Source of the DNA: Halobacterium sp. CBA1132 | GTDB taxonomy: Archaea > Halobacteriota > Halobacteria > Halobacteriales > Halobacteriaceae | Direction: 5' to 3' | DNA length: 64,000 nucleotides | NCBI RefSeq assembly: GCF_001485535.1 | Contig: NZ_BCMZ01000001.1 | Coordinates: 1,054,001 to 1,118,000, forward strand | Shown: positions 1-64,000 of the stretch, piece by piece | Layout of the letters: each line of letters opens with the position of its first letter | How positions within the stretch are numbered: the stretch's first letter is position 1 | Made by a program: the position numbers and the translations under genes | Notes under the pieces: model-generated | The model's database searches: none | Seen by the model: the letters and a program-made list of their open reading frames with translations, nothing else | Told to the model about the DNA's origin: nothing

Positions 1-1155
1 ATGGGTCGCCCGTCCAGAACCAGACTTGAGCCGGTTCTGGATATATCTGTGTGCGATATTGCGTGCCGCGTTGTAGTCGCTATGTAGCTCTTTACCGCAC
101 TTCTGGCAGGTGAAGTTGTCCCCGTCGCGGTTTTCCTCATGCGTGAATCCACACTCAGCGTGACTACACCGCTGACTGGTGTATGCCGGATGGACTGACT
201 TGACGGCGATTCCCTCAGCACGGGCTTTGTACTCGGTTTGGCGTTTCAACTCGCGGAACGCCCACTGCTGGAATTTCGAGGCATTAGAGATCCGTTCACG
301 TATCTGTTCCAAGTCCTCGAACACGATTACCGAACAGCCCTGTGAAGCGGCTTCTTTGACCAACTGTTTCGACGCTCGATGCAGAAAGTTCTCGGACCAG
401 TTGGCAAAGGTATCACCAATAGACTGGATTGTGAGGTGGGCGCTTCGCGTCCCTTGCTGTTGTAGCCGAGCGCGGCGACGTTCGTACTCGCGGCGCTTGT
501 GATTCAGTCGGTCAGCGTTGCCGATGAACGCCCCTGTACTAGTGACGGCGAGATACCCGTCTACGTTCCGGTCGACGCCAAGAACTGTTCGGCTCTTGGC
601 TTTTCCCGACGATTCGTCGCGTTCCTGTTTGACAGAAACGTGAAGATAGTACGTATCAGTCTGGTGGTCGTAGCGGAGTTTCGCGCCCTGTTTGGTCCAC
701 TCGTCGCTTTCAATATATTCGGCTTGCGGGGAGTTGTCCGGGTAGACGTACTCGGCATGGACACGACCGTCGCCATATGCGGCCAGTGAACAGTAGCCCT
801 CAAAGTAGCTGATAGCATTAGTGTTGTAGACAGTCGTGTTTGAGGTGAACACCGGTTTTGAGGTTCTTTTTCCCTCTTTCAGTTTGTCTACACACCCAGT
901 TAGCGCGGCGGCGGCATGGTTGACAGCGGCCACAGTCAAATCGGAGTGTAGCCCAGTATCTTCCCGTATGTCATCGTAGACGAGCGGCTGAAGCCGAGAG
1001 CGCGAAGCTATCACGTACCCGTCGTCGTCACCCTTCCATCCCCGGTTGGCAAATTGCTGCGCGGCGTCCCGAAACGTGTTCATGGTTCGTTTCAGGTCGT
1101 CGCGGCGCTCGTCGGGAACGGTGAGTTTGACGACAGCGGTACGCTGAATCTCCAT
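1..1155 (-). CDS. tnpB: TnpB (IS1341-type RNA-guided nuclease), partial
   Basis: The ORF starts at ATG 1155-1153, is in frame with an upstream stop two codons before, and reads 385 codons to the window edge, so its C-terminus is missing. It shows the OrfB_IS605 plan: an N-terminal domain, then a RuvC-like nuclease with D195 (GVDRNVDGYLAV), E280 (VIVFEDL) and D360 (HSDYNAARN), and a zinc ribbon with Cys330, Cys335, Cys350 and Cys353. The first Cys pair is spaced by four residues rather than the usual two. All catalytic residues are present, so it looks active. No TnpA is visible. TnpB proteins use an RNA from the element's right end to cut DNA; that end lies outside the window. The second TnpB at 50670-51887 is clearly divergent. 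Confidence 0.93.
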   Translation of the reverse strand, partial: MEIQRTAVVKLTVPDERRDDLKRTMNTFRDAAQQFANRGWKGDDDGYVIASRSRLQPLVYDDIREDTGLHSDLTVAAVNHAAAALTGCVDKLKEGKRTSKPVFTSNTTVYNTNAISYFEGYCSLAAYGDGRVHAEYVYPDNSPQAEYIESDEWTKQGAKLRYDHQTDTYYLHVSVKQERDESSGKAKSRTVLGVDRNVDGYLAVTSTGAFIGNADRLNHKRREYERRRARLQQQGTRSAHLTIQSIGDTFANWSENFLHRASKQLVKEAASQGCSVIVFEDLEQIRERISNASKFQQWAFRELKRQTEYKARAEGIAVKSVHPAYTSQRCSHAECGFTHEENRDGDNFTCQKCGKELHSDYNAARNIAHRYIQNRLKSGSGRATH

Positions 1156-1160
1156 CTACA

Positions 1161-1174
1161 TGCCACAAGTGGCA
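1161..1174. repeat. Perfect palindrome upstream of tnpB
   Basis: TGCCACAAGTGGCA is a perfect 14-bp inverted repeat 5 bp before the tnpB start. It could be a subterminal hairpin of the IS200/IS605-type left end, or an operator for the promoter. Function is inferred from position only. Confidence 0.5.
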
Positions 1175-1342
1175 CTAACTATACATAATATTCGGGGTGT
1201 TGGACGGGCAGTGACGTGACAGATGGGCACGGGAGCTTACGCGATTCCTGCCCGCCGTGAACAGCGAGACTCTCTCGCTGAATCAGGTGGTCGCGCACCG
1301 CGAGCGATAACTACTTTCCCACCAGAGAACCGAGACGGGGAC

Positions 1343-2440
1343 ATGTTCCCGCGGCTGGAGTACCTCGAGTGGATTTCCGGACGACCCGAGGTCGCGCTCT
1401 ACGACCTCGCGTCCAGCGACCTGCGCGGCGACCGCGGCCACGAACCCGAGGCCGTTCCGGCGCCCCTAGAGAACCTCGACGACCCGCCGAGGGGCGCGAC
1501 GCTGGAGACCCAGATTGCCGGCGAGTACGGCGTCGAACCCGAGCAAGTGCTGGTGACGGCGGGCGCGACGATGGCGAATGTCGTCGCCGCTGCGACCGCG
1601 CTCGACGGCGGCGCCGACGAGGATGCCGAGGAGAACCAGCGCGTGCTCGTCGAGAAACCGGGCTACGAGCCGCTCGTGAAGACGCCCGCGGCGTTCGGCG
1701 CGGAGATCGACCGCTTCCTGCGCGGCGACGTCTACCGCCTCGACGTCGAACGCGCCGCGAACGCGCTCACGGAGCGGACCGACCTCGTCACGGTGACGAA
1801 CCGCCACAACCCCAGCGGCTCGCTGGCCGAACGCGAGACGCTCGCGGACCTCGCGGGCGTCGCCGGCGAGTCGGACGCGCGCCTGCTCGTCGACGAAGTG
1901 TACGCGCCGTACGTCACCGAACCCCGGGACGCACCGTTCGGCGGGCCGACCGCGGCCGGACTCGACGACACCGTCGTCACGAGTTCGCTGACGAAGTTCT
2001 TCGGGCTCGACGACCTCCGCATCGGCTGGCTGGTCGCGGACCGCGAGTTCGTCGACCACGCGCGCTCGGTCGCCTACCACTTCCACGGCGTCGCGGACAC
2101 GAGCCGCGCGCTCGGCCGACGCGCGCTCCACAACCTCGACCACCTCGCGGAGCGCTCCCGGACGCTGCTCGCGGAGAACACCGAACTGTTCGAGGCGTTC
2201 CTCGCCGAGCGCGACGACGTTGAGGGATTCCTCGCCGAGGGCGCGACGTTCGCGTTCCTCGAACCCGAGCACGTCGCCGCCGACAAACTCGTTGCCGCCG
2301 CGTGGGACGAGGGCCTGCTAATCGTCCCCGGCCGGTTCTTCGACGCGGACGAACGCGTTCGCGTGAGCCTCGGACGCAACCCCAGCGAGGTCGCGCCCGC
2401 CCTCGACGCGCTCGGTGCAGTCCTCGACCGATTCCAGTAG
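1343..2440 (+). CDS. PLP-dependent aminotransferase (class I/II)
   Basis: A 365-residue fold-type I PLP enzyme. Motifs in order: NRHNPSG (substrate/PLP binding, about residue 153), LLVDEVYAPY with the PLP-contacting Asp184, and SSLTKFFGLDDLRIGW with the Schiff-base Lys218. The ORF is open from 1223, but the first 40 codons look unlike protein and the conserved-looking start is MFPRLEYLEW at 1343, so I chose that. Haloarchaea carry this aminotransferase of unassigned substrate widely. Substrate cannot be read from sequence. The next gene follows after about 60 bp. Confidence 0.88.
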   Translation: MFPRLEYLEWISGRPEVALYDLASSDLRGDRGHEPEAVPAPLENLDDPPRGATLETQIAGEYGVEPEQVLVTAGATMANVVAAATALDGGADEDAEENQRVLVEKPGYEPLVKTPAAFGAEIDRFLRGDVYRLDVERAANALTERTDLVTVTNRHNPSGSLAERETLADLAGVAGESDARLLVDEVYAPYVTEPRDAPFGGPTAAGLDDTVVTSSLTKFFGLDDLRIGWLVADREFVDHARSVAYHFHGVADTSRALGRRALHNLDHLAERSRTLLAENTELFEAFLAERDDVEGFLAEGATFAFLEPEHVAADKLVAAAWDEGLLIVPGRFFDADERVRVSLGRNPSEVAPALDALGAVLDRFQ

Positions 2441-2503
2441 CGTCGGACGCCCGTGAGACGCGAGCCTCGAACACTTATGGGGCACCGCGACAATCAACAC
2501 GAC

Positions 2504-2794
2504 ATGGACTCCGAAGCAGACGAAATCACCTCGCTCGTCGGCCGTGAGGTGTACTCGAACAACGGCGTCTTCGTCGGCGAAGTCGAGGACGTCCGCCTGA
2601 ACCTCGACGCGGAAGTGGTGAACGGCCTCGCGCTCAGCGAACTCAACCCGCAGCTGTTCGCGGACACCGAGACCGGGACGAAGGGCGTCCTCATCCCGTA
2701 CCGCTGGGTGCGCGCGGTCGGCGACGTCGTCCTCATCAACGACGTCGTCGAGCGCTACGAGAGCCCCGAAGAGGACGCCGAAGTCGCGGTCTGA
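2504..2794 (+). CDS. PRC-barrel domain protein (CdpB-like)
   Basis: A 96-residue protein made of one PRC-barrel: a short beta-rich domain starting around residue 8 (SLVGREVYSNNGVFVGEVEDV) and running to IPYRWVRAVGDVVLI. It has no membrane segment. The start at ATG 2504 removes an unlikely basic leader that remains in frame upstream. Small single PRC-barrel proteins in haloarchaea include CdpB1/CdpB2, which bind the division protein SepF; this one resembles that class, but assignment to either paralogue is inference. It stands alone between an aminotransferase and a transporter. Confidence 0.85.
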   Translation: MDSEADEITSLVGREVYSNNGVFVGEVEDVRLNLDAEVVNGLALSELNPQLFADTETGTKGVLIPYRWVRAVGDVVLINDVVERYESPEEDAEVAV

Positions 2795-2891
2795 ACGGTT
2801 CCTGCGGTCGTCGACGCTCTGTTTCTGCCGTCTCCCGTCGTGGTCCGCCCGAGTCGAACCGCGTAAGCCGTTCCGCGCGCTCGACGCGAAC

Positions 2892-3800
2892 ATGGAAGTC
2901 GTCGGTCGGTTGCTCGTGCTGCTCGTCCTGTTGCTCGTGGGGACGGGACTGCGGGTCGCCGGCGTGCTCGACGCCGCGCGCACCCAGTTGCTCAACGACG
3001 CCGCGTACTACGTCGCGCTCCCCGCGCTCGTGTTCGTGTCGACGTACGACCGCGACGTCGCGGAACTCGTCTCCCCGTCGCTGCTCGGCGGCCTGCTGTT
3101 CGTGCTGTTCGCGACCGCGGCCGTCGCGTGGCTCGTCCACCGCCACCGCCCCGAGCGACGCCGCCGCAGCGTCGCCGTCACGCAGTCCTACCACTCGAAT
3201 CTCGGCTACCTCGGACTGCCGCTGGTCGCCGCGACGTTCAACGACGACGTGACTGCTGTCGCGAGCGTCGTGCTCGGCGTCGTCTCGCTGACGCAGGTGC
3301 CGCTGACGGTGTTCGTTCTCACGACCGTCAGCGACGCCGACGCCTCGCTCGCAGAGGAAGTGGCGAAACTCGGGCGCAACCCCGTGTTGCTCGCGCTGGT
3401 CGCAGGACTAGTCGTCGGGTCCGCCGGCCTCGCGCTCCCCGGGCCTGCGGTCACGGGGCTCGACCTACTGGGGACGCTCTCGCTGCCCATCGCGTTGCTG
3501 TGCGTCGGCGCGTCGCTGGACGTCGACCTGCCGAACGTCGACGTCGGTGCGACCGCCGCCGTCACCGCGCTCAAAATCGTCGTGATGCCCGCGATAGCGT
3601 GGGCGACGTTCTCGCTGCTGTCCGTCGACGCCGCGACGTTCACGGCCGCCGTCGTAATGCTCGGTACGCCGACCGCGGTGTCGACGTACGTGTTCGCGAA
3701 CGAACTCGGTGGCGACGAAGCGTTCGCGTCCCTGAACGTCTTCGTCACGACGCTGGCGTCGGTCGGCACGCTGTTCGTCCTCATCAAAGCGGTCGGGTAA
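2892..3800 (+). CDS. AEC family transporter (auxin efflux carrier/malate permease type)
   Basis: A 302-residue integral membrane protein with roughly eight to ten hydrophobic helices, a short basic loop near residue 80 (HRHRPERRRR), and a repeated half-structure, as in the AEC/bile-acid transporter fold. Family members export or take up organic anions such as malate or auxin-like acids; the substrate here is unknown. The start gives a hydrophobic first helix directly after the Met (EVVGRLLVLLVLLLVG). It sits alone and converges on the DHH gene, with 39 bp between stops. Confidence 0.85.
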   Translation: MEVVGRLLVLLVLLLVGTGLRVAGVLDAARTQLLNDAAYYVALPALVFVSTYDRDVAELVSPSLLGGLLFVLFATAAVAWLVHRHRPERRRRSVAVTQSYHSNLGYLGLPLVAATFNDDVTAVASVVLGVVSLTQVPLTVFVLTTVSDADASLAEEVAKLGRNPVLLALVAGLVVGSAGLALPGPAVTGLDLLGTLSLPIALLCVGASLDVDLPNVDVGATAAVTALKIVVMPAIAWATFSLLSVDAATFTAAVVMLGTPTAVSTYVFANELGGDEAFASLNVFVTTLASVGTLFVLIKAVG

Positions 3801-3839
3801 CGGTCGCGAGCGCGAGCCGGAACGAGAAGGACCGCGCAG

Positions 3840-5270
3840 TTAGCTGCCGTTCGAGCCGCTGGAGCTCTCGGACTCGACGCCCATCGCGTCGAAGAGCTTC
3901 TGCGTGACCGCTTCCTCGGTCAGCGACAGCAGCGTCTCCCGGTTCTCCTCGGTGGCCTCGATACCCGTGAAGATGCCCAGCGGGATTTCCGCGGATGCTT
4001 GTGTGGAGTGGCCGGCGGCCTCGCCGATGTTCTCGAAGGCGTCGCTGAGTACGCGCCCGATGTTCAGGCGAATGTCCTTCGAGCGCGCAGCGAGATAGAT
4101 GGTGTCCTCGACGATGCCGAAGACGGCGGTCGTCGTGATGCCTTCCAGATTCAGCAACTGGGAGGCCGCCTGCGAGAGCGCGTCTCGGTCGCTGATGAAC
4201 CCCGCGTTCGAGACGAGGTGGCTGCCCTGCACCTCGCGGTTCGCGATGGCCTCCGCGAGCACGTCCAGCGTCTCCGGACTCATGTTCGGGGACTCCACCT
4301 GTTCGAGGGTGTCGTGGTCCGCGAACGGGTAGAGGTACGCCGCCGCGGTGAGGTCCGCGGGCGTCGTGTCGCGGCGGAAGTCCAGCGTCTCCGCGCGAAT
4401 CCCGTACAGCAGCGCGGTCGCGACCTCCTGGCTCACGGAGAGGTCGAACTCCTGGATGTACTTCGTGAGAATCGTCGACGTCGCGGAGACGTTCGGGCGC
4501 ACGTCCGCGAACTCCGCGTCGAAGGAGTCGTCGACCTCGTAGTGGTCCAAGAAGATGTCGACCTCGCGGTCCAGCGACACCTCGCCCGCCTTCGCCGGGT
4601 CGACTAGCGCGACCGTGTCGTAGTCGTCGATGTCGACGTCGGCGTACGGCGTCAACTCGATGTCGAGGAGGTTGACGAACGCGCGGTTCTCCTGGTGGCC
4701 GATGTCCCCGAAGTAGAGGATGTCCGCCGCCACCCCGAGGTGTTCGGCGATGGCGTTCAACGCCGCCGCCGCCGCGATAGAGTCCGGGTCGGGGTTGTCG
4801 TGCGTGACGATGGCCAGCCGGCCCTCCGTGCCCTCGATGACGTCCGCGAGCTGGCGGGCCTTGTACTCCAGTTCCCCCGATTCGAGCGCGCGCAGCGCCG
4901 CGTCCGCGATGACTGACGACGGATTGATGACGACGTCCGCGCCCAGCTCGGTGAGCTCGTCGCTCGTCACGGGGTCGCTGGCGCGCACGACGACGAACTG
5001 CTCGTCGTTGCGCTCGCGGATGTTCGCGACGGCGGCCTCGTTGGCCTCCACGTCCGACGCCATGATGAGAACCACGTCGCGGTCCGCGACCAGTCCCGCG
5101 ACCTCCTCGTCGCGGATGTCCGCGACCTGCGCGTTCAAGTCCTGGTCGCGCAGCGCCTCCACGCGGGCCTCGTCGCGGTCCACGATGAGGACGTCCTTGC
5201 CTCGTTCGACCAACTCCTCGGCGACGGCGTGGCCGACGCTCCCGCACCCGAGAATAGCGTACGTAGACAT
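3840..5270 (-). CDS. TrkA-N / DHH-DHHA1 phosphoesterase fusion
   Basis: A 476-residue soluble protein. The N-terminus is a TrkA-N/RCK Rossmann domain (GCGSVGHAVAEEL at residues 7-19, acidic VDRDE ending strand 2). From about residue 150 there is a DHH phosphoesterase domain (THDNPDPDSIAAA, then LVDPAK and the metal-site FLDHYEVDDSF), and DHHA1 near the C-terminus. Related DHH enzymes cleave short oligoribonucleotides or cyclic di-AMP. A nucleotide- or ion-sensing domain joined to the hydrolase suggests control of signalling nucleotides linked to K+ balance; that is inference. I chose ATG 5270 (MSTYAILGCG) over an upstream Met at 5306, because family members begin right at the Rossmann strand. 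Confidence 0.85.
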   Translation of the reverse strand: MSTYAILGCGSVGHAVAEELVERGKDVLIVDRDEARVEALRDQDLNAQVADIRDEEVAGLVADRDVVLIMASDVEANEAAVANIRERNDEQFVVVRASDPVTSDELTELGADVVINPSSVIADAALRALESGELEYKARQLADVIEGTEGRLAIVTHDNPDPDSIAAAAALNAIAEHLGVAADILYFGDIGHQENRAFVNLLDIELTPYADVDIDDYDTVALVDPAKAGEVSLDREVDIFLDHYEVDDSFDAEFADVRPNVSATSTILTKYIQEFDLSVSQEVATALLYGIRAETLDFRRDTTPADLTAAAYLYPFADHDTLEQVESPNMSPETLDVLAEAIANREVQGSHLVSNAGFISDRDALSQAASQLLNLEGITTTAVFGIVEDTIYLAARSKDIRLNIGRVLSDAFENIGEAAGHSTQASAEIPLGIFTGIEATEENRETLLSLTEEAVTQKLFDAMGVESESSSGSNGS

Positions 5271-5515
5271 CGAGGAGATGGTTGCCCGGCTGCTCATGAT
5301 GTCCACGGATAACGCAGGCCGTCACTTAATCCTCCCGACCTGCCGCCGAGCGAGCGCGCAATCCGGCAAACGAGTGCCTCACCAGCGCGTTCTCGCACGC
5401 CCGAAGTCCGAGTCGAGGGTCTTGACGCCGGCGCCCGAATTCGGATGCCCTCGCGGGGACTGTCATCTCGAATCAGAACGTATTTGAGTCACAGCATCGA
5501 ACGATGGAATGCGTT

Positions 5516-5589
5516 GGGCCGGTAGCTCAGTTTGGCAGAGCGACGGACTCTTAATCCGTCGGTCGCGTGTTCAAATCGCGCCCGGCCCG
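5516..5589 (+). tRNA. tRNA-Lys (anticodon CTT)
   Basis: A 74-nt cloverleaf: acceptor GGGCCGG/CCGGCCC, D-arm GCTC/GAGC, anticodon stem ACGGA/TCCGT with loop CTCTTAA (anticodon CTT), T-arm GCGTG/CGCGC (one G-T pair) with loop TTCAAAT, discriminator G. No intron. CCA is not encoded. Its 3' half is copied 114 bp downstream. Confidence 0.97.
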
Positions 5590-5703
5590 CTTCTGCGACG
5601 AACGAACGTGAGGAGCGAAGCGGGTAGCGATTTGAACCCTATCAGACGCAGCGCGAACGAAGTGAGCGACCGTCTGATTCCGGTTCAATATCGCGCCCGG
5701 CCC
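5590..5703 (+). repeat. tRNA-Lys-derived downstream module (inverted T-arm plus tail copy)
   Basis: Starting directly after the tRNA with CTTCTGCGA, this segment holds an inverted copy of the T-arm (GCGATTTGAACC, 5628-5639), an inverted repeat ATCAGACG/CGTCTGAT (5641-5648 and 5671-5678), and then a direct copy of the tRNA T-loop and acceptor 3' strand (GTTCAATATCGCGCCCGGCC from 5683). The whole can fold as one long hairpin. It could be an attachment-site scar of an integrated element or a tRNA-linked repeat. No gene is seen in it. Confidence 0.75.
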
Positions 5704-5957
5704 CTACTCTAATTATCCCTTTCCAGGGTTCTCTGACACTAACAGCGGCATCTGGGTGTGGTCAGCGTGACGCTCGAACAGCTGACTTACCCCGGTCAGC
5801 CCGTCGTCCAACTCCGCCTCACGCAGTGCCCGAGCACGACGACTCGGGATAGCTGAGCGAGGAGCGCTCTGGACAGGTCTGGTCGCTTTGGAGTGATTCG
5901 TCGGATACTGGGAAAAGACTATACTAACTAAATGGTTAGTTACCATTGGAAACAGCT
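5704..5957. other. Intergenic stretch with SDR promoter and possible gene remnant
   Basis: No intact gene is convincing here. The minus strand has an open frame (5713-5946) whose distal part has haloarchaeal codon use, but whose first part does not. It may be the 3' end of a lost gene, for instance from an element once inserted at the tRNA. The right end is A+T rich and carries the SDR promoter and operator-like repeat. Confidence 0.4.
5923..5940. promoter_or_regulatory. Operator-like inverted repeat before SDR gene
   Basis: ACTAAC-N6-GTTAGT lies 17 bp before the SDR start codon. The same half-sites, spaced by 2 bp, form the palindrome at 8662-8677. A TetR gene lies between them. Binding by that TetR is inferred. 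Confidence 0.55.
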
Positions 5958-6731
5958 ATGAACGGACTAGCAGACAAGACTGCGGTCGTGACAGGAGCCG
6001 GCTCGGGAATCGGACGCGCCTCCGCGCAGCGATTCGCCGAGGAGGGGGCAAATGTGGTCGTCGCGGACATCGACGAGGAGAACGGGCAGGAGACCGTCGA
6101 TTTGATCGAGGACGCCGGTGGCGAGGCGACCTTCGTCGATGTCGACGTGTCCGATGTCGAGTCGGTCGAGCGAATGGTGGATGTCACGGTAGACACGTAC
6201 GGTGGACTGGACTTCGCGCACAACAACGCGGGCATTCTCACGGGGTTCGCGGAGACCACGGACATCGAGGAGGACCAGTGGGACCGACTCGTGGACATCA
6301 ACCTGAAGGGGGTCTGGGCGTGCATGAAGGCCGAAATTCCCGTGATGGAAGAACAGGGTGGCGGCGCAATCGTGAACACGGCGTCAGAGTCGGGTCTCGT
6401 CGGAATGGGCGGGCTGTCCAGTTACTCGGCGAGCAAACACGGCGTCGTCGGGCTCACCAAATCGGTCGCCCTCGAGTACGCGTCGAGAGGAATCCGAATC
6501 AACGCGATAGCGCCCGGGCCGACGAAGACGAACATCCAAGCGAACTCCCCAGACACGGACGTCGACCCGCGGTCGCTTCCGTTCGACACGTCCGCGATGA
6601 CCGACGTCCCGATGGAGCGCGTCGCGGAACCGGCGGAGATGGCTGGCGCGACCGTGTTCCTCTGCTCTGACGACGCGTCGTACATCACTGGCCACACCCT
6701 CCCGGTAGACGGCGGACAGGCCGCAAACTAA
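5958..6731 (+). CDS. SDR family NAD-dependent dehydrogenase
   Basis: A 257-residue classical short-chain dehydrogenase/reductase, standard length. The coenzyme motif TGAGSGIG is at residues 12-19, Asp37 after strand 2 (VVADIDE) favours NAD over NADP, NNAG is at 89-92, and the catalytic set is Ser142-Tyr156-Lys160 (YSASK). The ATG at 5958 is preferred over an in-frame TTG at 5946. Substrate is unknown; probably an alcohol or keto compound. An inverted repeat shared with other genes of the cluster suggests control by the TetR regulator at 7834-8424. Confidence 0.92.
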   Translation: MNGLADKTAVVTGAGSGIGRASAQRFAEEGANVVVADIDEENGQETVDLIEDAGGEATFVDVDVSDVESVERMVDVTVDTYGGLDFAHNNAGILTGFAETTDIEEDQWDRLVDINLKGVWACMKAEIPVMEEQGGGAIVNTASESGLVGMGGLSSYSASKHGVVGLTKSVALEYASRGIRINAIAPGPTKTNIQANSPDTDVDPRSLPFDTSAMTDVPMERVAEPAEMAGATVFLCSDDASYITGHTLPVDGGQAAN

Positions 6732-6751
6732 GCGACGCCGCTGAATCCCAT

Positions 6752-7546
6752 TTACGCCGCGTCTGTGTTTTCGCCGGGGGCGAGCGAGAACAGTCCGGAG
6801 AGGTCGATAGATGCAGCGTCCCTGTGGGCGTCGACTGCTTCACGTCGCTGTGTTTCTGCGTACGCTCGGAGTTCGGTCTCGTCTATCTCGGGCAGGACAA
6901 CCACGGCTTCTCCCGGGTCCGATTCGAGGAGCCTGTGGATACCGTGTGACGTGGCTACCGCGCGTCCCGCTGTTGCGAGCTTACTTCGAGACGCCTGTGT
7001 ATCCCCGGCTACGGACGCTCCGAGGCGCGTCGCGGCCGCTCCGAGACTTCCCATCGTCTGGTCGAGGACCGGCACCTGCTCCTGGTTCGCTGACGTCGCA
7101 GTCGGATACGTTCCGAAGAAGGCGTCCGTAATCGACTCGAAGGCGGTCGCGAGAATCTCGACACCGTCTTCGAGTGCGGGGTACGGTGAAGCGGTCAGTG
7201 CGGTGAACGCTGACGTGGACAGGTAGTCCCCCGCTAAGAGCGCCCTCCCGGGGTCCGTCGTGAGCGAGTGGGGGTGGTCGTCGGTGAGCTGGATGAGTAA
7301 TCGACTTCGAATGCGCGTGTATCCGCGAAGCAGTTCGATTGCGGCGGCACAAGAGAGGAGCGAGTCGTCGCTCGGCGAGTCCGACACTGCCGCGTAGGTG
7401 GCTCCGACCAACTGTCCGTACCACCTGTCTTCGGGCGCTTCGATGGCTTCTCGCGCGACACGCAGCCCCTGATTCTCCGTGCCATCTAGTACGCGTTCCA
7501 GTTCAGCGTCGATGTCCGCTCGGTCGAGGGGGAGTGGGTCGGTCAT
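6752..7546 (-). CDS. Isoprenyl-synthase-like protein (DUF7114-like), catalytic motifs absent
   Basis: A 264-residue helical, acidic protein. The middle (AAAIELLRGYTRIRSRLLI and GRALLAGDYLSTSAF) resembles the all-helical polyprenyl synthetase fold, where GDYL is a typical short motif, but the DDxxD metal-binding motifs are missing, so it probably does not make prenyl chains. Haloarchaea have such degenerate relatives of unknown role. ATG 7555 is an equally possible start, three codons longer. It converges on the SDR gene (20 bp between stops) and is divergent from tetR, sharing an intergenic region with an operator-like repeat. Confidence 0.7.
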   Translation of the reverse strand: MTDPLPLDRADIDAELERVLDGTENQGLRVAREAIEAPEDRWYGQLVGATYAAVSDSPSDDSLLSCAAAIELLRGYTRIRSRLLIQLTDDHPHSLTTDPGRALLAGDYLSTSAFTALTASPYPALEDGVEILATAFESITDAFFGTYPTATSANQEQVPVLDQTMGSLGAAATRLGASVAGDTQASRSKLATAGRAVATSHGIHRLLESDPGEAVVVLPEIDETELRAYAETQRREAVDAHRDAASIDLSGLFSLAPGENTDAA

Positions 7547-7687
7547 GCGCGTCATCAGGAAGACAGAACGGCTTGCGGTCGCGCCCGAATTCTCACATTG
7601 GGGCAGCGTAGCAACAGCCCGTTTGCTGCACTGGGCTGGTCCGTCGGAGCTTCCGGGAGGCGGGGACTTCGCATATACAGCATCTAC

Positions 7688-7701
7688 TGACTAATCAGTC
7701 A
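7688..7701. promoter_or_regulatory. Operator-like inverted repeat in DUF7114/tetR intergenic region
   Basis: TGACT-AATC-AGTCA, or read two bases to the left, ACTGA-CTAA-TCAGT. The 14-mer at 7686-7699 matches the 14-bp core of the 8662-8677 palindrome at 11 of 14 positions. Its position suits autoregulation of tetR and control of the divergent gene. Confidence 0.5.
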
Positions 7702-7833
7702 AAAACTTTGTGTAGCGCTATATTCACACACAAGTCGCTCTTCAGGTCCTCTTCAGCCCCATCCTGGCTGTCATAATCGTAGGTATTCGCCTGTTCACAA
7801 TCGTTATCCACCTGTGGTCGGAAGTGATACGTA

Positions 7834-8424
7834 ATGGCTGGACAATCGGAGCACACCTTCTCCGAGCAGACCGAGGAGATAATGCAGGCGACATACCGGG
7901 TGCTTTGCGAACACGGCTACGCAGACCTGACGATCAAACGAATCGCGGCCGAGTACGGCAAATCGACGGCCGCAGTCCACTACTACTACGACACGAAAGA
8001 CGAACTGCTGGCGGCGTTCCTCGACTACATTCTGAAGCGATTCGTCGACGCGATACAGGACATCGAGACGACAGACCCCGAGGAACGGCTGAATCACCTC
8101 CTCGACAAGATGCTCGTCGACTCCGAAGGAAATTCGAATCTCTCGGTCGCGCTGCTCGAGATGCGGAGTCAGGCGCCCTACAAAACGGAATTCCGCGACC
8201 GGTTCCGGCAGAACGACGAGTACATCCGGTACGAACTCAAGGCGGTCATCAATCACGGCATCGACGAAGGCGTGTTCAACGACGTCGACGCCAGCCACGC
8301 CACCCGGTCGTTGGCGACGATTGTCGACGGTGCACGAACCCGAGCAGTCGTGTTGGACGACGCCGAAGAACTCGAATCGGCACGTCGGACGGCGAGCGAC
8401 TACGTCGACGCGGTTCTGCTGTGA
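7834..8424 (+). CDS. TetR/AcrR family transcriptional regulator
   Basis: A 196-residue regulator of usual TetR length. The N-terminal helix-turn-helix spans about residues 15-60 (TYRVLCEHGYADLTIKRIAAEYGKST, then the signature HYYYDTKDELLAAFLDYI). The rest is the helical ligand and dimer domain. TetR proteins repress by binding palindromes and leave DNA when an effector binds. Three related palindromes lie upstream of the SDR gene, in its own upstream region, and upstream of the winged-helix gene, suggesting that it controls this cluster and itself. The ligand is unknown; an organic or lipid-like substrate of the SDR would fit. Confidence 0.92.
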   Translation: MAGQSEHTFSEQTEEIMQATYRVLCEHGYADLTIKRIAAEYGKSTAAVHYYYDTKDELLAAFLDYILKRFVDAIQDIETTDPEERLNHLLDKMLVDSEGNSNLSVALLEMRSQAPYKTEFRDRFRQNDEYIRYELKAVINHGIDEGVFNDVDASHATRSLATIVDGARTRAVVLDDAEELESARRTASDYVDAVLL

Positions 8425-8661
8425 GCGCTCCGGCTCAGCCCGTCAAGTAACCCTGTTCTCCGTGAATTCGGGCGGTTTTGACTCCCGTTGTCTACGAGCG
8501 GTTTCGGCCTGTTGGCCGCCCAGTTTGGCGTCCCCGCTGGCGATACGTTGAATCTCCTGCACGGGAGCGCAATACCGAGGACCGCTTCGATTCCCTTCTC
8601 GTGGGCAATGTCGCCCGTCCGGGCGCTGGCGGGCACTGTCGACTGAGCTTTCATCCCCACA
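8425..8661. other. Intergenic stretch, no gene seen
   Basis: About 240 bp between tetR and the operator region of the winged-helix gene. A minus-strand frame exists but has no start context and no recognisable domain, so I do not call it. Confidence 0.4.
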
Positions 8662-8677
8662 AACTAACTAGTTAGTT
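8662..8677. promoter_or_regulatory. Perfect 16-bp palindrome (TetR-type operator)
   Basis: AACTAACTAGTTAGTT is a perfect palindrome 21 bp before the GTG start of the winged-helix gene, overlapping the expected archaeal TATA/BRE region. It fits a repressor site. It shares half-sites with 5923-5940 and resembles 7688-7701. Confidence 0.65.
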
Positions 8678-8698
8678 AGATACGGGCCTTTTGGATAG

Positions 8699-9097
8699 GT
8701 GGATTTGGCTGTAGATGAGCCACCTGAGCCGGACGGCTCAGGTGAAGGACACGTGGACAAGGATTGCTCCTCGCTGGAACTGTTCGACCTACTCAGCGAC
8801 GAGTACGCGCGGGCAATCCTCAAAGCAACGAGTACCCAGACTATGTCCGCGAAAACACTCAGTGAAACGTGCGATGCATCACTTCCGACCGTCTACCGGC
8901 GCGTCGAGCGACTGATCGCGGTAGGCCTACTGGAAGAGATGACGGAGGTCGCCGAGGACGGGCATCACTTCTCGGTCTACGAGGCTCGCCTCGACCACCT
9001 CGTCGTCGACCTCGACGACGGTGTCCTCGACGTCGACGTCACGCAAACTGACGAGAACTTCGCGGACCAGTTCACCGACCTCTGGGAGAGTGTCTAA
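8699..9097 (+). CDS. Winged-helix (ArsR-like) transcriptional regulator
   Basis: A 132-residue protein with a winged helix-turn-helix over about residues 28-95 (LFDLLSDEYARAILKATST, then SAKTLSETCDASLPTVYRRVERLIAVGLLEE), followed by a short acidic tail. The start codon appears to be GTG 8699; the upstream palindrome makes a leaderless or short-leader transcript likely. Only 2 bp separate its stop from the membrane protein gene downstream. This regulator plus small membrane protein pairing is frequent in haloarchaea. The target is unknown. Confidence 0.85.
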   Translation: MDLAVDEPPEPDGSGEGHVDKDCSSLELFDLLSDEYARAILKATSTQTMSAKTLSETCDASLPTVYRRVERLIAVGLLEEMTEVAEDGHHFSVYEARLDHLVVDLDDGVLDVDVTQTDENFADQFTDLWESV

Positions 9098-9099
9098 CC

Positions 9100-9438
9100 A
9101 TGCTACCCCTACCGCTCCAAGCCGGGCTCCCTCCGGGACATACGAAGTACTTGGCGAACATCATCCTCGGCTGCATCGCCGTCGTCCTCGCCACCTACAT
9201 CATCTTCCAGGCGTTCGAGGGCTACCGCCGAAACGATAGCAAGCAGATGTTGCTGCTGGGCGTCGCCCTCACCTGCCTCACGATACTTCCCATCGTCGCG
9301 TCCATCGCGGGAATCCTGTACGTGTTTCTGGAAGGATTCAACGCGGACATCCACCTGCTGTACATTCCGGGGTCCATCCTCCTCGCTCAGATTGTGGGAC
9401 TGAGTACGCTGTGGCGCTCGGTGAAACTCAACCACTGA
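9100..9438 (+). CDS. Small membrane protein (DUF7521-like)
   Basis: A 112-residue protein with three predicted transmembrane helices (about residues 20-41, 50-76 and 85-103) and short polar loops, such as GYRRNDSKQ between helices 1 and 2. It has no catalytic motif. It lies immediately behind the winged-helix regulator and must be co-transcribed with it. The pair may sense a membrane or redox signal, as has been suggested for other membrane-partnered regulators, but nothing in the sequence proves this. Confidence 0.8.
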   Translation: MLPLPLQAGLPPGHTKYLANIILGCIAVVLATYIIFQAFEGYRRNDSKQMLLLGVALTCLTILPIVASIAGILYVFLEGFNADIHLLYIPGSILLAQIVGLSTLWRSVKLNH

Positions 9439-9562
9439 CCTGGTGTCGTCGGCCCGCAAGAGCGGTTCTCGGGGATAGGTTCGTCCTCCGCACTCAACTC
9501 CGAGAAATAGCTGTCATGCCAGCGCACGGCGCCGAGAGTGCCCTCGTCACTCCCGTGACAGT

Positions 9563-10375
9563 CTACTCGAGGAGGCGAAACGAGCAGTCCAGCGGTGGCG
9601 CGCTATGCGTCAACGCCCCCATCGAGACGACATCCGCGCCCGCCGCCGCGTAGTCGGGAACGTCCGCGACGCCGATGCCGCCGCTCGCTTCCACGACCAC
9701 CGAGGAATCGAGACACTCGCGCGCTTCCCCGACAGTTTCTGGCGGTGCGTTGTCCACGAGGACGATGTCGGCACCCGCGTCCGCGGCGCGCGCCGCTTCG
9801 TTCACTGTCTCGACTTCGGCGTCGATGCGCGTCGCGAACGACGCGCGCTCCTGGAACCGTTCGACGGCGTCCTCGAGACCGTACGCGGCGATGTGGTTGT
9901 CCTTCACCATCACCATGTGGCTCGCGTCGAGCCGGTGGGTGTCACCGCCGCCGACGCGGACCGCGCGCTTCTCCACGCCCCGGAGACCGGGGGTCGTCTT
10001 CCGCGTCGCCGCGATTGCTGTATCCTCGTTCACCTCGCAGGCGGCGTCGACGGCGGCTCGCGTCCGTGTGGCGATTCCGGACGCGTGCCCGACGAGGTTC
10101 GTGGCAACGCGCTCGCCGCGCAACACCGTGCGGGTCGCGTCCTCGACGGCGAGGATGACGTCGCCCGCGTCGACGCGCTCCCCAGGTTCGACGCGCAATT
10201 CGACAGGGGTACCGAGCACGTCGAAGACCGCGCTGGCGGCGCCGAGGCCGGCGACGACGCCGTCTTCTTTTGCGACGAGGCGAGCGCGCGCGGTCCCGGG
10301 GAGGTCGTTCGTTACGTCGTCGTGGCCGAGGTCCTCGCGGAGCCAGCGCTCCGCGTCCGCACGCGTTACCGGCAC
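9563..10375 (-). CDS. nadC: Nicotinate-nucleotide pyrophosphorylase (carboxylating)
   Basis: A 270-residue quinolinate phosphoribosyltransferase, the third step of de novo NAD synthesis (quinolinate plus PRPP to nicotinate mononucleotide and CO2). Visible motifs are EDLGHDDVTNDL near the N-terminus, the basic patch ATRKTTPGLRGVEKRAV, HMVMVKDNH, and the C-terminal barrel strands DIVLVDN and EASGGIGV. Length is normal. Its start overlaps the end of nadB by 10 bp, so translation is coupled. It is the last gene of the nadA-nadB-nadC operon. Confidence 0.96.
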   Translation of the reverse strand: MPVTRADAERWLREDLGHDDVTNDLPGTARARLVAKEDGVVAGLGAASAVFDVLGTPVELRVEPGERVDAGDVILAVEDATRTVLRGERVATNLVGHASGIATRTRAAVDAACEVNEDTAIAATRKTTPGLRGVEKRAVRVGGGDTHRLDASHMVMVKDNHIAAYGLEDAVERFQERASFATRIDAEVETVNEAARAADAGADIVLVDNAPPETVGEARECLDSSVVVEASGGIGVADVPDYAAAGADVVSMGALTHSAPPLDCSFRLLE

Positions 10376-11820
10376 GGCACGCCCTCCAGCGCGTGACAGC
10401 CCGCCGGCTCTGCCTCGCGGGCGGCGTGCGCGAACAGGAGGCCGACCGTCGCAGCGTTCCGAAGTTCGGTTACATCGCGCGCTTGTCGCGTCCGCGCGTA
10501 GGCGTCCGTCTCACCCTTCAGCCGGCGGAGCGCCGAACACGCCTGCTCGAGTCCTTCAGGGTCGCGCCGGAGGCCAACGTGCTCGCCGAGTACGCGGTGC
10601 AGGCGCTCGAACTTCCCGTCCACGAAGCCGTCGGGGAGCGCTGGGTCACGCTCCGACCGGGACGGCACCTCGGGTTCGTCGTCGACGACACTGCGACTCG
10701 CGGCATCTCGGCCGGCGCGTCGGCCCCAGACGAGACCTTCGAGGAGGCTCGTGGAGGCGAGGCGGTTCGCACCGTGTACGCCGGTGCGAGAGACCTCGCC
10801 GACCGCGTAGAGTCGGTCGAGGGTCGTGCGGCCTCGGTCGTCGACGTCGACGCCACCGCAGAGGAAGTGTTCGGCGGGCGCGACCGGAATCCTGTCGGGG
10901 TCGAAGCCAGCGTCGAGAACGCGCTCGTGGAGGTGCGGGAAGTCGCCCGCGAAGTCGAGCGGCGTCGTGTCCAGATACACCTCGCCCGTCCGGTCGCGTT
11001 CGTCGGTGACGGCGCGCGCAACGACGTCCCGGGGTGCGAGTTCGGCGTCCGTGTGGACGTCGGGCATGAATCGCTCGCCGTCGCCGTTGCGCAAGAGGGC
11101 GCCGGCGCCGCGGACGGCTTCGCTGACGAGCAGGGGTTCGTCGCCGACCGTCGCGGTCGGGTGGAACTGGACGTACGCAAGGTCGGCGATATCTCCGCCG
11201 GCACGCGCGGCCATCGCGAGACCGTCGCCCGTCGCGGTGTCGGGGTTCGTCGACCGCGGGAAGCACGCACCGACGCCGCCCGTCGCGAGCACGGTGGCGT
11301 CCGCGACGGCCGCTTCCCTCGTGCCGTCGGGCCGGTCGAGGAGCGCGCCGCGGACGCGGCCCTCGTCGGTCAGCAACTCGAGCGCCGCGGTGTCCTCGCG
11401 TATCGTGACGTTCGGGTGGTCGTCGAGGTGCGCGAGGAACGGTGCGAGGACGTGTTTGCCGGTCTCCGCGCCGACGTGTCGGATGCGCGCCTCCGAATGG
11501 GCGGCCTCGCGGCCGTAGTCGTCGGCGAACGGCACGTCGAGTGTGTCGACGAGTACGTCCTCGACGGCGCTGTCGGCTTCCTCGACGAGGACGTCGACGG
11601 CGTGCGGGTCACACTGACCGTCGCCCGCGTCCACGATGTCCGCAGCGAACGCCTCGGGATTACCGCGGGTGACGGCGATGCCGCCCTGCGCCCAGTGTGT
11701 CGTCGTCTCCTCGGGGCGCTGGGCTTTCGTCGCGAGCACCACGTCCGCGCCGCGTTCGGCGGCGGCGAGCGCTGCGCTACACCCCGCAATACCGCTCCCG
11801 AGAACGAGTACCTCCGTCAT
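10366..11820 (-). CDS. nadB: L-aspartate oxidase
   Basis: A 484-residue FAD enzyme that oxidises aspartate to iminoaspartate for NadA. The FAD motif GSGIAGCSAALAA is at residues 7-19. It has the substrate-domain features THWAQGGIAV, QFHPTA, the HFLCGGVDVD motif and the FAD-binding GVHGANRLASTSLLEGLVWG. The ATG at 11820 overlaps the nadA stop by 4 bp; the ORF is open further upstream, but that is nadA sequence in another frame. NadB and NadA act on an unstable intermediate, so coupled expression is useful. Confidence 0.96.
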   Translation of the reverse strand: MTEVLVLGSGIAGCSAALAAAERGADVVLATKAQRPEETTTHWAQGGIAVTRGNPEAFAADIVDAGDGQCDPHAVDVLVEEADSAVEDVLVDTLDVPFADDYGREAAHSEARIRHVGAETGKHVLAPFLAHLDDHPNVTIREDTAALELLTDEGRVRGALLDRPDGTREAAVADATVLATGGVGACFPRSTNPDTATGDGLAMAARAGGDIADLAYVQFHPTATVGDEPLLVSEAVRGAGALLRNGDGERFMPDVHTDAELAPRDVVARAVTDERDRTGEVYLDTTPLDFAGDFPHLHERVLDAGFDPDRIPVAPAEHFLCGGVDVDDRGRTTLDRLYAVGEVSRTGVHGANRLASTSLLEGLVWGRRAGRDAASRSVVDDEPEVPSRSERDPALPDGFVDGKFERLHRVLGEHVGLRRDPEGLEQACSALRRLKGETDAYARTRQARDVTELRNAATVGLLFAHAAREAEPAGCHALEGVPCR

Positions 11821-12926
11821 AGTTCGAGCATGCGGTCGAGGGCGACTTCGGCGCTCGCGGCGACGCCGGGGTCGACGCTGACGACGTTGCGCTCGACGCC
11901 GTCGGCCAGCCCCTCCAGTATCCACGTGAGGTAGTTCGGGTCGACCTGCCGCATCGCGTTGCAGTCCATGCAGGCGTCGCCACAGAGCGCGACGACGTCC
12001 GTCTCGTGCCACCTCTCGAGGTGGTTCACGAGGTGGATTTCAGTACCGACGGCGACTGTCTCGTCGGGGCCGGCGTCCTCGACGGTCTCGGTGATAGTCG
12101 AGGTACTCCCCGATTTGTCGGCGGCGGCGACGACTTCCGGCCGGCACTCGGGGTGGACGATTACCGTCGCGTCCGGGTGGGCGTCGCGGGCGTCCGCGAC
12201 GTGGTCGGTCGTGAAGCGCTCGTGGACCTGACAGTAGCCGTCCCAGAGGACGACGTCGGCGTCCGCGACGTCGCCGTTCGACTCCTCAGCCCACGGGTCG
12301 AACTCGACGACGGTGTCGAGTCCCATCGAGTTCGCGGTGTTGCGCCCGAGGAACTTGTCCGGGAGGAACACCACCGTCTCGCTGCGGTCGAGGGCCCATT
12401 CGAAGGCGTCGTCGGCGTTCGAGGACGTACAGACGAGTCCGCCGTGCTCCGCGCAGAACGCCTTCAGGTCCGCGTAGGAGTTCATGTACGTGACGGGAAT
12501 CGCGTCACCGTCGACGGCGTCCGTGATTCGCTCCCACGCAGCGTCCACTTGGAGGGCTTCGGCCATCCCCGCCATCGGGCAGGAGGCCTCCATCGACGGC
12601 AGGTAGACCGTCTGGTCGTCGTCCGTGAGGAGGTCGGCGCTTTCCGCCATGAATGTCACCCCACAGAAGACGACGTGTTCGGCATCCGACTCGGCGGCGT
12701 ACTCGCTCAACTGGTAGGAGTCACCGATGTAGTCGGCGTGTTCGACGATTTCGCGGCGCTGGTAGTTGTGCCCGAGAACGAGCACGTCGTCGCCGAGCGT
12801 TTCGCGCGCTGCCGCGATTCGTTGTGTGCGCTCTTCCTCTGAGAGACTCCGGTACTCAGACGGGAGCGCTTCAAGATTCCCGTATTTGAACAAACTCAAT
12901 TCACTATCGACTTCTGTTGTCTCCAT
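11817..12926 (-). CDS. nadA: Quinolinate synthase NadA
   Basis: A 369-residue [4Fe-4S] enzyme that condenses iminoaspartate with dihydroxyacetone phosphate to quinolinate. Three Cys in conserved contexts can bind the cluster: VCTSSNA, the HPECRPEV region and GDACMDCNAM. LGHNYQRREIVEHADYIGDS near the N-terminus is typical. I chose METTEVDSEL at 12926: a TATA-like CATATA lies about 25 bp upstream on this strand, giving a leaderless transcript. A Met at 12935 is possible. It is the first gene of the nad operon. Confidence 0.95.
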   Translation of the reverse strand: METTEVDSELSLFKYGNLEALPSEYRSLSEEERTQRIAAARETLGDDVLVLGHNYQRREIVEHADYIGDSYQLSEYAAESDAEHVVFCGVTFMAESADLLTDDDQTVYLPSMEASCPMAGMAEALQVDAAWERITDAVDGDAIPVTYMNSYADLKAFCAEHGGLVCTSSNADDAFEWALDRSETVVFLPDKFLGRNTANSMGLDTVVEFDPWAEESNGDVADADVVLWDGYCQVHERFTTDHVADARDAHPDATVIVHPECRPEVVAAADKSGSTSTITETVEDAGPDETVAVGTEIHLVNHLERWHETDVVALCGDACMDCNAMRQVDPNYLTWILEGLADGVERNVVSVDPGVAASAEVALDRMLEL

Positions 12927-13266
12927 TTGGACCATAGTCAGTCTATATGGTACTAGACTCGTACATAGCCATCTTTGAAAAAGATTTGTCTTCAATATCG
13001 TTACTCAGAGATAATACACTCCGGTTATACTGCATTGGTGGCTGAATCCCGGCTACTATCGACGGCATTCGGGACGCTCACAGTGATGGGTGGTGCCAGC
13101 ACGCCGTCGAAACGTTCGCGTCAACGCTGCGCGAGGACGCGAAAATACCAAATCGCTCCTCGAAGCCCGTGGTGAATCGGCACAGTTGCAGCGAGAGCGG
13201 AGATGGATGTCGCGCGGCAGAGCGGATATCCCAATTTCCTTTAACCGAGCCCGCGTATCGAGCACA
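12927..13266. other. Intergenic region, divergent promoters of nadA and TRAM gene
   Basis: About 340 bp. The left end is A+T rich and holds the nadA promoter. The right end leads into the TRAM gene. In between I see no gene, no strong hairpin and no repeat. Confidence 0.5.
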
Positions 13267-13704
13267 ATGTCTGAGATTCCGGATTCGCTGCGACTACTCT
13301 ACGAAACCACGCTCGAAGAGCGGGATGGACAGTACGTCGTTTCGATTCCGACGGAAGTCGTCGAGGACAGTACACTCACTCCGGAGGACGTCTATCGAGT
13401 TGCACTGCTGAATTCGCCGGCTGACGCCGCAACCGAGAGCGAACCATCGAGTGACACCTCGCGGGCCTCGCCGGCGCCGTCCCAGACCCACGACGCCCAG
13501 TCACCGCCAGTCGAGGAGGGCGAGATTCGGACGGTGACAATCGATACGCTCGGCGACCAGGGAGACGGTATCGCGAAAGTCGAGCGCGGGTTCATCGTCA
13601 TCGTGCCGGGCACCCAACCCGGCGACAAAGCCGAAGTGGAGATCACGGACGTGAAATCCTCGGTGGCGTTCGCGGAACCGGTCAGCGAACCCGAAGTCCG
13701 GTAG
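13267..13704 (+). CDS. TRAM domain protein with N-terminal AbrB-like segment
   Basis: A 145-residue protein. Residues 1-50 (DGQYVVSIPTEVVEDSTLTP) resemble an AbrB/MazE-type beta segment. Residues 52-80 are a Ser/Pro/Glu-rich linker. Residues 84-139 form a TRAM OB-fold (EGEIRTVTIDTLGDQGDGIA, GFIVIVPGTQPGDKAEVEI). TRAM domains bind RNA; small TRAM proteins in archaea can act as RNA chaperones. The ORF is open for 59 codons upstream, but those are basic and unlike haloarchaeal protein, so ATG 13267 is the start. Monocistronic. Confidence 0.88.
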   Translation: MSEIPDSLRLLYETTLEERDGQYVVSIPTEVVEDSTLTPEDVYRVALLNSPADAATESEPSSDTSRASPAPSQTHDAQSPPVEEGEIRTVTIDTLGDQGDGIAKVERGFIVIVPGTQPGDKAEVEITDVKSSVAFAEPVSEPEVR

Positions 13705-13905
13705 CTGGAGGACGCTACTTCGCTGTCACTCCCGGATTCACGACGGGAGCTTTCACCGAGCCACTCACCCGATGTGTGTTGGCCGGCACACTGCAGTCCC
13801 GGGTTTTCGACGACAGAGACCACGATTCTTGAAGTATCGTTGAACGTTCGTCGAAACGACTTAACGACGGGAACTCCTCTAGAAAATCAGAACACGGTAT
13901 TGCAG

Positions 13906-14520
13906 ATGGACCAAGAAAGTTCCCCGGTGGTTCTCGTCGTCGACGACGAGAAGGACCTCGCCGACCTGTTCACCGCGTGGCTGTCCGACGAGTACACGGT
14001 CAGGACCGTCTACAGCGGGCAGGCGGCGCTCGATTCTCTCGACGACTCCATCGACGTCGTGTTGCTGGACCGCCGCATGCCGGACCTCTCGGGAGACGCC
14101 GTACTCACGGAGGTCAGGGAGCGCGGCCTCGACTGCCGGGTGGCGATGGTGACCGCCGTCGACCCGGACTTCGACATCGTGGAGATGGGCTTCGACGCGT
14201 ACCTCACGAAGCCAGTGACGAACGACGACCTCCACGACGTCGTGGAGACGCTGCTGACGCGCAAGCACCACGACACCGCGGTCCAGCAGTACTTCCAGTT
14301 GGTCACGAAGCGCGCCGCGCTGGAGGCGAAGTACGGCGACGACGCCACCAAAGACCCGAAGTACGAGGCGCTGCAGGCCGAAATCGACTCCCTGGAGCAG
14401 GAGGTCGACGCGCTCGCCAGCGAGTTCGACGGCGACGACTTCGAGGTCGCACTCCGTCGCATCGAGCGGGACGCCGGTGAGGACGTCCGCGACGTCGACA
14501 CCGACGGGGGACCGGTCTGA
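13906..14520 (+). CDS. Response regulator with HalX domain
   Basis: A 204-residue protein: a receiver domain (residues 8-120) with acidic pocket Asp13/Asp14, phospho-acceptor Asp55 (LLDRRMPD) and the conserved Lys in LTKPV, then the haloarchaeal HalX domain (about 125-190), which has a coiled-coil-like stretch (EALQAEIDSLEQEVDALASE). It has no DNA-binding domain, so output is likely by protein contact. Its stop overlaps the start of the KaiC-like gene (TGATG), and a histidine kinase follows, making a three-gene signalling operon. Confidence 0.92.
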   Translation: MDQESSPVVLVVDDEKDLADLFTAWLSDEYTVRTVYSGQAALDSLDDSIDVVLLDRRMPDLSGDAVLTEVRERGLDCRVAMVTAVDPDFDIVEMGFDAYLTKPVTNDDLHDVVETLLTRKHHDTAVQQYFQLVTKRAALEAKYGDDATKDPKYEALQAEIDSLEQEVDALASEFDGDDFEVALRRIERDAGEDVRDVDTDGGPV

Positions 14521-15983
14521 TGCCGGGGGTCGAGGACCGGGTCTCGACGGGTATCGACGGCTTGGACACCGTGCTGAACGGCGGGTTCGTTCCGGGTCGG
14601 GCGTACTTGGCGCGCGGCGAACCGGGCAGCGGGAAGACCATCTTCGGCTACCACTACCTGTCGGCGGGCGTCGAGAACGGCGAGACGGTGCTGTACGTGA
14701 ACCTCGAAGAGTCCGTCGAGGACGTGAGGGCGAACGCGGCCGCGGTCGGGTTCGACCTCGACGGCGTGGAGTTTTTGAGTCTCACGCCGGACAGCGAGGT
14801 GTTCACCGAGAGCCAGTCGTACAGTGTTTTCGCGCCCGAGGAGGTGGAGGCGGACCAGTTCAACGAGGCCATCGTCGAGCGCATCGAGGAGTTGGACCCG
14901 GCGCGCATCTTCATCGACCCCATCACGCAGCTCCGATATCTCTCGGGGGACGACTACCAGTTCCGCAAGCAGGTGCTGGCGCTCCAGCAGTTCCTCGGCG
15001 AGCAGGACGGAACCATCCTGTTCACGTCGCAGTCGACGCCGAACAACCCCGACGACGACATCCAGTTCGTCGCGGACGGGACGCTGGACCTCGAACGCAG
15101 CCACGAGGCGCGCACGGTCTCCGTGCCGAAATTCCGCGGGTCGGCGACCCAGAGCGGCGAACACACGTTCCGAATCACCGACTCCGGCGTGAAGGTGTTC
15201 CCGGAGCTACAGCCCGGTGACTACGAGCAGGAGTTCGTCGCTGAATCCGTCTCCGCGGGCGTCCCGGAACTCGACGAACTGCTGCACGGCGGGCTCGAAC
15301 GCGGCACGGTCAGCGTCATCAGCGGGCCGAGCGGCGCGGGCAAGACCACCACTGGCACGCAGTTCATGAAGGAGGCCGCGGGCCGGGGTGAGCGCTCCGT
15401 CGTCTACCTCTTCGAGGAGAGCCGGTCGACGTTCCTCACGCGGTCGGAGGCCGTCGACATCCCCGTCGAGGAGATGATAGAGCGGGGCACGCTCGCCGTC
15501 AGGGAGATGGACCCGCTGGACTTGACCCCACAGGAGTTCGCGAGCATGGTGCGCGAGGAGGTCGAGCAGCGCGACGCCGAAATCGTGATGATAGACGGCA
15601 TCAAGGGGTACAAGCTCGCGCTCGCTGGCGACGACGACACGCTCGTGCGGCGGCTGCACGCGCTCGGTCGCTACCTCAAGAACATGGGCGTGACCGTCGT
15701 CTTCGTCGACGAGGTCGGCCACGTCACGGGTGACTTCCACCCGACCGAAGTGGGCATCAGCTATCTCGCGGACAACATCGTCTTCCTGCGTCACATCGAG
15801 ATCGAGGGGGAGCTCCAGAAGGTCATCGGCGTACTCAAGAAGCGCACCAGCGACTTCGAGCGGACGCTGCGTCGCCTCCAGATAACTGAACACGGCATCA
15901 AGGTCGGCGAACCGCTCACGAACCTCCGCGGCCTCCTGACTGGGACGCCGGAGTTCGTGAACGACGGGGCGTCCGACTCGTAG
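14520..15983 (+). CDS. Double-domain KaiC-like ATPase
   Basis: A 487-residue protein with two RecA/KaiC domains. Domain 1 has Walker A GEPGSGKT (about residues 33-40) and Walker B ARIFIDP. Domain 2 has Walker A GPSGAGKT (about 263-270) and Walker B EIVMIDG. Both look able to bind ATP. In haloarchaea such KaiC-like proteins are found beside HalX regulators and histidine kinases and are presumed signalling ATPases rather than clock parts, since kaiA and kaiB are absent here. Translation is coupled to the upstream regulator by the TGATG overlap. Confidence 0.9.
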   Translation: MPGVEDRVSTGIDGLDTVLNGGFVPGRAYLARGEPGSGKTIFGYHYLSAGVENGETVLYVNLEESVEDVRANAAAVGFDLDGVEFLSLTPDSEVFTESQSYSVFAPEEVEADQFNEAIVERIEELDPARIFIDPITQLRYLSGDDYQFRKQVLALQQFLGEQDGTILFTSQSTPNNPDDDIQFVADGTLDLERSHEARTVSVPKFRGSATQSGEHTFRITDSGVKVFPELQPGDYEQEFVAESVSAGVPELDELLHGGLERGTVSVISGPSGAGKTTTGTQFMKEAAGRGERSVVYLFEESRSTFLTRSEAVDIPVEEMIERGTLAVREMDPLDLTPQEFASMVREEVEQRDAEIVMIDGIKGYKLALAGDDDTLVRRLHALGRYLKNMGVTVVFVDEVGHVTGDFHPTEVGISYLADNIVFLRHIEIEGELQKVIGVLKKRTSDFERTLRRLQITEHGIKVGEPLTNLRGLLTGTPEFVNDGASDS

Positions 15984-15989
15984 CCCCCT

Positions 15990-17456
15990 ATGTCGGGGTC
16001 TCGTAGCGAACCGCGGTCCGACGGCGTGTTCGTGGACGACGACCGGCTGTGCATCGGTGCGGTGCTCTCGCACGACCAGAACCGCGCGCTCCTCACGGAG
16101 TGGCTCGACGCGACCTACGACGTGCTCACGCCGGCGACCGAGGGCGTCACGTTCGAGGACGTCGCCGAGCGCGCGGACCTGTTGTTGCTCGACGAGGGCG
16201 CCTACGACAGCCACGCCGAGTGGGTCGCCGCCTACCGCAACCGCGAGGCGTCGCTGTTCTGCCCGGTTTTGATGCTCGTGTCCAGCGACGAGCTCCGGAC
16301 CGCGACAGACATCTGGTCGAGCGTCGACGACGTCGTCTCCGTGCCGGTCCAGAAGGCCGTCCTCCACGCTCGCATCCGCGGGCTGTTGTCGCGGCGCGGC
16401 CTCTCCCGGGAGCTCGCCGCCAAGGAGGACCGCTTCCGCACGCTGTTCGAGACGAGCCCCGACCCCGCGATAGTCGTCGACGACCAGGGGGTCGTCGTGG
16501 ACAGCAACGCGGCGTTCCGCGACCTCGTCGGCGCGAGCGGTGACTGTCGGGGCCGGTCGCTGAGCGCCTTCGACGCGTTCGACCCTGCGGACGTCCAGGC
16601 CATGTTTGGATCACTAGATGGCGACGACGCCGACACCTCGGCCGTCATCCCCGTGCAGACGGCGACCGACCGCCGCTACGTGGAGTGCAACGGGAACGAC
16701 CTCGACACTGAGCCGAGCCACCGCATCCTCATCCTCCGGGACGTCACCGAGCGCATCCACCACGAGCAGGAGCTCCAGCGGCAGGTCGACCGGCTGGACG
16801 AGTTTGCGGGCGTGCTCGCACACGAGATTCGGAACCCGCTGGGCACCGCCAGCGGGTGGCTCGACCAAGCCCAACAGACCGGCGACTCGGACGCCTTCGA
16901 GCGCGTCGAGACGGCCCACGAGCGCATGAACGAGATGGTCGAGGAACTCCTCCAGCTCGCCCGGCAGGGCAGCGTCATCGGCGAGCGGTCGTCGGTCCCG
17001 CTGGCTAGGCTGGTCGCGGACTCGTGGGCGACCGTGACGACAGGGGACGCGACGCTCGATGTCGACCCGGCGCTGGACGGCCGAACGGTGACGGGCGACC
17101 CCGCGCGCGTCCAAGAGGTGTTCTCGAACCTCTTCCGGAATTCGGTGGAACACGGTTCGAGAGGTCCCGAGTCGAAGGACGGCGGCGCCGTCGCCGTCGA
17201 GGTCGGCGTGACCGAGAACGGCCGCGGCGTCTACGTCGAGGACGACGGCCCGGGGTTCGAGGGCGTCGAGCGCGAGAAACTGTTCCAGTCGGGGTACACG
17301 ACGGCGGCCCACGGAACCGGGTTCGGGCTGGCTATCGTCAAGCAGATCGCGGACGCCCACGGCTGGACGGTGCGGGCGACGGACGCCGAGAGCGGCGGCG
17401 CGCGGTTCGAACTCGGCGGCATCCTCGACGACGAGCGCGACGACGGACCCGCGTAG
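15990..17456 (+). CDS. Histidine kinase with receiver-like, PAS, HisKA and HATPase domains
   Basis: A 488-residue soluble sensor kinase. Residues 20-135 look like a receiver domain (LLLLDEG with Asp68), 145-255 are a PAS domain (FRTLFETSPDPAIVVDD), His278 in LAHEIRNPLG is the phosphorylated residue of HisKA, and the ATPase part shows the N-box (FSNLFRNSVEHG), G1 (DDGPGF) and G2 (HGTGFGLAIVKQI). There are no membrane helices, so the signal is cytoplasmic. It lies 6 bp behind the KaiC-like gene and is the likely partner of the HalX regulator. Confidence 0.92.
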   Translation: MSGSRSEPRSDGVFVDDDRLCIGAVLSHDQNRALLTEWLDATYDVLTPATEGVTFEDVAERADLLLLDEGAYDSHAEWVAAYRNREASLFCPVLMLVSSDELRTATDIWSSVDDVVSVPVQKAVLHARIRGLLSRRGLSRELAAKEDRFRTLFETSPDPAIVVDDQGVVVDSNAAFRDLVGASGDCRGRSLSAFDAFDPADVQAMFGSLDGDDADTSAVIPVQTATDRRYVECNGNDLDTEPSHRILILRDVTERIHHEQELQRQVDRLDEFAGVLAHEIRNPLGTASGWLDQAQQTGDSDAFERVETAHERMNEMVEELLQLARQGSVIGERSSVPLARLVADSWATVTTGDATLDVDPALDGRTVTGDPARVQEVFSNLFRNSVEHGSRGPESKDGGAVAVEVGVTENGRGVYVEDDGPGFEGVEREKLFQSGYTTAAHGTGFGLAIVKQIADAHGWTVRATDAESGGARFELGGILDDERDDGPA

Positions 17457-17487
17457 TTTTAAGCCCCCGTCGGGCGTGGTGTCGAAC

Positions 17488-17907
17488 ATGTATCGCGTGC
17501 TGGTACCGGTCGACGACGACGTAGAGCGCGCGCTCTCGCAGGCGCGCTACGTGGCGAACCTGCCCGACGCCGAGAACAGCGTCGAAGCAATCGTACTGTT
17601 CGTGTTCACCGGCGACTCCGAGGACCTCCCCGAGGACGTCCAGCAGTTCAAGTCCGCGAGCCGCATTCAGTCGGTGCGGCGCGCACAGGAATTCCTGGAG
17701 GACGCGGGCGTCGACGTGCAGGTCCGCGACGACTCCGGTGACACCACCGACGACATCATCGCGGAGGCCGAGGAGTACGACGTCGACGCCATCGTGCTCG
17801 GCGGGCGCAAACGCTCGCCAGCGGGGAAAGCCATCTTCGGCAGCGTCACGCAGTCGGTCATCCTGAACGCCGACCGTCCGGTCGTCGTCACTGGCGAAGA
17901 CGCCTGA
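17488..17907 (+). CDS. Universal stress protein UspA
   Basis: A 139-residue single UspA domain. The N-terminal strand YRVLVPVDDD and the C-terminal ATP-binding signature GGRKRSPAGKAIFGSVTQSV are clear. ATG 17488 is preferred over a longer start at 17476, as a TTTTAA-like box lies about 30 bp upstream. A paralogue at 30262-30708 has a nearly identical signature (GRKRSPTGKAIFGDATQKV). The exact stress function is not known. Monocistronic, behind the signalling operon. Confidence 0.92.
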   Translation: MYRVLVPVDDDVERALSQARYVANLPDAENSVEAIVLFVFTGDSEDLPEDVQQFKSASRIQSVRRAQEFLEDAGVDVQVRDDSGDTTDDIIAEAEEYDVDAIVLGGRKRSPAGKAIFGSVTQSVILNADRPVVVTGEDA

Positions 17908-17997
17908 GCGCGCAGTACCGCGACGAATTTTTCGGGCCGCGCCGGAGCGGAGGTTGTCGACGAGAAGAATGGAGAGCGGCCAGCGGACGCTACGGCG

Positions 17998-19494
<1,497 letters not shown>

Positions 19495-19802
19495 GTAAAT
19501 CGTCGCGTCGCCGGTGGCAAAAACGTTCCGAGATTGGGCGAACGTGCGTGAACAACTCCCGTGGGATGGGTGGTGTCGGCACGACCGTGCAACGTCGCGC
19601 GGCGGTATCTGACGAACGGACAGCCAATCCCGTATCGAACGGCGAACGGTAGACTTTCTCCGTTTCTACCGTCTATTTCTCGACTATCGTGTACGCGACC
19701 CGAGGGACAGTAGTTAGGGACTTAAAAACAGGTTTTGGTTCACCATCACATGCGGTCGCTTCTCACGCAATCTTTATGCATTCGACCCTAATGATTGTAC
19801 AT
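19495..19802. other. Intergenic region upstream of guaB and the small ORF
   Basis: About 308 bp with divergent promoters. The right part is A+T richer and has a possible TATA box (TCTTTATG, about 19768) in front of the small ORF. No gene or strong repeat is seen. Confidence 0.45.
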
Positions 19803-19988
19803 ATGGACTCCATCAGTCCCGAGGTAGTGCGCACCGCCGGCAACCACACCGTCGACTCCGCCGCACGCACATTTTTCGGCAAACTGATGGACACATTCTG
19901 GCTCGGAACGTCGACGCTCGCGCTTTCGACGCCGCGCGCGTCCCCGTATCACCGGGCCAACCAAAGTTCGTCCAGATCAGGCCGGTAG
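19803..19988 (+). CDS. Small ORF, unknown, coupled to DUF5794-like gene
   Basis: A possible 61-residue protein (MDSISPEVVRTAGNHTVDSA at the start, then FFGKLMDTFWLGTSTLAL). Codon third positions are mostly G or C, as in real genes here, and a TATA-like box precedes it. The protein is less acidic than its neighbours and its last 20 residues are Ser/Arg-rich. Only 3 bp separate its stop from the next start, suggesting a leader peptide or a coupled small protein. I recognise no family; it could also be an upstream regulatory ORF. Confidence 0.45.
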   Translation: MDSISPEVVRTAGNHTVDSAARTFFGKLMDTFWLGTSTLALSTPRASPYHRANQSSSRSGR

Positions 19989-19991
19989 TGT

Positions 19992-20876
19992 ATGAGTAGC
20001 TCACGCCATCCCGTCGCCCTCCGCTTAGAGCAGCGTGTGGGCGGCGACACGCGACTACTCGCGACGGTCATGCTGCTCCCGCTCGTGGACGGCATCTTCG
20101 CCGCCCTCGTGCTCGCGGGCGGCCTCGAAACCTACGTCGGCATCGCCCAGATCGGGCTGCTCGTCTTCGGCGGGAGCGCGACGCTGGCGGTCATCCTCGC
20201 GGAGATGGACGAGGACCCGCGTTCGCAGGCTACCACCGTCCTCGTCGTCGGCACGCCGCTGATACTCGTCGCCGCCGCAGAGGCGGCGCTCGCGCCCACC
20301 ATCGCCACGGTGGTCGACATCCCGACGTTCGAGCGCTTCGCCGCCATCGTCATCCTCGCAATCGCCGCGAAGACCGCCAGTTCGACCATCGGCGACTACC
20401 TCCCGTCCCCCGGCGTCATCATCGGCCTCGGATTCGTCGCCAGCGTCCAGCCAGCGGGCGCCGAATTCGTGTTGCGCGCCGACCCCGAGTTGATGCTGCG
20501 CGCCGCGGCCGCAGGCGGCGTCGCCGTCGGCTTCGCGCTCTCGGTCGTCGCGCTCCAGCCGTACCTCCGCACGGTCGTCGACATCGACCGCTTCCGGTTC
20601 GGGAGCGCCGTCGCGCTCGGCACGCTCGCGCTCTCCGTGTTCGGGCTCGTGCCCTCGCAGGCGCCGCTGGTCGTCTTCGCCGTCGCCGGCCTGCTCGCGT
20701 TCGACCCCGAGGAAGCCGACGTCGAGACGCCGGACGTCCCGCCGGCCGCCGACGACGGTCCCAGTGGTGCCGCGCCCGCGACGCCCGACGGCGGCAACGA
20801 CCCCGACGACGAGGACGAAGCCGCGTACGGCTACCCCGGCGAGGACGGCGCCGAAGAACGCGCGCCCTGGCTGTAA
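19992..20876 (+). CDS. Multi-spanning membrane protein (DUF5794-like)
   Basis: A 294-residue protein with about seven transmembrane helices over residues 25-235 and an acidic, Pro/Asp-rich cytoplasmic-type tail (residues 238-294). No transporter or enzyme motif is evident. It belongs to a haloarchaea-restricted family of unknown function, commonly found beside the small zinc-ribbon gene that follows here 45 bp downstream. Function is unknown; a structural or transport role is only a guess. Confidence 0.8.
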   Translation: MSSSRHPVALRLEQRVGGDTRLLATVMLLPLVDGIFAALVLAGGLETYVGIAQIGLLVFGGSATLAVILAEMDEDPRSQATTVLVVGTPLILVAAAEAALAPTIATVVDIPTFERFAAIVILAIAAKTASSTIGDYLPSPGVIIGLGFVASVQPAGAEFVLRADPELMLRAAAAGGVAVGFALSVVALQPYLRTVVDIDRFRFGSAVALGTLALSVFGLVPSQAPLVVFAVAGLLAFDPEEADVETPDVPPAADDGPSGAAPATPDGGNDPDDEDEAAYGYPGEDGAEERAPWL

Positions 20877-20921
20877 GCCCGCGAGGAGAAGTCTTTAGCC
20901 GCCCGCGGCCGTCCCGCCGGT

Positions 20922-21146
20922 ATGTCCGGCAACCGCGTCGTCGAAGGCCGCATGGTCACCCCGAAGAAACTCGCGGAGCTCGTCGAAGGCGAGTCCGTGA
21001 TGGACGCCGAACCCATCGAGGACGCCGACCGCGACTGTCCCGACTGCGGCGGCGACGTCATCTCCGTCGGCTACATGCCCTCCGTGACGGAGTTCGTCAC
21101 CGGCTACAAGTGCCAGGACTGCGAGTGGAGCGAGCGCGAAGCCTAA
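20922..21146 (+). CDS. Zinc-ribbon protein (DUF5795-like)
   Basis: A 74-residue protein with two CxxC knuckles, CPDCGG (about residue 39) and CQDCEW (about 64), which should bind one zinc. The N-terminus has MVTPKKLAELVEGESVMDAEP. It is small and acidic, likely a nucleic-acid- or protein-binding accessory. Its stop overlaps the stop of the convergent gene at 21143-21349 by 4 bp. The neighbouring DUF5794-like gene points to a conserved haloarchaeal gene pair. Confidence 0.85.
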   Translation: MSGNRVVEGRMVTPKKLAELVEGESVMDAEPIEDADRDCPDCGGDVISVGYMPSVTEFVTGYKCQDCEWSEREA

Positions 21147-21349
21147 CGACTCCAGCGCACGTCCTCAACCTCGTCGCCGCTCGCGACCACGTGACCGACG
21201 ACTTCGCCGTCCCCGCAGTTCTCGACATCGACTCGCTCGTAGGCGTCCGCGACGATCTCCCGGAGGTCCGCGTCGAACGCGTCCGCTTCCTCGACGCCGA
21301 GTCGCATCTTCCCGCCGATCTCCCGCACCACGATTGGGTACTCGGTCAT
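21143..21349 (-). CDS. Hypothetical small acidic protein
   Basis: A 68-residue acidic protein (MTEYPIVVREIGGKMRLGVE, then FDADLREIVADAYERVDVE). Codon use and charge fit a real haloarchaeal gene, and the frame runs cleanly up to the convergent stop of the zinc-ribbon gene. No domain is recognised; the pattern suggests a small alpha/beta fold. It lies 38 bp downstream of the monooxygenase-like gene on the same strand and may be co-transcribed with it. Confidence 0.6.
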   Translation of the reverse strand: MTEYPIVVREIGGKMRLGVEEADAFDADLREIVADAYERVDVENCGDGEVVGHVVASGDEVEDVRWSR

Positions 21350-21386
21350 GGCCCGGCGTTCGCCCTCGGCCCGGAAAGACCAATCG

Positions 21387-21689
21387 CTACGAGCGGACCT
21401 CGTAGTGCGCGACCGTCTCCTCGTAGCGCGCGAGCAGCGCCTCGGCGCGCTCGGGCACGTGCGCCGATTCGTACTCCTCGCCCGCGAACGCCTCCACGCC
21501 CTCCCACGACGCGAACCGCGCGATAGTCACGAACTCCACTTCTCCGTCGGCCTCGCGGCGCAGCACCTCGAAGCTCTCCAGCGCTTCGATATCCTGTTTC
21601 GCGTCCGGGAACACCGTCTCGGTCACGAACGACTCGTACTCGTCGGCGTCCGCGGGCTCGGTCCACCCGCGCCACACGCGTGCAATCAC
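21387..21689 (-). CDS. Antibiotic biosynthesis monooxygenase (ABM) family protein
   Basis: A 100-residue protein of ferredoxin-like ABM fold: start MIARVWRGWTEPADADEYES, then FEVLRREADGEVEFVTIARF and the C-terminal AEALLARYEETVAHYEV. Members range from small cofactor-free oxygenases to haem-degrading enzymes; which applies is unknown. The ORF is open 26 codons further to 21767, but that part is basic and Cys-rich and not family-like, so I take the GTG at 21689, where the conserved strand begins. Confidence 0.75.
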   Translation of the reverse strand: MIARVWRGWTEPADADEYESFVTETVFPDAKQDIEALESFEVLRREADGEVEFVTIARFASWEGVEAFAGEEYESAHVPERAEALLARYEETVAHYEVRS

Positions 21690-21784
21690 ATACTCGAATA
21701 CGCGTGGCCGGTCCTTGTCGGTGGTGGAACGGAGCCACCGAATCGAAACGCACTTAGGACAAATCACCGTACGACAGGACGCGA

Positions 21785-21961
21785 GGGGCTGTGGCCAAGC
21801 CAGGAATGGCGACTGACTCCAGAGGCCACGCGCCCGGGACGAAATTCCAGACTGGTATACCGAGCGGCCGACTGATCATCGGTCCGCGACGACGACCCTC
21901 TGGAGTTCCGAGGCGCACCGGAGATATCAGTCGATCGGGGGTTCAAATCCCTCCGGCCCCA
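21785..21961 (+). tRNA. tRNA-Trp (anticodon CCA) with intron
   Basis: Acceptor GGGGCTG/CGGCCCC, anticodon stem ACTGA/TCAGT with CCA at 21819-21821, T-arm GGGGG/CCCTC with loop TTCAAAT, discriminator A. An intron of about 103 nt (about 21823-21925) interrupts the anticodon loop, as is known for haloarchaeal tRNA-Trp, where it also holds a box C/D guide RNA. CTGA boxes are visible inside it. A bulge-helix-bulge splice site is expected; the exact cut is uncertain by one or two bases. Confidence 0.95.
21823..21925 (+). ncRNA. tRNA-Trp intron, likely box C/D guide RNA
   Basis: The intron of the tRNA-Trp gene. In Haloferax the corresponding intron guides 2'-O-methylation of the same tRNA at positions 34 and 39. 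Here the length and CTGA elements fit that role; guide pairing was not proven base by base. Confidence 0.6.
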
Positions 21962-22088
21962 CTTCTACGATAACTGAGGCCGCGAGAGCCCCCTGTGGCT
22001 CTCGCGCCGAGCGAGTTGTGTGGCGGTCGAGGGATTTGAACCAGGGAGGAGCTGTGCTCCGACCGTGGTTCACAATCCCTCCGGCCCC
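21962..22088 (+). repeat. tRNA-Trp-derived downstream module (hairpin plus inverted and direct T-arm copies)
   Basis: Directly after the tRNA comes CTTCTACGA, similar to the sequence after tRNA-Lys. A perfect 10-bp hairpin follows (CGCGAGAGCC, 21981-21990, with GGCTCTCGCG, 21997-22006). Then an inverted T-arm copy (GAGGGATTTGAACC, 22029-22042), an inner stem GGAGC/GCTCC (22048-22060), and a direct copy of the tRNA tail (AATCCCTCCGGCCCC, 22074-22088). The arms 22029-22043 and 22066-22081 pair with each other. Confidence 0.78.
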
Positions 22089-22270
22089 GAGTGCACCATT
22101 CTCGATTCTTGTGATGTCGACGAGCATCCTTGACGCGACCTCGCAGAGCGTGCGCTCGGCAAATCCAACACGGAGGGTTAGATTCCCGTTAGGGGTGTGC
22201 CTAAGGGCACAAATCTAAAACACCCCACACCGTTCTGCGGCCGCACCCGAAACCGGCCCCTAAGAGGGAG
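22089..22270. other. Stretch after the tRNA module, no gene seen
   Basis: Contains GGGTTAGATTCCCG (22176-22189), which resembles a T-arm and may be another tRNA-derived remnant, and the start of the A+T-rich island. No ORF with support. Confidence 0.35.
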
Positions 22271-22663
22271 TTATTCAGTATGGTACGAATAAGCAGCTAC
22301 TGTATCCCAGTTATCTGGGACTTCATCCCCAAAGCCACTCGCGTCTACGACTTTTACATCTACTAACCCTTTCTCGACTAAGGAATTGAGTCGCTCCTCG
22401 TAGAATGCGGTCTCCCGGTAATGATAGGTAATAGCATAGTCTTCACGCTCATCCTCAGCAAAACCCTCATCTTCTGGTAATTCGTCTTCTCTACGCAACT
22501 GGTTCTCAATCTCAGCCCAGTCCAGCCCGGCTATCTCGTCCACGATTTCTCGAATGTGGAATGCTTCTTGAGGACTGTTTTTCAGGAAGTCGAGGAGGAG
22601 ATGATCCTTAGTTACGTGTTCGTCTCCTTCTTGCCATGCCGCGGAATCAGTTGAAACAGGCAC
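22271..22663 (-). CDS. Hypothetical protein, winged-helix-like
   Basis: A 130-residue acidic protein in an A+T-richer region. Residues 18-45 (DHLLLDFLKNSPQEAFHIREI) and the later YEERLNSLVEKGLVDVKVV look like two parts of a winged-helix fold, with an acidic loop between. No exact family is recognised. Codon use (AT-ending codons) differs from the surrounding core genes, which suggests transfer. It lies next to the DUF7692-like gene on the same strand in the island behind tRNA-Trp. A regulator from a mobile element is a reasonable guess. Confidence 0.65.
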   Translation of the reverse strand: MPVSTDSAAWQEGDEHVTKDHLLLDFLKNSPQEAFHIREIVDEIAGLDWAEIENQLRREDELPEDEGFAEDEREDYAITYHYRETAFYEERLNSLVEKGLVDVKVVDASGFGDEVPDNWDTVAAYSYHTE

Positions 22664-22725
22664 GACTAGACCTTATTCTGATGATGGATAAAATTATGTA
22701 TAATTGTTAAGAAGGTTCTAATCAT

Positions 22726-22983
22726 TCACTCCAATTTTACGGAAATATCCGGATTCGTGACTTCGAAATTCAGGCGACGCGTCGAGATGGCCTCGGCCAG
22801 CTCGTCACGGACGCTCGGCGGGAGGTCGGGATGCTCCAGCGCCTCTTCGACGCCGTCGAGGACGTCACCGGAAACTTCGCACGCGATGAGCACGGCTTTC
22901 GTCTTGTTACAGTCGAAGCGCTCGGCGGCCGCCTCGATTGTTTCCTCGCGGTGCGCGTACTCTCCGTCAGTTCGGATTCGCAT
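22726..22983 (-). CDS. DUF7692-like small protein
   Basis: An 85-residue acidic protein beginning MRIRTDGEYAHREETIEAAA, with FDCNKTKAVLIACEVSGDV in the middle and a beta-type end (LNFEVTNPDISVKLE). The N-terminal part resembles a ribbon-helix-helix or short helical regulator found repeatedly in haloarchaeal accessory regions. Met codons at 22998 and 23010 could give a slightly longer protein; I chose the point where family similarity seems to begin. Function is unknown. Confidence 0.7.
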   Translation of the reverse strand: MRIRTDGEYAHREETIEAAAERFDCNKTKAVLIACEVSGDVLDGVEEALEHPDLPPSVRDELAEAISTRRLNFEVTNPDISVKLE

Positions 22984-23271
22984 ACTCGTCTCGTACATAC
23001 GAGCCCTCAAACCGATTGAGTTTGGCTCACTGGAACCCCGATTTTCGGGTGAAACCCGTGTTTCCTATCGGGATCAAGGTAGGTTCAGGGGTGCGCGAGC
23101 ACAGCCGGGCGCGAATATGCACGCGAGCGAACGAGGGTTCGTGTGCATATCGGGGAAATCGTATCTTCGGATGCGCAACCACCTGAAGTGTTCCTCTGTG
23201 TGACGTGGCGTTTCCATCTTGAATAAACTATCTGAGGAAAATCAGAAGCAATACAATCCCGCATATTACAG
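22984..23271. other. Divergent intergenic region in the island
   Basis: About 290 bp with promoters for the DUF7692-like gene (minus) and the membrane protein (plus). The left half is G+C rich and the right half A+T rich, which marks a composition step at about 23200. No gene is seen. Confidence 0.4.
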
Positions 23272-24222
23272 ATGGACTTCATGCCTTCTCGTTTCACCGG
23301 AGTTTTTGGATCGTATGATTTGTTCGCTAAGGCAGTCCCCGGTGCGGCTTTTTTAATGGGAATTATCTCATTACTACCCAAGCATGATGGCCCGCTCGGA
23401 AGTGTCGACTCAACATTATTGCTCACAGCCCTAATTATCATATTTCTCATTCTTGGTTTTATACTCGGCCAAGCGTTACACTCATTTGCAGTAACTGTTG
23501 AACGGACTGCATATAGATCTGCTAAGTTAATTTACCACAACTTTGAATTTTTCCGACCAGGATTTTGGAGGGGAACTTCTTTAGAGAATGTCGAAAGAAG
23601 CCGTGAAGATCTGTCCTCAATTGAAAACAGGATTACTAATAGTAGATATTTCCAATATGTACATGGGACGATGGGTGCGATGTACCTTCCGGTATTACTA
23701 GTATGCTACCAGTTGCTAGTTCCGCACCGGATTTTATTCCGAAGACAACTCCGAAACGAATTCATAAACTCTCAGTCTCCGCCACTCTTATGTAAGGAAT
23801 TCGCGACAGAACTCTCCAAATATCTTGATTCTCATGCCCATCACGAAGTGGACTACGATGATATTTATACAATTGTTATGAGCCAGCAAGAATTTCTGCA
23901 GGCTGGAAGGGCACGCCAGTTTCAAGCTATATTTTCATTTTGCAGAAGTACTTGGACAACTCTTCTATTCTTCGTGACCGCCTATATCGGTATAATCGTT
24001 ATAGATGGTTCAACAGCGCCAAGTATACTAAATCATCAGCCTCTGATCAGTTATGTCACTAGTACTAGCACCGATTTGCTGTTCATCATCTTCTGGATGG
24101 TTCTCGTCTCATTTCTACTAATGCTAAGTGAAGTTCATTATAAAAATCAGTTTGTCGATTATGTGATGGCTGATTTTGTCTCGGCTTCAAAAGAACGAAA
24201 ATCAGGGGATTCATTCGGTTAA
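23272..24222 (+). CDS. Hypothetical membrane protein, A+T-rich
   Basis: A 316-residue protein with two N-terminal helices (about residues 20-36 and 48-70), a long soluble middle (about 75-215) and two C-terminal helices (about 225-245 and 265-290). The start MDFMPSRFTGVFGSYDLFAK leads into VPGAAFLMG. No known domain is recognised. Codon use is clearly A/T-ending and unlike the neighbours, so recent acquisition is likely. Its stop overlaps the convergent truncated gene by 4 bp. Defence or plasmid-type membrane effectors can have such a layout, but that is speculation. Confidence 0.75.
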   Translation: MDFMPSRFTGVFGSYDLFAKAVPGAAFLMGIISLLPKHDGPLGSVDSTLLLTALIIIFLILGFILGQALHSFAVTVERTAYRSAKLIYHNFEFFRPGFWRGTSLENVERSREDLSSIENRITNSRYFQYVHGTMGAMYLPVLLVCYQLLVPHRILFRRQLRNEFINSQSPPLLCKEFATELSKYLDSHAHHEVDYDDIYTIVMSQQEFLQAGRARQFQAIFSFCRSTWTTLLFFVTAYIGIIVIDGSTAPSILNHQPLISYVTSTSTDLLFIIFWMVLVSFLLMLSEVHYKNQFVDYVMADFVSASKERKSGDSFG

Positions 24223-24680
24223 TCGTCGTCAGCACCCACGGAGACGCCGTCGTCGTCCCACGCGTGCTCGTCGCCGAACTCGACGCTCTCCTCGTTCTTG
24301 ATCTTCGAGATCGTGCTCCGACCGAGGTCGAACACCGCTCCGATTTTCGCCTGCTTCACGCCGACCTGACAGAACCGCCGAATCAGCGTATCGCGCACCG
24401 GCTTCGGGATGTCCTCGACGGTCATCGTTTCCTCGTCGTCGTCCTCGTCGTCGCCCGCGAGATACGAGTTCTCGGCGAAGTTCTCCATGTGCTCTTTCTT
24501 CTTCCCGGCGAGCGTCTCGTGCTCCGGGTGGCCGTCGAGCGCGCCCCAGCGAATCCGGTGCATCCGCTTCTCGGTGACCTCTCCCGAGTGGTCGTCGACC
24601 TTGGTTTTGTAGACGACCGCGAGCCCGCGCTCGATCACGTTGATGCGCCAGTCGCAGAGCTCCTTGAGTTGGATGTCCAG
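24219..24680 (-). pseudogene. Helix-turn-helix protein, 5' end missing
   Basis: From about 24680 the frame reads like a normal acidic haloarchaeal protein (IQLKELCDWRINVIERGLAV, then an HTH in RDTLIRRFCQVGVKQAKIGA and LGRSTISKIK near the C-terminus). No ATG or GTG start lies at a suitable place, and upstream sequence in this frame is the antisense of another gene fragment. I therefore think the gene lost its first codons in a rearrangement. The HTH resembles recombinase- or phage-type DNA-binding helices. A GTG at about 24635 could allow a shorter product. Confidence 0.6.
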
Positions 24681-24782
24681 ATTGACGATGACGGGAGCGC
24701 CACGTACAAGGCGGAAGTCACCGAATCGCGCGCCGAGGACACCCAGCAGCGATTCGACATGCTCCTCGACGACTACTATTGA
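24681..24782 (+). pseudogene. C-terminal fragment of an unknown gene
   Basis: About 33 codons (IDDDGSATYKAEVTESRAED to FDMLLDDYY) ending in a proper stop. They have strong G/C third positions and acidic composition typical of real coding sequence, but there is no start. The fragment begins exactly where the minus-strand HTH gene loses coherence, so the two look fused head to head. I do not recognise the parent family. Confidence 0.5.
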
Positions 24783-24844
24783 AGGGGGACGAGTCGGACT
24801 TAACGTAGCGCGAGCGAGCGAGGCAGAGCCATTCGACTGAAGCG

Positions 24845-25387
24845 TCAGTCCCCGCTCTCCCCTGCTTCCCGAGCGTACAGCCGCCCGCCACACCCACCAC
24901 ATCGATACGCCTCGGGATGCTTCACGAGCTTCGACTTCCGGTAGCGCGCCATCTCGCTCCCACAGAATTCACAGACGATCCACCAGTTCGGGTCGGCGAA
25001 GCGCTCGCAGGTGACCGACGTTCGGAGTTCAGTCGCCCACTCCCGGAACGCGTCGCCGTGGCTGGCGTCGCCGGCTTCGTTCAGCAGGTGGACGTGAATC
25101 AGTTCGTGGCGGACGACGTCGGCAGTGGCGGCCCAGCCGTGTTCTTGGAAGTACGCCCACGTCAGCGAGACGGTTTCGGGGGTGCCGTCGCGGTACTCGA
25201 CCGCGCCGGCGCGACGTTTCGCGCGCTTGCTGACGGTCCAGTCGAGCGCGGTCACGTCGACGGAGAGGTCGTAGTTCTCGACGACGTCGCGGGCGTAGAC
25301 TTTCGCGACGGCGAGAAACTCCGGGATGTCGGCGTCGCTGCTGAGCGCGTAGAACTCCGTGTCCAGCGTTTGCGGTTCGTCGGTCAT
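24845..25387 (-). CDS. SprT-like zinc metalloprotease family protein
   Basis: A 180-residue SprT-domain protein. The zinc/protease motif HELIHVHLLNEAGDASHG is at about residues 92-109, with the HExxH glutamate. A C-terminal zinc ribbon has CEFCGSE (about 139) and CGGCGG (about 162). Eukaryotic Spartan removes DNA-protein crosslinks; archaeal relatives are presumed proteases of similar type, but this is not shown. The ATG at 25387 fits a TATA-poor but G+C-rich upstream region. It has no operon partner. Confidence 0.9.
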   Translation of the reverse strand: MTDEPQTLDTEFYALSSDADIPEFLAVAKVYARDVVENYDLSVDVTALDWTVSKRAKRRAGAVEYRDGTPETVSLTWAYFQEHGWAATADVVRHELIHVHLLNEAGDASHGDAFREWATELRTSVTCERFADPNWWIVCEFCGSEMARYRKSKLVKHPEAYRCGGCGGRLYAREAGESGD

Positions 25388-25565
25388 CGTGGAGTGTGCG
25401 TCGCGTGGAGAGCGCGACGGTTGTTCGTCGGCGTGGTCGACGGCAGCCCGCGATTAGAAGCCAGCGATTCCGGGAAGTCGAGGTTGCGGAGCCGTGACCG
25501 TGGCGTTGGTTCTCGTGGCGGGTGCGTCGCCGAACGCTTTTGGTCGCTGACCCCCAGTGTCGTGT

Positions 25566-25979
25566 ATGTTCGAACTCCGCCAGCCGCCTGCGACGTCAGA
25601 ATTCGACGCGGCGGCGGTCGGTGAAGCGGTCGACGACGCGGCCGGTGACGGGCTGCGGACGTTCGTCGAGTACGACGAGCAGACGTACGAACTCCTGTAC
25701 GCGCGCGACGACGTGGTCGGCGAACTCGGCGGTCCGGAGGGGCTGTCCGAGATCGCCGAGCAGTTGCACGCGGACTACCGGCTGGACTTCACTCAGCAGG
25801 AGCTCTACGAGGAGATGTACGGGAGTCTCGGCGAGGTGACGGCGTTCGCCGTCGTCTTGGAGAGCGCGTCCGTTCTGCGGTTCGTAGGGGAGTCGGAGGG
25901 CGTGTACGTCTCGCTGGACCGAGACGTCTCGATGCAGGCAGTCTTGGACGCCGTCGAGGCGGTGATGGACGGTGAGTGA
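25566..25979 (+). CDS. Conserved haloarchaeal protein (DUF7522-like)
   Basis: A 137-residue acidic protein, probably a mixed alpha/beta fold (FVEYDEQTYELLYARDDVVG, later VYVSLDRDVSMQAVLDAVE). No catalytic motif is evident. The start at 25566 (MFELRQPPAT) is preferred over a Met three codons upstream. Its stop overlaps the following DUF7504-like gene by 8 bp, so the two are translated together; this pair recurs in haloarchaea, and proteins of these families often lie near signalling or KaiC-like genes. Role unknown. Confidence 0.8.
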   Translation: MFELRQPPATSEFDAAAVGEAVDDAAGDGLRTFVEYDEQTYELLYARDDVVGELGGPEGLSEIAEQLHADYRLDFTQQELYEEMYGSLGEVTAFAVVLESASVLRFVGESEGVYVSLDRDVSMQAVLDAVEAVMDGE

Positions 25980-26571
25980 GCACGCCCTCGACATCGCCGA
26001 TGACCTCGACGGCGTCTCGAACGTCCTGCTGATGGAGGACGGGAGCGCGTCCGCGAACGAGCGCGTCCACGAGGCGCTGTTGTCGGGGCTGGACTCGGAG
26101 GCGGCGGACGTCCTCGTGGTGACGTTCGCGGGCGCGGACACGTGGCTGGACGCGTGGGAGGACTCCGTGTCGACGGAGAGCGCGCACCTGGGGCTGGTGC
26201 AGTTGACCGAGAACGACGTCGACGAGGGCCGACGCGGCGGCGCGTACGTTCGGAGTGTCGACCCGACGGACCTCACGGGACTGGGGATGGCGGTCCGGGA
26301 CTTCTTCGACGGCGTGGGTTCGCGGTCGAACCCGACGGTCGTCTGCTTCGACTCGGTGAGTGAACTGACGGCGTACCACGACGTGCGGACGCTGTTCCGG
26401 TTCCTCCGCGTCGTCACCCAGCAGATCAATCAGGCCGACGCCGTCGGCCACTTCCACTTGAATCCGGTCGCGCACGACGACCAGTCGCTGGCGCGGTTGA
26501 CGCCGCCGTTCGACGCGGCCGTCGAGTATTCGGAGGGCGGCGAGCAGGTGTCGGTGTCGCGCACCCACTGA
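25972..26571 (+). CDS. DUF7504-like protein (KaiC/RecA-like fold without Walker A)
   Basis: A 199-residue protein with GTG start overlapping the previous stop (GTGAGTGA). It has strands typical of a RecA-like core (VLLMEDGS, DVLVVTF, TVVCFDSVSELTAYHDVRTL, VGHFHLNPVAHDD), with the Walker-B-like FDSVSEL, but no GxxxxGK[ST] loop, so ATP hydrolysis is doubtful. Such degenerate KaiC relatives are common in haloarchaea. It is co-expressed with the DUF7522-like gene. Confidence 0.8.
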   Translation: MSEHALDIADDLDGVSNVLLMEDGSASANERVHEALLSGLDSEAADVLVVTFAGADTWLDAWEDSVSTESAHLGLVQLTENDVDEGRRGGAYVRSVDPTDLTGLGMAVRDFFDGVGSRSNPTVVCFDSVSELTAYHDVRTLFRFLRVVTQQINQADAVGHFHLNPVAHDDQSLARLTPPFDAAVEYSEGGEQVSVSRTH

Positions 26572-26635
26572 CGGGAACAGATTTGGAACGCAATCCACAA
26601 CCGATATACCTCCGTGGGGCCGAGTGTCGGTAACC

Positions 26636-27403
26636 GTGACGAACACGCAGGTCACCCTCGTCCAACTCGACAACTACGGCCCGTGGACCGTGACGCCGTC
26701 GCCGCGACGCGAAGTCGACCTCCAGACGATGCAGTCCCGACTGTACGCCGACCTCTCGCAGGCGTTCGGCATGCGCGACGGCTACGTCTTCTTCACGCGC
26801 TTCGACAACATGATCGCGGTGAGCAACGGCCTCGACTTGGAGGACCACGCCCGGATTCAGGAGTCGATTCGGAACCGCTACCCAGTCACCGTCAGCCTCT
26901 CCATCGGCACCGGCGCCACTCCCGCTGACGCGCTCGTCGAGGCGACCGCCGCCCTCCAGGAACAGGGCAGCGCGCAGGACGCCGACCGCCGCGAAGCGCT
27001 GCTCGGCCAGCCAATCGACGAGGGCGCGCGCACCGACGACGACATCCAGATTGCGCACTTCGACGTCGTCGACGCCACCGGCACGTACACCGACGAACTC
27101 GACGCGTACTCGTCGTTCGTCCACATCGAGCAGGGGTACGCCGCGCTCATGCAGTACATGCACGACGCCCACGGCTCGCTTTCCTTCTTCGTGGGTGGGG
27201 ACAACATCATCGCGGTCTGCCCGGACCTCACGCCCGCGGACTACGAGGACGCCATCGAGCACGTCCACGACACCGCCGGTGTCGACGTCCGCGTCGGCGT
27301 CGGCCGCGCCGTCTCCCCGCACGACGCCGGCATGGGCGCCAAGCACGCACTCGAAGACGCCCGCGAACACGAGACGGACGTCGAAGTCGTCCCCGAGCCC
27401 TGA
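26636..27403 (+). CDS. arfA: GTP cyclohydrolase III
   Basis: A 255-residue archaeal GTP cyclohydrolase (GCH III, formerly IIa), which makes 2-amino-5-formylamino-6-ribosylaminopyrimidinone phosphate for riboflavin/F420 synthesis. The start TNTQVTLVQLDNYGPWTVTP is characteristic. Two ferredoxin-like repeats carry FFTRFDNMIAVSNG and FFVGGDNIIAVCPD, the latter with the GGDN cyclase-like motif. I chose GTG 26636; a TATA box (GATATA, about 26603) sits some 30 bp upstream, fitting a leaderless message. GTG 26624 is less likely. Confidence 0.95.
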   Translation: MTNTQVTLVQLDNYGPWTVTPSPRREVDLQTMQSRLYADLSQAFGMRDGYVFFTRFDNMIAVSNGLDLEDHARIQESIRNRYPVTVSLSIGTGATPADALVEATAALQEQGSAQDADRREALLGQPIDEGARTDDDIQIAHFDVVDATGTYTDELDAYSSFVHIEQGYAALMQYMHDAHGSLSFFVGGDNIIAVCPDLTPADYEDAIEHVHDTAGVDVRVGVGRAVSPHDAGMGAKHALEDAREHETDVEVVPEP

Positions 27404-27442
27404 CCCGGCCGTTTTTTGCTCGTCGCGCCCGAATCACGCGTG

Positions 27443-28687
27443 ATGGTCGACGGCGAGCGACTCCCCGGTGCGCCAGCACGCGAGGAGCGCATCGTCTTGC
27501 ACGTCGACATGGATTGTTTCTACGCGAGTTGTGAGCGCCGTCGCGAACCCGAGTTGCGCGGCGAACCCGTCGTGGTCGGGATGGGCTACGAGCCCGGGGA
27601 GACCGTCGGCGCCGTCGCGACCGCTAGCTACGAGGCCCGCGAGTACGGCGTCGAGAGCGCGCAAGCCATCGGCGCCGCCTTAGAAAACCTCCCGCGGAAG
27701 GACGACGAACCCGACAGCCCGGACGCGGGCTACTACCGGCCCGTGGACCTCGACTTCTACCAGGACGTCGGCAGTTCGGTCAAGGAAATCCTCTACGACC
27801 TCGGCGACACCGTTCGCGAGGTGAGCATCGACGAAGCCTACTTGGACGTCACGGACCGGACCGCGTGGGACGTCGCGGACGGGTTCGCGCGCCACGTCAA
27901 GCAGCGCATCCACCGCGAGGTCGGCGTGCCCGCGAGCGTCGGCGTCGCGCCCGACATGAGCACCGCGAAGCTCGCCAGCGACTACGACAAGCCCGACGGC
28001 CTCGTCGTGGTCGAACCCGACGACGTTCGGGAGTTCCTCGCGCCCATCGACGTCGCGGACGTCCACGGCATCGGCCCGGTTCGCGCGCGGGAACTCCGCG
28101 AGATGGGCATCGAGACGGCGGGCGACCTCGCGGACGCGGACCCCTACGAACTCACCGACAAGTTCGGCGACCGGGGCCGGGACCTCTACCGGCGCGCCCG
28201 CGGCGAGGACAACCGCCCGGTCGAACCCCGCGGGAAGCCAAAGAGCCTCTCCCGGGAGTCCGCGTTCGACGGCGCGACCGACGACTTCCAGCGCGTCCGC
28301 GAGCAGGTCGCGACGCTCGCGGCGGCGGTCGCGGACCGCGCCACCCGGAAGAACGCCTTCTACCGCACCATCGGCGTGAAGGTCGTGACGCCGCCGTTCG
28401 ACGTCCACACGCGCGCCGAGTCCCTGCCCGGGCCGGTGGACGACCCGGGACTCGTCGACGACATCACGCAGGACCTCCTCGGTGAGTTCGAGGGCGAGTC
28501 CGTGCGGAAGGTCGGCGTCCGCGTCTCGAATCTCGACTTCTCGGAGCGCGAGCAAGCCAGTCTCGACGGGTTCGAGGGCGACGGCGGGGCCGACGGGGAC
28601 GCAGCGTCTTCGAGTCGGCTCCGCGACCGCACCAGCGAGCGAGAGGAAGCGAGTGACGCTCAGATTTCACTCGACGAGTTCGAGTGA
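27443..28687 (+). CDS. dinB: DNA polymerase IV (Y-family)
   Basis: A 414-residue translesion polymerase. Catalytic acids are in HVDMDCFYASCE (Asp22) and SIDEAYLD (Asp130/Glu131). The helix-hairpin-helix thumb motif is HGIGPVRARELREMGI, and the little-finger domain is at residues 245-380. The C-terminus QISLDEFE is a PIP-box-like peptide for binding PCNA. A serine- and acid-rich linker precedes it. Start ATG 27443 is preferred over a further upstream TTG. Normal length. Confidence 0.96.
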   Translation: MVDGERLPGAPAREERIVLHVDMDCFYASCERRREPELRGEPVVVGMGYEPGETVGAVATASYEAREYGVESAQAIGAALENLPRKDDEPDSPDAGYYRPVDLDFYQDVGSSVKEILYDLGDTVREVSIDEAYLDVTDRTAWDVADGFARHVKQRIHREVGVPASVGVAPDMSTAKLASDYDKPDGLVVVEPDDVREFLAPIDVADVHGIGPVRARELREMGIETAGDLADADPYELTDKFGDRGRDLYRRARGEDNRPVEPRGKPKSLSRESAFDGATDDFQRVREQVATLAAAVADRATRKNAFYRTIGVKVVTPPFDVHTRAESLPGPVDDPGLVDDITQDLLGEFEGESVRKVGVRVSNLDFSEREQASLDGFEGDGGADGDAASSSRLRDRTSEREEASDAQISLDEFE

Positions 28688-28741
28688 ACGCGAATCGACT
28701 TTCTGCCCGGATTTGAGCGGATTCTACAACGATATAATAAT

Positions 28742-28759
28742 TTATTGTATTAGTAATAA
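28742..28759. promoter_or_regulatory. A+T-rich inverted repeat in gntP promoter
   Basis: TTATT-N8-AATAA lies about 45 bp before the gntP start in an unusually A+T-rich promoter with a likely TATA box. It could be an operator for a regulator of the permease. No regulator gene is adjacent. Confidence 0.4.
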
Positions 28760-28802
28760 AAACTTTTTTGTGGCGCTAGATTCGGCTGATAAGTTGTAAC
28801 AC

Positions 28803-30197
28803 ATGGCAATTGAATTCGCACACAGTCCGTTACTCACGTTCGCGATAGGTCTGGCCGTAGTCGTAGCGCTACTGGTCGTACTGGACCTCCCAGCGTTCGT
28901 CGGCCTCACGATTGCGGCGTTCACCGTCGGCCTCGTGAACGCCGTCTTCGTCCCCGACTTCGCGATGGCGGACGCGGCGGGAAGAACCGCGACCGCCTTC
29001 GGGAACGGCATGGCCGGCATCGGTATCCCCATCCTGATGGCCGCCATCATCGGGAAATCGATGTTGGAGAGCGGCGCCGCCCAGCGCATCGTCCGCGGCT
29101 TCCAATCGCTCGTCGGCGAAGGCAACTCCGACATCGCACTGTGGGGAAGCAGCTCCGTCCTCGCCATCCCCGTGTTCTTCGACAGCGTGTTCTACCTGAT
29201 GGCGCCGCTCGCTCGCTCGATGCGCGCCCGCGTCGGGAAGAACTACGCGCTGTACCTCGTCGTGGTCGGCGCCGGCGCGGCGACGACGCACGTCTTCGTG
29301 CCGCCGACGCCCGGTCCGCTCGCCGTCGCGAACGAGATCGGCGTCGACCTCGGCATCACGATTGCTGTCGGCGTCGCCACCGCGATTCCCGCGGCCATCG
29401 TCGCCGGCCTCGTCTACGGTCGCTGGATCAACGCCCGCCTCGACATCCCGCTGCGGGACGCGATGGGCACCACCACCGAGGAACTGGAGGAGCGCGCCCA
29501 GCGCGACACGTCGAGCCTCCCCGGCGTCATCGAATCGATTGCGCCCATCCTGCTGGCCGTCGTGCTCGTCGCCTCCGCGACCGCCGTCGGCACGTTCCAA
29601 GAGTGGTACCCCGTCCTCGAATCCATCCAGCCGGTCGTCGCGTTCGTCGGGGACAAGAACGTCGCGCTCACCATCGCCGCGATGGCGGCCGCCGTCACCT
29701 ACCTCCGCTGGACGGGCCTCTCGCGGTCCGTCTGGGAGGACGAACTCACGGAAGCGCTGAAGAGCGGGGGGAACATCGCCGCCATCACCGCGATGGGTGG
29801 CGCCTTCGGCGCGCTGCTCGCCGCCTCCGGCATCGGCCCGTACATCGCCGACTTCCTCCAGGAATTCGGAATCGGCCTGCTCGTCACCGCGTGGCTCATC
29901 GCCGCTATCGTCCGCATCGCGCAGGGCTCGGCGACCGCTGCGATGCTGACCGCCGCGGGCATCATGGCACCGCTGGCCGGCCAACTCGACGTCAGCGCGG
30001 CGTACCTCGTGATGGTCATCGGCGCGGGCGGGAACATCTGCTCGTGGTACAACGACTCGGGCTTCTGGCTCGTGAAGGAAATCGGCGGCCTCACGCAAGC
30101 GGAGACGCTGAAGACATGGACCGCACTGACGACGATCATCTCCGTCACCGGTCTCGTGACGGTGCTGATTCTGTCGTCGGTGCTGCCGCTCGCGTAA
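28803..30197 (+). CDS. GntP family permease (gluconate:H+ symporter type)
   Basis: A 464-residue integral membrane protein with about twelve transmembrane helices. GntP features are visible: SSSVLAIPVFFDSVFYLMAPL, THVFVPPTPGPLAVA and the C-terminal NICSWYNDSGFWLVKEIGGL. Members take up gluconate or related sugar acids. The substrate is unproven. It is preceded by an A+T-rich promoter with an inverted repeat, and a UspA gene follows 64 bp downstream, as often seen for haloarchaeal transporters. Confidence 0.92.
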   Translation: MAIEFAHSPLLTFAIGLAVVVALLVVLDLPAFVGLTIAAFTVGLVNAVFVPDFAMADAAGRTATAFGNGMAGIGIPILMAAIIGKSMLESGAAQRIVRGFQSLVGEGNSDIALWGSSSVLAIPVFFDSVFYLMAPLARSMRARVGKNYALYLVVVGAGAATTHVFVPPTPGPLAVANEIGVDLGITIAVGVATAIPAAIVAGLVYGRWINARLDIPLRDAMGTTTEELEERAQRDTSSLPGVIESIAPILLAVVLVASATAVGTFQEWYPVLESIQPVVAFVGDKNVALTIAAMAAAVTYLRWTGLSRSVWEDELTEALKSGGNIAAITAMGGAFGALLAASGIGPYIADFLQEFGIGLLVTAWLIAAIVRIAQGSATAAMLTAAGIMAPLAGQLDVSAAYLVMVIGAGGNICSWYNDSGFWLVKEIGGLTQAETLKTWTALTTIISVTGLVTVLILSSVLPLA

Positions 30198-30261
30198 GCG
30201 AACGGCCGCAGTCGTCGCATCGCCCCGAAAACAAATCACAACCCACAACGAGAACACACTC

Positions 30262-30708
30262 ATGGACCGCGCACTCGCAGTCATCGACCCGACCGACGCA
30301 GCGAAAGACCTCCTGCACGAAGCAGGCACGCTCGCGGCGGGCGTCGACGCCGACCTCGTGGTGATTCACGTCACCACCGAGGACGAGTACGGCGGCCGCC
30401 GCGAAGCGATGGAAGCGATTCCGAACGGCACAGCCAGCTATTCGACCGACGAAGCCGAAGCGGGCGCCGCGCAGTTCGCGCAGGACCTCGCCGACGAGAT
30501 TCTCGGCGACCTCGACGTCGAGTACGAGACGGCGGGCTACCTCGGGAAGAAAGCCGGCAAGACACTCGACGCGGCCGCCGAGTACGACTGTGACCACATC
30601 TTCCTCGCGGGGCGCAAGCGCTCGCCGACGGGGAAAGCCATCTTCGGGGACGCGACGCAGAAAGTCATCCTCGACTACGACGACCCGGTCACCGTCCTCA
30701 CCGCCTAA
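30262..30708 (+). CDS. Universal stress protein UspA
   Basis: A 148-residue UspA-domain protein: DRALAVIDPTD at the start, acidic middle, and GRKRSPTGKAIFGDATQKVI near the C-terminus (ATP-binding signature). It is closest within this window to the UspA at 17488-17907. Transporter-adjacent UspA proteins in haloarchaea are thought to act as regulators of the transporter, but direct evidence is lacking for GntP. Confidence 0.92.
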   Translation: MDRALAVIDPTDAAKDLLHEAGTLAAGVDADLVVIHVTTEDEYGGRREAMEAIPNGTASYSTDEAEAGAAQFAQDLADEILGDLDVEYETAGYLGKKAGKTLDAAAEYDCDHIFLAGRKRSPTGKAIFGDATQKVILDYDDPVTVLTA

Positions 30709-30734
30709 CCGGACGCCGCTCTTTTTTCGACGCC

Positions 30735-30917
30735 TCAGTCGCCGCTGGCGGCCAGCGTGCCGAGGAGCGCGAACCCCAGTCCGACGAACACGCCGTAGTA
30801 GAACACGGCCGTGCTCTCGATGCCGCGGCCGCCGTACCGGAGCACGTCGTGGAGGAGGACGAATCCGCTGGTGAGGATGACGGCGATACCGAACAGTAGG
30901 AGGTCGCGGGCGGCCAT
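30735..30917 (-). CDS. Small two-helix membrane protein
   Basis: A 60-residue protein with two hydrophobic helices, LLLFGIAVILTSGFVLLHDV and the VFYYGVFVGLGFALLGTLA stretch. The ATG at 30917 (MAARDLLLFG) is chosen over upstream in-frame codons that are basic. No family name is recognised. It is just downstream of tpiA on the same strand (43 bp), so it may be co-transcribed with it. Confidence 0.65.
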   Translation of the reverse strand: MAARDLLLFGIAVILTSGFVLLHDVLRYGGRGIESTAVFYYGVFVGLGFALLGTLAASGD

Positions 30918-30960
30918 ATCGGCGGTGTCGGCGGGTGGCGCCTTCAGCGTTGTGCCGGCG

Positions 30961-31608
30961 CTACGCGAGCGGTTCGACGAGGTCTTCGAGGGCGGCACGC
31001 GGGTCGTCGGCTTTCGCGACGCCGCTGGCGAGCAACACGCCGCTGGCGCCCAACTCGCGGGCTGCTTCGAGGTCGTCGCCCGTACTGATGCCGGCGCCGC
31101 AGTAGACGTCGACGCTCGGGTCGACGGCCTCGGCGGCCGACACGGCGTCCTCGACGATGTCCGGGTCGGCCTGCGAGACGGGCGTCCCGGTGCCGATGAG
31201 CTCCGGCGGTTCGACGGCGACGGCGTCCGGGCCGAGCGCCGCGGCGGCCGCGACCTGCTCGGGGTTGTTCGCGCAGACCACGGTGTCGAGGTCGACCCGG
31301 TCGGCGGCGTCGAGGCTGCCGTCGATGTCCGCGAGCTTGCGGCGGTGCTCGGAGTGATTCAACAGCGTCCCGACCGCGCCGTTGTCCGCGACGGACTCCG
31401 CGAGCACGCTCCCCGTGTGGCTGCCGTGCTCGACGGGACTGACGTGCTGAGCGTACGTCGTCGCGCCCGTCTCCGCGACCCGCGCGAGGTCCGCGGGCTG
31501 CGGCGCGACGGCGATAGTCGAGTCTGTCGCTTCGGCGACGTCGGCGGCGGCCTCCGCGACCGCGACCGGGTCGCAGGGGTACGCCTTCAGATTGACAAGT
31601 ACGAACAC
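30961..31608 (-). CDS. tpiA: Triosephosphate isomerase
   Basis: A 215-residue archaeal-type TIM barrel, shorter than bacterial enzymes as is normal. It interconverts glyceraldehyde 3-phosphate and dihydroxyacetone phosphate. The catalytic Lys8 is in VNLKAYP, His is in [10 protein letters not shown] (about residue 90), and Glu is in [10 protein letters not shown] (about 137). The phosphate-binding end is [11 protein letters not shown] and [10 protein letters not shown]. It is the second gene of a minus-strand run that begins with MBF1. Confidence 0.96.
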
Positions 31609-31647
31609 GTCACAGACGGCGTACTCCCGCGCGAAAAAACTGTAGGT

Positions 31648-32181
31648 TTAGCCGTCGTCGCCCTTCCGGCGGACCTTGTCGCCGAGCGTCAGCCCCGCGC
31701 TGTCGCTGCTCGAGGACCAGTCCTCGTCGGCGTCGTCGCCGGACTCGGTCAGCGAGATGCCGAGTTTGTTCTCGACCTTCTCGCGGACGTCGTCGCTGGG
31801 GAGGCTGTCACCGCGTTCGAGTTTGCGGATGACGCTGGCCTTCTCGTTGAGGTCGTCGGCCAGTTCCTCCTGGCTGAGCCCCGCGCTCTCGCGGGCCTTC
31901 CGGATGCGGTCGTCGTAGTCGCCGGCGAGTTCCTCCATCTCGTCGAACATGTCCCGGCGGCGTCGGCCGCCCGAGGACCCGCCGCTGGAGGAGGAACTGG
32001 AACCGTCCGAAGACGAACTAGACGAGGACGTCGAGTACTTCGTGCTGGTGGTGCTGGAGGATTCGGTCTTGACTTCGGTGCCGAAGTCCGCGCAGTCGTC
32101 GCAGACGTCGATTTCCGCCCCCTCGATTTTGACGGTCTTCGGGGACGAGACCTCCTCGCCACACATCTCGCACTGAGCCAT
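31648..32181 (-). CDS. Multiprotein-bridging factor 1 (MBF1) homologue
   Basis: A 177-residue protein: N-terminal zinc-binding region (CEMCGEEV and CDDC), a Ser-rich linker (residues 55-82, about half serine), then a Cro/C1-type helix-turn-helix (DYDDRIRKARESAGLSQEEL to LERGDSLPSDDVREKVENKL). Archaeal MBF1 binds the ribosome and may link translation and transcription. ATG 32181 precedes the first Cys motif; the upstream ORF extension is basic and unlikely. A serine tract of this size is typical for haloarchaeal MBF1. Confidence 0.93.
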   Translation of the reverse strand: MAQCEMCGEEVSSPKTVKIEGAEIDVCDDCADFGTEVKTESSSTTSTKYSTSSSSSSSDGSSSSSSGGSSGGRRRRDMFDEMEELAGDYDDRIRKARESAGLSQEELADDLNEKASVIRKLERGDSLPSDDVREKVENKLGISLTESGDDADEDWSSSSDSAGLTLGDKVRRKGDDG

Positions 32182-32229
32182 ACGAACCGGTAGCCGTGGC
32201 CGACGCTTAAATGGCACGCCGCCGGCGCT

Positions 32230-32829
32230 TCAGGAGAGTTGGCGCCACGCGGAGACGAACCGCTGGACTGCGGTGAGGTGGCCGACGACGGCGAACAGCA
32301 CGAGCAGCCACGCCACGAGCGAGAATCCGGCGACTGCGGGGATGAACACGGAGAGCCCGCCCGTAATTCCTACGAGCGCGAGGCGGTCTGCGCGTCCGAG
32401 AAGCCCGCCGTAGACGCGGTCGAGGCCGACGGCCTGCGCTTGCGTGCCGAGGTACGACGTGAGCAGAACGCCCGTGACGGCGGCGAGGCCGAGGTCGTAG
32501 CGCCCGATACCCGCGGCGAGACCGGCGACGACCACCACGTCGGCGTACCGGTCGAGCACGTGGTCGAGGAGGTCGCCGGCGACCGAGTCCGTGCCGAGTT
32601 CGCGCGCGAGCGCCCCGTCGAGCAGGTCCAGCCAGCCGTTCACGACGACGCAGAGCGCGCCGACCGCGTACATCACGGGGGATGCGACGTAGAACGCGGC
32701 GGCGGCCGCGACCGCGAACAGGAACGCGACGACGCTGACCGCGTTCGGGGTCGCGCCCACCTTGACGGCGGCGCGCACCCACGGCCGCATCAGTCGCGCC
32801 GCGAGGTCGCGGTACGTGTCCAGCGTCAT
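32230..32829 (-). CDS. CDP-alcohol phosphatidyltransferase family protein
   Basis: A 199-residue membrane enzyme with the signature DGALARELGTDSVAGDLLDH, reading DG-x2-AR-x8-G-x3-D-x3-D over about residues 71-93, plus about six helices. It transfers an alcohol phosphate to a CDP-activated archaeol lipid; the head group (glycerol phosphate, serine or inositol phosphate) is not evident. Its start overlaps the adenylate kinase stop by 4 bp, placing it in the hisC-adk-pgs-like operon. Confidence 0.9.
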   Translation of the reverse strand: MTLDTYRDLAARLMRPWVRAAVKVGATPNAVSVVAFLFAVAAAAAFYVASPVMYAVGALCVVVNGWLDLLDGALARELGTDSVAGDLLDHVLDRYADVVVVAGLAAGIGRYDLGLAAVTGVLLTSYLGTQAQAVGLDRVYGGLLGRADRLALVGITGGLSVFIPAVAGFSLVAWLLVLFAVVGHLTAVQRFVSAWRQLS

Positions 32830-33383
32830 AAGTACTCGGTGAAGTCGACCTCGCCGGCGGAGGGGTCGCGGTCGCCCGCCAGCACGGCCTCGATGTCGTC
32901 AGCGACCGCCTCCGGGTCGCGGTCGGTGGTGTCGATTTCGTAGACGTTGGACTTCCCGTGGTCGCGGACGGCCTCCGAGAGGATGACGTCCAGCGCCTCG
33001 CTCTCGGCGTTCTCGCGAGCTTTGCGAGCGAGAGCACGAGACGGCTCTGCCGTCTCGGCGTTCTCGCGAGCTTTCTCGGCGGGCTCGCCGCGTTCGACGA
33101 GGCGCCGCTCCAGTTCCCCGGGCGCGCACCGCAGCACGACCACGCGGTCCGCCTCCAATAGGTGCGATAGGTGAGATTCGACGAGCACGTCCTCGCGCCC
33201 CTCGAGGTAGTCGCGGACGGCGTCGAGATCCGCGACCTTGCTGTCGCGGGCTTCGTCGACCTCCGTGTAGAGGCCCTCGGACTCGATGACGTCGTTGAGG
33301 TGGACGATGTCGAGGTCGGTGTCGAGGTGTTCGGTGGCGGTCGTCTTCCCCGTGCCCGGCGTCCCGGTGACGGCGACTCTCAC
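32826..33383 (-). CDS. Adenylate kinase family protein (Fap7-type), with internal duplication
   Basis: A 185-residue P-loop kinase of the archaeal AK6/Fap7 class. Walker A is GTPGTGKTT at residues 7-15, HLNDVIESEGLY is the AMP-site region, ESHLSHLLEADRVVVLRC holds the Walker-B-like part. It starts with GTG 33383, overlapping the hisC stop by 4 bp (GTGA). The lid region contains KARENAE twice, 17 residues apart, owing to a 51-bp in-frame duplication or insertion (33003-33074), which makes this copy longer than expected. Fap7 relatives act in nucleotide balance and ribosome maturation. Confidence 0.9.
   Translation of the reverse strand: MRVAVTGTPGTGKTTATEHLDTDLDIVHLNDVIESEGLYTEVDEARDSKVADLDAVRDYLEGREDVLVESHLSHLLEADRVVVLRCAPGELERRLVERGEPAEKARENAETAEPSRALARKARENAESEALDVILSEAVRDHGKSNVYEIDTTDRDPEAVADDIEAVLAGDRDPSAGEVDFTEYL
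33003..33074. repeat. 21-bp direct repeat around a hairpin inside adenylate kinase gene
   Basis: CTCGGCGTTCTCGCGAGCTT starts at 33003 and again at 33054 (21 bp identical, 51 bp apart). Between the copies is a perfect stem GAGACGGC/GCCGTCTC (33038-33045 and 33049-33056) with a 3-base loop. The unit adds 17 codons in frame. The stem core recurs in the structure after tnpB (51922-51940). Confidence 0.85.
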
Positions 33384-34453
33384 TCCGCGAGCACCTCGTT
33401 GAGCACGGCGACCGCGCGCTCGGTCTCTTCCCGCGTCCCGCACGTGATGCGGACGTGTTCGGGCAGCCCGAAGCTCGAACAGTCCCGAATCAGCACGCCC
33501 TCCTGCTTGGCTGCCTCCGCTACTTCGGTGGCGTCGCCGACGTTCGCGAGCACGAAGTTCCCGTGGCTCTCGTACGTCCGCGCGTCGAGTTCGTCGTGTA
33601 TGTACTGGCGGCCCCACTCGACGCTCTCGACGGTCTGCTCGACGTGCTCGTCGTCGTCCAGCGCGGCGGTGCCAGCACGACACGCGATGGCGCTCGCGGC
33701 GAACGGCGTCTGTACGCGAGCGTACGCGTCGGCCCACTCCGGGGGCGTGATGGCGTATCCGAGCCGGATACCCGCTAGTCCGTACGCCTTCGAGAACGTC
33801 CGCAGCACCGCTACGTCGTCGCGCTCGTCGAGCAGGGAGACGGCCGACGGGGAGTCCGTGAACTCGCCGTACGCCTCGTCGACGACGACCAGCGTGTCCT
33901 CGTCCGTCTCGTCGGCGACCTTTGTCACGGCGTCCAGCGTGAATCGGTGGCCGGTCGGGTTGTGCGGGCTCGTCAGGTAGACGACGCGCTCGCCGTCGTA
34001 GGCGTCCAGCACGCTGTCCGCGGTGAGCGCGAAGCCGTCGTCGGTCCGCACGTCGTACTCGGCGACCTCCCCGTGGTGGAAGCGCGCGCTCATCCCGTAG
34101 TACGTGAACCCGGGTGTCGGGACGAGCACGGTGTCGCCGGGCGCGAGGAACGCCCGCGCGAGGTAGTCGAGCGCGCCGTCGCCGCCGTTCGCCAGCCACA
34201 CCTGCTCGTCAGCCACGTCCCACTCGTCGGCGAGCGCAGCAGTCAGGTCGGCGTGGACGGCCTTCGGGTAGCGGTGGACCTCCGAGGCGGTCTCGCGGAT
34301 TGCGGCTTCGGCCTTCGGACTCGGGCCGTGGGGGTTCTCGTTCGAGGAGAGCTTCACGAACTCCGCTGGGTCGCGCCCGAGTTCGCGCGCGACCTCCTCG
34401 ATACCCCGACCGGCCCGGTACTCCACGTGGTCGGAGAGGTCCCGTAGTTCCAT
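33380..34453 (-). CDS. hisC: Histidinol-phosphate aminotransferase
   Basis: A 357-residue PLP aminotransferase for the seventh step of histidine synthesis. Features: SSNENPHGPSP near residue 36, YLTSPHNPTGH, VVVDEAYGEF, and the PLP lysine in RTFSKAYGLAGIRLGYA. The C-terminal Arg site is VRITCGTREE. It begins the minus-strand operon hisC-adk-CDP-alcohol transferase, with 4-bp overlaps at both junctions. Start MELRDLSDHVEYRAGRGIEE is typical. Confidence 0.95.
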   Translation of the reverse strand: MELRDLSDHVEYRAGRGIEEVARELGRDPAEFVKLSSNENPHGPSPKAEAAIRETASEVHRYPKAVHADLTAALADEWDVADEQVWLANGGDGALDYLARAFLAPGDTVLVPTPGFTYYGMSARFHHGEVAEYDVRTDDGFALTADSVLDAYDGERVVYLTSPHNPTGHRFTLDAVTKVADETDEDTLVVVDEAYGEFTDSPSAVSLLDERDDVAVLRTFSKAYGLAGIRLGYAITPPEWADAYARVQTPFAASAIACRAGTAALDDDEHVEQTVESVEWGRQYIHDELDARTYESHGNFVLANVGDATEVAEAAKQEGVLIRDCSSFGLPEHVRITCGTREETERAVAVLNEVLAE

Positions 34454-34550
34454 GCCCGAGTCGAGTGGCGGGCGCGCCTTAAGACTGCCTTCACGGAGTT
34501 GTCCGCCGCAACCCCGGCGTTTTACGACGTGTCAGTCACTACCGGCGGCC

Positions 34551-34976
34551 ATGGCAGTCACCGAGACAGTCGTGTACGCCTTGCACTTGTTGTTCGCCGG
34601 CCTGTGGACCGGGAGCGTGCTGTTCGCGACCGCGACGCTGCCCGGCGTCGCCGGAACCCTGTCCGCGAGCGCCCGCGACTCGTTCGTCGGCACGCTCCGG
34701 AACATCTCCCGGGGCAGTTCCGTCGTCCTCCTCCTCTCGGGCGGCTACATGCTCACGCTCGCCGGCTACACGGACGGCGGCACGCTCACGGGCACGGGCC
34801 GCGGCCACCTCGTGTTGACGATGCTCGTACTGTGGCTCGCGCTCGCCGGCCTCACCGAAGTCGCCGCCGGCAAACTCGAAGACGGCGAGGACGCCACGTC
34901 CATCTTCTACGGCGCGTCCGTCGTCGCCATCCTGCTGTTGCTCGACGCCGGCGCGCTCGCGACCGGCGGGTTCTGA
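34551..34976 (+). CDS. Membrane protein, CopD/DUF-type four-helix
   Basis: A 141-residue protein with four transmembrane helices (about residues 8-30, 53-70, 84-104 and 118-137). His12 in ALHLLFAGLWTGSVLF resembles the haem- or metal-ligand helix of CopD-like proteins. Start ATG 34551 is strongly suggested by the hydrophobic N-terminal helix; the ORF is open upstream without protein character. Function (redox or copper handling) is a guess from fold only. It is divergent from hisC and convergent with hicA. Confidence 0.75.
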   Translation: MAVTETVVYALHLLFAGLWTGSVLFATATLPGVAGTLSASARDSFVGTLRNISRGSSVVLLLSGGYMLTLAGYTDGGTLTGTGRGHLVLTMLVLWLALAGLTEVAAGKLEDGEDATSIFYGASVVAILLLLDAGALATGGF

Positions 34977-34985
34977 GCTCTCGCG

Positions 34986-35231
34986 CTAGCAGTGTTCGTC
35001 AATCCACTCGCACCACGAGTGGAAGTCGTCGGCCCCGCACTGGTCGGCGATGCTCTGGAGCGTCCCGATACGGACGCGGTCGTGTAACGGAACGGTTACA
35101 GTTCGCTTCTCGCCCGTTTCGGGATGCTCGTACACCAGAATCGCGTGGTCGCCAGTCGTCCGGTCGTGGTGGAAGCCGAATTTGCGGAGGGCGGAAACGA
35201 TGTCGGCGCCGGAGAAGTCCCGTGACGCCAT
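34986..35231 (-). CDS. hicA: HicA-type mRNA interferase toxin
   Basis: An 81-residue dsRNA-binding-fold toxin. The core is FSGADIVSALRKFGFHHDRT, with the catalytic His in TGDHAILVYEHPETGEKRTV, then HDRVRIGTLQSIADQCG. HicA cleaves mRNA until HicB binds it. The start ATG 35231 overlaps the hicB stop by one base (TGATG), making the order antitoxin-toxin, the reverse of the textbook order but common in archaea. A five-codon longer start is possible but would overlap hicB more. Confidence 0.92.
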   Translation of the reverse strand: MASRDFSGADIVSALRKFGFHHDRTTGDHAILVYEHPETGEKRTVTVPLHDRVRIGTLQSIADQCGADDFHSWCEWIDEHC

Positions 35232-35434
35232 CAGGCGTCGAACCACGGCGCGTCCGGTTCGGGCGGCGCGTCGTCGTCTTCGCGTGCCGCGCGCGTCGCT
35301 TCGACGGCTTCGTCGAGGTTCGCTAGCGCCTCCTCGCGGGTCTCACCCTGACTCGCGACGCCGGCGTCCTCGTCGATTGCGGACCACCAGCCGTCGTCCT
35401 CCTCGACGAGCCGAATCTCGCGTCCCGTGCTCAT
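35231..35434 (-). CDS. hicB: HicB-type antitoxin
   Basis: A 67-residue HicB-like domain (IRLVEEDDGWWSAIDEDAGV, then SQGETREEALANLDEAVEAT). It has the partial RNase H fold of HicB but lacks a C-terminal DNA-binding domain, so autoregulation by this protein alone is unlikely. A Pro/Asp-rich tail ends it. It is translated just before hicA. The pair may stabilise this chromosomal segment. Confidence 0.9.
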   Translation of the reverse strand: MSTGREIRLVEEDDGWWSAIDEDAGVASQGETREEALANLDEAVEATRAAREDDDAPPEPDAPWFDA

Positions 35435-35538
35435 ACCTGCTCGTACGTCGGTATCGCGTATAAACTTCGGGCCGCTCCCCGGTGGCTTCCGCCCCGACCG
35501 GGAGAGTTAACAGCGTCGTCCTCGGTCTGTGGCACACA

Positions 35539-35958
35539 ATGAGTCGCTACCGCGTGACGAGCGTCGCGGACGTCCACGACGAGAGCGGTCAGGTGTTCAC
35601 GGTGCGAGACGAGCACGGCGAAGACGAAGAGGTGCTGTTGGTACCCTGCGAGGACGGCGTCGAAGCGTGGGTGAACCGCTGCACACACGAGGCCCAGCGG
35701 CTCTACCGCGAGGGCGTCGGCGCCGTCGTCCGGGGCGGCGAGGTCGTCTGCCCGAAGCACGGGTCGATGTTCGACACGTGCAGCGGCCACTGCGACAACG
35801 GCGAAGCCGCGGACACGACGCTCGTCGACGTGGAAATCACCGTCGAGGACGGCCAAGTCTACCTCACTGACGACGACGTGCAGTACCTCCACGATGGGCT
35901 GAAACGCGACGACGCGGACGACGGCGGGCCGAGTTCGACGTCGCACCTCCAATTCTGA
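35539..35958 (+). CDS. Rieske-type [2Fe-2S] protein
   Basis: A 139-residue soluble ferredoxin-type Rieske domain. Cluster ligands: Cys and His in NRCTHEAQRL, and Cys and His in CPKHGSMFDTCSGHC. It resembles small nitrite reductase (NirD)- or dioxygenase-ferredoxin-like proteins. The C-terminus is acidic. ATG 35539 (MSRYRVTSVADVHD) is preferred over an upstream in-frame start. Its redox partner is not encoded next to it; the convergent DoxX gene lies 6 bp away. Confidence 0.92.
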   Translation: MSRYRVTSVADVHDESGQVFTVRDEHGEDEEVLLVPCEDGVEAWVNRCTHEAQRLYREGVGAVVRGGEVVCPKHGSMFDTCSGHCDNGEAADTTLVDVEITVEDGQVYLTDDDVQYLHDGLKRDDADDGGPSSTSHLQF

Positions 35959-35964
35959 GCGGCG

Positions 35965-36357
35965 CTACTGGTCGCCCGAGCGGTACGCTTCCCGGAGGAA
36001 GACGAGCACGCCGCCGAGCATCGCGAGGTTCCCGAAGAACGCGAGCCGTTCGCCGCTGGCGTCGTCCTCGTCGGCGTTCCAGAAGTCGTGCATCGTCGCG
36101 GTGACGACTGTGAGGAAGGTCGCGGCCGCGCCCGTCGCGAGCCGGGGGAGCCGCCAGAGCGCGATGCCGAGGCCGGCGACGACCATCATTCCGGACGCTA
36201 TCGGCGCCATCACGTCCGGCATCGGGACGCCCGCGGATTCGGCGTACTCGACGGAGTCCTCCATGTCTCGGAAGTCCTCGCTGGCTTGCGCGGCGAGGCC
36301 GAGACCCAGCGCGACGCGGCCGAGCGTCGAGAGCGAGCGGTCGGTGTCGTCTGTCAT
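35965..36357 (-). CDS. DoxX family membrane protein
   Basis: A 130-residue protein with four hydrophobic helices, including LGRVALGLGLAAQA, GMMVVAGLGIALW and FFGNLAMLGGVLVFL. The helix-loop pattern with an acidic first loop (DFRDMEDSVEY) resembles DoxX/DoxD-like proteins, some of which serve in thiosulfate:quinone oxidoreductase or redox complexes. The specific role is unknown. It is divergent from proC, and convergent with the Rieske gene. Confidence 0.8.
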   Translation of the reverse strand: MTDDTDRSLSTLGRVALGLGLAAQASEDFRDMEDSVEYAESAGVPMPDVMAPIASGMMVVAGLGIALWRLPRLATGAAATFLTVVTATMHDFWNADEDDASGERLAFFGNLAMLGGVLVFLREAYRSGDQ

Positions 36358-36450
36358 CGGGTTGTCGTTCTCGCGGCGTCGTCAAAAGCCTACTTGCGGG
36401 GCGACGGCTGTGTCGGAAGCGTAGACGGTATGACCCCCAGTCCCCTCTGT

Positions 36451-36456
36451 GGAGGT
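36451..36456 (+). promoter_or_regulatory. Strong Shine-Dalgarno of proC
   Basis: GGAGGT, 3 bases before the ATG. It decides the proC start. Many genes here look leaderless, so this clear site stands out. Confidence 0.7.
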
Positions 36457-36459
36457 AAG

Positions 36460-37236
36460 ATGAAACACGTCAGCGTTATCGGCTGCGGGAACATGGGCGG
36501 GGCGTTCGTCCGCGGACTCGCGAAGGCCGGCGGCTACGAAGTAACAGCAATCGACCTCGACCCCGACGCGCTCGAAGGCGTCGCGGACGCTGCGGACGCG
36601 ACCACGACGGACAGCGCGGCGGCGCGGGACGCCGATGTCGTCGTGCTCGCGGTGAAGCCCAGCGTCGCCGCGGCGGTGCTCGACGACCTCGACTTGCGCG
36701 CCGACCAGACCCTGATTACGCTCGCGGCGGGCGTCCCCCGGGAGTTCGTCGCGGCGAAGACCGACGCCAACGTTGTCCGCATCATGCCGAACCTCGCCGC
36801 CGAGACGGGCGACATGGCCGCGGCCGCGACGCAGGCGGGCATCACCGACGACGTGCGCGCGATTCTCGACGACCTCGGGGAGTTCGTCGTCGTCGACGAG
36901 GAGCAGATGGACACCGCGACGGCGGTCAACGGCAGCGGCCCGGCGTTCGCGTTCTACCTCATCGAGGCGATGAAGGACGCCGGCGTCGACAGCGGCCTCA
37001 CCGAGGAGCAGGCGGAGACGCTCGCCGCGCAGACGTTCAAGGGCGCCGCGGAGACGGTGCTGCAGGACGAGCGCAGCGTCGACGAACTCATCGAAGCGGT
37101 CTGCTCGCCGAAGGGCACGACCATCGAGGGCATGGAAGTGCTGTGGGACAGCGACGCCGACGAAGCCGTGCGCGCGGCCGTCGAGGCGGCGGAGCGTCGC
37201 TCCCGTGAACTCGCGGAGGAGTTCGAGGATGAGTGA
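36460..37236 (+). CDS. proC: Pyrroline-5-carboxylate reductase
   Basis: A 258-residue enzyme for the last step of proline synthesis. NADP-binding [13 protein letters not shown] is at residues 8-20, VVVLAVKPS in the middle, and the C-terminal P5CR signature is [16 protein letters not shown] with [15 protein letters not shown] 36460 is decided by a perfect Shine-Dalgarno GGAGGT at 36451-36456; the ORF is open much further upstream but only as noise. It opens the proC-proB-proA operon, with an 8-bp overlap to proB. Confidence 0.96.
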
Positions 37237-38077
37237 GCAGGTGCAGACGGCGGCCGCGGACACCGACGCGGTGACAGCGGCCCGCCAGCGCGCGGCCGAC
37301 GCCCAGCGCGTCGTCGTGAAGGCGGGGACGAACTCGCTGACCGACGACCAGTCGCGCCTCGACCGCGAGAAACTCGACAAACTCGTCGACGACATCATGG
37401 ACCTGCGCGAGCGCGGGAAAGACGTCCTGCTCGTCTCCTCGGGCGCGGTCGGCGCGGGGACGGGTCGCGTCGACGAGGACGTCGAGACGGTCGAGGAGAG
37501 TCAGGCGCTGGCGACGGTCGGGCAGAGCCAACTGATGCGCCACTACACGGAGAGCTTCGACCGCTACGACCAGAAAATCGCGCAGTTGCTGCTGACCGAG
37601 CACGACCTCTCGAACCCCGAGCGGTTCACGAACACCCGCAACACCATCGAGACGCTGCTGGACTGGGGAATCGTCCCCATCATCAACGAGAACGACGCGG
37701 TCGCCACCGAGGAGATTCGCATCGGCGACAACGACATGCTGTCCTCGTCGGTGGCCATCGGCGTCGACGTCGACCTGCTGGTGACACTGACCGACGTGGG
37801 CGGCGTCTACACCGCGAACCCGAAACACGACGCGGACGCCGAGCGCATCGGCTCCGTCGCCGAGAACTACGACGAGGTCCAGCAGCTGGTCAGCGAGAGC
37901 GGCGCCGAGCAGTTCGGCGGCATCCGAACGAAAGTCGAGCGAGCGCGCGCCGCCGCCGAACACGACATCCCCGCGATCATCGCGGAGTCCACGGAGGTCG
38001 ACGTGCTGGAGAAAATCGCTACTGCCAAGCCCGTGGGTACGCTATTCGTCCCCATGACTGGTGATAGCGATGAGTGA
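37229..38077 (+). CDS. proB: Glutamate 5-kinase
   Basis: A 282-residue amino-acid kinase for the first step of proline synthesis: [12 protein letters not shown] near residue 28, [15 protein letters not shown], then [10 protein letters not shown] and [20 protein letters not shown], with [16 protein letters not shown]. It lacks the C-terminal PUA domain found in many bacterial enzymes, as usual for haloarchaea. ATG 37229 overlaps the proC stop (ATGAGTGA); proA follows with the same overlap. Confidence 0.96.
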
Positions 38078-39401
38078 GCGCGACACCGAAGCCCAGGTGA
38101 CGGAGGCACAGCGCGCGGCCCTCGACCTCGCGAACGTCGACGAGGCAGCCCGTGACGCCGCCCTCCAGTCGATGGCGGACGCGATTCGCGCGAACAGCGA
38201 GGAGATTCTGTCGGCCAACGAGGAGGACGTCGCGGCCGGCGAGGAGCTGCTCGCGGAGGGCGAGTACACGCAGGCGCTGGTCGACCGCCTGAAGCTCGAC
38301 GACGCGAAACTGGAGAGCATCGCGGAGATGGTCGAGTCCGTCGCCGAACAGGACGACCCGCTCGGGGAGACGCTCGCGGCCCGTGAACTGGACGACGACC
38401 TCGAACTGTACAAGGTCGCGGTCCCCATCGGCGTGGTCGCCACCGTCTTCGAGTCCCGTCCGGACGCGCTCGTGCAGATCGCGGCGCTCGCGCTGAAGTC
38501 CGGGAACGCGGTCATCTTGAAGGGCGGCAGCGAGGCCAGCGAGTCCAACCGCGTGCTCTACGACATCATCCGGGACGCGACCGCGGACCTGCCGACGGGC
38601 TGGGCGCAGCTAATCGAGGCCCGCGAGGACGTCGACCGGCTGCTGGAGATGGACGACAAAGTGGACCTCGTGATGCCGCGTGGCTCCTCGGCGTTCGTCA
38701 GCTACATCCAGGACAACACCCAGATTCCCGTGCTCGGGCACACGGAGGGCGTCTGCCACGTCTACGTGGACGACGACGCCGACCTCGACATGGCTGAGGA
38801 CGTGGCCTTCGACGCGAAAGTCCAGTACCCCGCGGTGTGTAACGCCGTGGAGACGCTGCTCGTCAGCGAGGCCGTCGCGGAGGACTTTCTGCCGGGGATG
38901 GTCTCGCGCTACGAGGACGCGGGCGTGGAACTGCGCGGCGACGACGCCACCCGCGACATCGTGGACGTCGCGCCCGCGACCGACGACGACTGGGAGACGG
39001 AGTACGGCGACCTCGAACTCTCCATCAAGGTCGTCGAGGACGTCTACGACGCCGTCAACCACGTGAACGCGCACGGGTCGAAGCACACCGAATCCATCCT
39101 CACAGACGACGAGGACGCCGCGTCGGTGTTCATGCGCGGCATCGACGCCGCGAGCGTCTTCCACAACGCGTCGACGCGGTTCGCGGACGGCTACCGCTAC
39201 GGCCTCGGCGCGGAGGTCGGCATCTCGACGGGGAAGATTCACGCGCGCGGCCCGGTCGGCCTCGAAGGCCTGACGACGTACAAGTACTACTTGGAAGGCG
39301 ACGGCCAGCTCGTCGCGTCGTACAGCGGCGAGGACGCCCTGCCGTTCACCCACGAGGACTTCGACGGCGAGTGGCAGCCTGGCCACCTCCACGGCGAGTA
39401 G
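38070..39401 (+). CDS. proA: Gamma-glutamyl phosphate reductase
   Basis: A 443-residue aldehyde-dehydrogenase-fold enzyme producing glutamate semialdehyde. The N-terminus resembles bacterial ProA; the substrate loop is [15 protein letters not shown], with [10 protein letters not shown] and VMPRGSS. The catalytic Cys is in [13 protein letters not shown]. Length is normal. The start overlaps the proB stop by 8 bp (ATGAGTGA). This is the last operon gene; about 200 bp follow before the Fic gene. Confidence 0.96.
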
Positions 39402-39605
39402 CGGGTCTCGTCGCGATTCTCGGCGTTCCCGGTGTTCCGAGGAGGGTGTCCACCTGCGGTCGGCCCGCTCGGCTGCGACCCGCCTCTCGCGGCCCGGAAC
39501 GATACATCTCGAACCCTAAAATGAATCTGCCGTCGTATTCTCCGCCTTCTCATTCGTCTACCACCCTCAGATTCATACACCGTGCGCTCTAACGTTCAGG
39601 TATCG

Positions 39606-40781
39606 ATGCAGCAGTCCGAGTTGGATGCTGATGCGCCCGGCGACTTCGTCTCGTACGGCCGCGAGTCGTACTACAGGCCGGAGCCGCTCCCGCCATCCGG
39701 CGGCCTCACACTCGGCGATGAGTTCTACGAAGCGCTCGCGGACGCGACGTTCTGGCTCGGCAAGCTCAGTGGGGTCAGCCGCGAACTCGGCTTCCCCCCA
39801 GTCCTCTACACCTCGCTGCTCCGCAAGGAGGCTATGGAGTCCGCGGAAATCGAGGGTGCCGATGTCGACTACGACGCGCTGTACAGTCTCGAAACCCGTA
39901 CGTTCGACGAAGGCCGGGAGGAACCGACAGAAGCCACTGCAGCGGGCGAAACCAAGGACACCCGCGAGGTCCTCAACTACGAGACTGCAGTCGAGGACGG
40001 TATCGACGCGCTTGACCACGGCGAGGAGTTGACTGTCGAGTTGCTCCATGCCCTCCACGAGACCCTGCTCACTGGCGTTCCGGACGACCGCGTCGACACC
40101 GACACCGTCGGCGCGTACAAGACGAAACCGAACTTCCTCGGTGACTTCCTCCCGCCCGCCCCGGGCGCTGTCGAGGACCTGATGGACGGCCTGTTCACCT
40201 ACTACCGGACCGGGGGCAGTTACCACCCACTCGTGGACATCGCGTTGTTCCACTACCAGTTCGAAACCATCCACCCGTACGGCGACGGCAACGGACGGCT
40301 CGGCCGACTCCTCGTCACGCTCCAGTTGTACGACGCCGACCTCCTCGAACGCCCCAACCTCTACCTCAGCGAGTACTTCAACCGCAACAAGGCCGCGTAC
40401 GTCGAACGGATGGAAGCCATCCGGTTCCACGGCGAGTGGGAAGCCTGGCTCTCCTTTTTCGTCGAGGGCATCGCACGCCAAGCCCGCGAATCAGTGGAGC
40501 GGACGCTCGCGCTCACCGACCTCCGCCGCGAATACGAAGCATCGTACGGGGGGAAATCGTACACGAAGAACCAGCTCGCGGTGACGCTCTTCGAGCAGCC
40601 CTACGTCACCAGCAAGACCGTCCAACGGTTATTCGACGTCGAGCAGCCCACCGCCTCGCGGGCGATCAACGAACTCGTCGACGACGGCGTCCTCGAAGAG
40701 GTTCCCCGGCAGGGCCGCAACAAGGAGTATCGCGCTCGCGAGATTTTCGAGATTCTCGAGCAGCCGCCGCGGACGTACTGA
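39606..40781 (+). CDS. Fic family protein with winged-helix C-terminus
   Basis: A 391-residue Fic-domain protein. Residues 68-76 (ESAEIEGADV) fit the inhibitory motif S-x3-E-G of self-inhibited Fic enzymes, and the active motif HPYGDGNGRLGR lies near residue 223. The last 80 residues are a winged helix (TASRAINELVDDGVLEEVPR). Fic enzymes attach AMP or other nucleotides to proteins. ATG 39606 is likely; GTG 39582 gives eight extra residues. No separate antitoxin is seen, consistent with built-in inhibition. Confidence 0.9.
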   Translation: MQQSELDADAPGDFVSYGRESYYRPEPLPPSGGLTLGDEFYEALADATFWLGKLSGVSRELGFPPVLYTSLLRKEAMESAEIEGADVDYDALYSLETRTFDEGREEPTEATAAGETKDTREVLNYETAVEDGIDALDHGEELTVELLHALHETLLTGVPDDRVDTDTVGAYKTKPNFLGDFLPPAPGAVEDLMDGLFTYYRTGGSYHPLVDIALFHYQFETIHPYGDGNGRLGRLLVTLQLYDADLLERPNLYLSEYFNRNKAAYVERMEAIRFHGEWEAWLSFFVEGIARQARESVERTLALTDLRREYEASYGGKSYTKNQLAVTLFEQPYVTSKTVQRLFDVEQPTASRAINELVDDGVLEEVPRQGRNKEYRAREIFEILEQPPRTY

Positions 40782-40813
40782 CCCGACCGACGAGGGCGAG
40801 GAACGCCGCCGGG

Positions 40814-42412
40814 TTACAACCGCTCGGCGACGTGGTCGGCGGCCTTCAGGGCGAGCGCCGCGATGGTGAGTGTGGGGTTCATCGCGCCGCCCGTCGGGAA
40901 GACACTGGACGACGGAATCGTCAGATTCTGCAGGTCGTGGGTCCGCAGTTGGGGGTTCACGACGCTCGTCTCGGGGTCGTTGCCCATCCGCGTCGTGCCC
41001 ATGTGGTGGAACGCCGGTCCCGTCGCGTCGGGGCCGACCGTCCACTCGATATCGGCGCCGAGTTCCTCCAGAATCTCGCGCTGAATCTCGTTCGCGCGCT
41101 CGATGGTGCGGCGCGTGTACTCGTCCAGCGACCACACTACGTCCGGCACGGGATTCCCGTGGTCGTCGGTGCGCTCCGGGTGGAGGCGGACTCGGTTCTC
41201 CTTCCGCGGTGGTTGCTCGACGAGCGCGCCCATCGCGACGTGGGTGCCGTAGCCGTCGCGGATGCGCTCCAGCATCGCGTCACCCCAGTCGTCGCCCGAC
41301 AGCGCCATCTCCACGGGCGAGGGGCCGGCGTAGTTGAGGAATTCGAGTTTGATGGCGCCCCGCGAGTCGTCCGGCCGGTCGTAGAACTGGTGGCTCTCCG
41401 TGGTGTTGAAGCCGACGTGGTTCTGTCGGGTGGGCTCGTCGAGCGTGCCGCCGGCACCCGCGAACAGGTGGTCCATGAAGTACCGCCCCACGAGCCCCGA
41501 GGAGTTCGCGAGCCCGTCGGGGTACTGCTCGGATTCGGAGAGCAAGAGCAAGCGCGGATTCTCGACGCCACCCGCCGCGAGCACGAACTCGCGGGCCTCC
41601 TGGCGGTGTTCGGTGCCATCCGGTGTCGCGTAGACGGCCGCGGTCACGCGTTCGCCGCTGTCGTCGTGTTCGAGGCGCTGGACGGGCGCGCGGTCCACGA
41701 CGCGAGCGCCCTGTTGCTCGGCGCGTGCAACGTGAATCGTGGCGTCGTACTTCGCGCCCGATGGACAGACCGGCTGGCAGGTCCCGTACCCCACGCACGC
41801 GCTCCGCTCGTTGCGCGACTCCGAGAGCCGGGCGTTCGGCACCGAGTGCGTCGTAATCCCGAGTTCCTCGCAGGCCTCGGCGAACAGCGAGTCCGAGTAG
41901 CTCGGCGGGAACGCGGGCAGCGGGTGGGGCTGCTCGCGCGGCGGCGCGAACGGGTTGTCGCTGGCGCCCGCGACGCCCAGTTCGTTCTCGGCGTCGGCGT
42001 AGTACGGCCGCAGGTCGTCGTAGCTCATCGGCCAGTCCGCGCCCACGCCAGTCGCACTTTCGAGTTCGAAGTCCTGCTCGTGCAGGCGCATCACCATCCC
42101 CTGCCAGTGCAGCGTCGACCCGCCGACGCCCTTCACGCGCGCCGCGTTCAGGGGATAGTGGCGGTCGCCCGTCGACGCGTAGGCGTCCCGCGGGCCGCCC
42201 ATCCCCCACACCGAGTTCGGGCCGTGCGCGGGCCGAATCGAGCGCTCCATGCGCTGCTCGCGGTCGCTCTCGTCGAAGCGCGGCCCGGCTTCCAAAATCA
42301 CCACGTCGTAGCCTTCCCGGGCGAGTCGGTCCGCGACGAGGCCGCCCGCAGGGCCAGCGCCCACCACGCAGACGTCCGCACCCTCGGTGGGCTGGCGGTC
42401 CGCGCCCGTCAC
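40814..42412 (-). CDS. GMC family FAD-dependent oxidoreductase
   Basis: A 532-residue flavoprotein. FAD motif GAGPAGGLVADRLAREG (residues 18-34), GVGGSTLHWQGMVMR, a ferredoxin-like Cys stretch CVGYGTCQPVCPSGAKYDA, and the C-terminal active-site His in GTTRMG and GAMNPTLTIAALA. This matches gluconate/sugar-alcohol dehydrogenase large subunits. It overlaps by 4 bp with the gluconate 2-dehydrogenase subunit 3-like gene upstream, so the two form a complex. Substrate is uncertain. Confidence 0.92.
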   Translation of the reverse strand: MTGADRQPTEGADVCVVGAGPAGGLVADRLAREGYDVVILEAGPRFDESDREQRMERSIRPAHGPNSVWGMGGPRDAYASTGDRHYPLNAARVKGVGGSTLHWQGMVMRLHEQDFELESATGVGADWPMSYDDLRPYYADAENELGVAGASDNPFAPPREQPHPLPAFPPSYSDSLFAEACEELGITTHSVPNARLSESRNERSACVGYGTCQPVCPSGAKYDATIHVARAEQQGARVVDRAPVQRLEHDDSGERVTAAVYATPDGTEHRQEAREFVLAAGGVENPRLLLLSESEQYPDGLANSSGLVGRYFMDHLFAGAGGTLDEPTRQNHVGFNTTESHQFYDRPDDSRGAIKLEFLNYAGPSPVEMALSGDDWGDAMLERIRDGYGTHVAMGALVEQPPRKENRVRLHPERTDDHGNPVPDVVWSLDEYTRRTIERANEIQREILEELGADIEWTVGPDATGPAFHHMGTTRMGNDPETSVVNPQLRTHDLQNLTIPSSSVFPTGGAMNPTLTIAALALKAADHVAERL

Positions 42413-42924
42413 TGTGGCCTCCGCTGGTAGCTCGTCGTGCCGCCGGGGTGGCCCTGCGGGTTCTCGATGCCCGCGAGTTCGCCGCCGGTCGGCGTCGAGA
42501 ACAGCGCGTACAGCAGTTCGTTCACGAGGTAGTAGCGGACGCGCTCGCGCTCGTCGCCGTCCGGCACGGGGTCGACGATGTCCACTTCCATCCCGGAGAG
42601 CGCCTCCTCACGCTCGTCGGCGTCGAGGTCGGCGAACGCCGCGTCGTACCAGTTCCGCCCGTACTCGTCGAGGACGTCGACGGCGTCCGCGACGCCCGCT
42701 GCGTACTCGGGGCGGTCCGCGAAGCGGCCGGCGCTGTACTCGCGGACGAACGACTCGACGCCGTCGACCTCGCTGGGGTAGACGACGCCTGCGACCGCGG
42801 CGAGCGTCGCTACTTCGTGGTCGCCAACTGCGGTGTCGTCGTTCTCGGAGAGCGCGAGCGCGCCAGCGCCCGCGGCACCCACGGCACCGAGCGCGGCGAG
42901 TACGTCCCGTCGCGTGAGTTCCAT
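42409..42924 (-). CDS. Gluconate 2-dehydrogenase subunit 3 family protein (Tat signal)
   Basis: A 171-residue protein beginning MELTRRDVLAALGAVGAAGA, a twin-Arg (RR) signal followed by a hydrophobic stretch, hence export through Tat, expected for the small subunit of membrane-linked GMC dehydrogenases. Acidic body (YPSEVDGVESFVREYSAGRF and WYDAAFADLDADEREEALSG). The large subunit carries no signal, so the pair may be exported together by hitch-hiking. The 4-bp overlap (ATGA) supports a stoichiometric complex. Confidence 0.9.
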   Translation of the reverse strand: MELTRRDVLAALGAVGAAGAGALALSENDDTAVGDHEVATLAAVAGVVYPSEVDGVESFVREYSAGRFADRPEYAAGVADAVDVLDEYGRNWYDAAFADLDADEREEALSGMEVDIVDPVPDGDERERVRYYLVNELLYALFSTPTGGELAGIENPQGHPGGTTSYQRRPQ

Positions 42925-42971
42925 TCGCGAGAATGTTAGGCCGGCCTAATCTTCAGCGTTGTCCTTCCCGA

Positions 42972-43691
42972 CTACCGGCGCTCGACGTCGTGGGAGAGCG
43001 TGCCGACGCCCTCGACCTCGACCTCGACGCTGTCGCCGTCCTCCAGTTTGTCGACGCCCTCCGGCGTCCCCGTGATGATGACGTCGCCGGGTTCGAGGGT
43101 CATGTACTCCGTGATCTCGGCGATGAGCTCGGGGACGGAGAAGATGAAGTGCTCGATGGAGGAGGTCTGGCGCGTCTCGCCGTTCACGCGCAGTTCCACG
43201 CTCGCGTCGTCCGGGACTTCGTCGGGCGTCGCCAGCACCGGGCCGAGCGGGCACGCGCCGTCGAACGCCTTCCCGCGCACCCAGTTCTGCTCCTCGGATT
43301 GGTCCGTGCGGTTCGACACGTCGTCGGCCGCGGTGTAGCCCGCCACCACGTCCATCGCGTCTTCCTCGTCGACGTTCCGGGCCTGCTCGCCGATGACGAC
43401 GGCGACCTCCGCCTCGTGCTCGATGTAGTTGTCGCCGGGCAGCGTCACCGTGTCGCCGTCGCTCGCAACGGCGTTCGGCGGCTTCAAGAACAGCAGCGGC
43501 CGGTCCGGGATTTCCGCGTTTCGCTCCTCGGCGTGCGCGGCGTAGTTCCGGCCGACGCAGACGATTTTCGACGGCTCCGCCGGCGGCAGCACCTCGACGT
43601 CCTCGACGTCGTACGTTCGTCCGCCGAAGGAGACGGTGCCGTCCTCGTACTCGCCGCGTCGTACTGCGCCTGCCGGGTCGCGGAAACGCAT
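42972..43691 (-). CDS. Fumarylacetoacetate hydrolase (FAH) family protein
   Basis: A 239-residue FAH-fold enzyme. Metal and active-site motifs: VGRNYAAHAEE, FLKPPNAV, IEHEAEVAVVIG, AADDVSNRTDQ, KAFDGACPLGP and GDVIITGTPEGVD. Members hydrolyse or decarboxylate 2-oxo acids such as acylpyruvates or 2-hydroxyhepta-diene dioate. ATG 43691 (MRFRDPAG) is preferred to ATG 43700. It lies 47 bp from the dehydrogenase pair on the same strand, so sugar-acid breakdown is a reasonable context. Confidence 0.92.
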   Translation of the reverse strand: MRFRDPAGAVRRGEYEDGTVSFGGRTYDVEDVEVLPPAEPSKIVCVGRNYAAHAEERNAEIPDRPLLFLKPPNAVASDGDTVTLPGDNYIEHEAEVAVVIGEQARNVDEEDAMDVVAGYTAADDVSNRTDQSEEQNWVRGKAFDGACPLGPVLATPDEVPDDASVELRVNGETRQTSSIEHFIFSVPELIAEITEYMTLEPGDVIITGTPEGVDKLEDGDSVEVEVEGVGTLSHDVERR

Positions 43692-43765
43692 CCAGTGCAT
43701 GCCCGCGGCTTCCCGGGGTGGCCGCGTAAGCGTTCCGGGTGCGGCAAACGAGCGCGGGCGCTACG

Positions 43766-44749
43766 TCACCAGCGGTGGTGGACGTGCTCTTCGACGTACT
43801 TCTCGTAGACGTCGCGAGTGGCGCCATGGGCCTCGTGCGTGAGCGGCCGGGCGTTCGACGCGGCGACGTTGCTCCGGATGTGTTCGGGCGATGTCGACCC
43901 CGGAATCACGGTGGAGACGGCGTCGAAGTCAAGAATCCAGCGGAGCGCGAACTGCGGCAGCGTGAGCTGGTCGGGGACGTACTCGCGGAGTTCGTCGACG
44001 GCCGCGACGCCCGGTTCGAGCGGGACGCCCGCGAACGTCTCGCCGACGTCGAAGGCGTCGCCCTCGCGGTTGAAGTTCCGGTGGTCGTTCTCCGGGAACT
44101 CCGTGTCCTCGTCGATGGCGCCCGTGAGGAGACCGGACGCCAGCGGGACGCGCACGATGACGCCGACGTCCTCGCGGTCGGCGGCTTCGAGGAAGCGCTC
44201 GGCGGGGCGCTGGCGCAGCGGGTTGAAGATAATCTGGACGGTCTCCACACCGGGATACTCGATGGCCTTCATCCCTTCCTCGACCTTCTCGACGCTGACG
44301 CCGTAGTGGTCGATTTTCCCCGCGTTGCGGAGGTCCGCGAGCGCGTCGAAGGTCTCGGGCTGGTAGTACGCGTCCGTCGGCGGGCAGTGCAACTGGACGA
44401 GGTCCAGCGAGTCCACGCCGAGGTTCTCGCGGGAGCGGTCGACGAACCGTTCGAGGTTCTCGTGCGTGTAGCGGTCGGCCTCGTGCGGGTCGAGGCGGCG
44501 GCCCGCCTTCGTCGCGACGACGGGGTCCTCGTCGCGTTCTGCTAGCACCTCGCGGATGAGGCGCTCGCTGCGCCCGTCGCCGTAGACGTCCGCGGTGTCG
44601 AGGAAGTTCACGCCCGCGTCCAGCGCGGCGCGCACGGCGTCCTTGCCCTCTTCCTCGCCGACGTCGCCCCACTCGCCGCCGATTTCCCACGTGCCGAGGC
44701 TGACTTCGCTGACGTCGAACCCGGTCGAGCCGAGTCGTCGCTGCTTCAT
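43766..44749 (-). CDS. Aldo/keto reductase
   Basis: A 327-residue TIM-barrel NADP-dependent reductase. Catalytic tetrad: Asp and Tyr in DTADVYGDGRSE, Lys in VATKAGR and His in VQLHCPPTD; cofactor-binding tail ASTVIP-like stretch VSTVIPGSTSPEHI. Start MKQRRLGSTGFDVSEVSLGT at 44749 is typical of the class; 44773 would add eight residues. Substrate is unknown. Same strand as the FAH gene with 74 bp between, perhaps the same transcript. Confidence 0.92.
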   Translation of the reverse strand: MKQRRLGSTGFDVSEVSLGTWEIGGEWGDVGEEEGKDAVRAALDAGVNFLDTADVYGDGRSERLIREVLAERDEDPVVATKAGRRLDPHEADRYTHENLERFVDRSRENLGVDSLDLVQLHCPPTDAYYQPETFDALADLRNAGKIDHYGVSVEKVEEGMKAIEYPGVETVQIIFNPLRQRPAERFLEAADREDVGVIVRVPLASGLLTGAIDEDTEFPENDHRNFNREGDAFDVGETFAGVPLEPGVAAVDELREYVPDQLTLPQFALRWILDFDAVSTVIPGSTSPEHIRSNVAASNARPLTHEAHGATRDVYEKYVEEHVHHRW

Positions 44750-44806
44750 ACCGGACGACGAACCCGGACGCACCTAACGGTGGGGGTATGCTGCGAAGTG
44801 TGCCGG

Positions 44807-45025
44807 TTAGTCGAATCCCGGCGCGAGCAACCCCGCTCCCACGACGAACGCTGGGAGGCCGACCACCAGCGCGGACGCGTACGCCACCATCACCAGCATC
44901 CCGGGCGCGTTGAGGGCGGTGGCAGCGACGAGCGTCAGCAGCGTCAACTGCGCGAGCACGAGCGCGAGCAAGCCGTCGCGGTTGCTCGCGGCGGTTCCAC
45001 GGGGAGGGTCGCGGGCGGCGTCCAT
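44807..45025 (-). CDS. Small membrane protein, two helices
   Basis: A 72-residue protein with two hydrophobic segments (LLALVLAQLTLLTLVAATAL and the following LVMVAYASALVVGLPAFVVG stretch) after a short charged start. ATG 45025 is chosen because upstream in-frame residues are not protein-like. No known domain. It faces the metal-dependent hydrolase gene across a short divergent promoter region. Confidence 0.6.
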   Translation of the reverse strand: MDAARDPPRGTAASNRDGLLALVLAQLTLLTLVAATALNAPGMLVMVAYASALVVGLPAFVVGAGLLAPGFD

Positions 45026-45106
45026 GCGTGTGGCCGCGTCGCGCTCTCGGAAGTATCCACCGGGCGGTGAGCTTTTATGTGTTATTCGCGAGTAGTTGTA
45101 CTCGCT

Positions 45107-45829
45107 ATGGAACTCACTTGGTTCGGCCACTCAACGTGGCGCGTCGACGTCGGCGGGACGACGCTGCTCATCGACCCGTTCTTCGACAACCCCAAGACCG
45201 ACACCGACCCCGAGGAAGTGGACCCCGACCACGTCCTGCTCACGCACGGCCACGCCGACCACATCGCGGACGTCGACCGCTACCGCGGCGCGCACTTCGT
45301 CTCGACGCCCGAGCTCGCGGGCTACCTCACCGACGAGTACGACATCGACAACACCACCGGAATGAACCTCGGCGGCACCGTCGAACTCGGCGACGCCTAC
45401 GTGACGATGGTGCGCGCGGACCACTCCAACGGCATCGACACCGGCTACGGCACCTCCGCCGGGATGCCCGCCGGCTACGTGATTTCGGACACCAAGCCCA
45501 CGCAGGTCGCCGACGAGGAGAGCGAGACGTTCTACCACGCCGGCGACACCAGCCTCCACACGGAGATGCGCGATGTCATCGCGCCGTACCTCGAACCCGA
45601 CGCCGTCGCCGTCCCCGCCGGCGACCACTTCACGATGGGGCCGTGGCAGGCCGCCGTCGCCGTCGACTGGCTCGACGCCGACGTCGCGTTCCCGATGCAC
45701 TACGACACCTTCCCGCCCATCGAAATCGATACCGACGACTTCGAGCGCGAGGTCCAAGCCACCGGCAGCGACGCCGACGTCGTCGTCCTCGATGGCGACG
45801 AGACGTTCGACCTCTCGGAAGGCTACTAA
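45107..45829 (+). CDS. Metal-dependent hydrolase, UPF0173 (metallo-beta-lactamase fold)
   Basis: A 240-residue MBL-fold protein. The dinuclear metal motif HGHADH is in [14 protein letters not shown], other ligands are in HAGDTSLH and near PMHYDTFP. The start [20 protein letters not shown] is the UPF0173 hallmark. A TATA-like TTTTATG lies about 33 bp before ATG 45107. Substrate is unknown; relatives are assigned only as general hydrolases. Confidence 0.93.
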
Positions 45830-45911
45830 TCGCGGGCGCCGCCGTCCCGTTCACGTGGCGGCTACCGAAAGAACAACGCTTACGGCGCGGGCGCGAGTCT
45901 CGACGTACGTA

Positions 45912-46307
45912 ATGACAATCGAAGTCACCAGTACCTCCGAGGAAGGCTACGTCACGCGTTCGCGCGTCGGCGACTACGAACTGACCGTCGACGCGACCGA
46001 GGAAGAAGGCCCCGAACCGAACGGCGTCCTCCTCGCGGACTACGCGTCCTGTTTCGTCCCGGCGTTCCGCGTCGGCGGCAACAAGGAAGGCTTCGACGAC
46101 CTCGGCCGAATAGACGTCGACGTCGAGGGCGACCTCGACGACGAAGACGACCTCGAAGCGGTTCGCTTCCACATCCTCGTCGAAGCGGACCTCGACGACG
46201 AGGAGTTCGACGCCATCGTCGAGCGCGCCGAGGACATCTGCCACGTCCACAGCGCGCTCCGCGAGGAACTCCACGCCGAAATCACCGGCGAGACCGGCGC
46301 CTTCTAG
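45912..46307 (+). CDS. OsmC family protein
   Basis: A 131-residue OsmC/Ohr-fold protein (VTRSRVGDYELTVDATEEEG, GVLLADYASCFVPAFRVGG, and CHVHSALREELHAEI). The two Cys in YASCFVPA and EDICHVHS fit the redox pair of organic-hydroperoxide reductases. The length is normal. It follows the UPF0173 gene by 82 bp. Likely role: reducing organic hydroperoxides; not certain. Confidence 0.9.
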   Translation: MTIEVTSTSEEGYVTRSRVGDYELTVDATEEEGPEPNGVLLADYASCFVPAFRVGGNKEGFDDLGRIDVDVEGDLDDEDDLEAVRFHILVEADLDDEEFDAIVERAEDICHVHSALREELHAEITGETGAF

Positions 46308-46379
46308 ACGCGGTCCGACAGATACCACGCTCGTTTTTTCGTCGTAGCATACAAGCACGCCCATCGCGTAGCCGCGGCC

Positions 46380-46823
46380 ATGACCGACAACTGGGAGGAC
46401 ATGGTGGTCGGCGCGCGCATGGCCGTCGACACCGAGTTCACGGACCGAGTACGCGGCTCCTCGCTGTCGAACTCGCAGTGGGGCCTCGTGATGACTGCCG
46501 TCGAGTTCGACATCGAGAATGCCGACGACCCCGAGAACGCCCGCATCGTCGCGGACACGTCGAAGCTCGAGCACGTGCTCCCGGAGATGCAGAACGTCGA
46601 CGAACAGTCGGCGATGGGCGGCGGTGGCGCCCAGTCGAACAGCGGAGGCGGCGTCGTCGGCGGGATTAAGGACGCGCTCGGCCTCGGCAGCGACGACGAC
46701 GACCACGAGGAACTCGCGGCCGAATCCAGAGACCTCGCCGACCAGTACGCCGAAGCGCTCCAGTCGCACCTCGAATCGAACGGCAAGTGGGCAGACGTTC
46801 GGTGCGCCGCGGACGACGACTGA
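46380..46823 (+). CDS. DUF5799-like haloarchaeal protein
   Basis: A 147-residue acidic protein beginning MTDNWEDMVVGARMAVDTEF. A core of about 65 residues (TNRQWGLV-like SNSQWGLVMTAVEFDI) is followed by a Gly-rich linker (GGGGAQSNSGGGVVGG) and a helical tail. No known catalytic motif. It is a haloarchaea-only family; the role is unknown. Confidence 0.8.
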   Translation: MTDNWEDMVVGARMAVDTEFTDRVRGSSLSNSQWGLVMTAVEFDIENADDPENARIVADTSKLEHVLPEMQNVDEQSAMGGGGAQSNSGGGVVGGIKDALGLGSDDDDHEELAAESRDLADQYAEALQSHLESNGKWADVRCAADDD

Positions 46824-46898
46824 GGCGCGCGGCGCCACGACTCGGCCTCGCTCGACTTGTCGGGAAGGTTTTTGCCCCGCGGCGCCCACGCTACGACC

Positions 46899-47192
46899 AT
46901 GTCTGACGGGTTCAACCTCGACCTGCGGAACGCCGAGGAGGAGATCGACGTCCCCGAGTCCTTCGACGGGAGCGTCGTCCTCGGCGTCCTCGACGGCACG
47001 ACGCCGGACGGCGACTGGCTCGCAGAAATCAACGACGGCAACGTTCTCTTGCTGGCCGTCGACGGCGACCTCAACGACCTCGCCGCCGGGTTCGCGGGCG
47101 ACGTCAAGGACGCCGGCGGGACGCTCATGCACTTCCGGGAGTTCCTCGTCGTCGCGCCCCCCGGCGTCGGCGTGGACGCTGAACGACTGTAG
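46899..47192 (+). CDS. DUF5779-like haloarchaeal protein
   Basis: A 97-residue acidic protein: GFNLDLRNAEEEIDVPESFD, then VVLGVLDGTTPDGDWLAEI, VLLLAVDGDLNDLAAGFAGD and FLVVAPPGVGVDAERL. The regular strand pattern suggests a small alpha/beta domain. ATG 46899 is preferred; the upstream extension is not protein-like. Function is unknown. It ends 27 bp before the convergent stop of the UDP-sugar dehydrogenase gene. Confidence 0.8.
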   Translation: MSDGFNLDLRNAEEEIDVPESFDGSVVLGVLDGTTPDGDWLAEINDGNVLLLAVDGDLNDLAAGFAGDVKDAGGTLMHFREFLVVAPPGVGVDAERL

Positions 47193-47218
47193 AACGGGCC
47201 GCTACTCGTTCCGGCTGG

Positions 47219-49897
47219 CTACCACGTCAGTCCTTCGTACGTGATGCCGTCGCGGCGCTCGACGATGCGCCGGCCGTCGACGACCACGGGTTCGGCCATC
47301 CCGTCGAACTCCTCGTCCAGCGCGGCGAACTCGTCCCAGTCCGTGACGAACACGGCGCCGGACGCGCCGTCGAGCGCGGCTCCCGCACTGTCTGTATATT
47401 CGACATCGGGGCGCTTCTCCGCCATCTTCTCGGCTGCCACCGGGTCGTAGGCGACGACGTCCGCGCCCCGGGCTTGGAGGCCGTCGATGACGGGGACGGC
47501 GCGGGAGTTCCGGATGTCGTCGGTGCCGGGTTTGAACGAGAGACCGAGCACGGCGACGCGCTCGCCATCGACGTCGACGTGGTCGTCGAGCAGCGAGAGG
47601 AGGCGCTCCGGCTGGCGGTCGTTGACCTCGGTTGCGGCGTCGAGCATCAGCGGCTCGTAGCCTTCGTCGCGGGCCGCTGCGCGGATTGCGGCGGTGTCTT
47701 TCGGGAAGCAGTTGTGGACGACGAGCCCGTCCGTGGTGACGAACGTGTGCGTGTCTGCGACTTCCAGCGAGTACACGTCTGTGTCCGCGTCCTCGACGGT
47801 CACCTCACGGACTGGGACGGTAGTGAACCCACCATCGGCCGTATGACCAGTTGGCGCGATGTCCTGGGTGTCGCTGAGGCGCGTCTCGATTCGGTCGCGC
47901 TCGTCGTCGAGGAACATCTCTTTGAGTGCGTCAACCTGGTGTTTCGAACTCACTCGGAGGAAGTGTGCGGGCCGAGTCGATTTGGCCGACTCGGACGTCT
48001 TGTAACTCGGGACGATGCCGACGCTGTGGAGGAGGAACTGCATGCCGTTGATGAGGTCCTCACTGACCGACCCGTAGTCGTAGACGACCGCGTTCGAGTG
48101 GCTCGGGTAGTGAACGTGGCCGTCGCCCCGGAACAGGCCCGCGAGGAGCGCGATTCGCTGGTCGTCGGTCGCGCGGTAGGCTTCGTCCGGGACTGCAGCC
48201 GAGTACGATCCCGTCCCACAGCCGAGCCACTCGATGAACTCGGCGAAAATCCGGCTCGACACTTCGATTTGGGTCGATGTCTCCTGAGTCTCTGTCCGGT
48301 ACCGGATTCCCAGGTCTTCGTAGTAGGATTCGGCGTCGTCGACGTACGCTGCCTCATCAGAGGGGTGGAAACTCAGGCATACTCGCCGTCGCGTGGTCGA
48401 CCCGTGTCCCGAGGTGTCGTCGTTGATGTGGCCTTCGCTGAGATAGTAGCCGACGAACCGCCAGAAGTCCTCGTCAACCGGGAGAACAGCGGGCACGTAG
48501 GTCTGGCCGCCACCGCGTGTCGTGTACAGCCCGACCTCGGTCCGGTCGACGGGCAGTTCGTCCTCGTGGTCGAGGAACACGTCGAGCGGCAGGTAGTTCG
48601 ATTGAACGAGGTCGTGCACTTTGTGATAGTCGAACTGCCGGTTGTACTCCCTGAGGACTTCGTAGACGTCGTCTTTGACGGTCTCCAGCTCGAACTCCGG
48701 TTTCACGTAGACGGAGTCGTTCTCGAAGGCCGATGACGACTCCACGAGGTCGATGAGGTCGAACGATTCGACCGGATCGCTCGGCAGCCCCATCATGACG
48801 GGGAGTTCGTCGCCCTCGTCGAGTGCAGCTGCCTCGCGGACAACCTGTTCGTGGCCGTCCAGCGTGACCATCGGATGGTCGTGGGTCACCGTCACCGACT
48901 TGTTCATCTTCGTCCGGACCGTGTGGAGTTGGCCGTCGTACTGCCGCCGCGTCGCAGCAAGCACCGGCTTGAACTCGAACTCGCCGCTTTCGGTCCGACT
49001 CAGAACCGATACGTCCTCGACTGTCTCGCCGGACACGTACTGCTCAAAGAAGTCGGCGAGCGTCAGCTGCTTTGTGCCGTCTTCGTCCTTGGCGAGAATC
49101 TGCTGGTCGCCTGTGAGACAGCTCCCGCCCCACCCCACCCCGGAACGGAGGAACTGGCCGCTGATGCGGTCGTCGTGCGCGATGGCGTCGGCGACCTCGT
49201 AGGCGTCGACGCCGAACTCCTTGCAGATGTTCCCGATGTCGTTGATGAGGCTGACTTTCGCCGCGAGGAAGCCGTTGTTCGCGTACTTGATCATCTCGGC
49301 CTCCCGGAGTCCCGTCTCGACGACCGCGGGGTCGCCGTCGGCGGCGTCGACGAGCGGCTCGTAGACGTCGTGGAGCACGTCGTAGGCGGCCTCGTCGGTC
49401 GCGCCGTAGACGACCTTGTCCGGGTTCAGGAAGTCCTCGACGGCGGTCCCCATGCGGAGGAACTCGGGATTCATCGCGAGCGTCGCACCGTCGAAGCCAC
49501 CGCGTTCGAGCGCGGGCGCGACCACGTCCTCGGTCGTGCCGGGAACGACCGTGCTCTTCACGACGACGACGTGGTCGTCCTTACCGGCGAGCGCCTCGCC
49601 GAGCGACTCGGCGCCAGCCTGCATAATCGAGGTGTCGATGCGGCCGTCTTCCTCGGATGGTGTTGGGAGCGCGAGGAAGGTCACGTCCGTCTCGCGTACC
49701 GCGTCGTAGTCCGTCGTCGCGCGCAGCCGGTCGCCCGCGTGCTCGGCGATGCGCTCCTCGAGCCCGGGCTCGTGAATCGGCGCGCGGCCGTCGTTGATGG
49801 TGTCGACGGTGTCCTGGTCGATGTCGACGTTCACAGGCGGTACGAGGAGGGTGCCCCGACCCTTGAGGTCGGGGAGGAAGCCGACAACCGATGACAC
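47219..49897 (-). CDS. UDP-glucose 6-dehydrogenase-like protein, N-terminally truncated, with intein
   Basis: An 892-codon ORF. Without the 470-residue intein it would be 422 residues. Recognisable UDP-glucose/GDP-mannose dehydrogenase parts: EFLRMGTAVEDFLNPDKVVY, KYANNGFLAAKVSLINDI, the active-site WGGS|CFPKD split by the intein, and GLSFKPGTDDIRNSRAVPVI. The family begins with a GxGYVG NAD-binding loop; here the first strand, loop and helix are replaced by unrelated residues (MSSVVGFLPDLKGRGTLL), and homology starts at VNVDIDQDTVD. Without that loop it should not bind NAD, so it is probably inactive. The 5' part is not found beyond the adjacent mobile elements. Confidence 0.85.
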   Translation of the reverse strand: MSSVVGFLPDLKGRGTLLVPPVNVDIDQDTVDTINDGRAPIHEPGLEERIAEHAGDRLRATTDYDAVRETDVTFLALPTPSEEDGRIDTSIMQAGAESLGEALAGKDDHVVVVKSTVVPGTTEDVVAPALERGGFDGATLAMNPEFLRMGTAVEDFLNPDKVVYGATDEAAYDVLHDVYEPLVDAADGDPAVVETGLREAEMIKYANNGFLAAKVSLINDIGNICKEFGVDAYEVADAIAHDDRISGQFLRSGVGWGGSCLTGDQQILAKDEDGTKQLTLADFFEQYVSGETVEDVSVLSRTESGEFEFKPVLAATRRQYDGQLHTVRTKMNKSVTVTHDHPMVTLDGHEQVVREAAALDEGDELPVMMGLPSDPVESFDLIDLVESSSAFENDSVYVKPEFELETVKDDVYEVLREYNRQFDYHKVHDLVQSNYLPLDVFLDHEDELPVDRTEVGLYTTRGGGQTYVPAVLPVDEDFWRFVGYYLSEGHINDDTSGHGSTTRRRVCLSFHPSDEAAYVDDAESYYEDLGIRYRTETQETSTQIEVSSRIFAEFIEWLGCGTGSYSAAVPDEAYRATDDQRIALLAGLFRGDGHVHYPSHSNAVVYDYGSVSEDLINGMQFLLHSVGIVPSYKTSESAKSTRPAHFLRVSSKHQVDALKEMFLDDERDRIETRLSDTQDIAPTGHTADGGFTTVPVREVTVEDADTDVYSLEVADTHTFVTTDGLVVHNCFPKDTAAIRAAARDEGYEPLMLDAATEVNDRQPERLLSLLDDHVDVDGERVAVLGLSFKPGTDDIRNSRAVPVIDGLQARGADVVAYDPVAAEKMAEKRPDVEYTDSAGAALDGASGAVFVTDWDEFAALDEEFDGMAEPVVVDGRRIVERRDGITYEGLTW
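47711..49120 (-). mobile_element. Intein with LAGLIDADG homing endonuclease
   Basis: A 470-residue intein inserted just before the catalytic Cys of the dehydrogenase (residue 260 of the ORF). Block A: CLTGDQQIL (Cys1). Block B: VTHDHPMV. Endonuclease motifs: FVGYYLSEGHIN and IALLAGLFRGDGHVHY. Block F/G: DVYSLEVADTHTFVTTDGLV and VVHN followed by C+1. All splice residues (Cys1, TxxH, His-Asn, Cys+1) are present, so splicing should work, although the host protein seems broken. Confidence 0.92.
49854..49874. repeat. Hairpin at the truncation point of the dehydrogenase
   Basis: CCCCGACC-N5-GGTCGGGG, a perfect 8-bp stem, lies within the first codons of the truncated gene, exactly in the foreign N-terminal part. 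Similar stems end some haloarchaeal IS200/IS605-type elements. It may be what is left of the element that removed the gene start. Confidence 0.6.
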
Positions 49898-49921
49898 AAA
49901 CCATGCTATAATGACTGCCCA

Positions 49922-50614
49922 GGTCGTGTTTAGTTAAGACTGAAAAGTGAGGCGAGAGTGATTTCTGCTGTCTATGGCTGAAATCACTCGCCTCAGTGGC
50001 TGTAGCGACTGGATCGAGTTAGATTTTGTGGAGCGAGAGCGGACACCGAGCGAGCTGATGCAGCTTGGTATTCGACTTCATTTGGCTGGTCTCTCACTTT
50101 CGAATACAATAAAAGAACTTGAGAAGTTCGGTGTCCAACGCTCGCGAAAAGCGGTCCATGATTGGGTACAGAAAGCTGATCTACAGCCCGCCAGCAACGC
50201 TAGTCCGGATCAGATTGCGGTTGACGAAACGGTGATCCGCATCGACGGCCAGCAGTACTGGCTGTACGCTGCCATCAATCCAGCCTCGAACAGATTCCTG
50301 CATATACGGCTGTTTCCGACGACAACAACGGCGTTGACTGAACGATTTCTGCAGGAATTACGCGAGAAACACGACGTCGAAGATGCCGTGTTTCTAGTTG
50401 ATCACGCCCAGCACCTCAAAACAGCACTCCAGCGAGTCGGGCTCCGATTCCAAACCGTTCGTCATGGGAATCGGAATGCTGTCGAACGTGTTTTTAGAGA
50501 GATAAAACGACGGACTTCCTCGTTCAGTAATAGTTTCAGCCACGTCGAGCCAACAACAGCGGAATCGTGGTTGCAAGCCTTCGCCGTCTGGTGGAACTCG
50601 CTAAACTAAACACG
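49922..50614 (+). mobile_element. IS6-family insertion sequence, complete
   Basis: A short IS of about 693 bp with one transposase. The terminal inverted repeats share TCGTGTTTAGTT (left from 49924, right in reverse from 50615). An 11-bp repeat ATGACTGCCCA flanks it at 49911-49921 and 50615-50625; IS6 elements normally give 8-bp duplications, so the exact border may differ by a few bases. The left end has two extra G before the shared repeat. Confidence 0.85.
49974..50609 (+). CDS. IS6 family transposase (DDE)
   Basis: A 211-residue transposase, normal length for haloarchaeal IS6 (ISH15/ISH14-like). DDE acids: Asp in AVDETVIRIDGQQYW, Asp in FLVDHAQHLKTAL and Glu in NAVERVFREIKRRTSSF. The N-terminal HTH (LSLSNTIKELEKFGVQRSRK) binds the ends. 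The stop codon lies inside the right inverted repeat. It looks intact. IS6 elements move by replicative cointegrate formation, which can delete DNA next to them and may explain the lost gene start nearby. Confidence 0.95.
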   Translation: MAEITRLSGCSDWIELDFVERERTPSELMQLGIRLHLAGLSLSNTIKELEKFGVQRSRKAVHDWVQKADLQPASNASPDQIAVDETVIRIDGQQYWLYAAINPASNRFLHIRLFPTTTTALTERFLQELREKHDVEDAVFLVDHAQHLKTALQRVGLRFQTVRHGNRNAVERVFREIKRRTSSFSNSFSHVEPTTAESWLQAFAVWWNSLN

Positions 50615-50669
50615 ATGACTGCCCAACCCCAAAAACATAAGTAACACCAATAGTATATGTGAAAATACA

Positions 50670-51887
50670 GTGGAGTATCGTCGTACCGCCGTTATCAAAC
50701 TCGACACTTCCGAAGGAGGCGACGATTCCCTTCGAGAGACTGTCGAGCAGTTCAAACACTGCGCCAACACCGCAAGCGAATGGTGCTGGCACGGCGACGA
50801 CGGCTACCACGTCACCTCGAAAGCCAAAGCCGAACGCGCCCTCTACGACCGACTCCGCGACGAAACTGACCTTACCGCGAATCTCGTCCAGAAAGGGATT
50901 CGACGGGCGGTGGAAGCCGTCAAAAGCGGAGTCTCGCGCCTCAAACGTGGTGAGAACACGTCACAACCGCACTTTTCTGCCGATAGCGCGGTCTACGACA
51001 AGCGGAGCGCGACGTTCCACCGCGACCACGTTTCTCTTTCGACCGTAGACGGGCGCGTTGAGTGCGATTACATCCTCCCCGACGACTCGGAGACGCCGCC
51101 AACCAAGTACGTCTCCGACGAGGATTTCGAGTTTCGGATGGCGCACCTGCAGTACCGCGACGATGACTGGTATCTCCACGCTTCGATGCGAAAGGCCGAA
51201 GCAGACAAGGAATCGTCTGAATCCGAGTCCAAGCACAGAACAGTCCTTGGAGTGGATTTAGGCGTGAACAACCTCGCCGTTGCTTCAACAGGGCGATTTT
51301 GGTCGGCAGACGAGTTCAATCACTGGCGTCGAGAGTACGAGAAACGACGAGCCTCGCTCCAGCAGTGTGGGTCTCGACACGCACACGAGAACATCGAGAG
51401 TGTTGGGCAGAAAGAGTCTGGCCGGTTCGAGATACACCTGCACGCGGTGGCGAACGAACTTATCGAGGAGGCCGTTGAAAACGACTGTTCGCACATCGTG
51501 TTTGAGGATTTGACCCATATTCGGGAGAACATTCCCGAAGCGACGTGGCAACACGTCTGGGCGTTCCGACGCCTCTCCGAGTACGTCGAATACAAGGCCA
51601 AAGAACACGGTATCGAAGCCGTGCAGGTTGACCCGCGTAACACGTCGAAGCGGTGTTCGACGTGTGGGTTTACCCACGACGACAATCGGTCGGGAGAGTC
51701 GTTCGAGTGCCAGCAGTGCGGGTATGAGAACCACGCCGACTACAACGCTGCGAAGAATATCGGTTTGCAGTATCTCCGTCGTCGGCAAAACGCAGACGAC
51801 GGAGGCGCACCCGTAGACGTGCGCTTGAATCGCGGGACGCTGAACGTGAGCGGGGAGTACGTCCCCCCTGCCTCTACCGAGGCATAG
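50670..51887 (+). CDS. tnpB: TnpB (IS1341-type RNA-guided nuclease)
   Basis: A complete 405-residue TnpB. RuvC acids are Asp196 (LGVDLGVNNLAVAST), Glu279 (SHIVFEDL) and Asp357 (NHADYNAAKN). Zinc-ribbon Cys are 329, 332, 347 and 350 (CSTCGFTH and CQQCGYE). The start is GTG 50670 (MEYRRTAVIKL), 55 bp right of the IS6 element. No tnpA is present, so it depends on a transposase elsewhere for movement. The 3' flank holds a structure fitting its guide RNA scaffold (51907-51987). Confidence 0.95.
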   Translation: MEYRRTAVIKLDTSEGGDDSLRETVEQFKHCANTASEWCWHGDDGYHVTSKAKAERALYDRLRDETDLTANLVQKGIRRAVEAVKSGVSRLKRGENTSQPHFSADSAVYDKRSATFHRDHVSLSTVDGRVECDYILPDDSETPPTKYVSDEDFEFRMAHLQYRDDDWYLHASMRKAEADKESSESESKHRTVLGVDLGVNNLAVASTGRFWSADEFNHWRREYEKRRASLQQCGSRHAHENIESVGQKESGRFEIHLHAVANELIEEAVENDCSHIVFEDLTHIRENIPEATWQHVWAFRRLSEYVEYKAKEHGIEAVQVDPRNTSKRCSTCGFTHDDNRSGESFECQQCGYENHADYNAAKNIGLQYLRRRQNADDGGAPVDVRLNRGTLNVSGEYVPPASTEA

Positions 51888-51906
51888 AACGGGAGTCCAC
51901 GCGAAA

Positions 51907-51987
51907 GCCTCGGGGTCGTCCGAGACGGTTTTGCCGTCTCGTGATGACGAGAGAGCTTCGCTCTCTCGAACCACTTGACCCTGAGGC
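51907..51987 (+). ncRNA. Candidate omega/reRNA 3' scaffold behind tnpB
   Basis: An 11-bp closing stem (GCCTCGGGGTC, 51907-51917, with GACCCTGAGGC, 51977-51987; one G-U pair) encloses two hairpins: GAGACGG/CCGTCTC (51922-51940) and a perfect CGAGAGAGC/GCTCTCTCG (51948-51968). This three-way junction starts 20 bp after the tnpB stop. In Halobacterium, transcripts overlapping IS1341-type gene ends (sotRNAs) have been reported, and TnpB guide RNAs come from this place. The guide would begin at about 51988. Confidence 0.7.
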
Positions 51988-52066
51988 GATTTACGTTGAG
52001 TCCACCTTGCCAGCCCCTACGGCAGACCCGTATTAATGTGATTCGTCACGAACAGCGCTGTTCTGT
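51988..52066. other. Presumed right flank of the TnpB element
   Basis: About 80 bp with no gene. If the scaffold ends at 51987, this holds the first bases used as guide and the original flanking sequence. Confidence 0.35.
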
Positions 52067-52414
52067 TCAGGCCGTCCCCTCGAAGATCGCGTCCGCGGAC
52101 GTCTGCTCGCGGTTGAACGACGTCACGGTCGCGCGAATGACGTCGCCCTCGGAGAGTCGCTCGGGGATGTCCTCGGTGAACAGCACGAACCCCTCGACTT
52201 TGCCGACGGCGACGCGCTCGCCGGAGTGGTGGTCCGTGAACTCCGTGATACCGAACTCGTACGTTTCCCCGAGTTCGACGGGTGGTTCGCGTTCCTGCGC
52301 GGCCTCGTGGGCGCGCTGTGACTCACTGGTGCTGGACAACCGCAGCCAGAGCGCCACCACGCCGAGCGCGAGGACGACTGCGCCGACGCCGGCGGCGACT
52401 ACCACGTAGTCCAT
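52067..52414 (-). CDS. Membrane-anchored TRAM-like domain protein
   Basis: A 115-residue protein: one N-terminal transmembrane helix (VVVAAGVGAVVLALGVVALWL), a polar linker (residues 27-45) and a TRAM/OB-like domain (ELGETYEFGITEFTDHHSGE, VEGFVLFTEDIPERLSEGDV, ATVTSFNREQTSADAIFEG). ATG 52414 starts right at the membrane helix; the upstream ORF extension is basic. RNA binding at the membrane is conceivable, but not shown. Confidence 0.82.
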   Translation of the reverse strand: MDYVVVAAGVGAVVLALGVVALWLRLSSTSESQRAHEAAQEREPPVELGETYEFGITEFTDHHSGERVAVGKVEGFVLFTEDIPERLSEGDVIRATVTSFNREQTSADAIFEGTA

Positions 52415-52550
52415 GCGGTACGCCTCTCGGTCGAGGGACAACAATCCGTCGGCTCCGGGGCTGTGTCGGTTCGGTCGTCGCACCGGGGGAGTGCCGGCGG
52501 GAACAGTCGGCGTACCCTGTTTTTTGTGCGTGGTCCCCGTACGTGTCTGC

Positions 52551-53213
52551 ATGCCGATGAAAGCCAGCGGGCGTGCGGCCGACTTCGCGGAAATCGACCG
52601 CTTCGAGGACGGCGTGGGCTGGATCGCCCACCCCGACGAGGCGATGCAGCGCGCGAGTCACGCGCTCGCGACCGACGATGGCGGTGTCTGGGTGGTCGAC
52701 CCCCTGGACGCCGACGGCGTCGACGACCTGTTCGCGGCGTTCGGCGAGGTCCGCGGCGTCGTCGTCCTCATGGACCGCCACGGCCGGGACGCCGCGGCGG
52801 TCGCGGAACGCCACGACGTGCCGATTTTCGTGCCGTCGTTCGTCGACCCCGACATCGACGCGCGCACCCAGCCCGTGACCGACCGCTTGCCCGGCACCGA
52901 CTTCGAAGTCGTGCGGACCGTCGACTGGCCGGGCTGGGACGAGGCCGCGCTCTACGACGGCGAAACGCTCGTCGTCGGGGATGTCGTCGGCACCGCGAAA
53001 TACTTCACGACCGGCGACGAGCGCGTCGGCGTCCACCCCATGCTGCGCGTGAAGCCGCCGAAGGCGCTCGACCAGCTCCACCCGGAGCGCATCCTCGTCG
53101 GGCACGGCAACGGCGTGATGGAGGACGCATCGAGCGCGCTGGAGTACGCGCTCGACGGCGCGCGGCGACGCGCGCCGAAAGCGTGGCTGGACGCCGTGCG
53201 GTCGATGTTTTAG
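52551..53213 (+). CDS. Metallo-beta-lactamase-like protein without the metal motif
   Basis: A 220-residue protein with a strand order like MBL-fold hydrolases (GVWVVDPLDADGVDDLFAAF, GVVVLMDRHGRDAAAVAERH, ERILVGHGNGVMEDASSAL). The HxHxDH signature is replaced by MDRHGRD, so metal binding is doubtful. ATG 52551 or the Met two codons on are possible starts. It ends in a 4-bp overlap with the convergent aglJ stop. Function is unknown. Confidence 0.7.
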   Translation: MPMKASGRAADFAEIDRFEDGVGWIAHPDEAMQRASHALATDDGGVWVVDPLDADGVDDLFAAFGEVRGVVVLMDRHGRDAAAVAERHDVPIFVPSFVDPDIDARTQPVTDRLPGTDFEVVRTVDWPGWDEAALYDGETLVVGDVVGTAKYFTTGDERVGVHPMLRVKPPKALDQLHPERILVGHGNGVMEDASSALEYALDGARRRAPKAWLDAVRSMF

Positions 53214-54130
53214 GCGTCCTCCCTGAGGCGGTCGATGCGCTGGCGCTGCTCGCGGTGCAGCGAGACCATGATGTCCGAGACCACACCGAACATCACCAGT
53301 TGGACGCCCAGCAGGAGGAGGACGCCGGCGACCATTGTGAGCGCCTCGTGGGAGATGCCCTTCACGAACCAGTCGTAGCCCACGTAGGTCGCGAGTGCGA
53401 CGCCGGCGGTGCCGAAGACGGCGCCGACGCTCCCGAAGTAGAAGAGAGGGTTGGAGGTCTTCGCGAGGCTGTACAGCGTGAAGATGATGCGCGCACCATC
53501 TGAAATCGGGTTGAGATTCGTCTCCGAACCCTCCGGACGAGCACGGTACGTCGTGGGGACGACGTCGACGGGGATGTTGTGGCGCGCGCACTCGACGGCC
53601 ATCTCGGTCTCGATGCCGAAGCCCTCTGCGGAGAGGAACATCTCCTCGAAGGATTCGCGGGTGAACGCACGGTAGCCCGAGAGGATGTCGCCGTAGTCCT
53701 CGCCGTGGATGCGGTGGAACGCGCGGTTGATGAGCCGGTTGCCGATCTGGTTGAGCTTCGTCATCGCGCCCGGCTGCATGTCCGCCGTACGGTCGCCGAT
53801 TACGTGGTCGGCATCTCCAGAGACGAGCGGATCGAGGAGGCGCGGGGCTTGCTTTGGTGGGTTGGTGGCGTCGCCGTCGAGCAGGAGGACGTACGGCTCG
53901 TCGATGTGCTCGACGCCCTCGCGGACGGCCTGACCCTTGCCGGACCCGGATTGTTCGATGACTTCCGCGTCGTGCTCGCGCGCGATGTCGCGGGTGTCGT
54001 CCTCGGAGTGGCCGTCGACGACGAGAACGTGGCCGATGCCGACGTCGTACAGCCCGTCCACGACGTCGCCGATGGTCTTCGCCTCGTTCCGCGTCGGAAC
54101 GAGCGCACACACGTCCTCGTAGTCGGTCAT
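53210..54130 (-). CDS. aglJ: Glycosyltransferase AglJ-like (dolichyl-phosphate hexosyltransferase)
   Basis: A 306-residue GT2 enzyme: CALVPTRNEAKTIGDVVDGL at the start, VVDGHSEDDT, the DxD motif in LLLDGDATNPPKQA, and ISDGARIIFTLYSLAK. Two C-terminal transmembrane helices (about residues 232-252 and 262-287) anchor it. In haloarchaea AglJ puts the first sugar on dolichol phosphate for S-layer N-glycans. Start ATG 54130 is preferred; the extension is basic. Its place near aglB fits that role. Confidence 0.9.
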   Translation of the reverse strand: MTDYEDVCALVPTRNEAKTIGDVVDGLYDVGIGHVLVVDGHSEDDTRDIAREHDAEVIEQSGSGKGQAVREGVEHIDEPYVLLLDGDATNPPKQAPRLLDPLVSGDADHVIGDRTADMQPGAMTKLNQIGNRLINRAFHRIHGEDYGDILSGYRAFTRESFEEMFLSAEGFGIETEMAVECARHNIPVDVVPTTYRARPEGSETNLNPISDGARIIFTLYSLAKTSNPLFYFGSVGAVFGTAGVALATYVGYDWFVKGISHEALTMVAGVLLLLGVQLVMFGVVSDIMVSLHREQRQRIDRLREDA

Positions 54131-54219
54131 TACCGGGAGTGGATGGCCGGGGCGCAAAAACGTATTCCTTTCGCGTATTGGCGGAGGGGTTTTACCCCAA
54201 CGTATTCTACTCCGCCAGT

Positions 54220-55362
54220 ATGAACGCACTCGCGGTGGCCGCGCTCGCGCTCCTCACGGTGACGGCCGCACCCTACGTCGGCTATCTCGCGCTCTACGCG
54301 TGGATTCGGCCGTCGGGGTCGCCGGCGGACAAGCAGGCGTGGGAGCCCTCGGTCAGCATCGTCCTCCCGACGTACAACGAGGAGAAGATCGTCGAGACGA
54401 AACTCGACGATGTCCTCGAACTCGACTATCCGATGGAGAAGGTGGAGCTGGTGGCCGTCGACTCCTCGACGGACGACACGCGGGAGATTATCCGTGAGTA
54501 CTTCGCGGGGTTGGACGCGCCGGAGCTCGTGTTGCTCGAAGAGGACGAGCGTCGCGGACTCGCGCCCGCGCTCAACGATGCCTACGCGGCGGCGTCGAAC
54601 GAGATGGTCGTGAAGACGGACTGCGACTCGAAGCTCCCGCCGGACGTGCTCCGGGAGGCCGCCGCGAACCTCGCGGACGACAATGTCGCGGCCGTGACCG
54701 GGCGGAACGTCGAAGTGCTAGGTGGCAGTGAGGTGGAGTCTGGATATCGCGGCGTACAGTCGCACATCCAGCAGTTGGAGTCGCACCTCGACTCGACGCT
54801 CATCTTCCACGGGCCGTTCTCCGCGTTCGAGAACGACGCACTGTTGCCGATCGACCCGAACTCACTGGCCGACGATACTGAATTGGCGTTGAAGATTCGC
54901 CGGCAGGGCGGCCGCGTGATTTTCGACCCTGCCGTGCAGTACATGGAAGCCAGCTTCTCGGACTTCGTGAAGCGCCGCAAGCAGAAAGATCGGCGAGGTA
55001 TGGGCTTGATTCGGTTGTTGGTGCAGCACCGAGACGCGCTGGGGAAGTATGGAAAGTACGGGAAGGTCGTGCTCCCGTTCAACTGGTGGTTCATGATTGT
55101 CTCGCCGTGGTTGCTGGCTGTAACGCTCGTCGTCGGAATGGGGGCAGCACTCTCGCTGTTCGGAGCAGGTGGGCTAGTGTTGCCTGCTGCGGTTGCGGCG
55201 TTCGCGTATCTCGGTCAGAAAGACGTGCTCGGCCCAGTGCAGGCACTGTACTCGATCTTCGACACGCAGGTGTCGCTGCTGCGGGCGAGCGTGGAGTTGC
55301 TGGTTGGGGATTCCGACGGGACGTGGGACGTGGACGCCGAGTTGCGAGAGGCGTTCGAATGA
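54220..55362 (+). CDS. Family 2 glycosyltransferase, processive type
   Basis: A 380-residue GT2 protein: an N-terminal transmembrane helix (LTVTAAPYVGYLALYAWI), GT-A domain (SIVLPTYNEEKIVETKLDDV, DSSTDD, KTDCDSKLPPD), a QxxRW-like KQKDRRGMG stretch, and two or three C-terminal helices. It resembles hyaluronan- or cellulose-synthase-like enzymes of haloarchaeal surface-glycan clusters. It is divergent from aglJ with a TTTTAC box upstream. The substrate is unknown. Confidence 0.9.
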   Translation: MNALAVAALALLTVTAAPYVGYLALYAWIRPSGSPADKQAWEPSVSIVLPTYNEEKIVETKLDDVLELDYPMEKVELVAVDSSTDDTREIIREYFAGLDAPELVLLEEDERRGLAPALNDAYAAASNEMVVKTDCDSKLPPDVLREAAANLADDNVAAVTGRNVEVLGGSEVESGYRGVQSHIQQLESHLDSTLIFHGPFSAFENDALLPIDPNSLADDTELALKIRRQGGRVIFDPAVQYMEASFSDFVKRRKQKDRRGMGLIRLLVQHRDALGKYGKYGKVVLPFNWWFMIVSPWLLAVTLVVGMGAALSLFGAGGLVLPAAVAAFAYLGQKDVLGPVQALYSIFDTQVSLLRASVELLVGDSDGTWDVDAELREAFE

Positions 55363-55511
55363 GGATTTCGAGGATTTAGAAAAGCTCTACGAAGGACGTT
55401 TATATTGGAATTCAGAGCCTTCGAATGATAATTCTCAATACGTCATAAAGTATACGAGATTTTCTCTTGGTGATTCCAACCAGTAGGGTGAAACGAGAGA
55501 TATCCCGAGAA
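55363..55511. other. Composition boundary, no gene seen
   Basis: About 150 bp where base composition shifts from G+C rich (left) to A+T rich (right). It is the left edge of the glycan cassette. No repeat was recognised at the border. Confidence 0.4.
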
Positions 55512-56495
55512 CTAGTGAGTGGAGCTTTCCATGCCTATCTCCATTTTCTGATTCTGGCGGTTGATTTTCCAGTTGAGGAATTTCCGATATAGGTCTGCGA
55601 CCCGCTTCGTAATTGATGAGGTCGTTAAAGAGAGTACGAGTAGCGGGATGTCGATGATTTCTATATTTTTCTTCATGCACTGTCCGAGTGTTTTTCGTGC
55701 TTCCTTCAGTCGACCATACCGCAAGTTCTCTATTGCCATGGTACGATATAAGTCGGCAATTTCACTTTTATCAAGATATGCAGAAATTGCTTCGGGATTC
55801 CCGTTATACACGCTTCTTTCAACGTCCTCTGGCAATCCGTTTTCTCGTTTCTCTACAAATTTGTGGAGTAGCAGTACATCTTTGAGCCGTTCTCCATAGA
55901 TGCTTTCTCCATGCATAGTGAAATTATAGAGCGGCTCATCTATGTTCGCCACAACAAATTCGTCACTCATCCGAACCCAAAGATCTAAGTCCTCGATGTA
56001 ATCGAGACGTTCGTCATACAGACCGACTTCTTCGAGCGCATTTCGTCTCATCATTACGCTCCCGTGTATCATATGGTTCTTATCGAAGAAAGCTGACTGA
56101 GGAACACGTTTGAGAACTCTTCGACGTGCTCTGACATTCTCATTCTCTACAATATAAGCTCCAGTTCCGAGGACACCAATATCCTCATGTTCGTCCAAGA
56201 ACGCGACTTGCTTCCTCAAACGATCTGGATGTGAAGTATCGTCGGCGTCTTGACGTGCGATATATGTTCCCTGCGCTTCCTGAATGCCCCTATTTAATGC
56301 ACTCGCGATGCCTGTGGAATCGCGATCTATGATTCGATATGGTGACTCTCGAACGATATCTGCTGTCTCATCGTTACCGTCATCAACTACAATAACTTCA
56401 AAACCCTGATATCTTTGAGATTTAAGTGACTCAAGGGTCCTTTCGATAGTATCCTCATCGTTGCACGTCGGAATAACAACCGAAACGCGAGGCAT
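55512..56495 (-). CDS. Family 2 glycosyltransferase
   Basis: A 327-residue GT-A enzyme: SVVIPTCNDEDTIERTLESL, VVDDGNDET, the DxD motif in IARQDADDTSHPD, and HGSVMMRRNALEEVG, with YIEDLDLWVRM as acceptor or catalytic region. It has no membrane helix. Codons end in A/T far more than in core genes. It is the only cassette gene on the minus strand, divergent from the sulfatase-like gene. It likely adds one sugar to the lipid-linked glycan. Confidence 0.9.
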   Translation of the reverse strand: MPRVSVVIPTCNDEDTIERTLESLKSQRYQGFEVIVVDDGNDETADIVRESPYRIIDRDSTGIASALNRGIQEAQGTYIARQDADDTSHPDRLRKQVAFLDEHEDIGVLGTGAYIVENENVRARRRVLKRVPQSAFFDKNHMIHGSVMMRRNALEEVGLYDERLDYIEDLDLWVRMSDEFVVANIDEPLYNFTMHGESIYGERLKDVLLLHKFVEKRENGLPEDVERSVYNGNPEAISAYLDKSEIADLYRTMAIENLRYGRLKEARKTLGQCMKKNIEIIDIPLLVLSLTTSSITKRVADLYRKFLNWKINRQNQKMEIGMESSTH

Positions 56496-56702
56496 TACGC
56501 CTTATAGTATCTGATTATATATAAATACGGCGACCAAATACACGATAGTTTATTTGAGAAAGGTAGAATCGGAGGCGATATTCGTCCTTCCGATTATGTT
56601 CTCGCCGGTTTAGGATACTAGTATACCTGAAGAAATTATCTAAGTCCATACAGATATGTTCGCGTCGTCTTTATTTACCCCGCCATCTTAGATGGGGTCA
56701 AG
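56496..56702. other. A+T-rich divergent promoter region
   Basis: About 207 bp between the divergent glycosyltransferase and sulfatase-like genes, with several TATA-like runs near 56515 and 56670. No gene is seen. Confidence 0.4.
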
Positions 56703-57608
56703 ATGTCACTACAAGATTTTATTAACAAATCCCGGAAGCAGTACGAGAAACACGGTTCACAAGCACTCCCCGGGATAGTGTGTGACTTTGCAGTTAGCGC
56801 TGCGTCAAAGGTGCCATACATCAGCCAGTTCGGGACGAATGTCTATTCCCGTGAATGGGACGTTTTGATTATCTTGGATGCGTGCCGCTTAGATTTATAT
56901 CGCTCAGTAGTGGACTCGGAAACGGATTATATCTGGTCTGTAGGGAGCTCCTCTGAAGAATGGATTCAAAATACCTTCGAAAATTCAGACACCTCTGAGA
57001 CTGCGTATATCACTGGCAATATCTTCTCCCGTGACTACCTTTCCGAAAGTGATTTTCATACACTCCGGGAGGTCTGGAAGTATGGTTGGGATGATGATGA
57101 AGGGACAATCCCTCCTCGTCCAATCACAGACGAAGCTATCCGCACTTGGAGAAAGTCCAACCCGCAGAAAATGATAATCCATTATATGCAACCCCACTTC
57201 CCGGCGATTGGGAGCGTCCTTAACCTTGATAGTGGGGTTTCTGTAGACGGCTTCGGAAGGGGAGGCAAGAAGGTAGATATTTGGTCCGAGATGAGGTCTG
57301 GTGCGATAGATACCAATAAGGCCTGGCAAGCATATCGAGAGAATCTTGAATACGTTTTAGAAGAGTTGGACGTCATAAAAGAGAATGTCGACGGAAAAAT
57401 TGCTATCACAGCTGACCATGGCAACTCATTTGGTGAGTGGGGTTCATATGGTCATCCATCAGGTCTGCAGTCGCCATACCTGCGAAGGGTACCGTGGGAT
57501 ACCTATGAATGCCAGGACAAGGGAACGTACTACCCAGAGGAACAGGAGCGTGAAGACACCTCTGAAGACACTGTCGAAGAGCGCTTAGAGAGCCTAGGAT
57601 ACGTATGA
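56703..57608 (+). CDS. Sulfatase-like (alkaline phosphatase superfamily) protein
   Basis: A 301-residue protein: metal-site DACRLDLYRS (about residue 63) and ITADHGNSFGEWGSYGHPSG near residue 240, the two halves of the alkaline-phosphatase/sulfatase core. A Cys follows the first Asp, a possible nucleophile or formylglycine position. There is no signal peptide. The C-terminus LESLGYV matches the end of the gene product at 58405-59490. Relatives act on sulfated or phosphorylated surface glycans, possibly as transferases. Its stop overlaps the next gene by 4 bp. Confidence 0.85.
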   Translation: MSLQDFINKSRKQYEKHGSQALPGIVCDFAVSAASKVPYISQFGTNVYSREWDVLIILDACRLDLYRSVVDSETDYIWSVGSSSEEWIQNTFENSDTSETAYITGNIFSRDYLSESDFHTLREVWKYGWDDDEGTIPPRPITDEAIRTWRKSNPQKMIIHYMQPHFPAIGSVLNLDSGVSVDGFGRGGKKVDIWSEMRSGAIDTNKAWQAYRENLEYVLEELDVIKENVDGKIAITADHGNSFGEWGSYGHPSGLQSPYLRRVPWDTYECQDKGTYYPEEQEREDTSEDTVEERLESLGYV

Positions 57609-58408
57609 AATGGAGCTTTCTTACGACGAATTACAACAAGTGTGATGCTCTAGATGAATCGATTCCATCGATGCTGGAGTCGCTTCCGGAGGATGGAGAG
57701 CTCATAATTGTCGACGGCGGAAGTACCGATGGAAGCATCGAAAAACTCCAATCGTTCGATGACGATCGAATTGAGGTAATCGTTGAGAAGTCAAATCTTG
57801 GAGAGGGGCGTCAAATAGCCATGAATCGATGTAGCGGAGACGCTGTCGTGGAGCATCTTGATACTGATCGGGTCTACGGGGATCTCACCCAGTATCTAGA
57901 TCTCTACGAAACCTTACGTGAAGAACATCCGAATCTCTTCCTGATGACTCTCGACTCTGTCTATCTCACGTCTCCAGAGGTGTCCCATCAAATAGGAGGA
58001 TGGCCTCCGATAAGCCGGGCAGAGGAACGCGTGTATACTGATAGAGCGATAACGACAGAGGAGATTACCCCACGTCTCTACCCGGAGTCAAAGAGCCAAG
58101 AGATTAATACGGAGGACGTGTCATCGATAATCGACCGGCTAGAGAAGTGGAAATATGAGGTCCGCGACAATATCCGCTGTGGCTTCTCACTTCGACAAAT
58201 TATCCGTTTTCATTACCACGAATTTTCACTTCCGAAAGCTCTTGTTGCGGATACTGTGGGGGTTCTTGGCTGGATTGAAGCACAAGGTATGGAAGAATAT
58301 GGCCGTGATCGACTATCGTGGAGGGAGTTCCCCTCATGGGAGTATCGTCTTGCTTCGGATGACGAAATCGTCCTTGATGGGCCAGAGAACTTCGGGTGGG
58401 ATAAATGA
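57605..58408 (+). CDS. Family 2 glycosyltransferase
   Basis: A 267-residue GT-A protein: WSFLTTNYNKCDALDESIPS, IIVDGGSTDGS, NLGEGRQIAMN and the DxD-like HLDTDRVYG. The C-terminal 100 residues are unusual. It is joined by 4-bp overlaps to the sulfatase-like genes on both sides, so the three act as a unit. It lacks membrane helices. Codon use is A/T-rich. The sugar is unknown. Confidence 0.85.
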   Translation: MKWSFLTTNYNKCDALDESIPSMLESLPEDGELIIVDGGSTDGSIEKLQSFDDDRIEVIVEKSNLGEGRQIAMNRCSGDAVVEHLDTDRVYGDLTQYLDLYETLREEHPNLFLMTLDSVYLTSPEVSHQIGGWPPISRAEERVYTDRAITTEEITPRLYPESKSQEINTEDVSSIIDRLEKWKYEVRDNIRCGFSLRQIIRFHYHEFSLPKALVADTVGVLGWIEAQGMEEYGRDRLSWREFPSWEYRLASDDEIVLDGPENFGWDK

Positions 58409-59490
58409 AGACGCTACTTGTCACCGTTGACTCGTTGAGGTATGATCACTACGAATATATGGAAAATACTCGGTCGTTCCTCGGAGAGTCTCATCCACAG
58501 GCTTACGCGACCGCAACCGCTACATTAGGAACGTTTCCGAACGTATTCACCGGAACGTACACGAAGTCAAACGAGATTGAGAGCTCTTTCGTTGAGGAGT
58601 TAGACAGTAAAACAATTGGAATAACAACGAATAATCTCGTTTCGGAACGATACGGATATGACGTCGGTTTCGACTATTTCACGTCTCCAACCAATTCTAC
58701 TGAGGAAGGCTTAAAGAAGGCAGTTGCAGAATCGCTTCCCGAAGGGCGAATATATCGGGGAATCTCACGCATATACTCACTTTATCAAAAGATTTCGCCT
58801 GGTAGTGTCTCCAAATCTTTCCGGCCCACAGAGGCGGTAATCGAGGAATTCATTGATGCCGTGTCTGGCGAAGAATGGTTTGGGTGGATACACCTAATGG
58901 AGCCACACCACCCCTACGACCCAGATGAAACGAATCTTTCCCGTGAGGAGGCGCAAGCGATTTCCCGGCGGGCAATCGCTGGCGGAGTAGAGGAGGAAGC
59001 CGCTGAGATTGTTAGGGATCTCTATCGACAAGAAGTTATTGAGATGGACAAACAACTTGAACGGTTGTGGCAGTGGCTTCCTGATGACTGTCGAGTCATC
59101 CTTACCGGCGATCATGGTGAAATGCTTGGCGAGGACGGACGATGGGGTCACCCTGGACTTCTCCGCCCCGAAACGCTTCATATCCCCTTCTCGACGAATT
59201 TCGATCCTGAGCTCGGGTCTGTCGTGTCAAGCATCGATATCCCCTCATTAATCTTGGGTGAAGAGTATAGAGAAGGAGAGTTCCATCGTGAAACAGCCTA
59301 CGCGAGCCATGGTGAAAAAGCGGCCGCCATTGAGGGTAATCAAATTGCGAATCCAGATGGAGTTGTAACCTTAGATGGCGAGAGGACAGAGGATTCGTCG
59401 CTTAAGCACAAACAAGAGCGGTTCGAGCCGTCCGGTATCGTCAAAGAAGATGCGATACTTGAGGATCTAGAGGATCTTGGGTACGTTTAA
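58405..59490 (+). CDS. Sulfatase-like (alkaline phosphatase superfamily) protein
   Basis: A 361-residue protein: LLVTVDSLRYDHYEYMENTR (metal Asp and Ser nucleophile position), HLMEPHHPYDP, VILTGDHGEMLGEDGRWGHP with the second metal set. The C-terminus LEDLEDLGYV is like that of the first sulfatase-like gene, a recurrent ending in archaeal members. No signal peptide, so cytoplasmic action or unusual topology. It could remove or transfer sulfate or phosphate on the glycan precursor. Confidence 0.88.
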   Translation: MKTLLVTVDSLRYDHYEYMENTRSFLGESHPQAYATATATLGTFPNVFTGTYTKSNEIESSFVEELDSKTIGITTNNLVSERYGYDVGFDYFTSPTNSTEEGLKKAVAESLPEGRIYRGISRIYSLYQKISPGSVSKSFRPTEAVIEEFIDAVSGEEWFGWIHLMEPHHPYDPDETNLSREEAQAISRRAIAGGVEEEAAEIVRDLYRQEVIEMDKQLERLWQWLPDDCRVILTGDHGEMLGEDGRWGHPGLLRPETLHIPFSTNFDPELGSVVSSIDIPSLILGEEYREGEFHRETAYASHGEKAAAIEGNQIANPDGVVTLDGERTEDSSLKHKQERFEPSGIVKEDAILEDLEDLGYV

Positions 59491-59516
59491 GATAACGTGG
59501 GTCAGAATTCATTATA

Positions 59517-60380
59517 ATGGATGACGTAGCTGTTGCGACCAAGGTATTCACGAGGTATGACCACCTTAGAAATCTTCTAGAAAGTGTTGAGGAAACCGAT
59601 ATCCGGAAAGTCTATATCTCGGATGATGGAGATGGTTCTGGTGATATCTACGATGAAGACTGGGACTTGGACCTTCACGTCATTGACCTTGAATATGATG
59701 CGGGACTTGGTTTAGGTCGGAAAAAGTTTGTCGAAGAATCCAACGAAGACTATCTTCTCGTCGTCGATACGGACCACGAGATACCCGCGAATTGGCAGAA
59801 CTTAAAGGATATAATTGAATACTATCCTACGTTAGGAGGGGTCTCTGGGATTGTTGTTGAAAATGGGCGAGTCTCTGGTATGTGCCACGATATTAAGATT
59901 GAAAACGACGTTTTGGTGAGATATACACCTGAGAAAGAAACACTATGGGGATCAGGGCACGCGTTCATTGAGTTTGATTTTGTTCCTAATGCAATTCTCC
60001 TGAGAAGAGAATGTTTAGAAGAGTATAATTGGGACCCAGAGTATGTGATTGAGAAAGAACATCTTGATTTTTTCTACGGACATTACCGGAAAACAGATTG
60101 GGAATTTGGTGTCTGTCCATCAGTTGTATTCCCACACCATGATACCGTAAATAAATCATACCTGCAACTTCGAACAGCTGAAGAAAGAAAACTGGAGAGC
60201 AAGGGGTACTTCCTTAATAAGTGGGACCTTTCCCAGATTCAACGAGAGTCTTATTGGCTCGATCGTACACCCCATGAGAATCCTATCGCTGTTAGAGTTG
60301 CGAACCTCTTCCCGCGTCGTCTAGCAAAACATATATTAAATATGAATGACCGACTACGTCCACTCAAAAAATATCTATGA
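59517..60380 (+). CDS. Glycosyltransferase, GT2-like
   Basis: A 287-residue protein: VAVATKVFTRYDHLRNLLES, VYISDDGDGSGD, LGLGRKKFVEESNEDYLLVV followed by the DxD motif DTDHEIPANW, and a late acceptor region. It is a GT-A fold similar to family 2 but divergent. Its stop overlaps the flippase start by 4 bp. The A/T-rich codons match the rest of the cassette. Confidence 0.82.
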   Translation: MDDVAVATKVFTRYDHLRNLLESVEETDIRKVYISDDGDGSGDIYDEDWDLDLHVIDLEYDAGLGLGRKKFVEESNEDYLLVVDTDHEIPANWQNLKDIIEYYPTLGGVSGIVVENGRVSGMCHDIKIENDVLVRYTPEKETLWGSGHAFIEFDFVPNAILLRRECLEEYNWDPEYVIEKEHLDFFYGHYRKTDWEFGVCPSVVFPHHDTVNKSYLQLRTAEERKLESKGYFLNKWDLSQIQRESYWLDRTPHENPIAVRVANLFPRRLAKHILNMNDRLRPLKKYL

Positions 60381-61813
60381 GTGAGGCTGGTAATATGAAC
60401 CTCGGGTGGGAAGCCGTTAAGGGATTAATAGCCAAATCTTTGATGGCTGCTACAGGGTTTATAGGCATTCTAATTTTCACGAGGATTGTTGGAAAGTCCG
60501 ACTTCGGTGGCTATTACCTGCTTCTATCTGTTGTCTTTATTCTTGACAGACCCATACGTGGGTTTTGTCAAGCCGTTAGAAAGAGATGGTCTGAGTCGGG
60601 GTCAGCCAAAAGGGAGATTCTAGGCGCTGTATTACTAGTTAACTTAATTGGATTTGTTTTGATAAGCGCTGGTGTATTAATCCTAGATAGCTACATTGTT
60701 TCATACACCGGCCTTAACGGTGCTGCTCCTCTTTTCTTAACAATCTTCGGTTCTCTTATCCTTTGGTTCCCGTTTCAGCAAATTATGGGGGCTATGGGAT
60801 ATCCATCAAAGCAAGTCTGGAACGATGCTCTAAGATCTCTTTTCACCCTCCCGTTACAGATTGGATTAGTACTCTGTGGACTTGGCGCACTCGGTATGGG
60901 ATACGGGCTTGCGGGTGCGACGCTTTTGAGTGTCCCCTTTGGTGTCTACGTTGTCTCTACTCGTCCATCTCTCCCTTCCAGAAAAACGATTTCATCACTC
61001 TGGGAATACGCTAAGTATAGTTCACCGAACGCTATTGTCGGAGAGACATACAGTAGGATTGATATTATTCTACTCGGGCTGCTCGCAGGAACTACATCAG
61101 TAGCAAACTATGAGGTAGCATTCAAGATGGTTACACCAGCAACGTTTGCGTCAGGAGTCGTCGGTTCCGCACTGATGCCCAAAATCTCAAATTTAATTTC
61201 AGAGGGGAAGGAGTTCAAAGAGGATGTGAACAACTCGATTTCTTATGTGAGCATCCTCGGCATTCCGATCTTTTTTGGTGCACTTGCAATCCCTGAATCG
61301 CTTGTAGTTACTGCATTTGGCCCGCAATATTCCGACGCTGGCCCCTATCTTATCGGACTCGCGCTCTATCAAGTCATATCTACTCAAACAGCAATTTATT
61401 TCCAGACACTCTCCGGGATGGACCTGCCGAAAATAGGCCTAAAAGTAAATTCTCTTACACTTGCCTTCAATATCGCCATCGGAGCCATACTAGTCTTCTC
61501 AATAGGCGCTATCGGAATTGTGGTTGGGACTGTACTCGCAGAGGCCCTCAGATATTTGTTGACGACAAGAAGTGTAGTTCGGCGTATTGACGATATTACC
61601 CCTATTCCAAGGACACTCATAATGCAGATTCTTGCTGGTATCAGCATGTACCTGATTGTCCACATACTCAACACTCAGATTATGGTTTCATCGTGGGTTG
61701 ATTTAGGGATCCTCGTGGGTGCAGGTGCTCTCGTCTACGGCAGTGTTCTAATCGTGATATCTCCTGATGTGCGGTCAACAACTGTGTCTGTATATCGAGA
61801 TTCGCGTGCGTAA
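60377..61813 (+). CDS. Oligosaccharide flippase (polysaccharide biosynthesis/MOP family)
   Basis: A 478-residue membrane protein with twelve to fourteen helices. The start region LGWEAVKGLIAKSLMAATGF and IVGKSDFGGYYLL are typical Wzx/MOP features. It would move the lipid-linked glycan across the membrane before AglB transfers it to protein (AglR-like role). Placed last in the A+T-rich cassette, 65 bp before aglB. The substrate is presumably the glycan made by this cluster. Confidence 0.9.
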   Translation: MSEAGNMNLGWEAVKGLIAKSLMAATGFIGILIFTRIVGKSDFGGYYLLLSVVFILDRPIRGFCQAVRKRWSESGSAKREILGAVLLVNLIGFVLISAGVLILDSYIVSYTGLNGAAPLFLTIFGSLILWFPFQQIMGAMGYPSKQVWNDALRSLFTLPLQIGLVLCGLGALGMGYGLAGATLLSVPFGVYVVSTRPSLPSRKTISSLWEYAKYSSPNAIVGETYSRIDIILLGLLAGTTSVANYEVAFKMVTPATFASGVVGSALMPKISNLISEGKEFKEDVNNSISYVSILGIPIFFGALAIPESLVVTAFGPQYSDAGPYLIGLALYQVISTQTAIYFQTLSGMDLPKIGLKVNSLTLAFNIAIGAILVFSIGAIGIVVGTVLAEALRYLLTTRSVVRRIDDITPIPRTLIMQILAGISMYLIVHILNTQIMVSSWVDLGILVGAGALVYGSVLIVISPDVRSTTVSVYRDSRA

Positions 61814-61878
61814 AGAAATATAGCGCAACTCCCGATACTTCACAAGGCTTATTCGCGCGCTGTCAGTCCCTACCACCA

Positions 61879-64000
61879 ATGAGCGAGAAGAACGAGGAGT
61901 CGAGAGCATCCTCCATCTCGGCCGGTTCAGCTCTCGACGCTCTCGAAAATTGGTACCACGTACCCGTGCTGGGCGCTGTCCTCGCGTTCATGTTCTGGGT
62001 GCGCGTGCAGGCGTGGGATAGTTTCACGCAGAACGGCGACGTGTATTTCTCCGGGAACGACGCGTACTACCACTTCCGGGAAGTGATGTACACGGTCCAG
62101 CACTGGCCGTCGACGATGCCGTTCGACGTCTGGACGAACTTCCCGAACGGGACCAGTGTCGGCCAGTTCGGGACGCTGTTCGACCAGATTGTCGCTACCG
62201 CTGCGCTCCTCGTCGGACTCGGAAGTCCGTCCCAGGAGACGATCTCGATGACGCTACTGTTCGCGCCGGCCGTCTTCGGCGCGCTACTCACCATTCCGAC
62301 GTACTTCATCGGAAAGCGTCTCGGTGGTCGGCTCGGTGGCGTGTTCGCGGCAGTCGTTCTCGGTCTCCTCCCGGGCTACTTCCTCTCGCGGAGCCTCGTC
62401 GGCGCCGCGGACCACAACGGCGCGGAGCCGTTGTTCATGTCACTGGCAGTGCTCGCGACGATGGTCGCGCTCACCGTCGCGGAACGCGAGAAGCCGGTCT
62501 ACGAGCAGTTCCTCGACCGCGACGTCGCGGGTCTCCGAAGCGTCGTCGGATGGAGTGTTCTCGCGGGCGCCGCCACCGCGGCATACATGTGGATGTGGCC
62601 GCCCGGTGTTCTCCTCGTCGGTATTTTCGGCGTGTTCTACCTCGTGAAGCTGACCAGCGACTACTACAGCGGCACGAGCCCCGACCACGTCGCCGTCGTC
62701 GGTGCCGTCAGCTCGGTGACGACCGGCCTGCTGATGTTAGTTCCGCTGTCGACGCTTTCCTTCTCCCCCTCGAACTTCTCCATCCTCCAGCCGGCATTCT
62801 CTATTGCGGTCGGCGTCGGCGCCGTGTTCCTCGCGTGGCTCGCCCGCGAATGGGACAACCGCGAACTCGACGCAACCTCGTACCCGCTCGCCGTATTCGG
62901 CATTCTCGTCGTCGCACTCGGTGCGACGACAGTCGTCCTCCCCGAATTCTGGGGAATGCTTCAGGGGAACCTTCTGCGCTTCGTCGGCTTCAGCGCAGGC
63001 GCAGCCACTCGGACTATCGGTGAGGCCCAGCCGTTCCTCTCTCGGACGAGCACGTACGGACTCGGGATGTTCGGCGTCATTTTCCTCGAATACGGGCTCG
63101 CGTTCTTCACGGCCCTCCTGGGCGCGGCGTGGATTCTGCTCCGCCCGCACTTCCGCAGCGGCAACCCACGGCGCATGGGTGGCGCGGCGGTCGCCGTTGT
63201 CGTGGTTGGGCTCGTGTTCGTGGCGCCGGGCATTGGTGATGCGGTCGGTACGCTGCTCGGCGTGGACGGCCAGGTCGGTTCGCTGGCTATCGTCGGCATC
63301 ACGCTCCTTGCAGTCACGGTGACTGGCGACTACGACGCGGAGAAACTGCTCGTGGTCGTCTGGGGCGCGTTCATCACCTCGGCGGCGTTCACGCAGGTGC
63401 GGTTCAACTACTACCTCGTCGTGCCGGTCGTCGTGCTGAACGCATACGTGCTGAAGGTCGTGCTCGGCTTCGTGAGCCTCGACAAGCCGGCCGCACAGAT
63501 CGAGGACGTTGACTGGTACCAGGTCGGCACGGTCGTCGCCGTCGTGTTGGTCGTGCTCGTCCCCATCGCGGCCCCCGTTGCCGCGTCCGCGACTGGTGAC
63601 GGTGCTAGCCCGGTGCGGTTGACGAACAATCAGGGCCAGCAGGTGCCGCTGCAGTCGGCGACGACCGTCGGCGCGTCGAACAGCCCCGGTGCGGTGACGG
63701 TGTGGGACGACGCGATGGAGTGGATGAATACGAACACGCCCGAACAGGGCAACTTCGGCGGCGCGGACAACGCCGACCAATTGGACTACTACGGGACGTA
63801 CAGCCAGACCGACGACTACGACTACCCCGACGGCGCGTACGGCGTGATGTCGTGGTGGGACTACGGCCACTGGATGACCGTCGAGGGCCAGACGATCCCG
63901 GTCGCGAACCCGTTCCAGCAACACGCCACGCAGGCGGCGAACTTCCTGCTCGCGCAGAACGAGACCGAGGCCGCGAACGCGCTCGCCGTCGTCAACGAGG
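61879..64000 (+). CDS. aglB: Oligosaccharyltransferase AglB, C-terminus outside window
   Basis: The first 707 codons of an STT3/AglB protein. The first DxD-type loop is YFSGNDAYYHFRE, the second acidic motif is GAADHNGAEPLF, about thirteen membrane helices follow, then the catalytic-site marker WWDYGHW in the soluble part. It transfers the lipid-linked glycan to Asn of S-layer glycoprotein at the outer face. The ATG at 61879 gives a short acidic start. It returns to high G+C, unlike the genes before it. Confidence 0.96.
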   Translation, partial: MSEKNEESRASSISAGSALDALENWYHVPVLGAVLAFMFWVRVQAWDSFTQNGDVYFSGNDAYYHFREVMYTVQHWPSTMPFDVWTNFPNGTSVGQFGTLFDQIVATAALLVGLGSPSQETISMTLLFAPAVFGALLTIPTYFIGKRLGGRLGGVFAAVVLGLLPGYFLSRSLVGAADHNGAEPLFMSLAVLATMVALTVAEREKPVYEQFLDRDVAGLRSVVGWSVLAGAATAAYMWMWPPGVLLVGIFGVFYLVKLTSDYYSGTSPDHVAVVGAVSSVTTGLLMLVPLSTLSFSPSNFSILQPAFSIAVGVGAVFLAWLAREWDNRELDATSYPLAVFGILVVALGATTVVLPEFWGMLQGNLLRFVGFSAGAATRTIGEAQPFLSRTSTYGLGMFGVIFLEYGLAFFTALLGAAWILLRPHFRSGNPRRMGGAAVAVVVVGLVFVAPGIGDAVGTLLGVDGQVGSLAIVGITLLAVTVTGDYDAEKLLVVVWGAFITSAAFTQVRFNYYLVVPVVVLNAYVLKVVLGFVSLDKPAAQIEDVDWYQVGTVVAVVLVVLVPIAAPVAASATGDGASPVRLTNNQGQQVPLQSATTVGASNSPGAVTVWDDAMEWMNTNTPEQGNFGGADNADQLDYYGTYSQTDDYDYPDGAYGVMSWWDYGHWMTVEGQTIPVANPFQQHATQAANFLLAQNETEAANALAVVNE

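Follow-up and report, generated by a model that had tools for sequence, protein, structure and literature searches.

Integron attC and the folded attP of CTXphi both present a tyrosine recombinase with two arms and a central crossover region. In the single-stranded attP of CTXphi, two inverted core copies with a short stretch between them fold into the active site; the R-box of attC has the consensus GTTRRRY. The 178-bp repeats at E. coli tyrT, with RtT RNA, are direct repeats of a tRNA 3′ end behind the tRNA gene, and we know of no inverted copies among them. The SNJ2 element of Halovivax has a 13-bp core at a tRNA 3′ end, according to the available part of PMC8371274. In Haloquadratum, SMR-A is about 110 bp long, has inverted termini, makes no target duplication and prefers palindromes, as described in the accessible sections of PMC3119063. 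Here we describe arrays of short units behind haloarchaeal tRNA genes. Their architecture is real and widespread and, as far as the literature searched goes, apparently undescribed: no description of such arrays was found in the PMC literature, including the accessible parts of PMC9668308, PMC9897764 and PMC2841640.

We analysed a 64,000-nt stretch of the genome of Halobacterium sp. CBA1132 (the window; the genome is referred to as G000). On its plus strand, the tRNA-Lys(CTT) gene (5516–5590; ARAGORN; RF00005 match G000:C1:1059516-1059589) ends in a segment, from about 5568 onward, that we call D1, the parental copy. Behind it lies a non-coding unit of 115 nt with inverted repeats, in the order S1, I, S2, D2. 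S1 (5591–5620, plus strand), read from the sequence, is a type A spacer hairpin with a TGCGACGAACGAACGTGAGGAGC core, a type that recurs behind other tRNAs. I (5621–5639, minus strand), delimited by a repeat finder and arm comparisons, is a shortened inverted copy of the T-loop/T-stem region. S2 (5640–5681, plus strand) is a hairpin with a ATCAGACG/CGTCTGAT stem and a CGAAC-GAA-GTGAG loop, identified by the repeat finder, its fold, a covarying stem in relatives and the loop motif. D2 (5682–5703, plus strand), recognized by a 14-nt perfect repeat, is a direct copy of the T-loop and the acceptor 3′ strand.

The repeat finder recovered everything that the original prediction had reported after the tRNA: the direct copy ATCGCGCCCGGCCC (5575–5588 and 5690–5703, 14 of 14 identical, 115 nt apart), the inverted copy (5569–5586 and 5620–5637, 18 nt, 83% complementary) and the perfect 8-bp stem (5641–5648 and 5671–5678). 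S1, itself a conserved hairpin, and the genome-wide extent of the pattern had been overlooked. The 121 nt 3′ of tRNA-Lys fold with −48 kcal/mol, against −35.35±3.34 kcal/mol for 200 shuffles (z=−3.79), none of which folds as well. D2 is followed by the left end, now decayed, of an integrated element (5704–5771, plus strand), homologous by blastn to the DNA right after tRNA-Lys of the congener G010, and by a truncated reading frame (5758–5856, plus strand; VVSVTLEQLTYPGQPVVQLRL...) that, from a comparison of translations, is a remnant of a longer frame at the left end of the G010 element. No integrase fragment was identified inside the window module. The first intact gene past the element remnant encodes a short-chain dehydrogenase (5946–6728; PF13561, E=1.4e-68), and the window also encodes a KaiC-type ATPase (14520–15980; PF06745, E=6.1e-77).

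With a 123-nt segment as the query, we found 19 places in the same genome and matches in 25 of 26 genomes and all 7 genera of the family, the weakest own-genome matches being simply a common intergenic word. Reading 48 loci revealed the same layout behind many kinds of tRNA. A covariance model of I-S2-D (R1), built from 23 modules, matched 288 of 292 haloarchaeal genomes and 75 of 77 genera, with no more than 16 matches taken from any one genome; G034, G070, G141 and G284 gave no match. In a sample of 60 genomes of the phylum, R1 matched all seven that belong to the organism itself or to its order, and matched 2 of the 53 others weakly (E=3.6e-4 and 0.008). An exact-pattern scan of the genome collection returned 20 loci, all haloarchaeal by title, each with a same-strand tRNA 33–192 nt upstream, and in the class-wide R1 search the tRNA lay on the proper side at 30 of 30 loci among the matches listed. 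The word GCGAACGAAGTGAGCG was seen in intergenic DNA of the same genome away from tRNAs (L010–L016); haloarchaeal intergenic DNA seems to abound in palindromes of this kind.

In G000, 29 of 35 R1 matches have a same-strand RF00005 tRNA no more than 1.2 kb to their 5′ side, compared with 0.9% of random places. One of the 29 (G000:C1:2260977-2261931) apparently owes its distance of 954 nt from tRNA-His to an insertion within the module; the end of the inserted stretch reads by eye like a TnpB-type zinc ribbon. Of the six remaining matches, one corresponds to a tRNA-Ala match read in antisense, one follows an intron-bearing tRNA-Met whose unusual T arm is copied exactly by its I, and two follow tRNAs missed by the family search, which we read as Gln and Pro. 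The last two follow protein genes at the 3′ side, and the ends of these genes recur nearby, so the process is not restricted to tRNAs. At these two places (G000:C1:321800-321873 and 460889-460960) S2-type hairpins accompany direct copies of the gene ends, and by eye the genes read like aspS and an enolase-superfamily enzyme.

Downstream of 40 tRNAs of G000 we found inverted copies at 15 and direct copies at 16, and the same search upstream found none of either kind. Given this and the recurrence of the layout across the class, the pattern in the window is not due to chance. We also surveyed tRNAs without selection in four genomes. Both I and D were present at 16 of 42 tRNAs in G000 (D only at 4, I only at 1, neither at 21; this set included the extra loci L232, L234 and L235, fetched as model matches), at 10 of 40 in G010 (3, 4 and 23, respectively) and at 17 of 41 in G220 (5, 1 and 18). 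No tail copies were found at the 30 tRNAs examined, out of 40 listed, in G141; the trait can therefore be missing as a whole. Upstream controls for G000, G010, G220 and G141 gave no D in any genome and 0, 1, 0 and 2 I, respectively. The tRNA-S1-I-S2-D unit is thus a class-wide haloarchaeal family and not a local scar. The suggestion that the segment is a distinct module, to be sought after tRNAs in related haloarchaea, was borne out: the layout recurs there across the class. Absence from close relatives, together with an integrase fragment at the scar, had been named as the outcome that would speak against a module; the module is present in close relatives and class-wide, so that objection falls.

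We compared the orthologous tRNA-Lys arrays within the genus, using letters for the spacer types assigned in this analysis (A, B; a, c). The array reads A-I-a-D in the window, D-A-I-a-D-B-I-c-D in G010, B-I-a-D in G007 and B-I-c-D-B in G011, and is decayed in G018; S1 and S2 turn over between orthologous tRNAs of one genus. In G010 the tRNA-Lys gene (at 1354391) and the array (1326250–1326365) are 28 kb apart, with an integrase match (1326844–1327140) next to the array. The window array matches the G010 array at 89.8% over 127 nt, the G010 copy being outside the element and beyond its integrase, and window positions 5683–5771 match the G010 tRNA-Lys 3′ end and flank at 87.8% over 90 nt (blastn). 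A 28-kb integrase-bearing element separates the G010 tRNA-Lys from an array that is still intact: this array is resident in the host, and its D copies behave like attachment sites. Judging from these alignments, either the element may have entered at D1 in one lineage and at D2 in the other, or the unit may have been inserted between tRNA and element, in which case the insertion would be placed in the lineage of the window; under either history D is a crossover point. In G015, AT-rich DNA follows tRNA-Lys and the array lies farther on, consistent with element insertion ahead of the array.

These arrangements bear on the idea of a plain integration scar, in which D2 is the distal att copy and the rest is eroded element DNA. 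The window locus does resemble SNJ2-type archaeal att sites, where elements integrate: its direct repeat, which takes in 14 nt of the tRNA 3′ end, is close to the 13-bp core described in the available part of PMC8371274, and the left end of an element directly follows D2. However, the unit differs from tRNA att sites in having no element inside, in carrying inverted copies and conserved hairpins, and in persisting through element insertion. S1, I and S2 were seen at neither end of the G010 element, and the layout is present class-wide, G007 and G011 included. A plain scar, already contradicted by an array that is common to relatives and outside the element in G010, is hardly credible, and we reject it. 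The earlier att idea thus holds for the behaviour of the D copies and fails as an account of the array.

The units follow a simple grammar. A tRNA tail of about 23 bp alternates in orientation (D, I, D and so on) along the arrays, so that S1 is the junction of two 3′ ends and S2 the junction of two T-loops. The D-to-D spacing has a median of 130 nt and a range of 83–194 nt (73 intervals, counting only those below 200 nt), and no gene cassettes occur between sites in these intervals. At a tRNA-Gly of another genus about seven units, mostly of 111 nt, stand in tandem. In three genomes the D arms match the local tRNA at 7.9, 7.5 and 8.9 of 12 positions, compared with about 4.6, 4.4 and 4.7 for other tRNAs. 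I resembles the local tRNA at positions 54–63 only and not at 65–72; by sequence, its right arm matches weakly (10 of 13 positions are reached in 8 of 137 cases and in 0 of 137 controls). Pairing between D and I, in the average profile, starts at 0.93, dips to 0.44 at the centre and returns to 0.74 toward the tRNA 3′ end. Compared with a control in which the tail of another tRNA was grafted on, pairing is higher in the arms only (0.74 versus 0.60 at position −3; 0.44 versus 0.50 at position −8). The shape of two helices with an open centre is that of the average profile, and individual modules vary. These structure and arm statistics, like the strand, G-U and loop comparisons below, draw on 249 tRNA contexts, mostly query-like loci or tRNA loci of four genomes. 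Behind tRNA-Gly, -Ser and -Ala of G000 (L068, L092 and L067, respectively) hairpin pairs that end in ...GCTCACT or ...GCTCAGT before CCC break the D copies between T-stem and acceptor, forming a second class of hairpin insert.

The two spacers behave differently. S1 stays mostly with its locus, S2 far less so: among nearest neighbours in other genomes (56 genomes, with G141 left out), the anticodon was shared in 64 of 205 cases for S1 (expected 8.2) and in 20 of 147 for S2 (expected 6.8). A claim from three genomes that S2 ignores tRNA type (same tRNA in 2 of 50, 0.9 expected) is weakened by this threefold same-anticodon excess. The same S2 was found behind different tRNAs and in different genera, and the borders of S2 fall in the T-loop word GGTTCAAATC, common to most tRNAs. 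Because S1 tracks tRNA type more than S2 does, much of the pattern may reflect inheritance rather than movement.

Set against the described systems, the arrays are closest in form to integron attC sites, including those of integrase-less clusters: both are imperfect palindromes that occur in arrays and keep structure while sequence varies, with two paired arms, an unpaired centre and a variable terminal hairpin. Unlike attC, they have a tRNA-tail core, GTTCAAA or GTTCGAA, whose fourth base, C, departs from the R-box consensus; their units are 83–194 bp and hold no cassette genes. Like the attP of CTXphi they fold inverted core copies, but they are chromosomal, stand at tRNA 3′ ends and have no phage found with them. 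The tyrT/RtT repeats differ in that inverted copies are present in the haloarchaeal arrays, and RtT was absent from an Rfam search of eight loci (cmscan, E up to 0.5).

The same search bears on whether the unit acts as RNA. The idea that the tRNA trailer contains a structured RNA, such as an antisense or decoy switch in which I can pair with the tail of the tRNA and is captured by D2, would suit the position of the module on the tRNA strand, the rarity of I without D in G000 (1 of 42) and G220 (1 of 41), and the better folding of the sense strand (by a mean of 2.5 kcal/mol for 218 D-S1-I and 2.15 kcal/mol for 156 I-S2-D modules). In composition-keeping shuffles the sense–antisense difference was slight or absent (−0.36 and 0.14), and the energy difference alone is no evidence for RNA. 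G-U pairs made up 5.1 and 5.0% on the sense strand and 6.1 and 6.7% on the antisense strand; without enrichment on the sense strand there is no RNA signature. In the eight loci no Rfam family except tRNA reached its cut-off; two plastid 5′UTR matches below threshold were antisense of tRNAs. Given also the turnover of S1 and S2 between orthologous tRNAs and the fact that G141 does without arrays, a trailer RNA is very improbable, and the hint that this segment yields RNA or tRNA-end processing products was not borne out.

Pairing in the stems is maintained. At two pairs of the S2 stem, both partners changed in 14 and in 10 of 23 sequences, respectively, and the outer stem pairs are mostly Watson–Crick, with G-T or T-G in 6 cells (three pairs, 118 modules). 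GNA loops closed by C-G are unusually stable in DNA. The motif CGAnC-GNA-GnGAG (C-GNA-G with flanking GA steps) was present in 84 of 156 S2 on the sense strand and in 1 on the antisense strand, and the folding asymmetry in favour of the sense strand coincides with it. Stem changes that keep pairing almost without G-U, arguing from sequence for DNA over RNA structure, together with a one-strand motif, fit DNA structure or hairpin-templated correction better than RNA.

We searched for an enzyme or a mobile source. Integrase matches (PF00589) numbered 8, 4, 7 and 2 in the R1-negative G034, G070, G141 and G284, respectively, and 2, 5 and 8 in the R1-positive G104, G220 and G010; we therefore discarded integrase number as the cause of the arrays, the counts showing no correlation with R1 presence. 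The integron integrase TIGR02249 exceeded its curated cut-off in none of the 292 haloarchaeal genomes, and 219 had weaker matches, which related integrases are expected to give; with a wrong core as well, an integron was rejected. No units were found in GenBank phages or PLSDB plasmids (one blastn each), and no free unit or circle was seen. A viral origin was dismissed: two IMG/VR patterns gave 12 and 0 matches, and the 12 read as chance matches in unrelated DNA. An integrase-like fragment after the last D of tRNA-Leu(TAG) had no Pfam match and was therefore not used as evidence.

That no enzyme correlates with the arrays speaks for the main rival explanation, namely enzyme-free palindrome growth. 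Here nascent strands would fold back at tRNA tails, template switching at GGTTCAAATC would copy hairpin spacers between loci and keep the arms matched to the local tRNA, and the arrays would be neutral by-products of replication. Near-perfect Watson–Crick stems with few G-U are the expected trace of hairpin-templated correction, the S2 borders lie within the shared T-loop word, and the two matches at protein-gene ends indicate that a tRNA is not essential. However, the loop motif is kept on one strand, simple decay would not be expected to leave an unpaired centre between matched arms, and the total absence from G141 amid near-universal presence needs a reason. We regard palindrome growth as a real possibility, if rather unlikely. 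A tiny non-autonomous mobile repeat (a small mobile repeat or REP/MITE type) targeting tRNA 3′ ends and moved by an unlinked transposase or integrase would account for the recurrence of the same S2 in different tRNAs and genera, and the unit spacing resembles the ~110-bp SMR-A, likewise short and with inverted repeats. SMR-A, however, has fixed termini and, in the accessible sections of PMC3119063, targets IS605-type elements and PATEs rather than tRNAs, whereas the arms of the arrays follow the local tRNA without a fixed terminal repeat. We consider a mobile repeat improbable.

The explanation we tentatively prefer, while judging it somewhat short of probable, is that the arrays consist of attC-like recombination sites that fold and have tRNA 3′ ends as their anchor. 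The unit would act at the DNA level: on the tRNA-sense single strand D would pair with I into two short helices with an unpaired centre and an S1 or S2 cap, and by analogy with attC or CTXphi attP the two arms and central crossover region could provide the geometry that a tyrosine recombinase needs. Recombination at D would then admit or release units, and separate integrase-coding elements, at the 3′ end of a gene that stays intact. Speaking for a folded site are features observed directly (the anatomy, the class-wide spread of R1, tRNA anchoring, D arms like the local tRNA, S2 common to loci, compensatory S2 stems and element DNA at D, as with the G010 element), along with the two-arm pairing and the one-strand loop; from these we infer single-stranded folding in vivo, a recombinase as the agent and mobility of the units. 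Against it, no recombinase tracks the arrays, one blastn each of GenBank phages and PLSDB plasmids gave no unit, the right-arm match is weak and 4 of 40 G010 tRNAs have I without D; the scarcity of G-U is also consistent with hairpin-templated correction. The broader proposal of a class-wide haloarchaeal recombination system, with single-stranded tRNA-tail hairpins as sites, is doubtful; in it, dumbbell units of about 110–150 nt (tail-S1-inverted tail-S2) would be inserted at the 3′ ends of tRNA or other genes by a putative recombinase, and every tRNA would thereby acquire an expanding landing pad, open also to integrase-bearing elements.

The arrays stand directly behind tRNA genes and are close to universal in an entire archaeal class. 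Either reading, neutral growth or folded site, predicts unit gain and loss that should be observable in laboratory strains, and G141, G034, G070 and G284 are useful natural negatives. If growth is neutral, the arrays would be a large natural data set on hairpin spread and self-correction in genomes. If they are folded sites, they would be a tRNA-anchored archaeal counterpart of integron sites and would account for the persistence of haloarchaeal tRNA loci as intact hot spots of integration.

Follow-up and report, generated by a model that had tools for sequence, protein, structure and literature searches.

Hairpin modules behind haloarchaeal tRNA genes carry copies of the end of the gene they follow

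The window, the whole stretch of 64,000 nucleotides of Halobacterium sp. CBA1132 analysed here, holds a hairpin module behind tRNA-Trp and a second one behind tRNA-Lys. We consider it somewhat better than even (roughly 0.55) that both belong to one haloarchaeal family, a target-copying DNA hairpin repeat that is re-templated by recombination and template switching. Modules matched the tail of their own tRNA, their arms covaried and one core occurred with different arms, while units were gained in tandem, exchanged their core or were deleted. The 3' end of tRNA-Trp is the template of the module behind this gene, which ARAGORN missed by default because of its intron. The Trp locus is made up as follows.

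21785–21961, + strand: tRNA-Trp gene (CCA anticodon, intron of ~103 nt; RF00005, 44.2 bits; ARAGORN with introns allowed)
21962–21970, + strand: leader CTTCTACGA, directly 3' of the discriminator A (sequence; same position at tRNA-Lys)
21981–22006, + strand: hairpin 1, a 10-bp perfect stem CGCGAGAGCC/GGCTCTCGCG (repeat search; also at other loci)
22029–22042, - strand: inverted copy of the tRNA-Trp T-arm (GAGGGATTTGAACC), the 5' arm of hairpin 2 (repeat search)
22043–22066, + strand: inner hairpin of hairpin 2, the short variant core at Trp (DNA fold, z -5.9)
22067–22088, + strand: direct tail copy GGTTCAC-AATCCCTCCGGCCCC (repeat search, comparison with the tRNA)

This order of leader, 10-bp hairpin, inverted T-arm, inner stem and tail copy had been proposed in the first-pass annotation and was borne out by the sequence and its repeats. 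The arms of hairpin 1 (21981–21990 and 21997–22006) matched at 100% in the repeat search, and a longer alignment of the inverted T-arm (22020–22042 against 21940–21962) covered 23 nt at 83%. The tail copy AATCCCTCCGGCCCC (22074–22088) was identical to the tRNA tail (15/15), and a single additional C in the copied T-loop stood ahead of these 15 exact letters. Folded as a single DNA strand, 22020–22089 reached -23.5 kcal/mol compared to -11.0 in shuffles (z -5.9), and the structure model R1 (described below) matched at 22026–22084 (E 1.4e-4). Directly at tRNA-Trp, congeners G002, G003, G007, G010 and G012 carried inserted elements whose left ends are related (TACTGCAAAAAAGTACTTCGGAAG...GGGGTGGTCNGCGTGA). 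In four congeners, a search for modules displaced beyond such elements brought up no additional tail copy over a 60-kb range.

The module behind tRNA-Lys showed the same order of parts and adjoins the remnant of an integrated element.

5516–5589, + strand: tRNA-Lys (CTT) (ARAGORN; RF00005, 67.3 bits)
5590–5704, + strand: Lys module, parallel to the Trp module (R1, 59.9 bits, E 5.9e-12)
5590–5598, + strand: Lys leader CTTCTGCGA
5622–5699, + strand: Lys hairpin 2
5690–5703, + strand: Lys direct tail copy
5705–5820, + strand: remnant left end of an integrated element, abutting the Lys tail copy (comparison with congener G008)

A 28-kb element with the same left end adjoins tRNA-Lys itself in G008. 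This element carries an integrase gene (PF00589, E 2.8e-8) near its far end, followed by the 14-bp tail CGCGCCCGGCCCGC and the displaced Lys array, and the Lys module sits outside it. In the window's genome (G000), that left end adjoins the tail copy of the Lys module and not tRNA-Lys. At this one locus the Lys tail copy was used as an integration site by an integrase element. A survey placed the left-end motif behind the tRNA itself at eight loci and behind a tail copy at one, some of which may be chance matches.

To see how widely the layout recurs, as the first-pass annotation had suggested, stretches around the 43 tRNA genes of the window's genome were searched for the 12-nt tail of the same gene (≤1 mismatch, within 600 nt). 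An own-tail copy was present downstream of 22/43 genes and upstream of none, and foreign tRNA tails matched the same stretches in just 6/1736 comparisons. Thus, the layout is not confined to the Trp and Lys genes; its absence from the other tRNA genes would have spoken against the proposal. The inverted arm likewise preferred its own tRNA, e.g. at Met, Arg-GCG, Gly-CCC and Val-CAC. In general, the layout comprised a pyrimidine-rich leader, hairpin 1, the inverted T-arm, a conserved inner hairpin and the direct tail copy, forming non-coding units of 75–215 nt whose direct copies repeat the last 10–24 bases of the gene. The CTTCTRCGA leader was indeed found directly behind tRNA-Trp and two tRNA-Lys genes, but it was common to these only; other leaders were merely pyrimidine-rich (CTTCT, TTTTC, CTCCTC). 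Tandem units were frequent, including two identical 114-bp units plus a third at Glu-TTC and at least three units at Val-GAC.

Many direct copies contained an extra T-loop base (TTCACAAT, TTCATAAT, TTCAATAT), fixed in place and varying in identity. Such copies were seen at 22067–22073 of the window, in Val, Arg-TCG and Lys units, and at L063, L065 and L072; the extra base would break a tRNA-like T-loop. A second class of unit, without an inverted T-arm, consisted of a palindrome of the type CGAACGCTTCGCGTTCG, then CTCA(G/C)TCCC, then the tRNA tail. It occurred at Ala-CGC, Ser-GGA, Arg-CCT and Arg-GCG of G000, and also at L107 and L132.

The covariance model R1 was built from an alignment of 18 hairpin-2 sequences, restricted to units without the extra T-loop base in the direct copy because this base causes the arms of all units to misalign in a joint consensus fold. 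Arm covariation across the 18 sequences was 0.239, compared to 0.094 ± 0.014 in shuffles. R1 matched at 36 places in the window's genome and was present in 105/116 Halobacteriales genomes (93/96 of the good ones). The number of matches per genome, where present, ran from 1 to 33, and the whole of this range was found inside one genus, with one 99% complete congener containing a single match versus 33 counted for the window's genome in this survey of the order.

A larger set of 128 modules from many genera gave the same picture. Almost all (123/128) lay ≤1 kb 3' of a tRNA gene on the same strand, and the remaining five lay behind a partial tRNA-Gly or a tRNA-like gene missed by ARAGORN. The best tail match was the module's own tRNA in 96% of cases, with a mean of 10.6 letters matched in the own 11-nt tail compared to 6.5 for other isoacceptors. 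In this set, 88.9% of cells were paired, double-changed cells numbered 318 versus 124 in shuffles, and the covariation score was 0.340 versus 0.142 in shuffles and ≤0.124 in slid structures. The covariance model proposed as a check returned strongly covarying arms. Together with own-tail specificity and the shared core, this strongly supports the suggestion that one layout has been rebuilt by a repeated process with the sequence of its own tRNA. The exact core pattern was detected in 116 stretches among 84,980 species genomes; among the 80 matches listed, 77 were haloarchaeal by title and three were bacterial bins, where the pattern likely occurs by chance.

The tRNA-like gene missed by ARAGORN was seen at L209:401-480 (G080) and L226 (G087); it scored 48 bits with RF00005 and its anticodon stem is apparently closed by a 4-base UUCG loop. 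Three hairpin modules follow it at L209. At L110:1501-1581, a reversed module lies behind tRNA-Phe and, given the asymmetry of the core, the cassette seems to have been flipped.

The inner core had the consensus NNAGTCGCAGC..GNA loop..GACCGTCTNN', with a conserved T.T mismatch, an internal loop and a GNA loop closed by C-G. A GNA loop closed in this way is the form of very stable DNA mini-hairpins. Inner parts at different tRNAs were 90–98% identical whilst the arms followed TTCAAAT or TTCGAAT. For example, the 47-nt inner parts at Arg-TCT and Gly-TCC reached up to 98% identity, yet one had GATTCGAACC/GGTTCGAATC as its arms and the other GATTTGAATC/GGTTCAAATC, each according to its own tRNA. 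Similarly, Met unit 2 and Leu-TAG unit 2 of the window's genome shared 64/68 nt over a block that begins precisely with the inverted arm and ends with the direct arm, and beyond this block they switched to their own tails. The outer inverted bases of Met unit 2 (GCGGCGGATT) fit AATCCGCC tails and not Met.

A second model (R2), comprising the inner core only with the arms left out, again matched mostly tRNA ends. In the window's genome it also matched the 3' end of aspS, where GTTCCCGCGAGACCGCCA is repeated as GTTCCCGCGGGATCGCCA (L392, G000:C1:321810), an enolase-superfamily-like gene, also at its 3' end (GTTCGACGAGG, with a slightly changed repeat), and one gene start, both gene names being read from translated gene ends. 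In G029, a member of another family, R2 likewise matched aspS at its 3' end, which there carries a direct repeat of its own (L427, G029:C5:232992). As the core, again accompanied by local direct repeats, also lies at aspS and two further protein genes, what the sites share is the local sequence and not tRNA function. As aspS bears a cassette and a copy of the aspS end in two families, it may be a second conserved landing site.

Comparison of orthologous loci among congeners revealed inheritance together with frequent exchange, tandem gain and loss. At Glu-TTC, the identical 114-bp unit was present twice in G000 and once in both G012 and G011, a difference of exactly one unit. At the same locus, hairpin 1 was kept and the core exchanged between G000, G012 and G011 on the one hand and G002, G009 and G001 on the other, whilst at the Met locus hairpin 2 was lost in G004 and G012. 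The close cases at orthologous loci were exchange, tandem gain, loss and displacement; no clean pair of empty and filled sites was caught among them, which counts against the explanation we prefer. So does the persistence of the Glu and Met modules through the genus, which could reflect function.

In the reading we propose, each cassette lies directly behind a gene, usually one for a tRNA, and is flanked on both sides by a direct copy of that gene's last bases. The inner hairpin is the conserved travelling part, and the outer arms are made from the local gene end as a direct copy and a reverse complement. Cassettes may spread and persist as DNA hairpins, the direct copy probably arising from the re-joined target end, and fold-back synthesis or replication template switching would then rewrite the inverted arm to fit it. 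Recombination between the repeated tails could multiply, swap or delete units. As a side effect, tail copies can act as integration sites for tRNA-targeting elements, as at the one Lys locus. A protein recognising the folded core may exist. Neither such a protein nor an enzyme inserting the cassette was identified, and this counts against the proposal. More tentatively, a dedicated haloarchaeal enzyme might recognise the folded single-stranded core, insert it at gene 3' ends and copy the target into both arms. Among the three functions suggested in the first-pass annotation, tRNA-templated insertion came closest, with the correction that the template is the local gene end, at aspS and other protein genes as well as at tRNAs.

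The modules could instead be functional RNA, i.e. structured tRNA 3' trailers (terminator, processing signal or anti-tRNA switch) with arms held complementary by selection, which we think unlikely. Strong covariation of the arms and the T-rich leader directly 3' of the tRNA would fit such a role, and compensatory changes in a conserved structure are present in the modules, but DNA-level copying of the arms gives the same signal. In the outer inverted arm, G.T occurred in 62/670 and A.C in 9/703, although about half of the G.T excess came from one position, the counts are not independent events and the units were picked with a model tolerating G.U. This preference for G.U over A.C matches the expectation for RNA folding and counts against our explanation. 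Inner stems, however, showed no G.U excess; they differed by replacement of complete Watson-Crick pairs, G.T and A.C intermediates being nearly absent, and hairpin 1 had 4 G.T versus 3 A.C. Replication template switching makes and repairs stems by whole pairs in one step (PMC8794818), so the whole-pair changes of the inner stems were counted for a DNA-level process. If transcription read through the tRNA end, the inverted arm is predicted to pair with the T-arm of its own tRNA, but this fold would misfold the tRNA. The RNA reading is further weakened by the core at protein genes, by the half of the genome's tRNAs without a module, by the 99% complete congener with one copy and by the lack of any Rfam family matching the module. 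A terminator in particular lacked support, given that orthologous tRNAs can be without a unit or have lost it. On balance we favour a DNA-level process, with an RNA role possible.

That tail copies are decoys, kept to protect the tRNA context by diverting integrating elements from the tRNA gene, appears improbable. The Lys left end, lying behind the tRNA in G008 and behind the tail copy in G000, is one good comparative case but no general proof; the motif survey (eight loci against one) points the other way, a decoy has no need of an inverted arm, and the units at aspS would stay unexplained. Neither a terminator nor a decoy function is established. We give no higher probability to the modules being leftovers of tRNA-integrated elements after internal deletion, moved by a tyrosine recombinase as attL-attR mini-elements. 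The loci are integration hotspots, and direct repeats of the tRNA 3' end bound the units as they bound integrated elements (PMC8371274). Against this, the core with its target-specific inverted arm was absent from plasmid and phage records at the sensitivity used, viral contigs lacked the exact core pattern, the module at G008 lies outside the element and the action of a tyrosine recombinase would not produce a new inverted arm. Two loci on their own could look alike through coincidence of two old integrations, but the counts over the genome (22/43 tRNAs) and the order (105/116 genomes) rule this out for practical purposes. Three further candidates were rejected. A CRISPR- or casposon-like target duplication accounts for the direct copy but not for the target-specific inverted arm; a tRNA primer-binding site for reverse transcription is disfavoured as the inverted arm fits the T-arm better than the 3'-terminal acceptor; and carriage of modules by viruses or plasmids found no real match, with none in plasmids, phages or viral contigs covering most of the core.

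The repeat family is present in most of an archaeal order and occupies up to half of a genome's tRNA ends; it calls for changes in how haloarchaeal tRNA ends, sites of integration and partial tRNA genes are annotated. It also bears on where integrating elements land and why. As the tRNA pins the direct arm, all changes in its inverted partner are readable, making the modules a test case for arm complementarity. If a dedicated enzyme were at work, this would be a new kind of non-coding, target-copying mobile element that resides chiefly in tRNA arrays and secondarily offers viruses and plasmids a place to integrate.

Open-access literature on haloarchaeal tRNA-associated repeats did not describe the family; subscription journals were outside this scope and may hold an earlier notice. 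Bacterial REP/BIME sequences are likewise short, non-coding, extragenic hairpins in many copies just behind genes (compare the 36 R1 matches). The arms of REPs do not copy the neighbouring gene, whereas cassette sequence depends on the neighbour, with arms following their own tRNA in 96%. Integron attC sites are hairpins with conserved mismatches, variable paired arms and an extra unpaired base. The cassettes share the conserved mismatches and variable paired arms, and some units have an extra unpaired base in the direct arm, but there is no gene cassette within the unit. Template-switch hairpins (PMC8794818) offer a single-step route by which inverted arms are made and repaired, though by themselves they leave the shared core and the choice of tRNA ends unexplained. 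Among described repeats, the closest are the PATEs and SMRs of Haloquadratum and the att repeats of tRNA-integrated elements. PATEs and SMRs (PMC3119063) also are haloarchaeal, short and non-coding; they contain palindromes, occur in many copies and have no transposase of their own. PATEs are related to IS605-type ends and show no target duplication (PMC3119063), whereas the cassettes lie at tRNA or gene 3' ends, are flanked by direct copies of the gene end (a repeat of 10–24 nt) and have target-rewritten arms. Compared to tRNA-integrated elements (PMC8371274), the cassettes are 75–215 nt units without integrase or genes, none seen on a mobile molecule, and they possess an inverted copy, form tandem arrays and occur also at aspS; what the two have in common is the direct copy of the tRNA 3' end downstream, so that this repeat stands on both sides of the unit.
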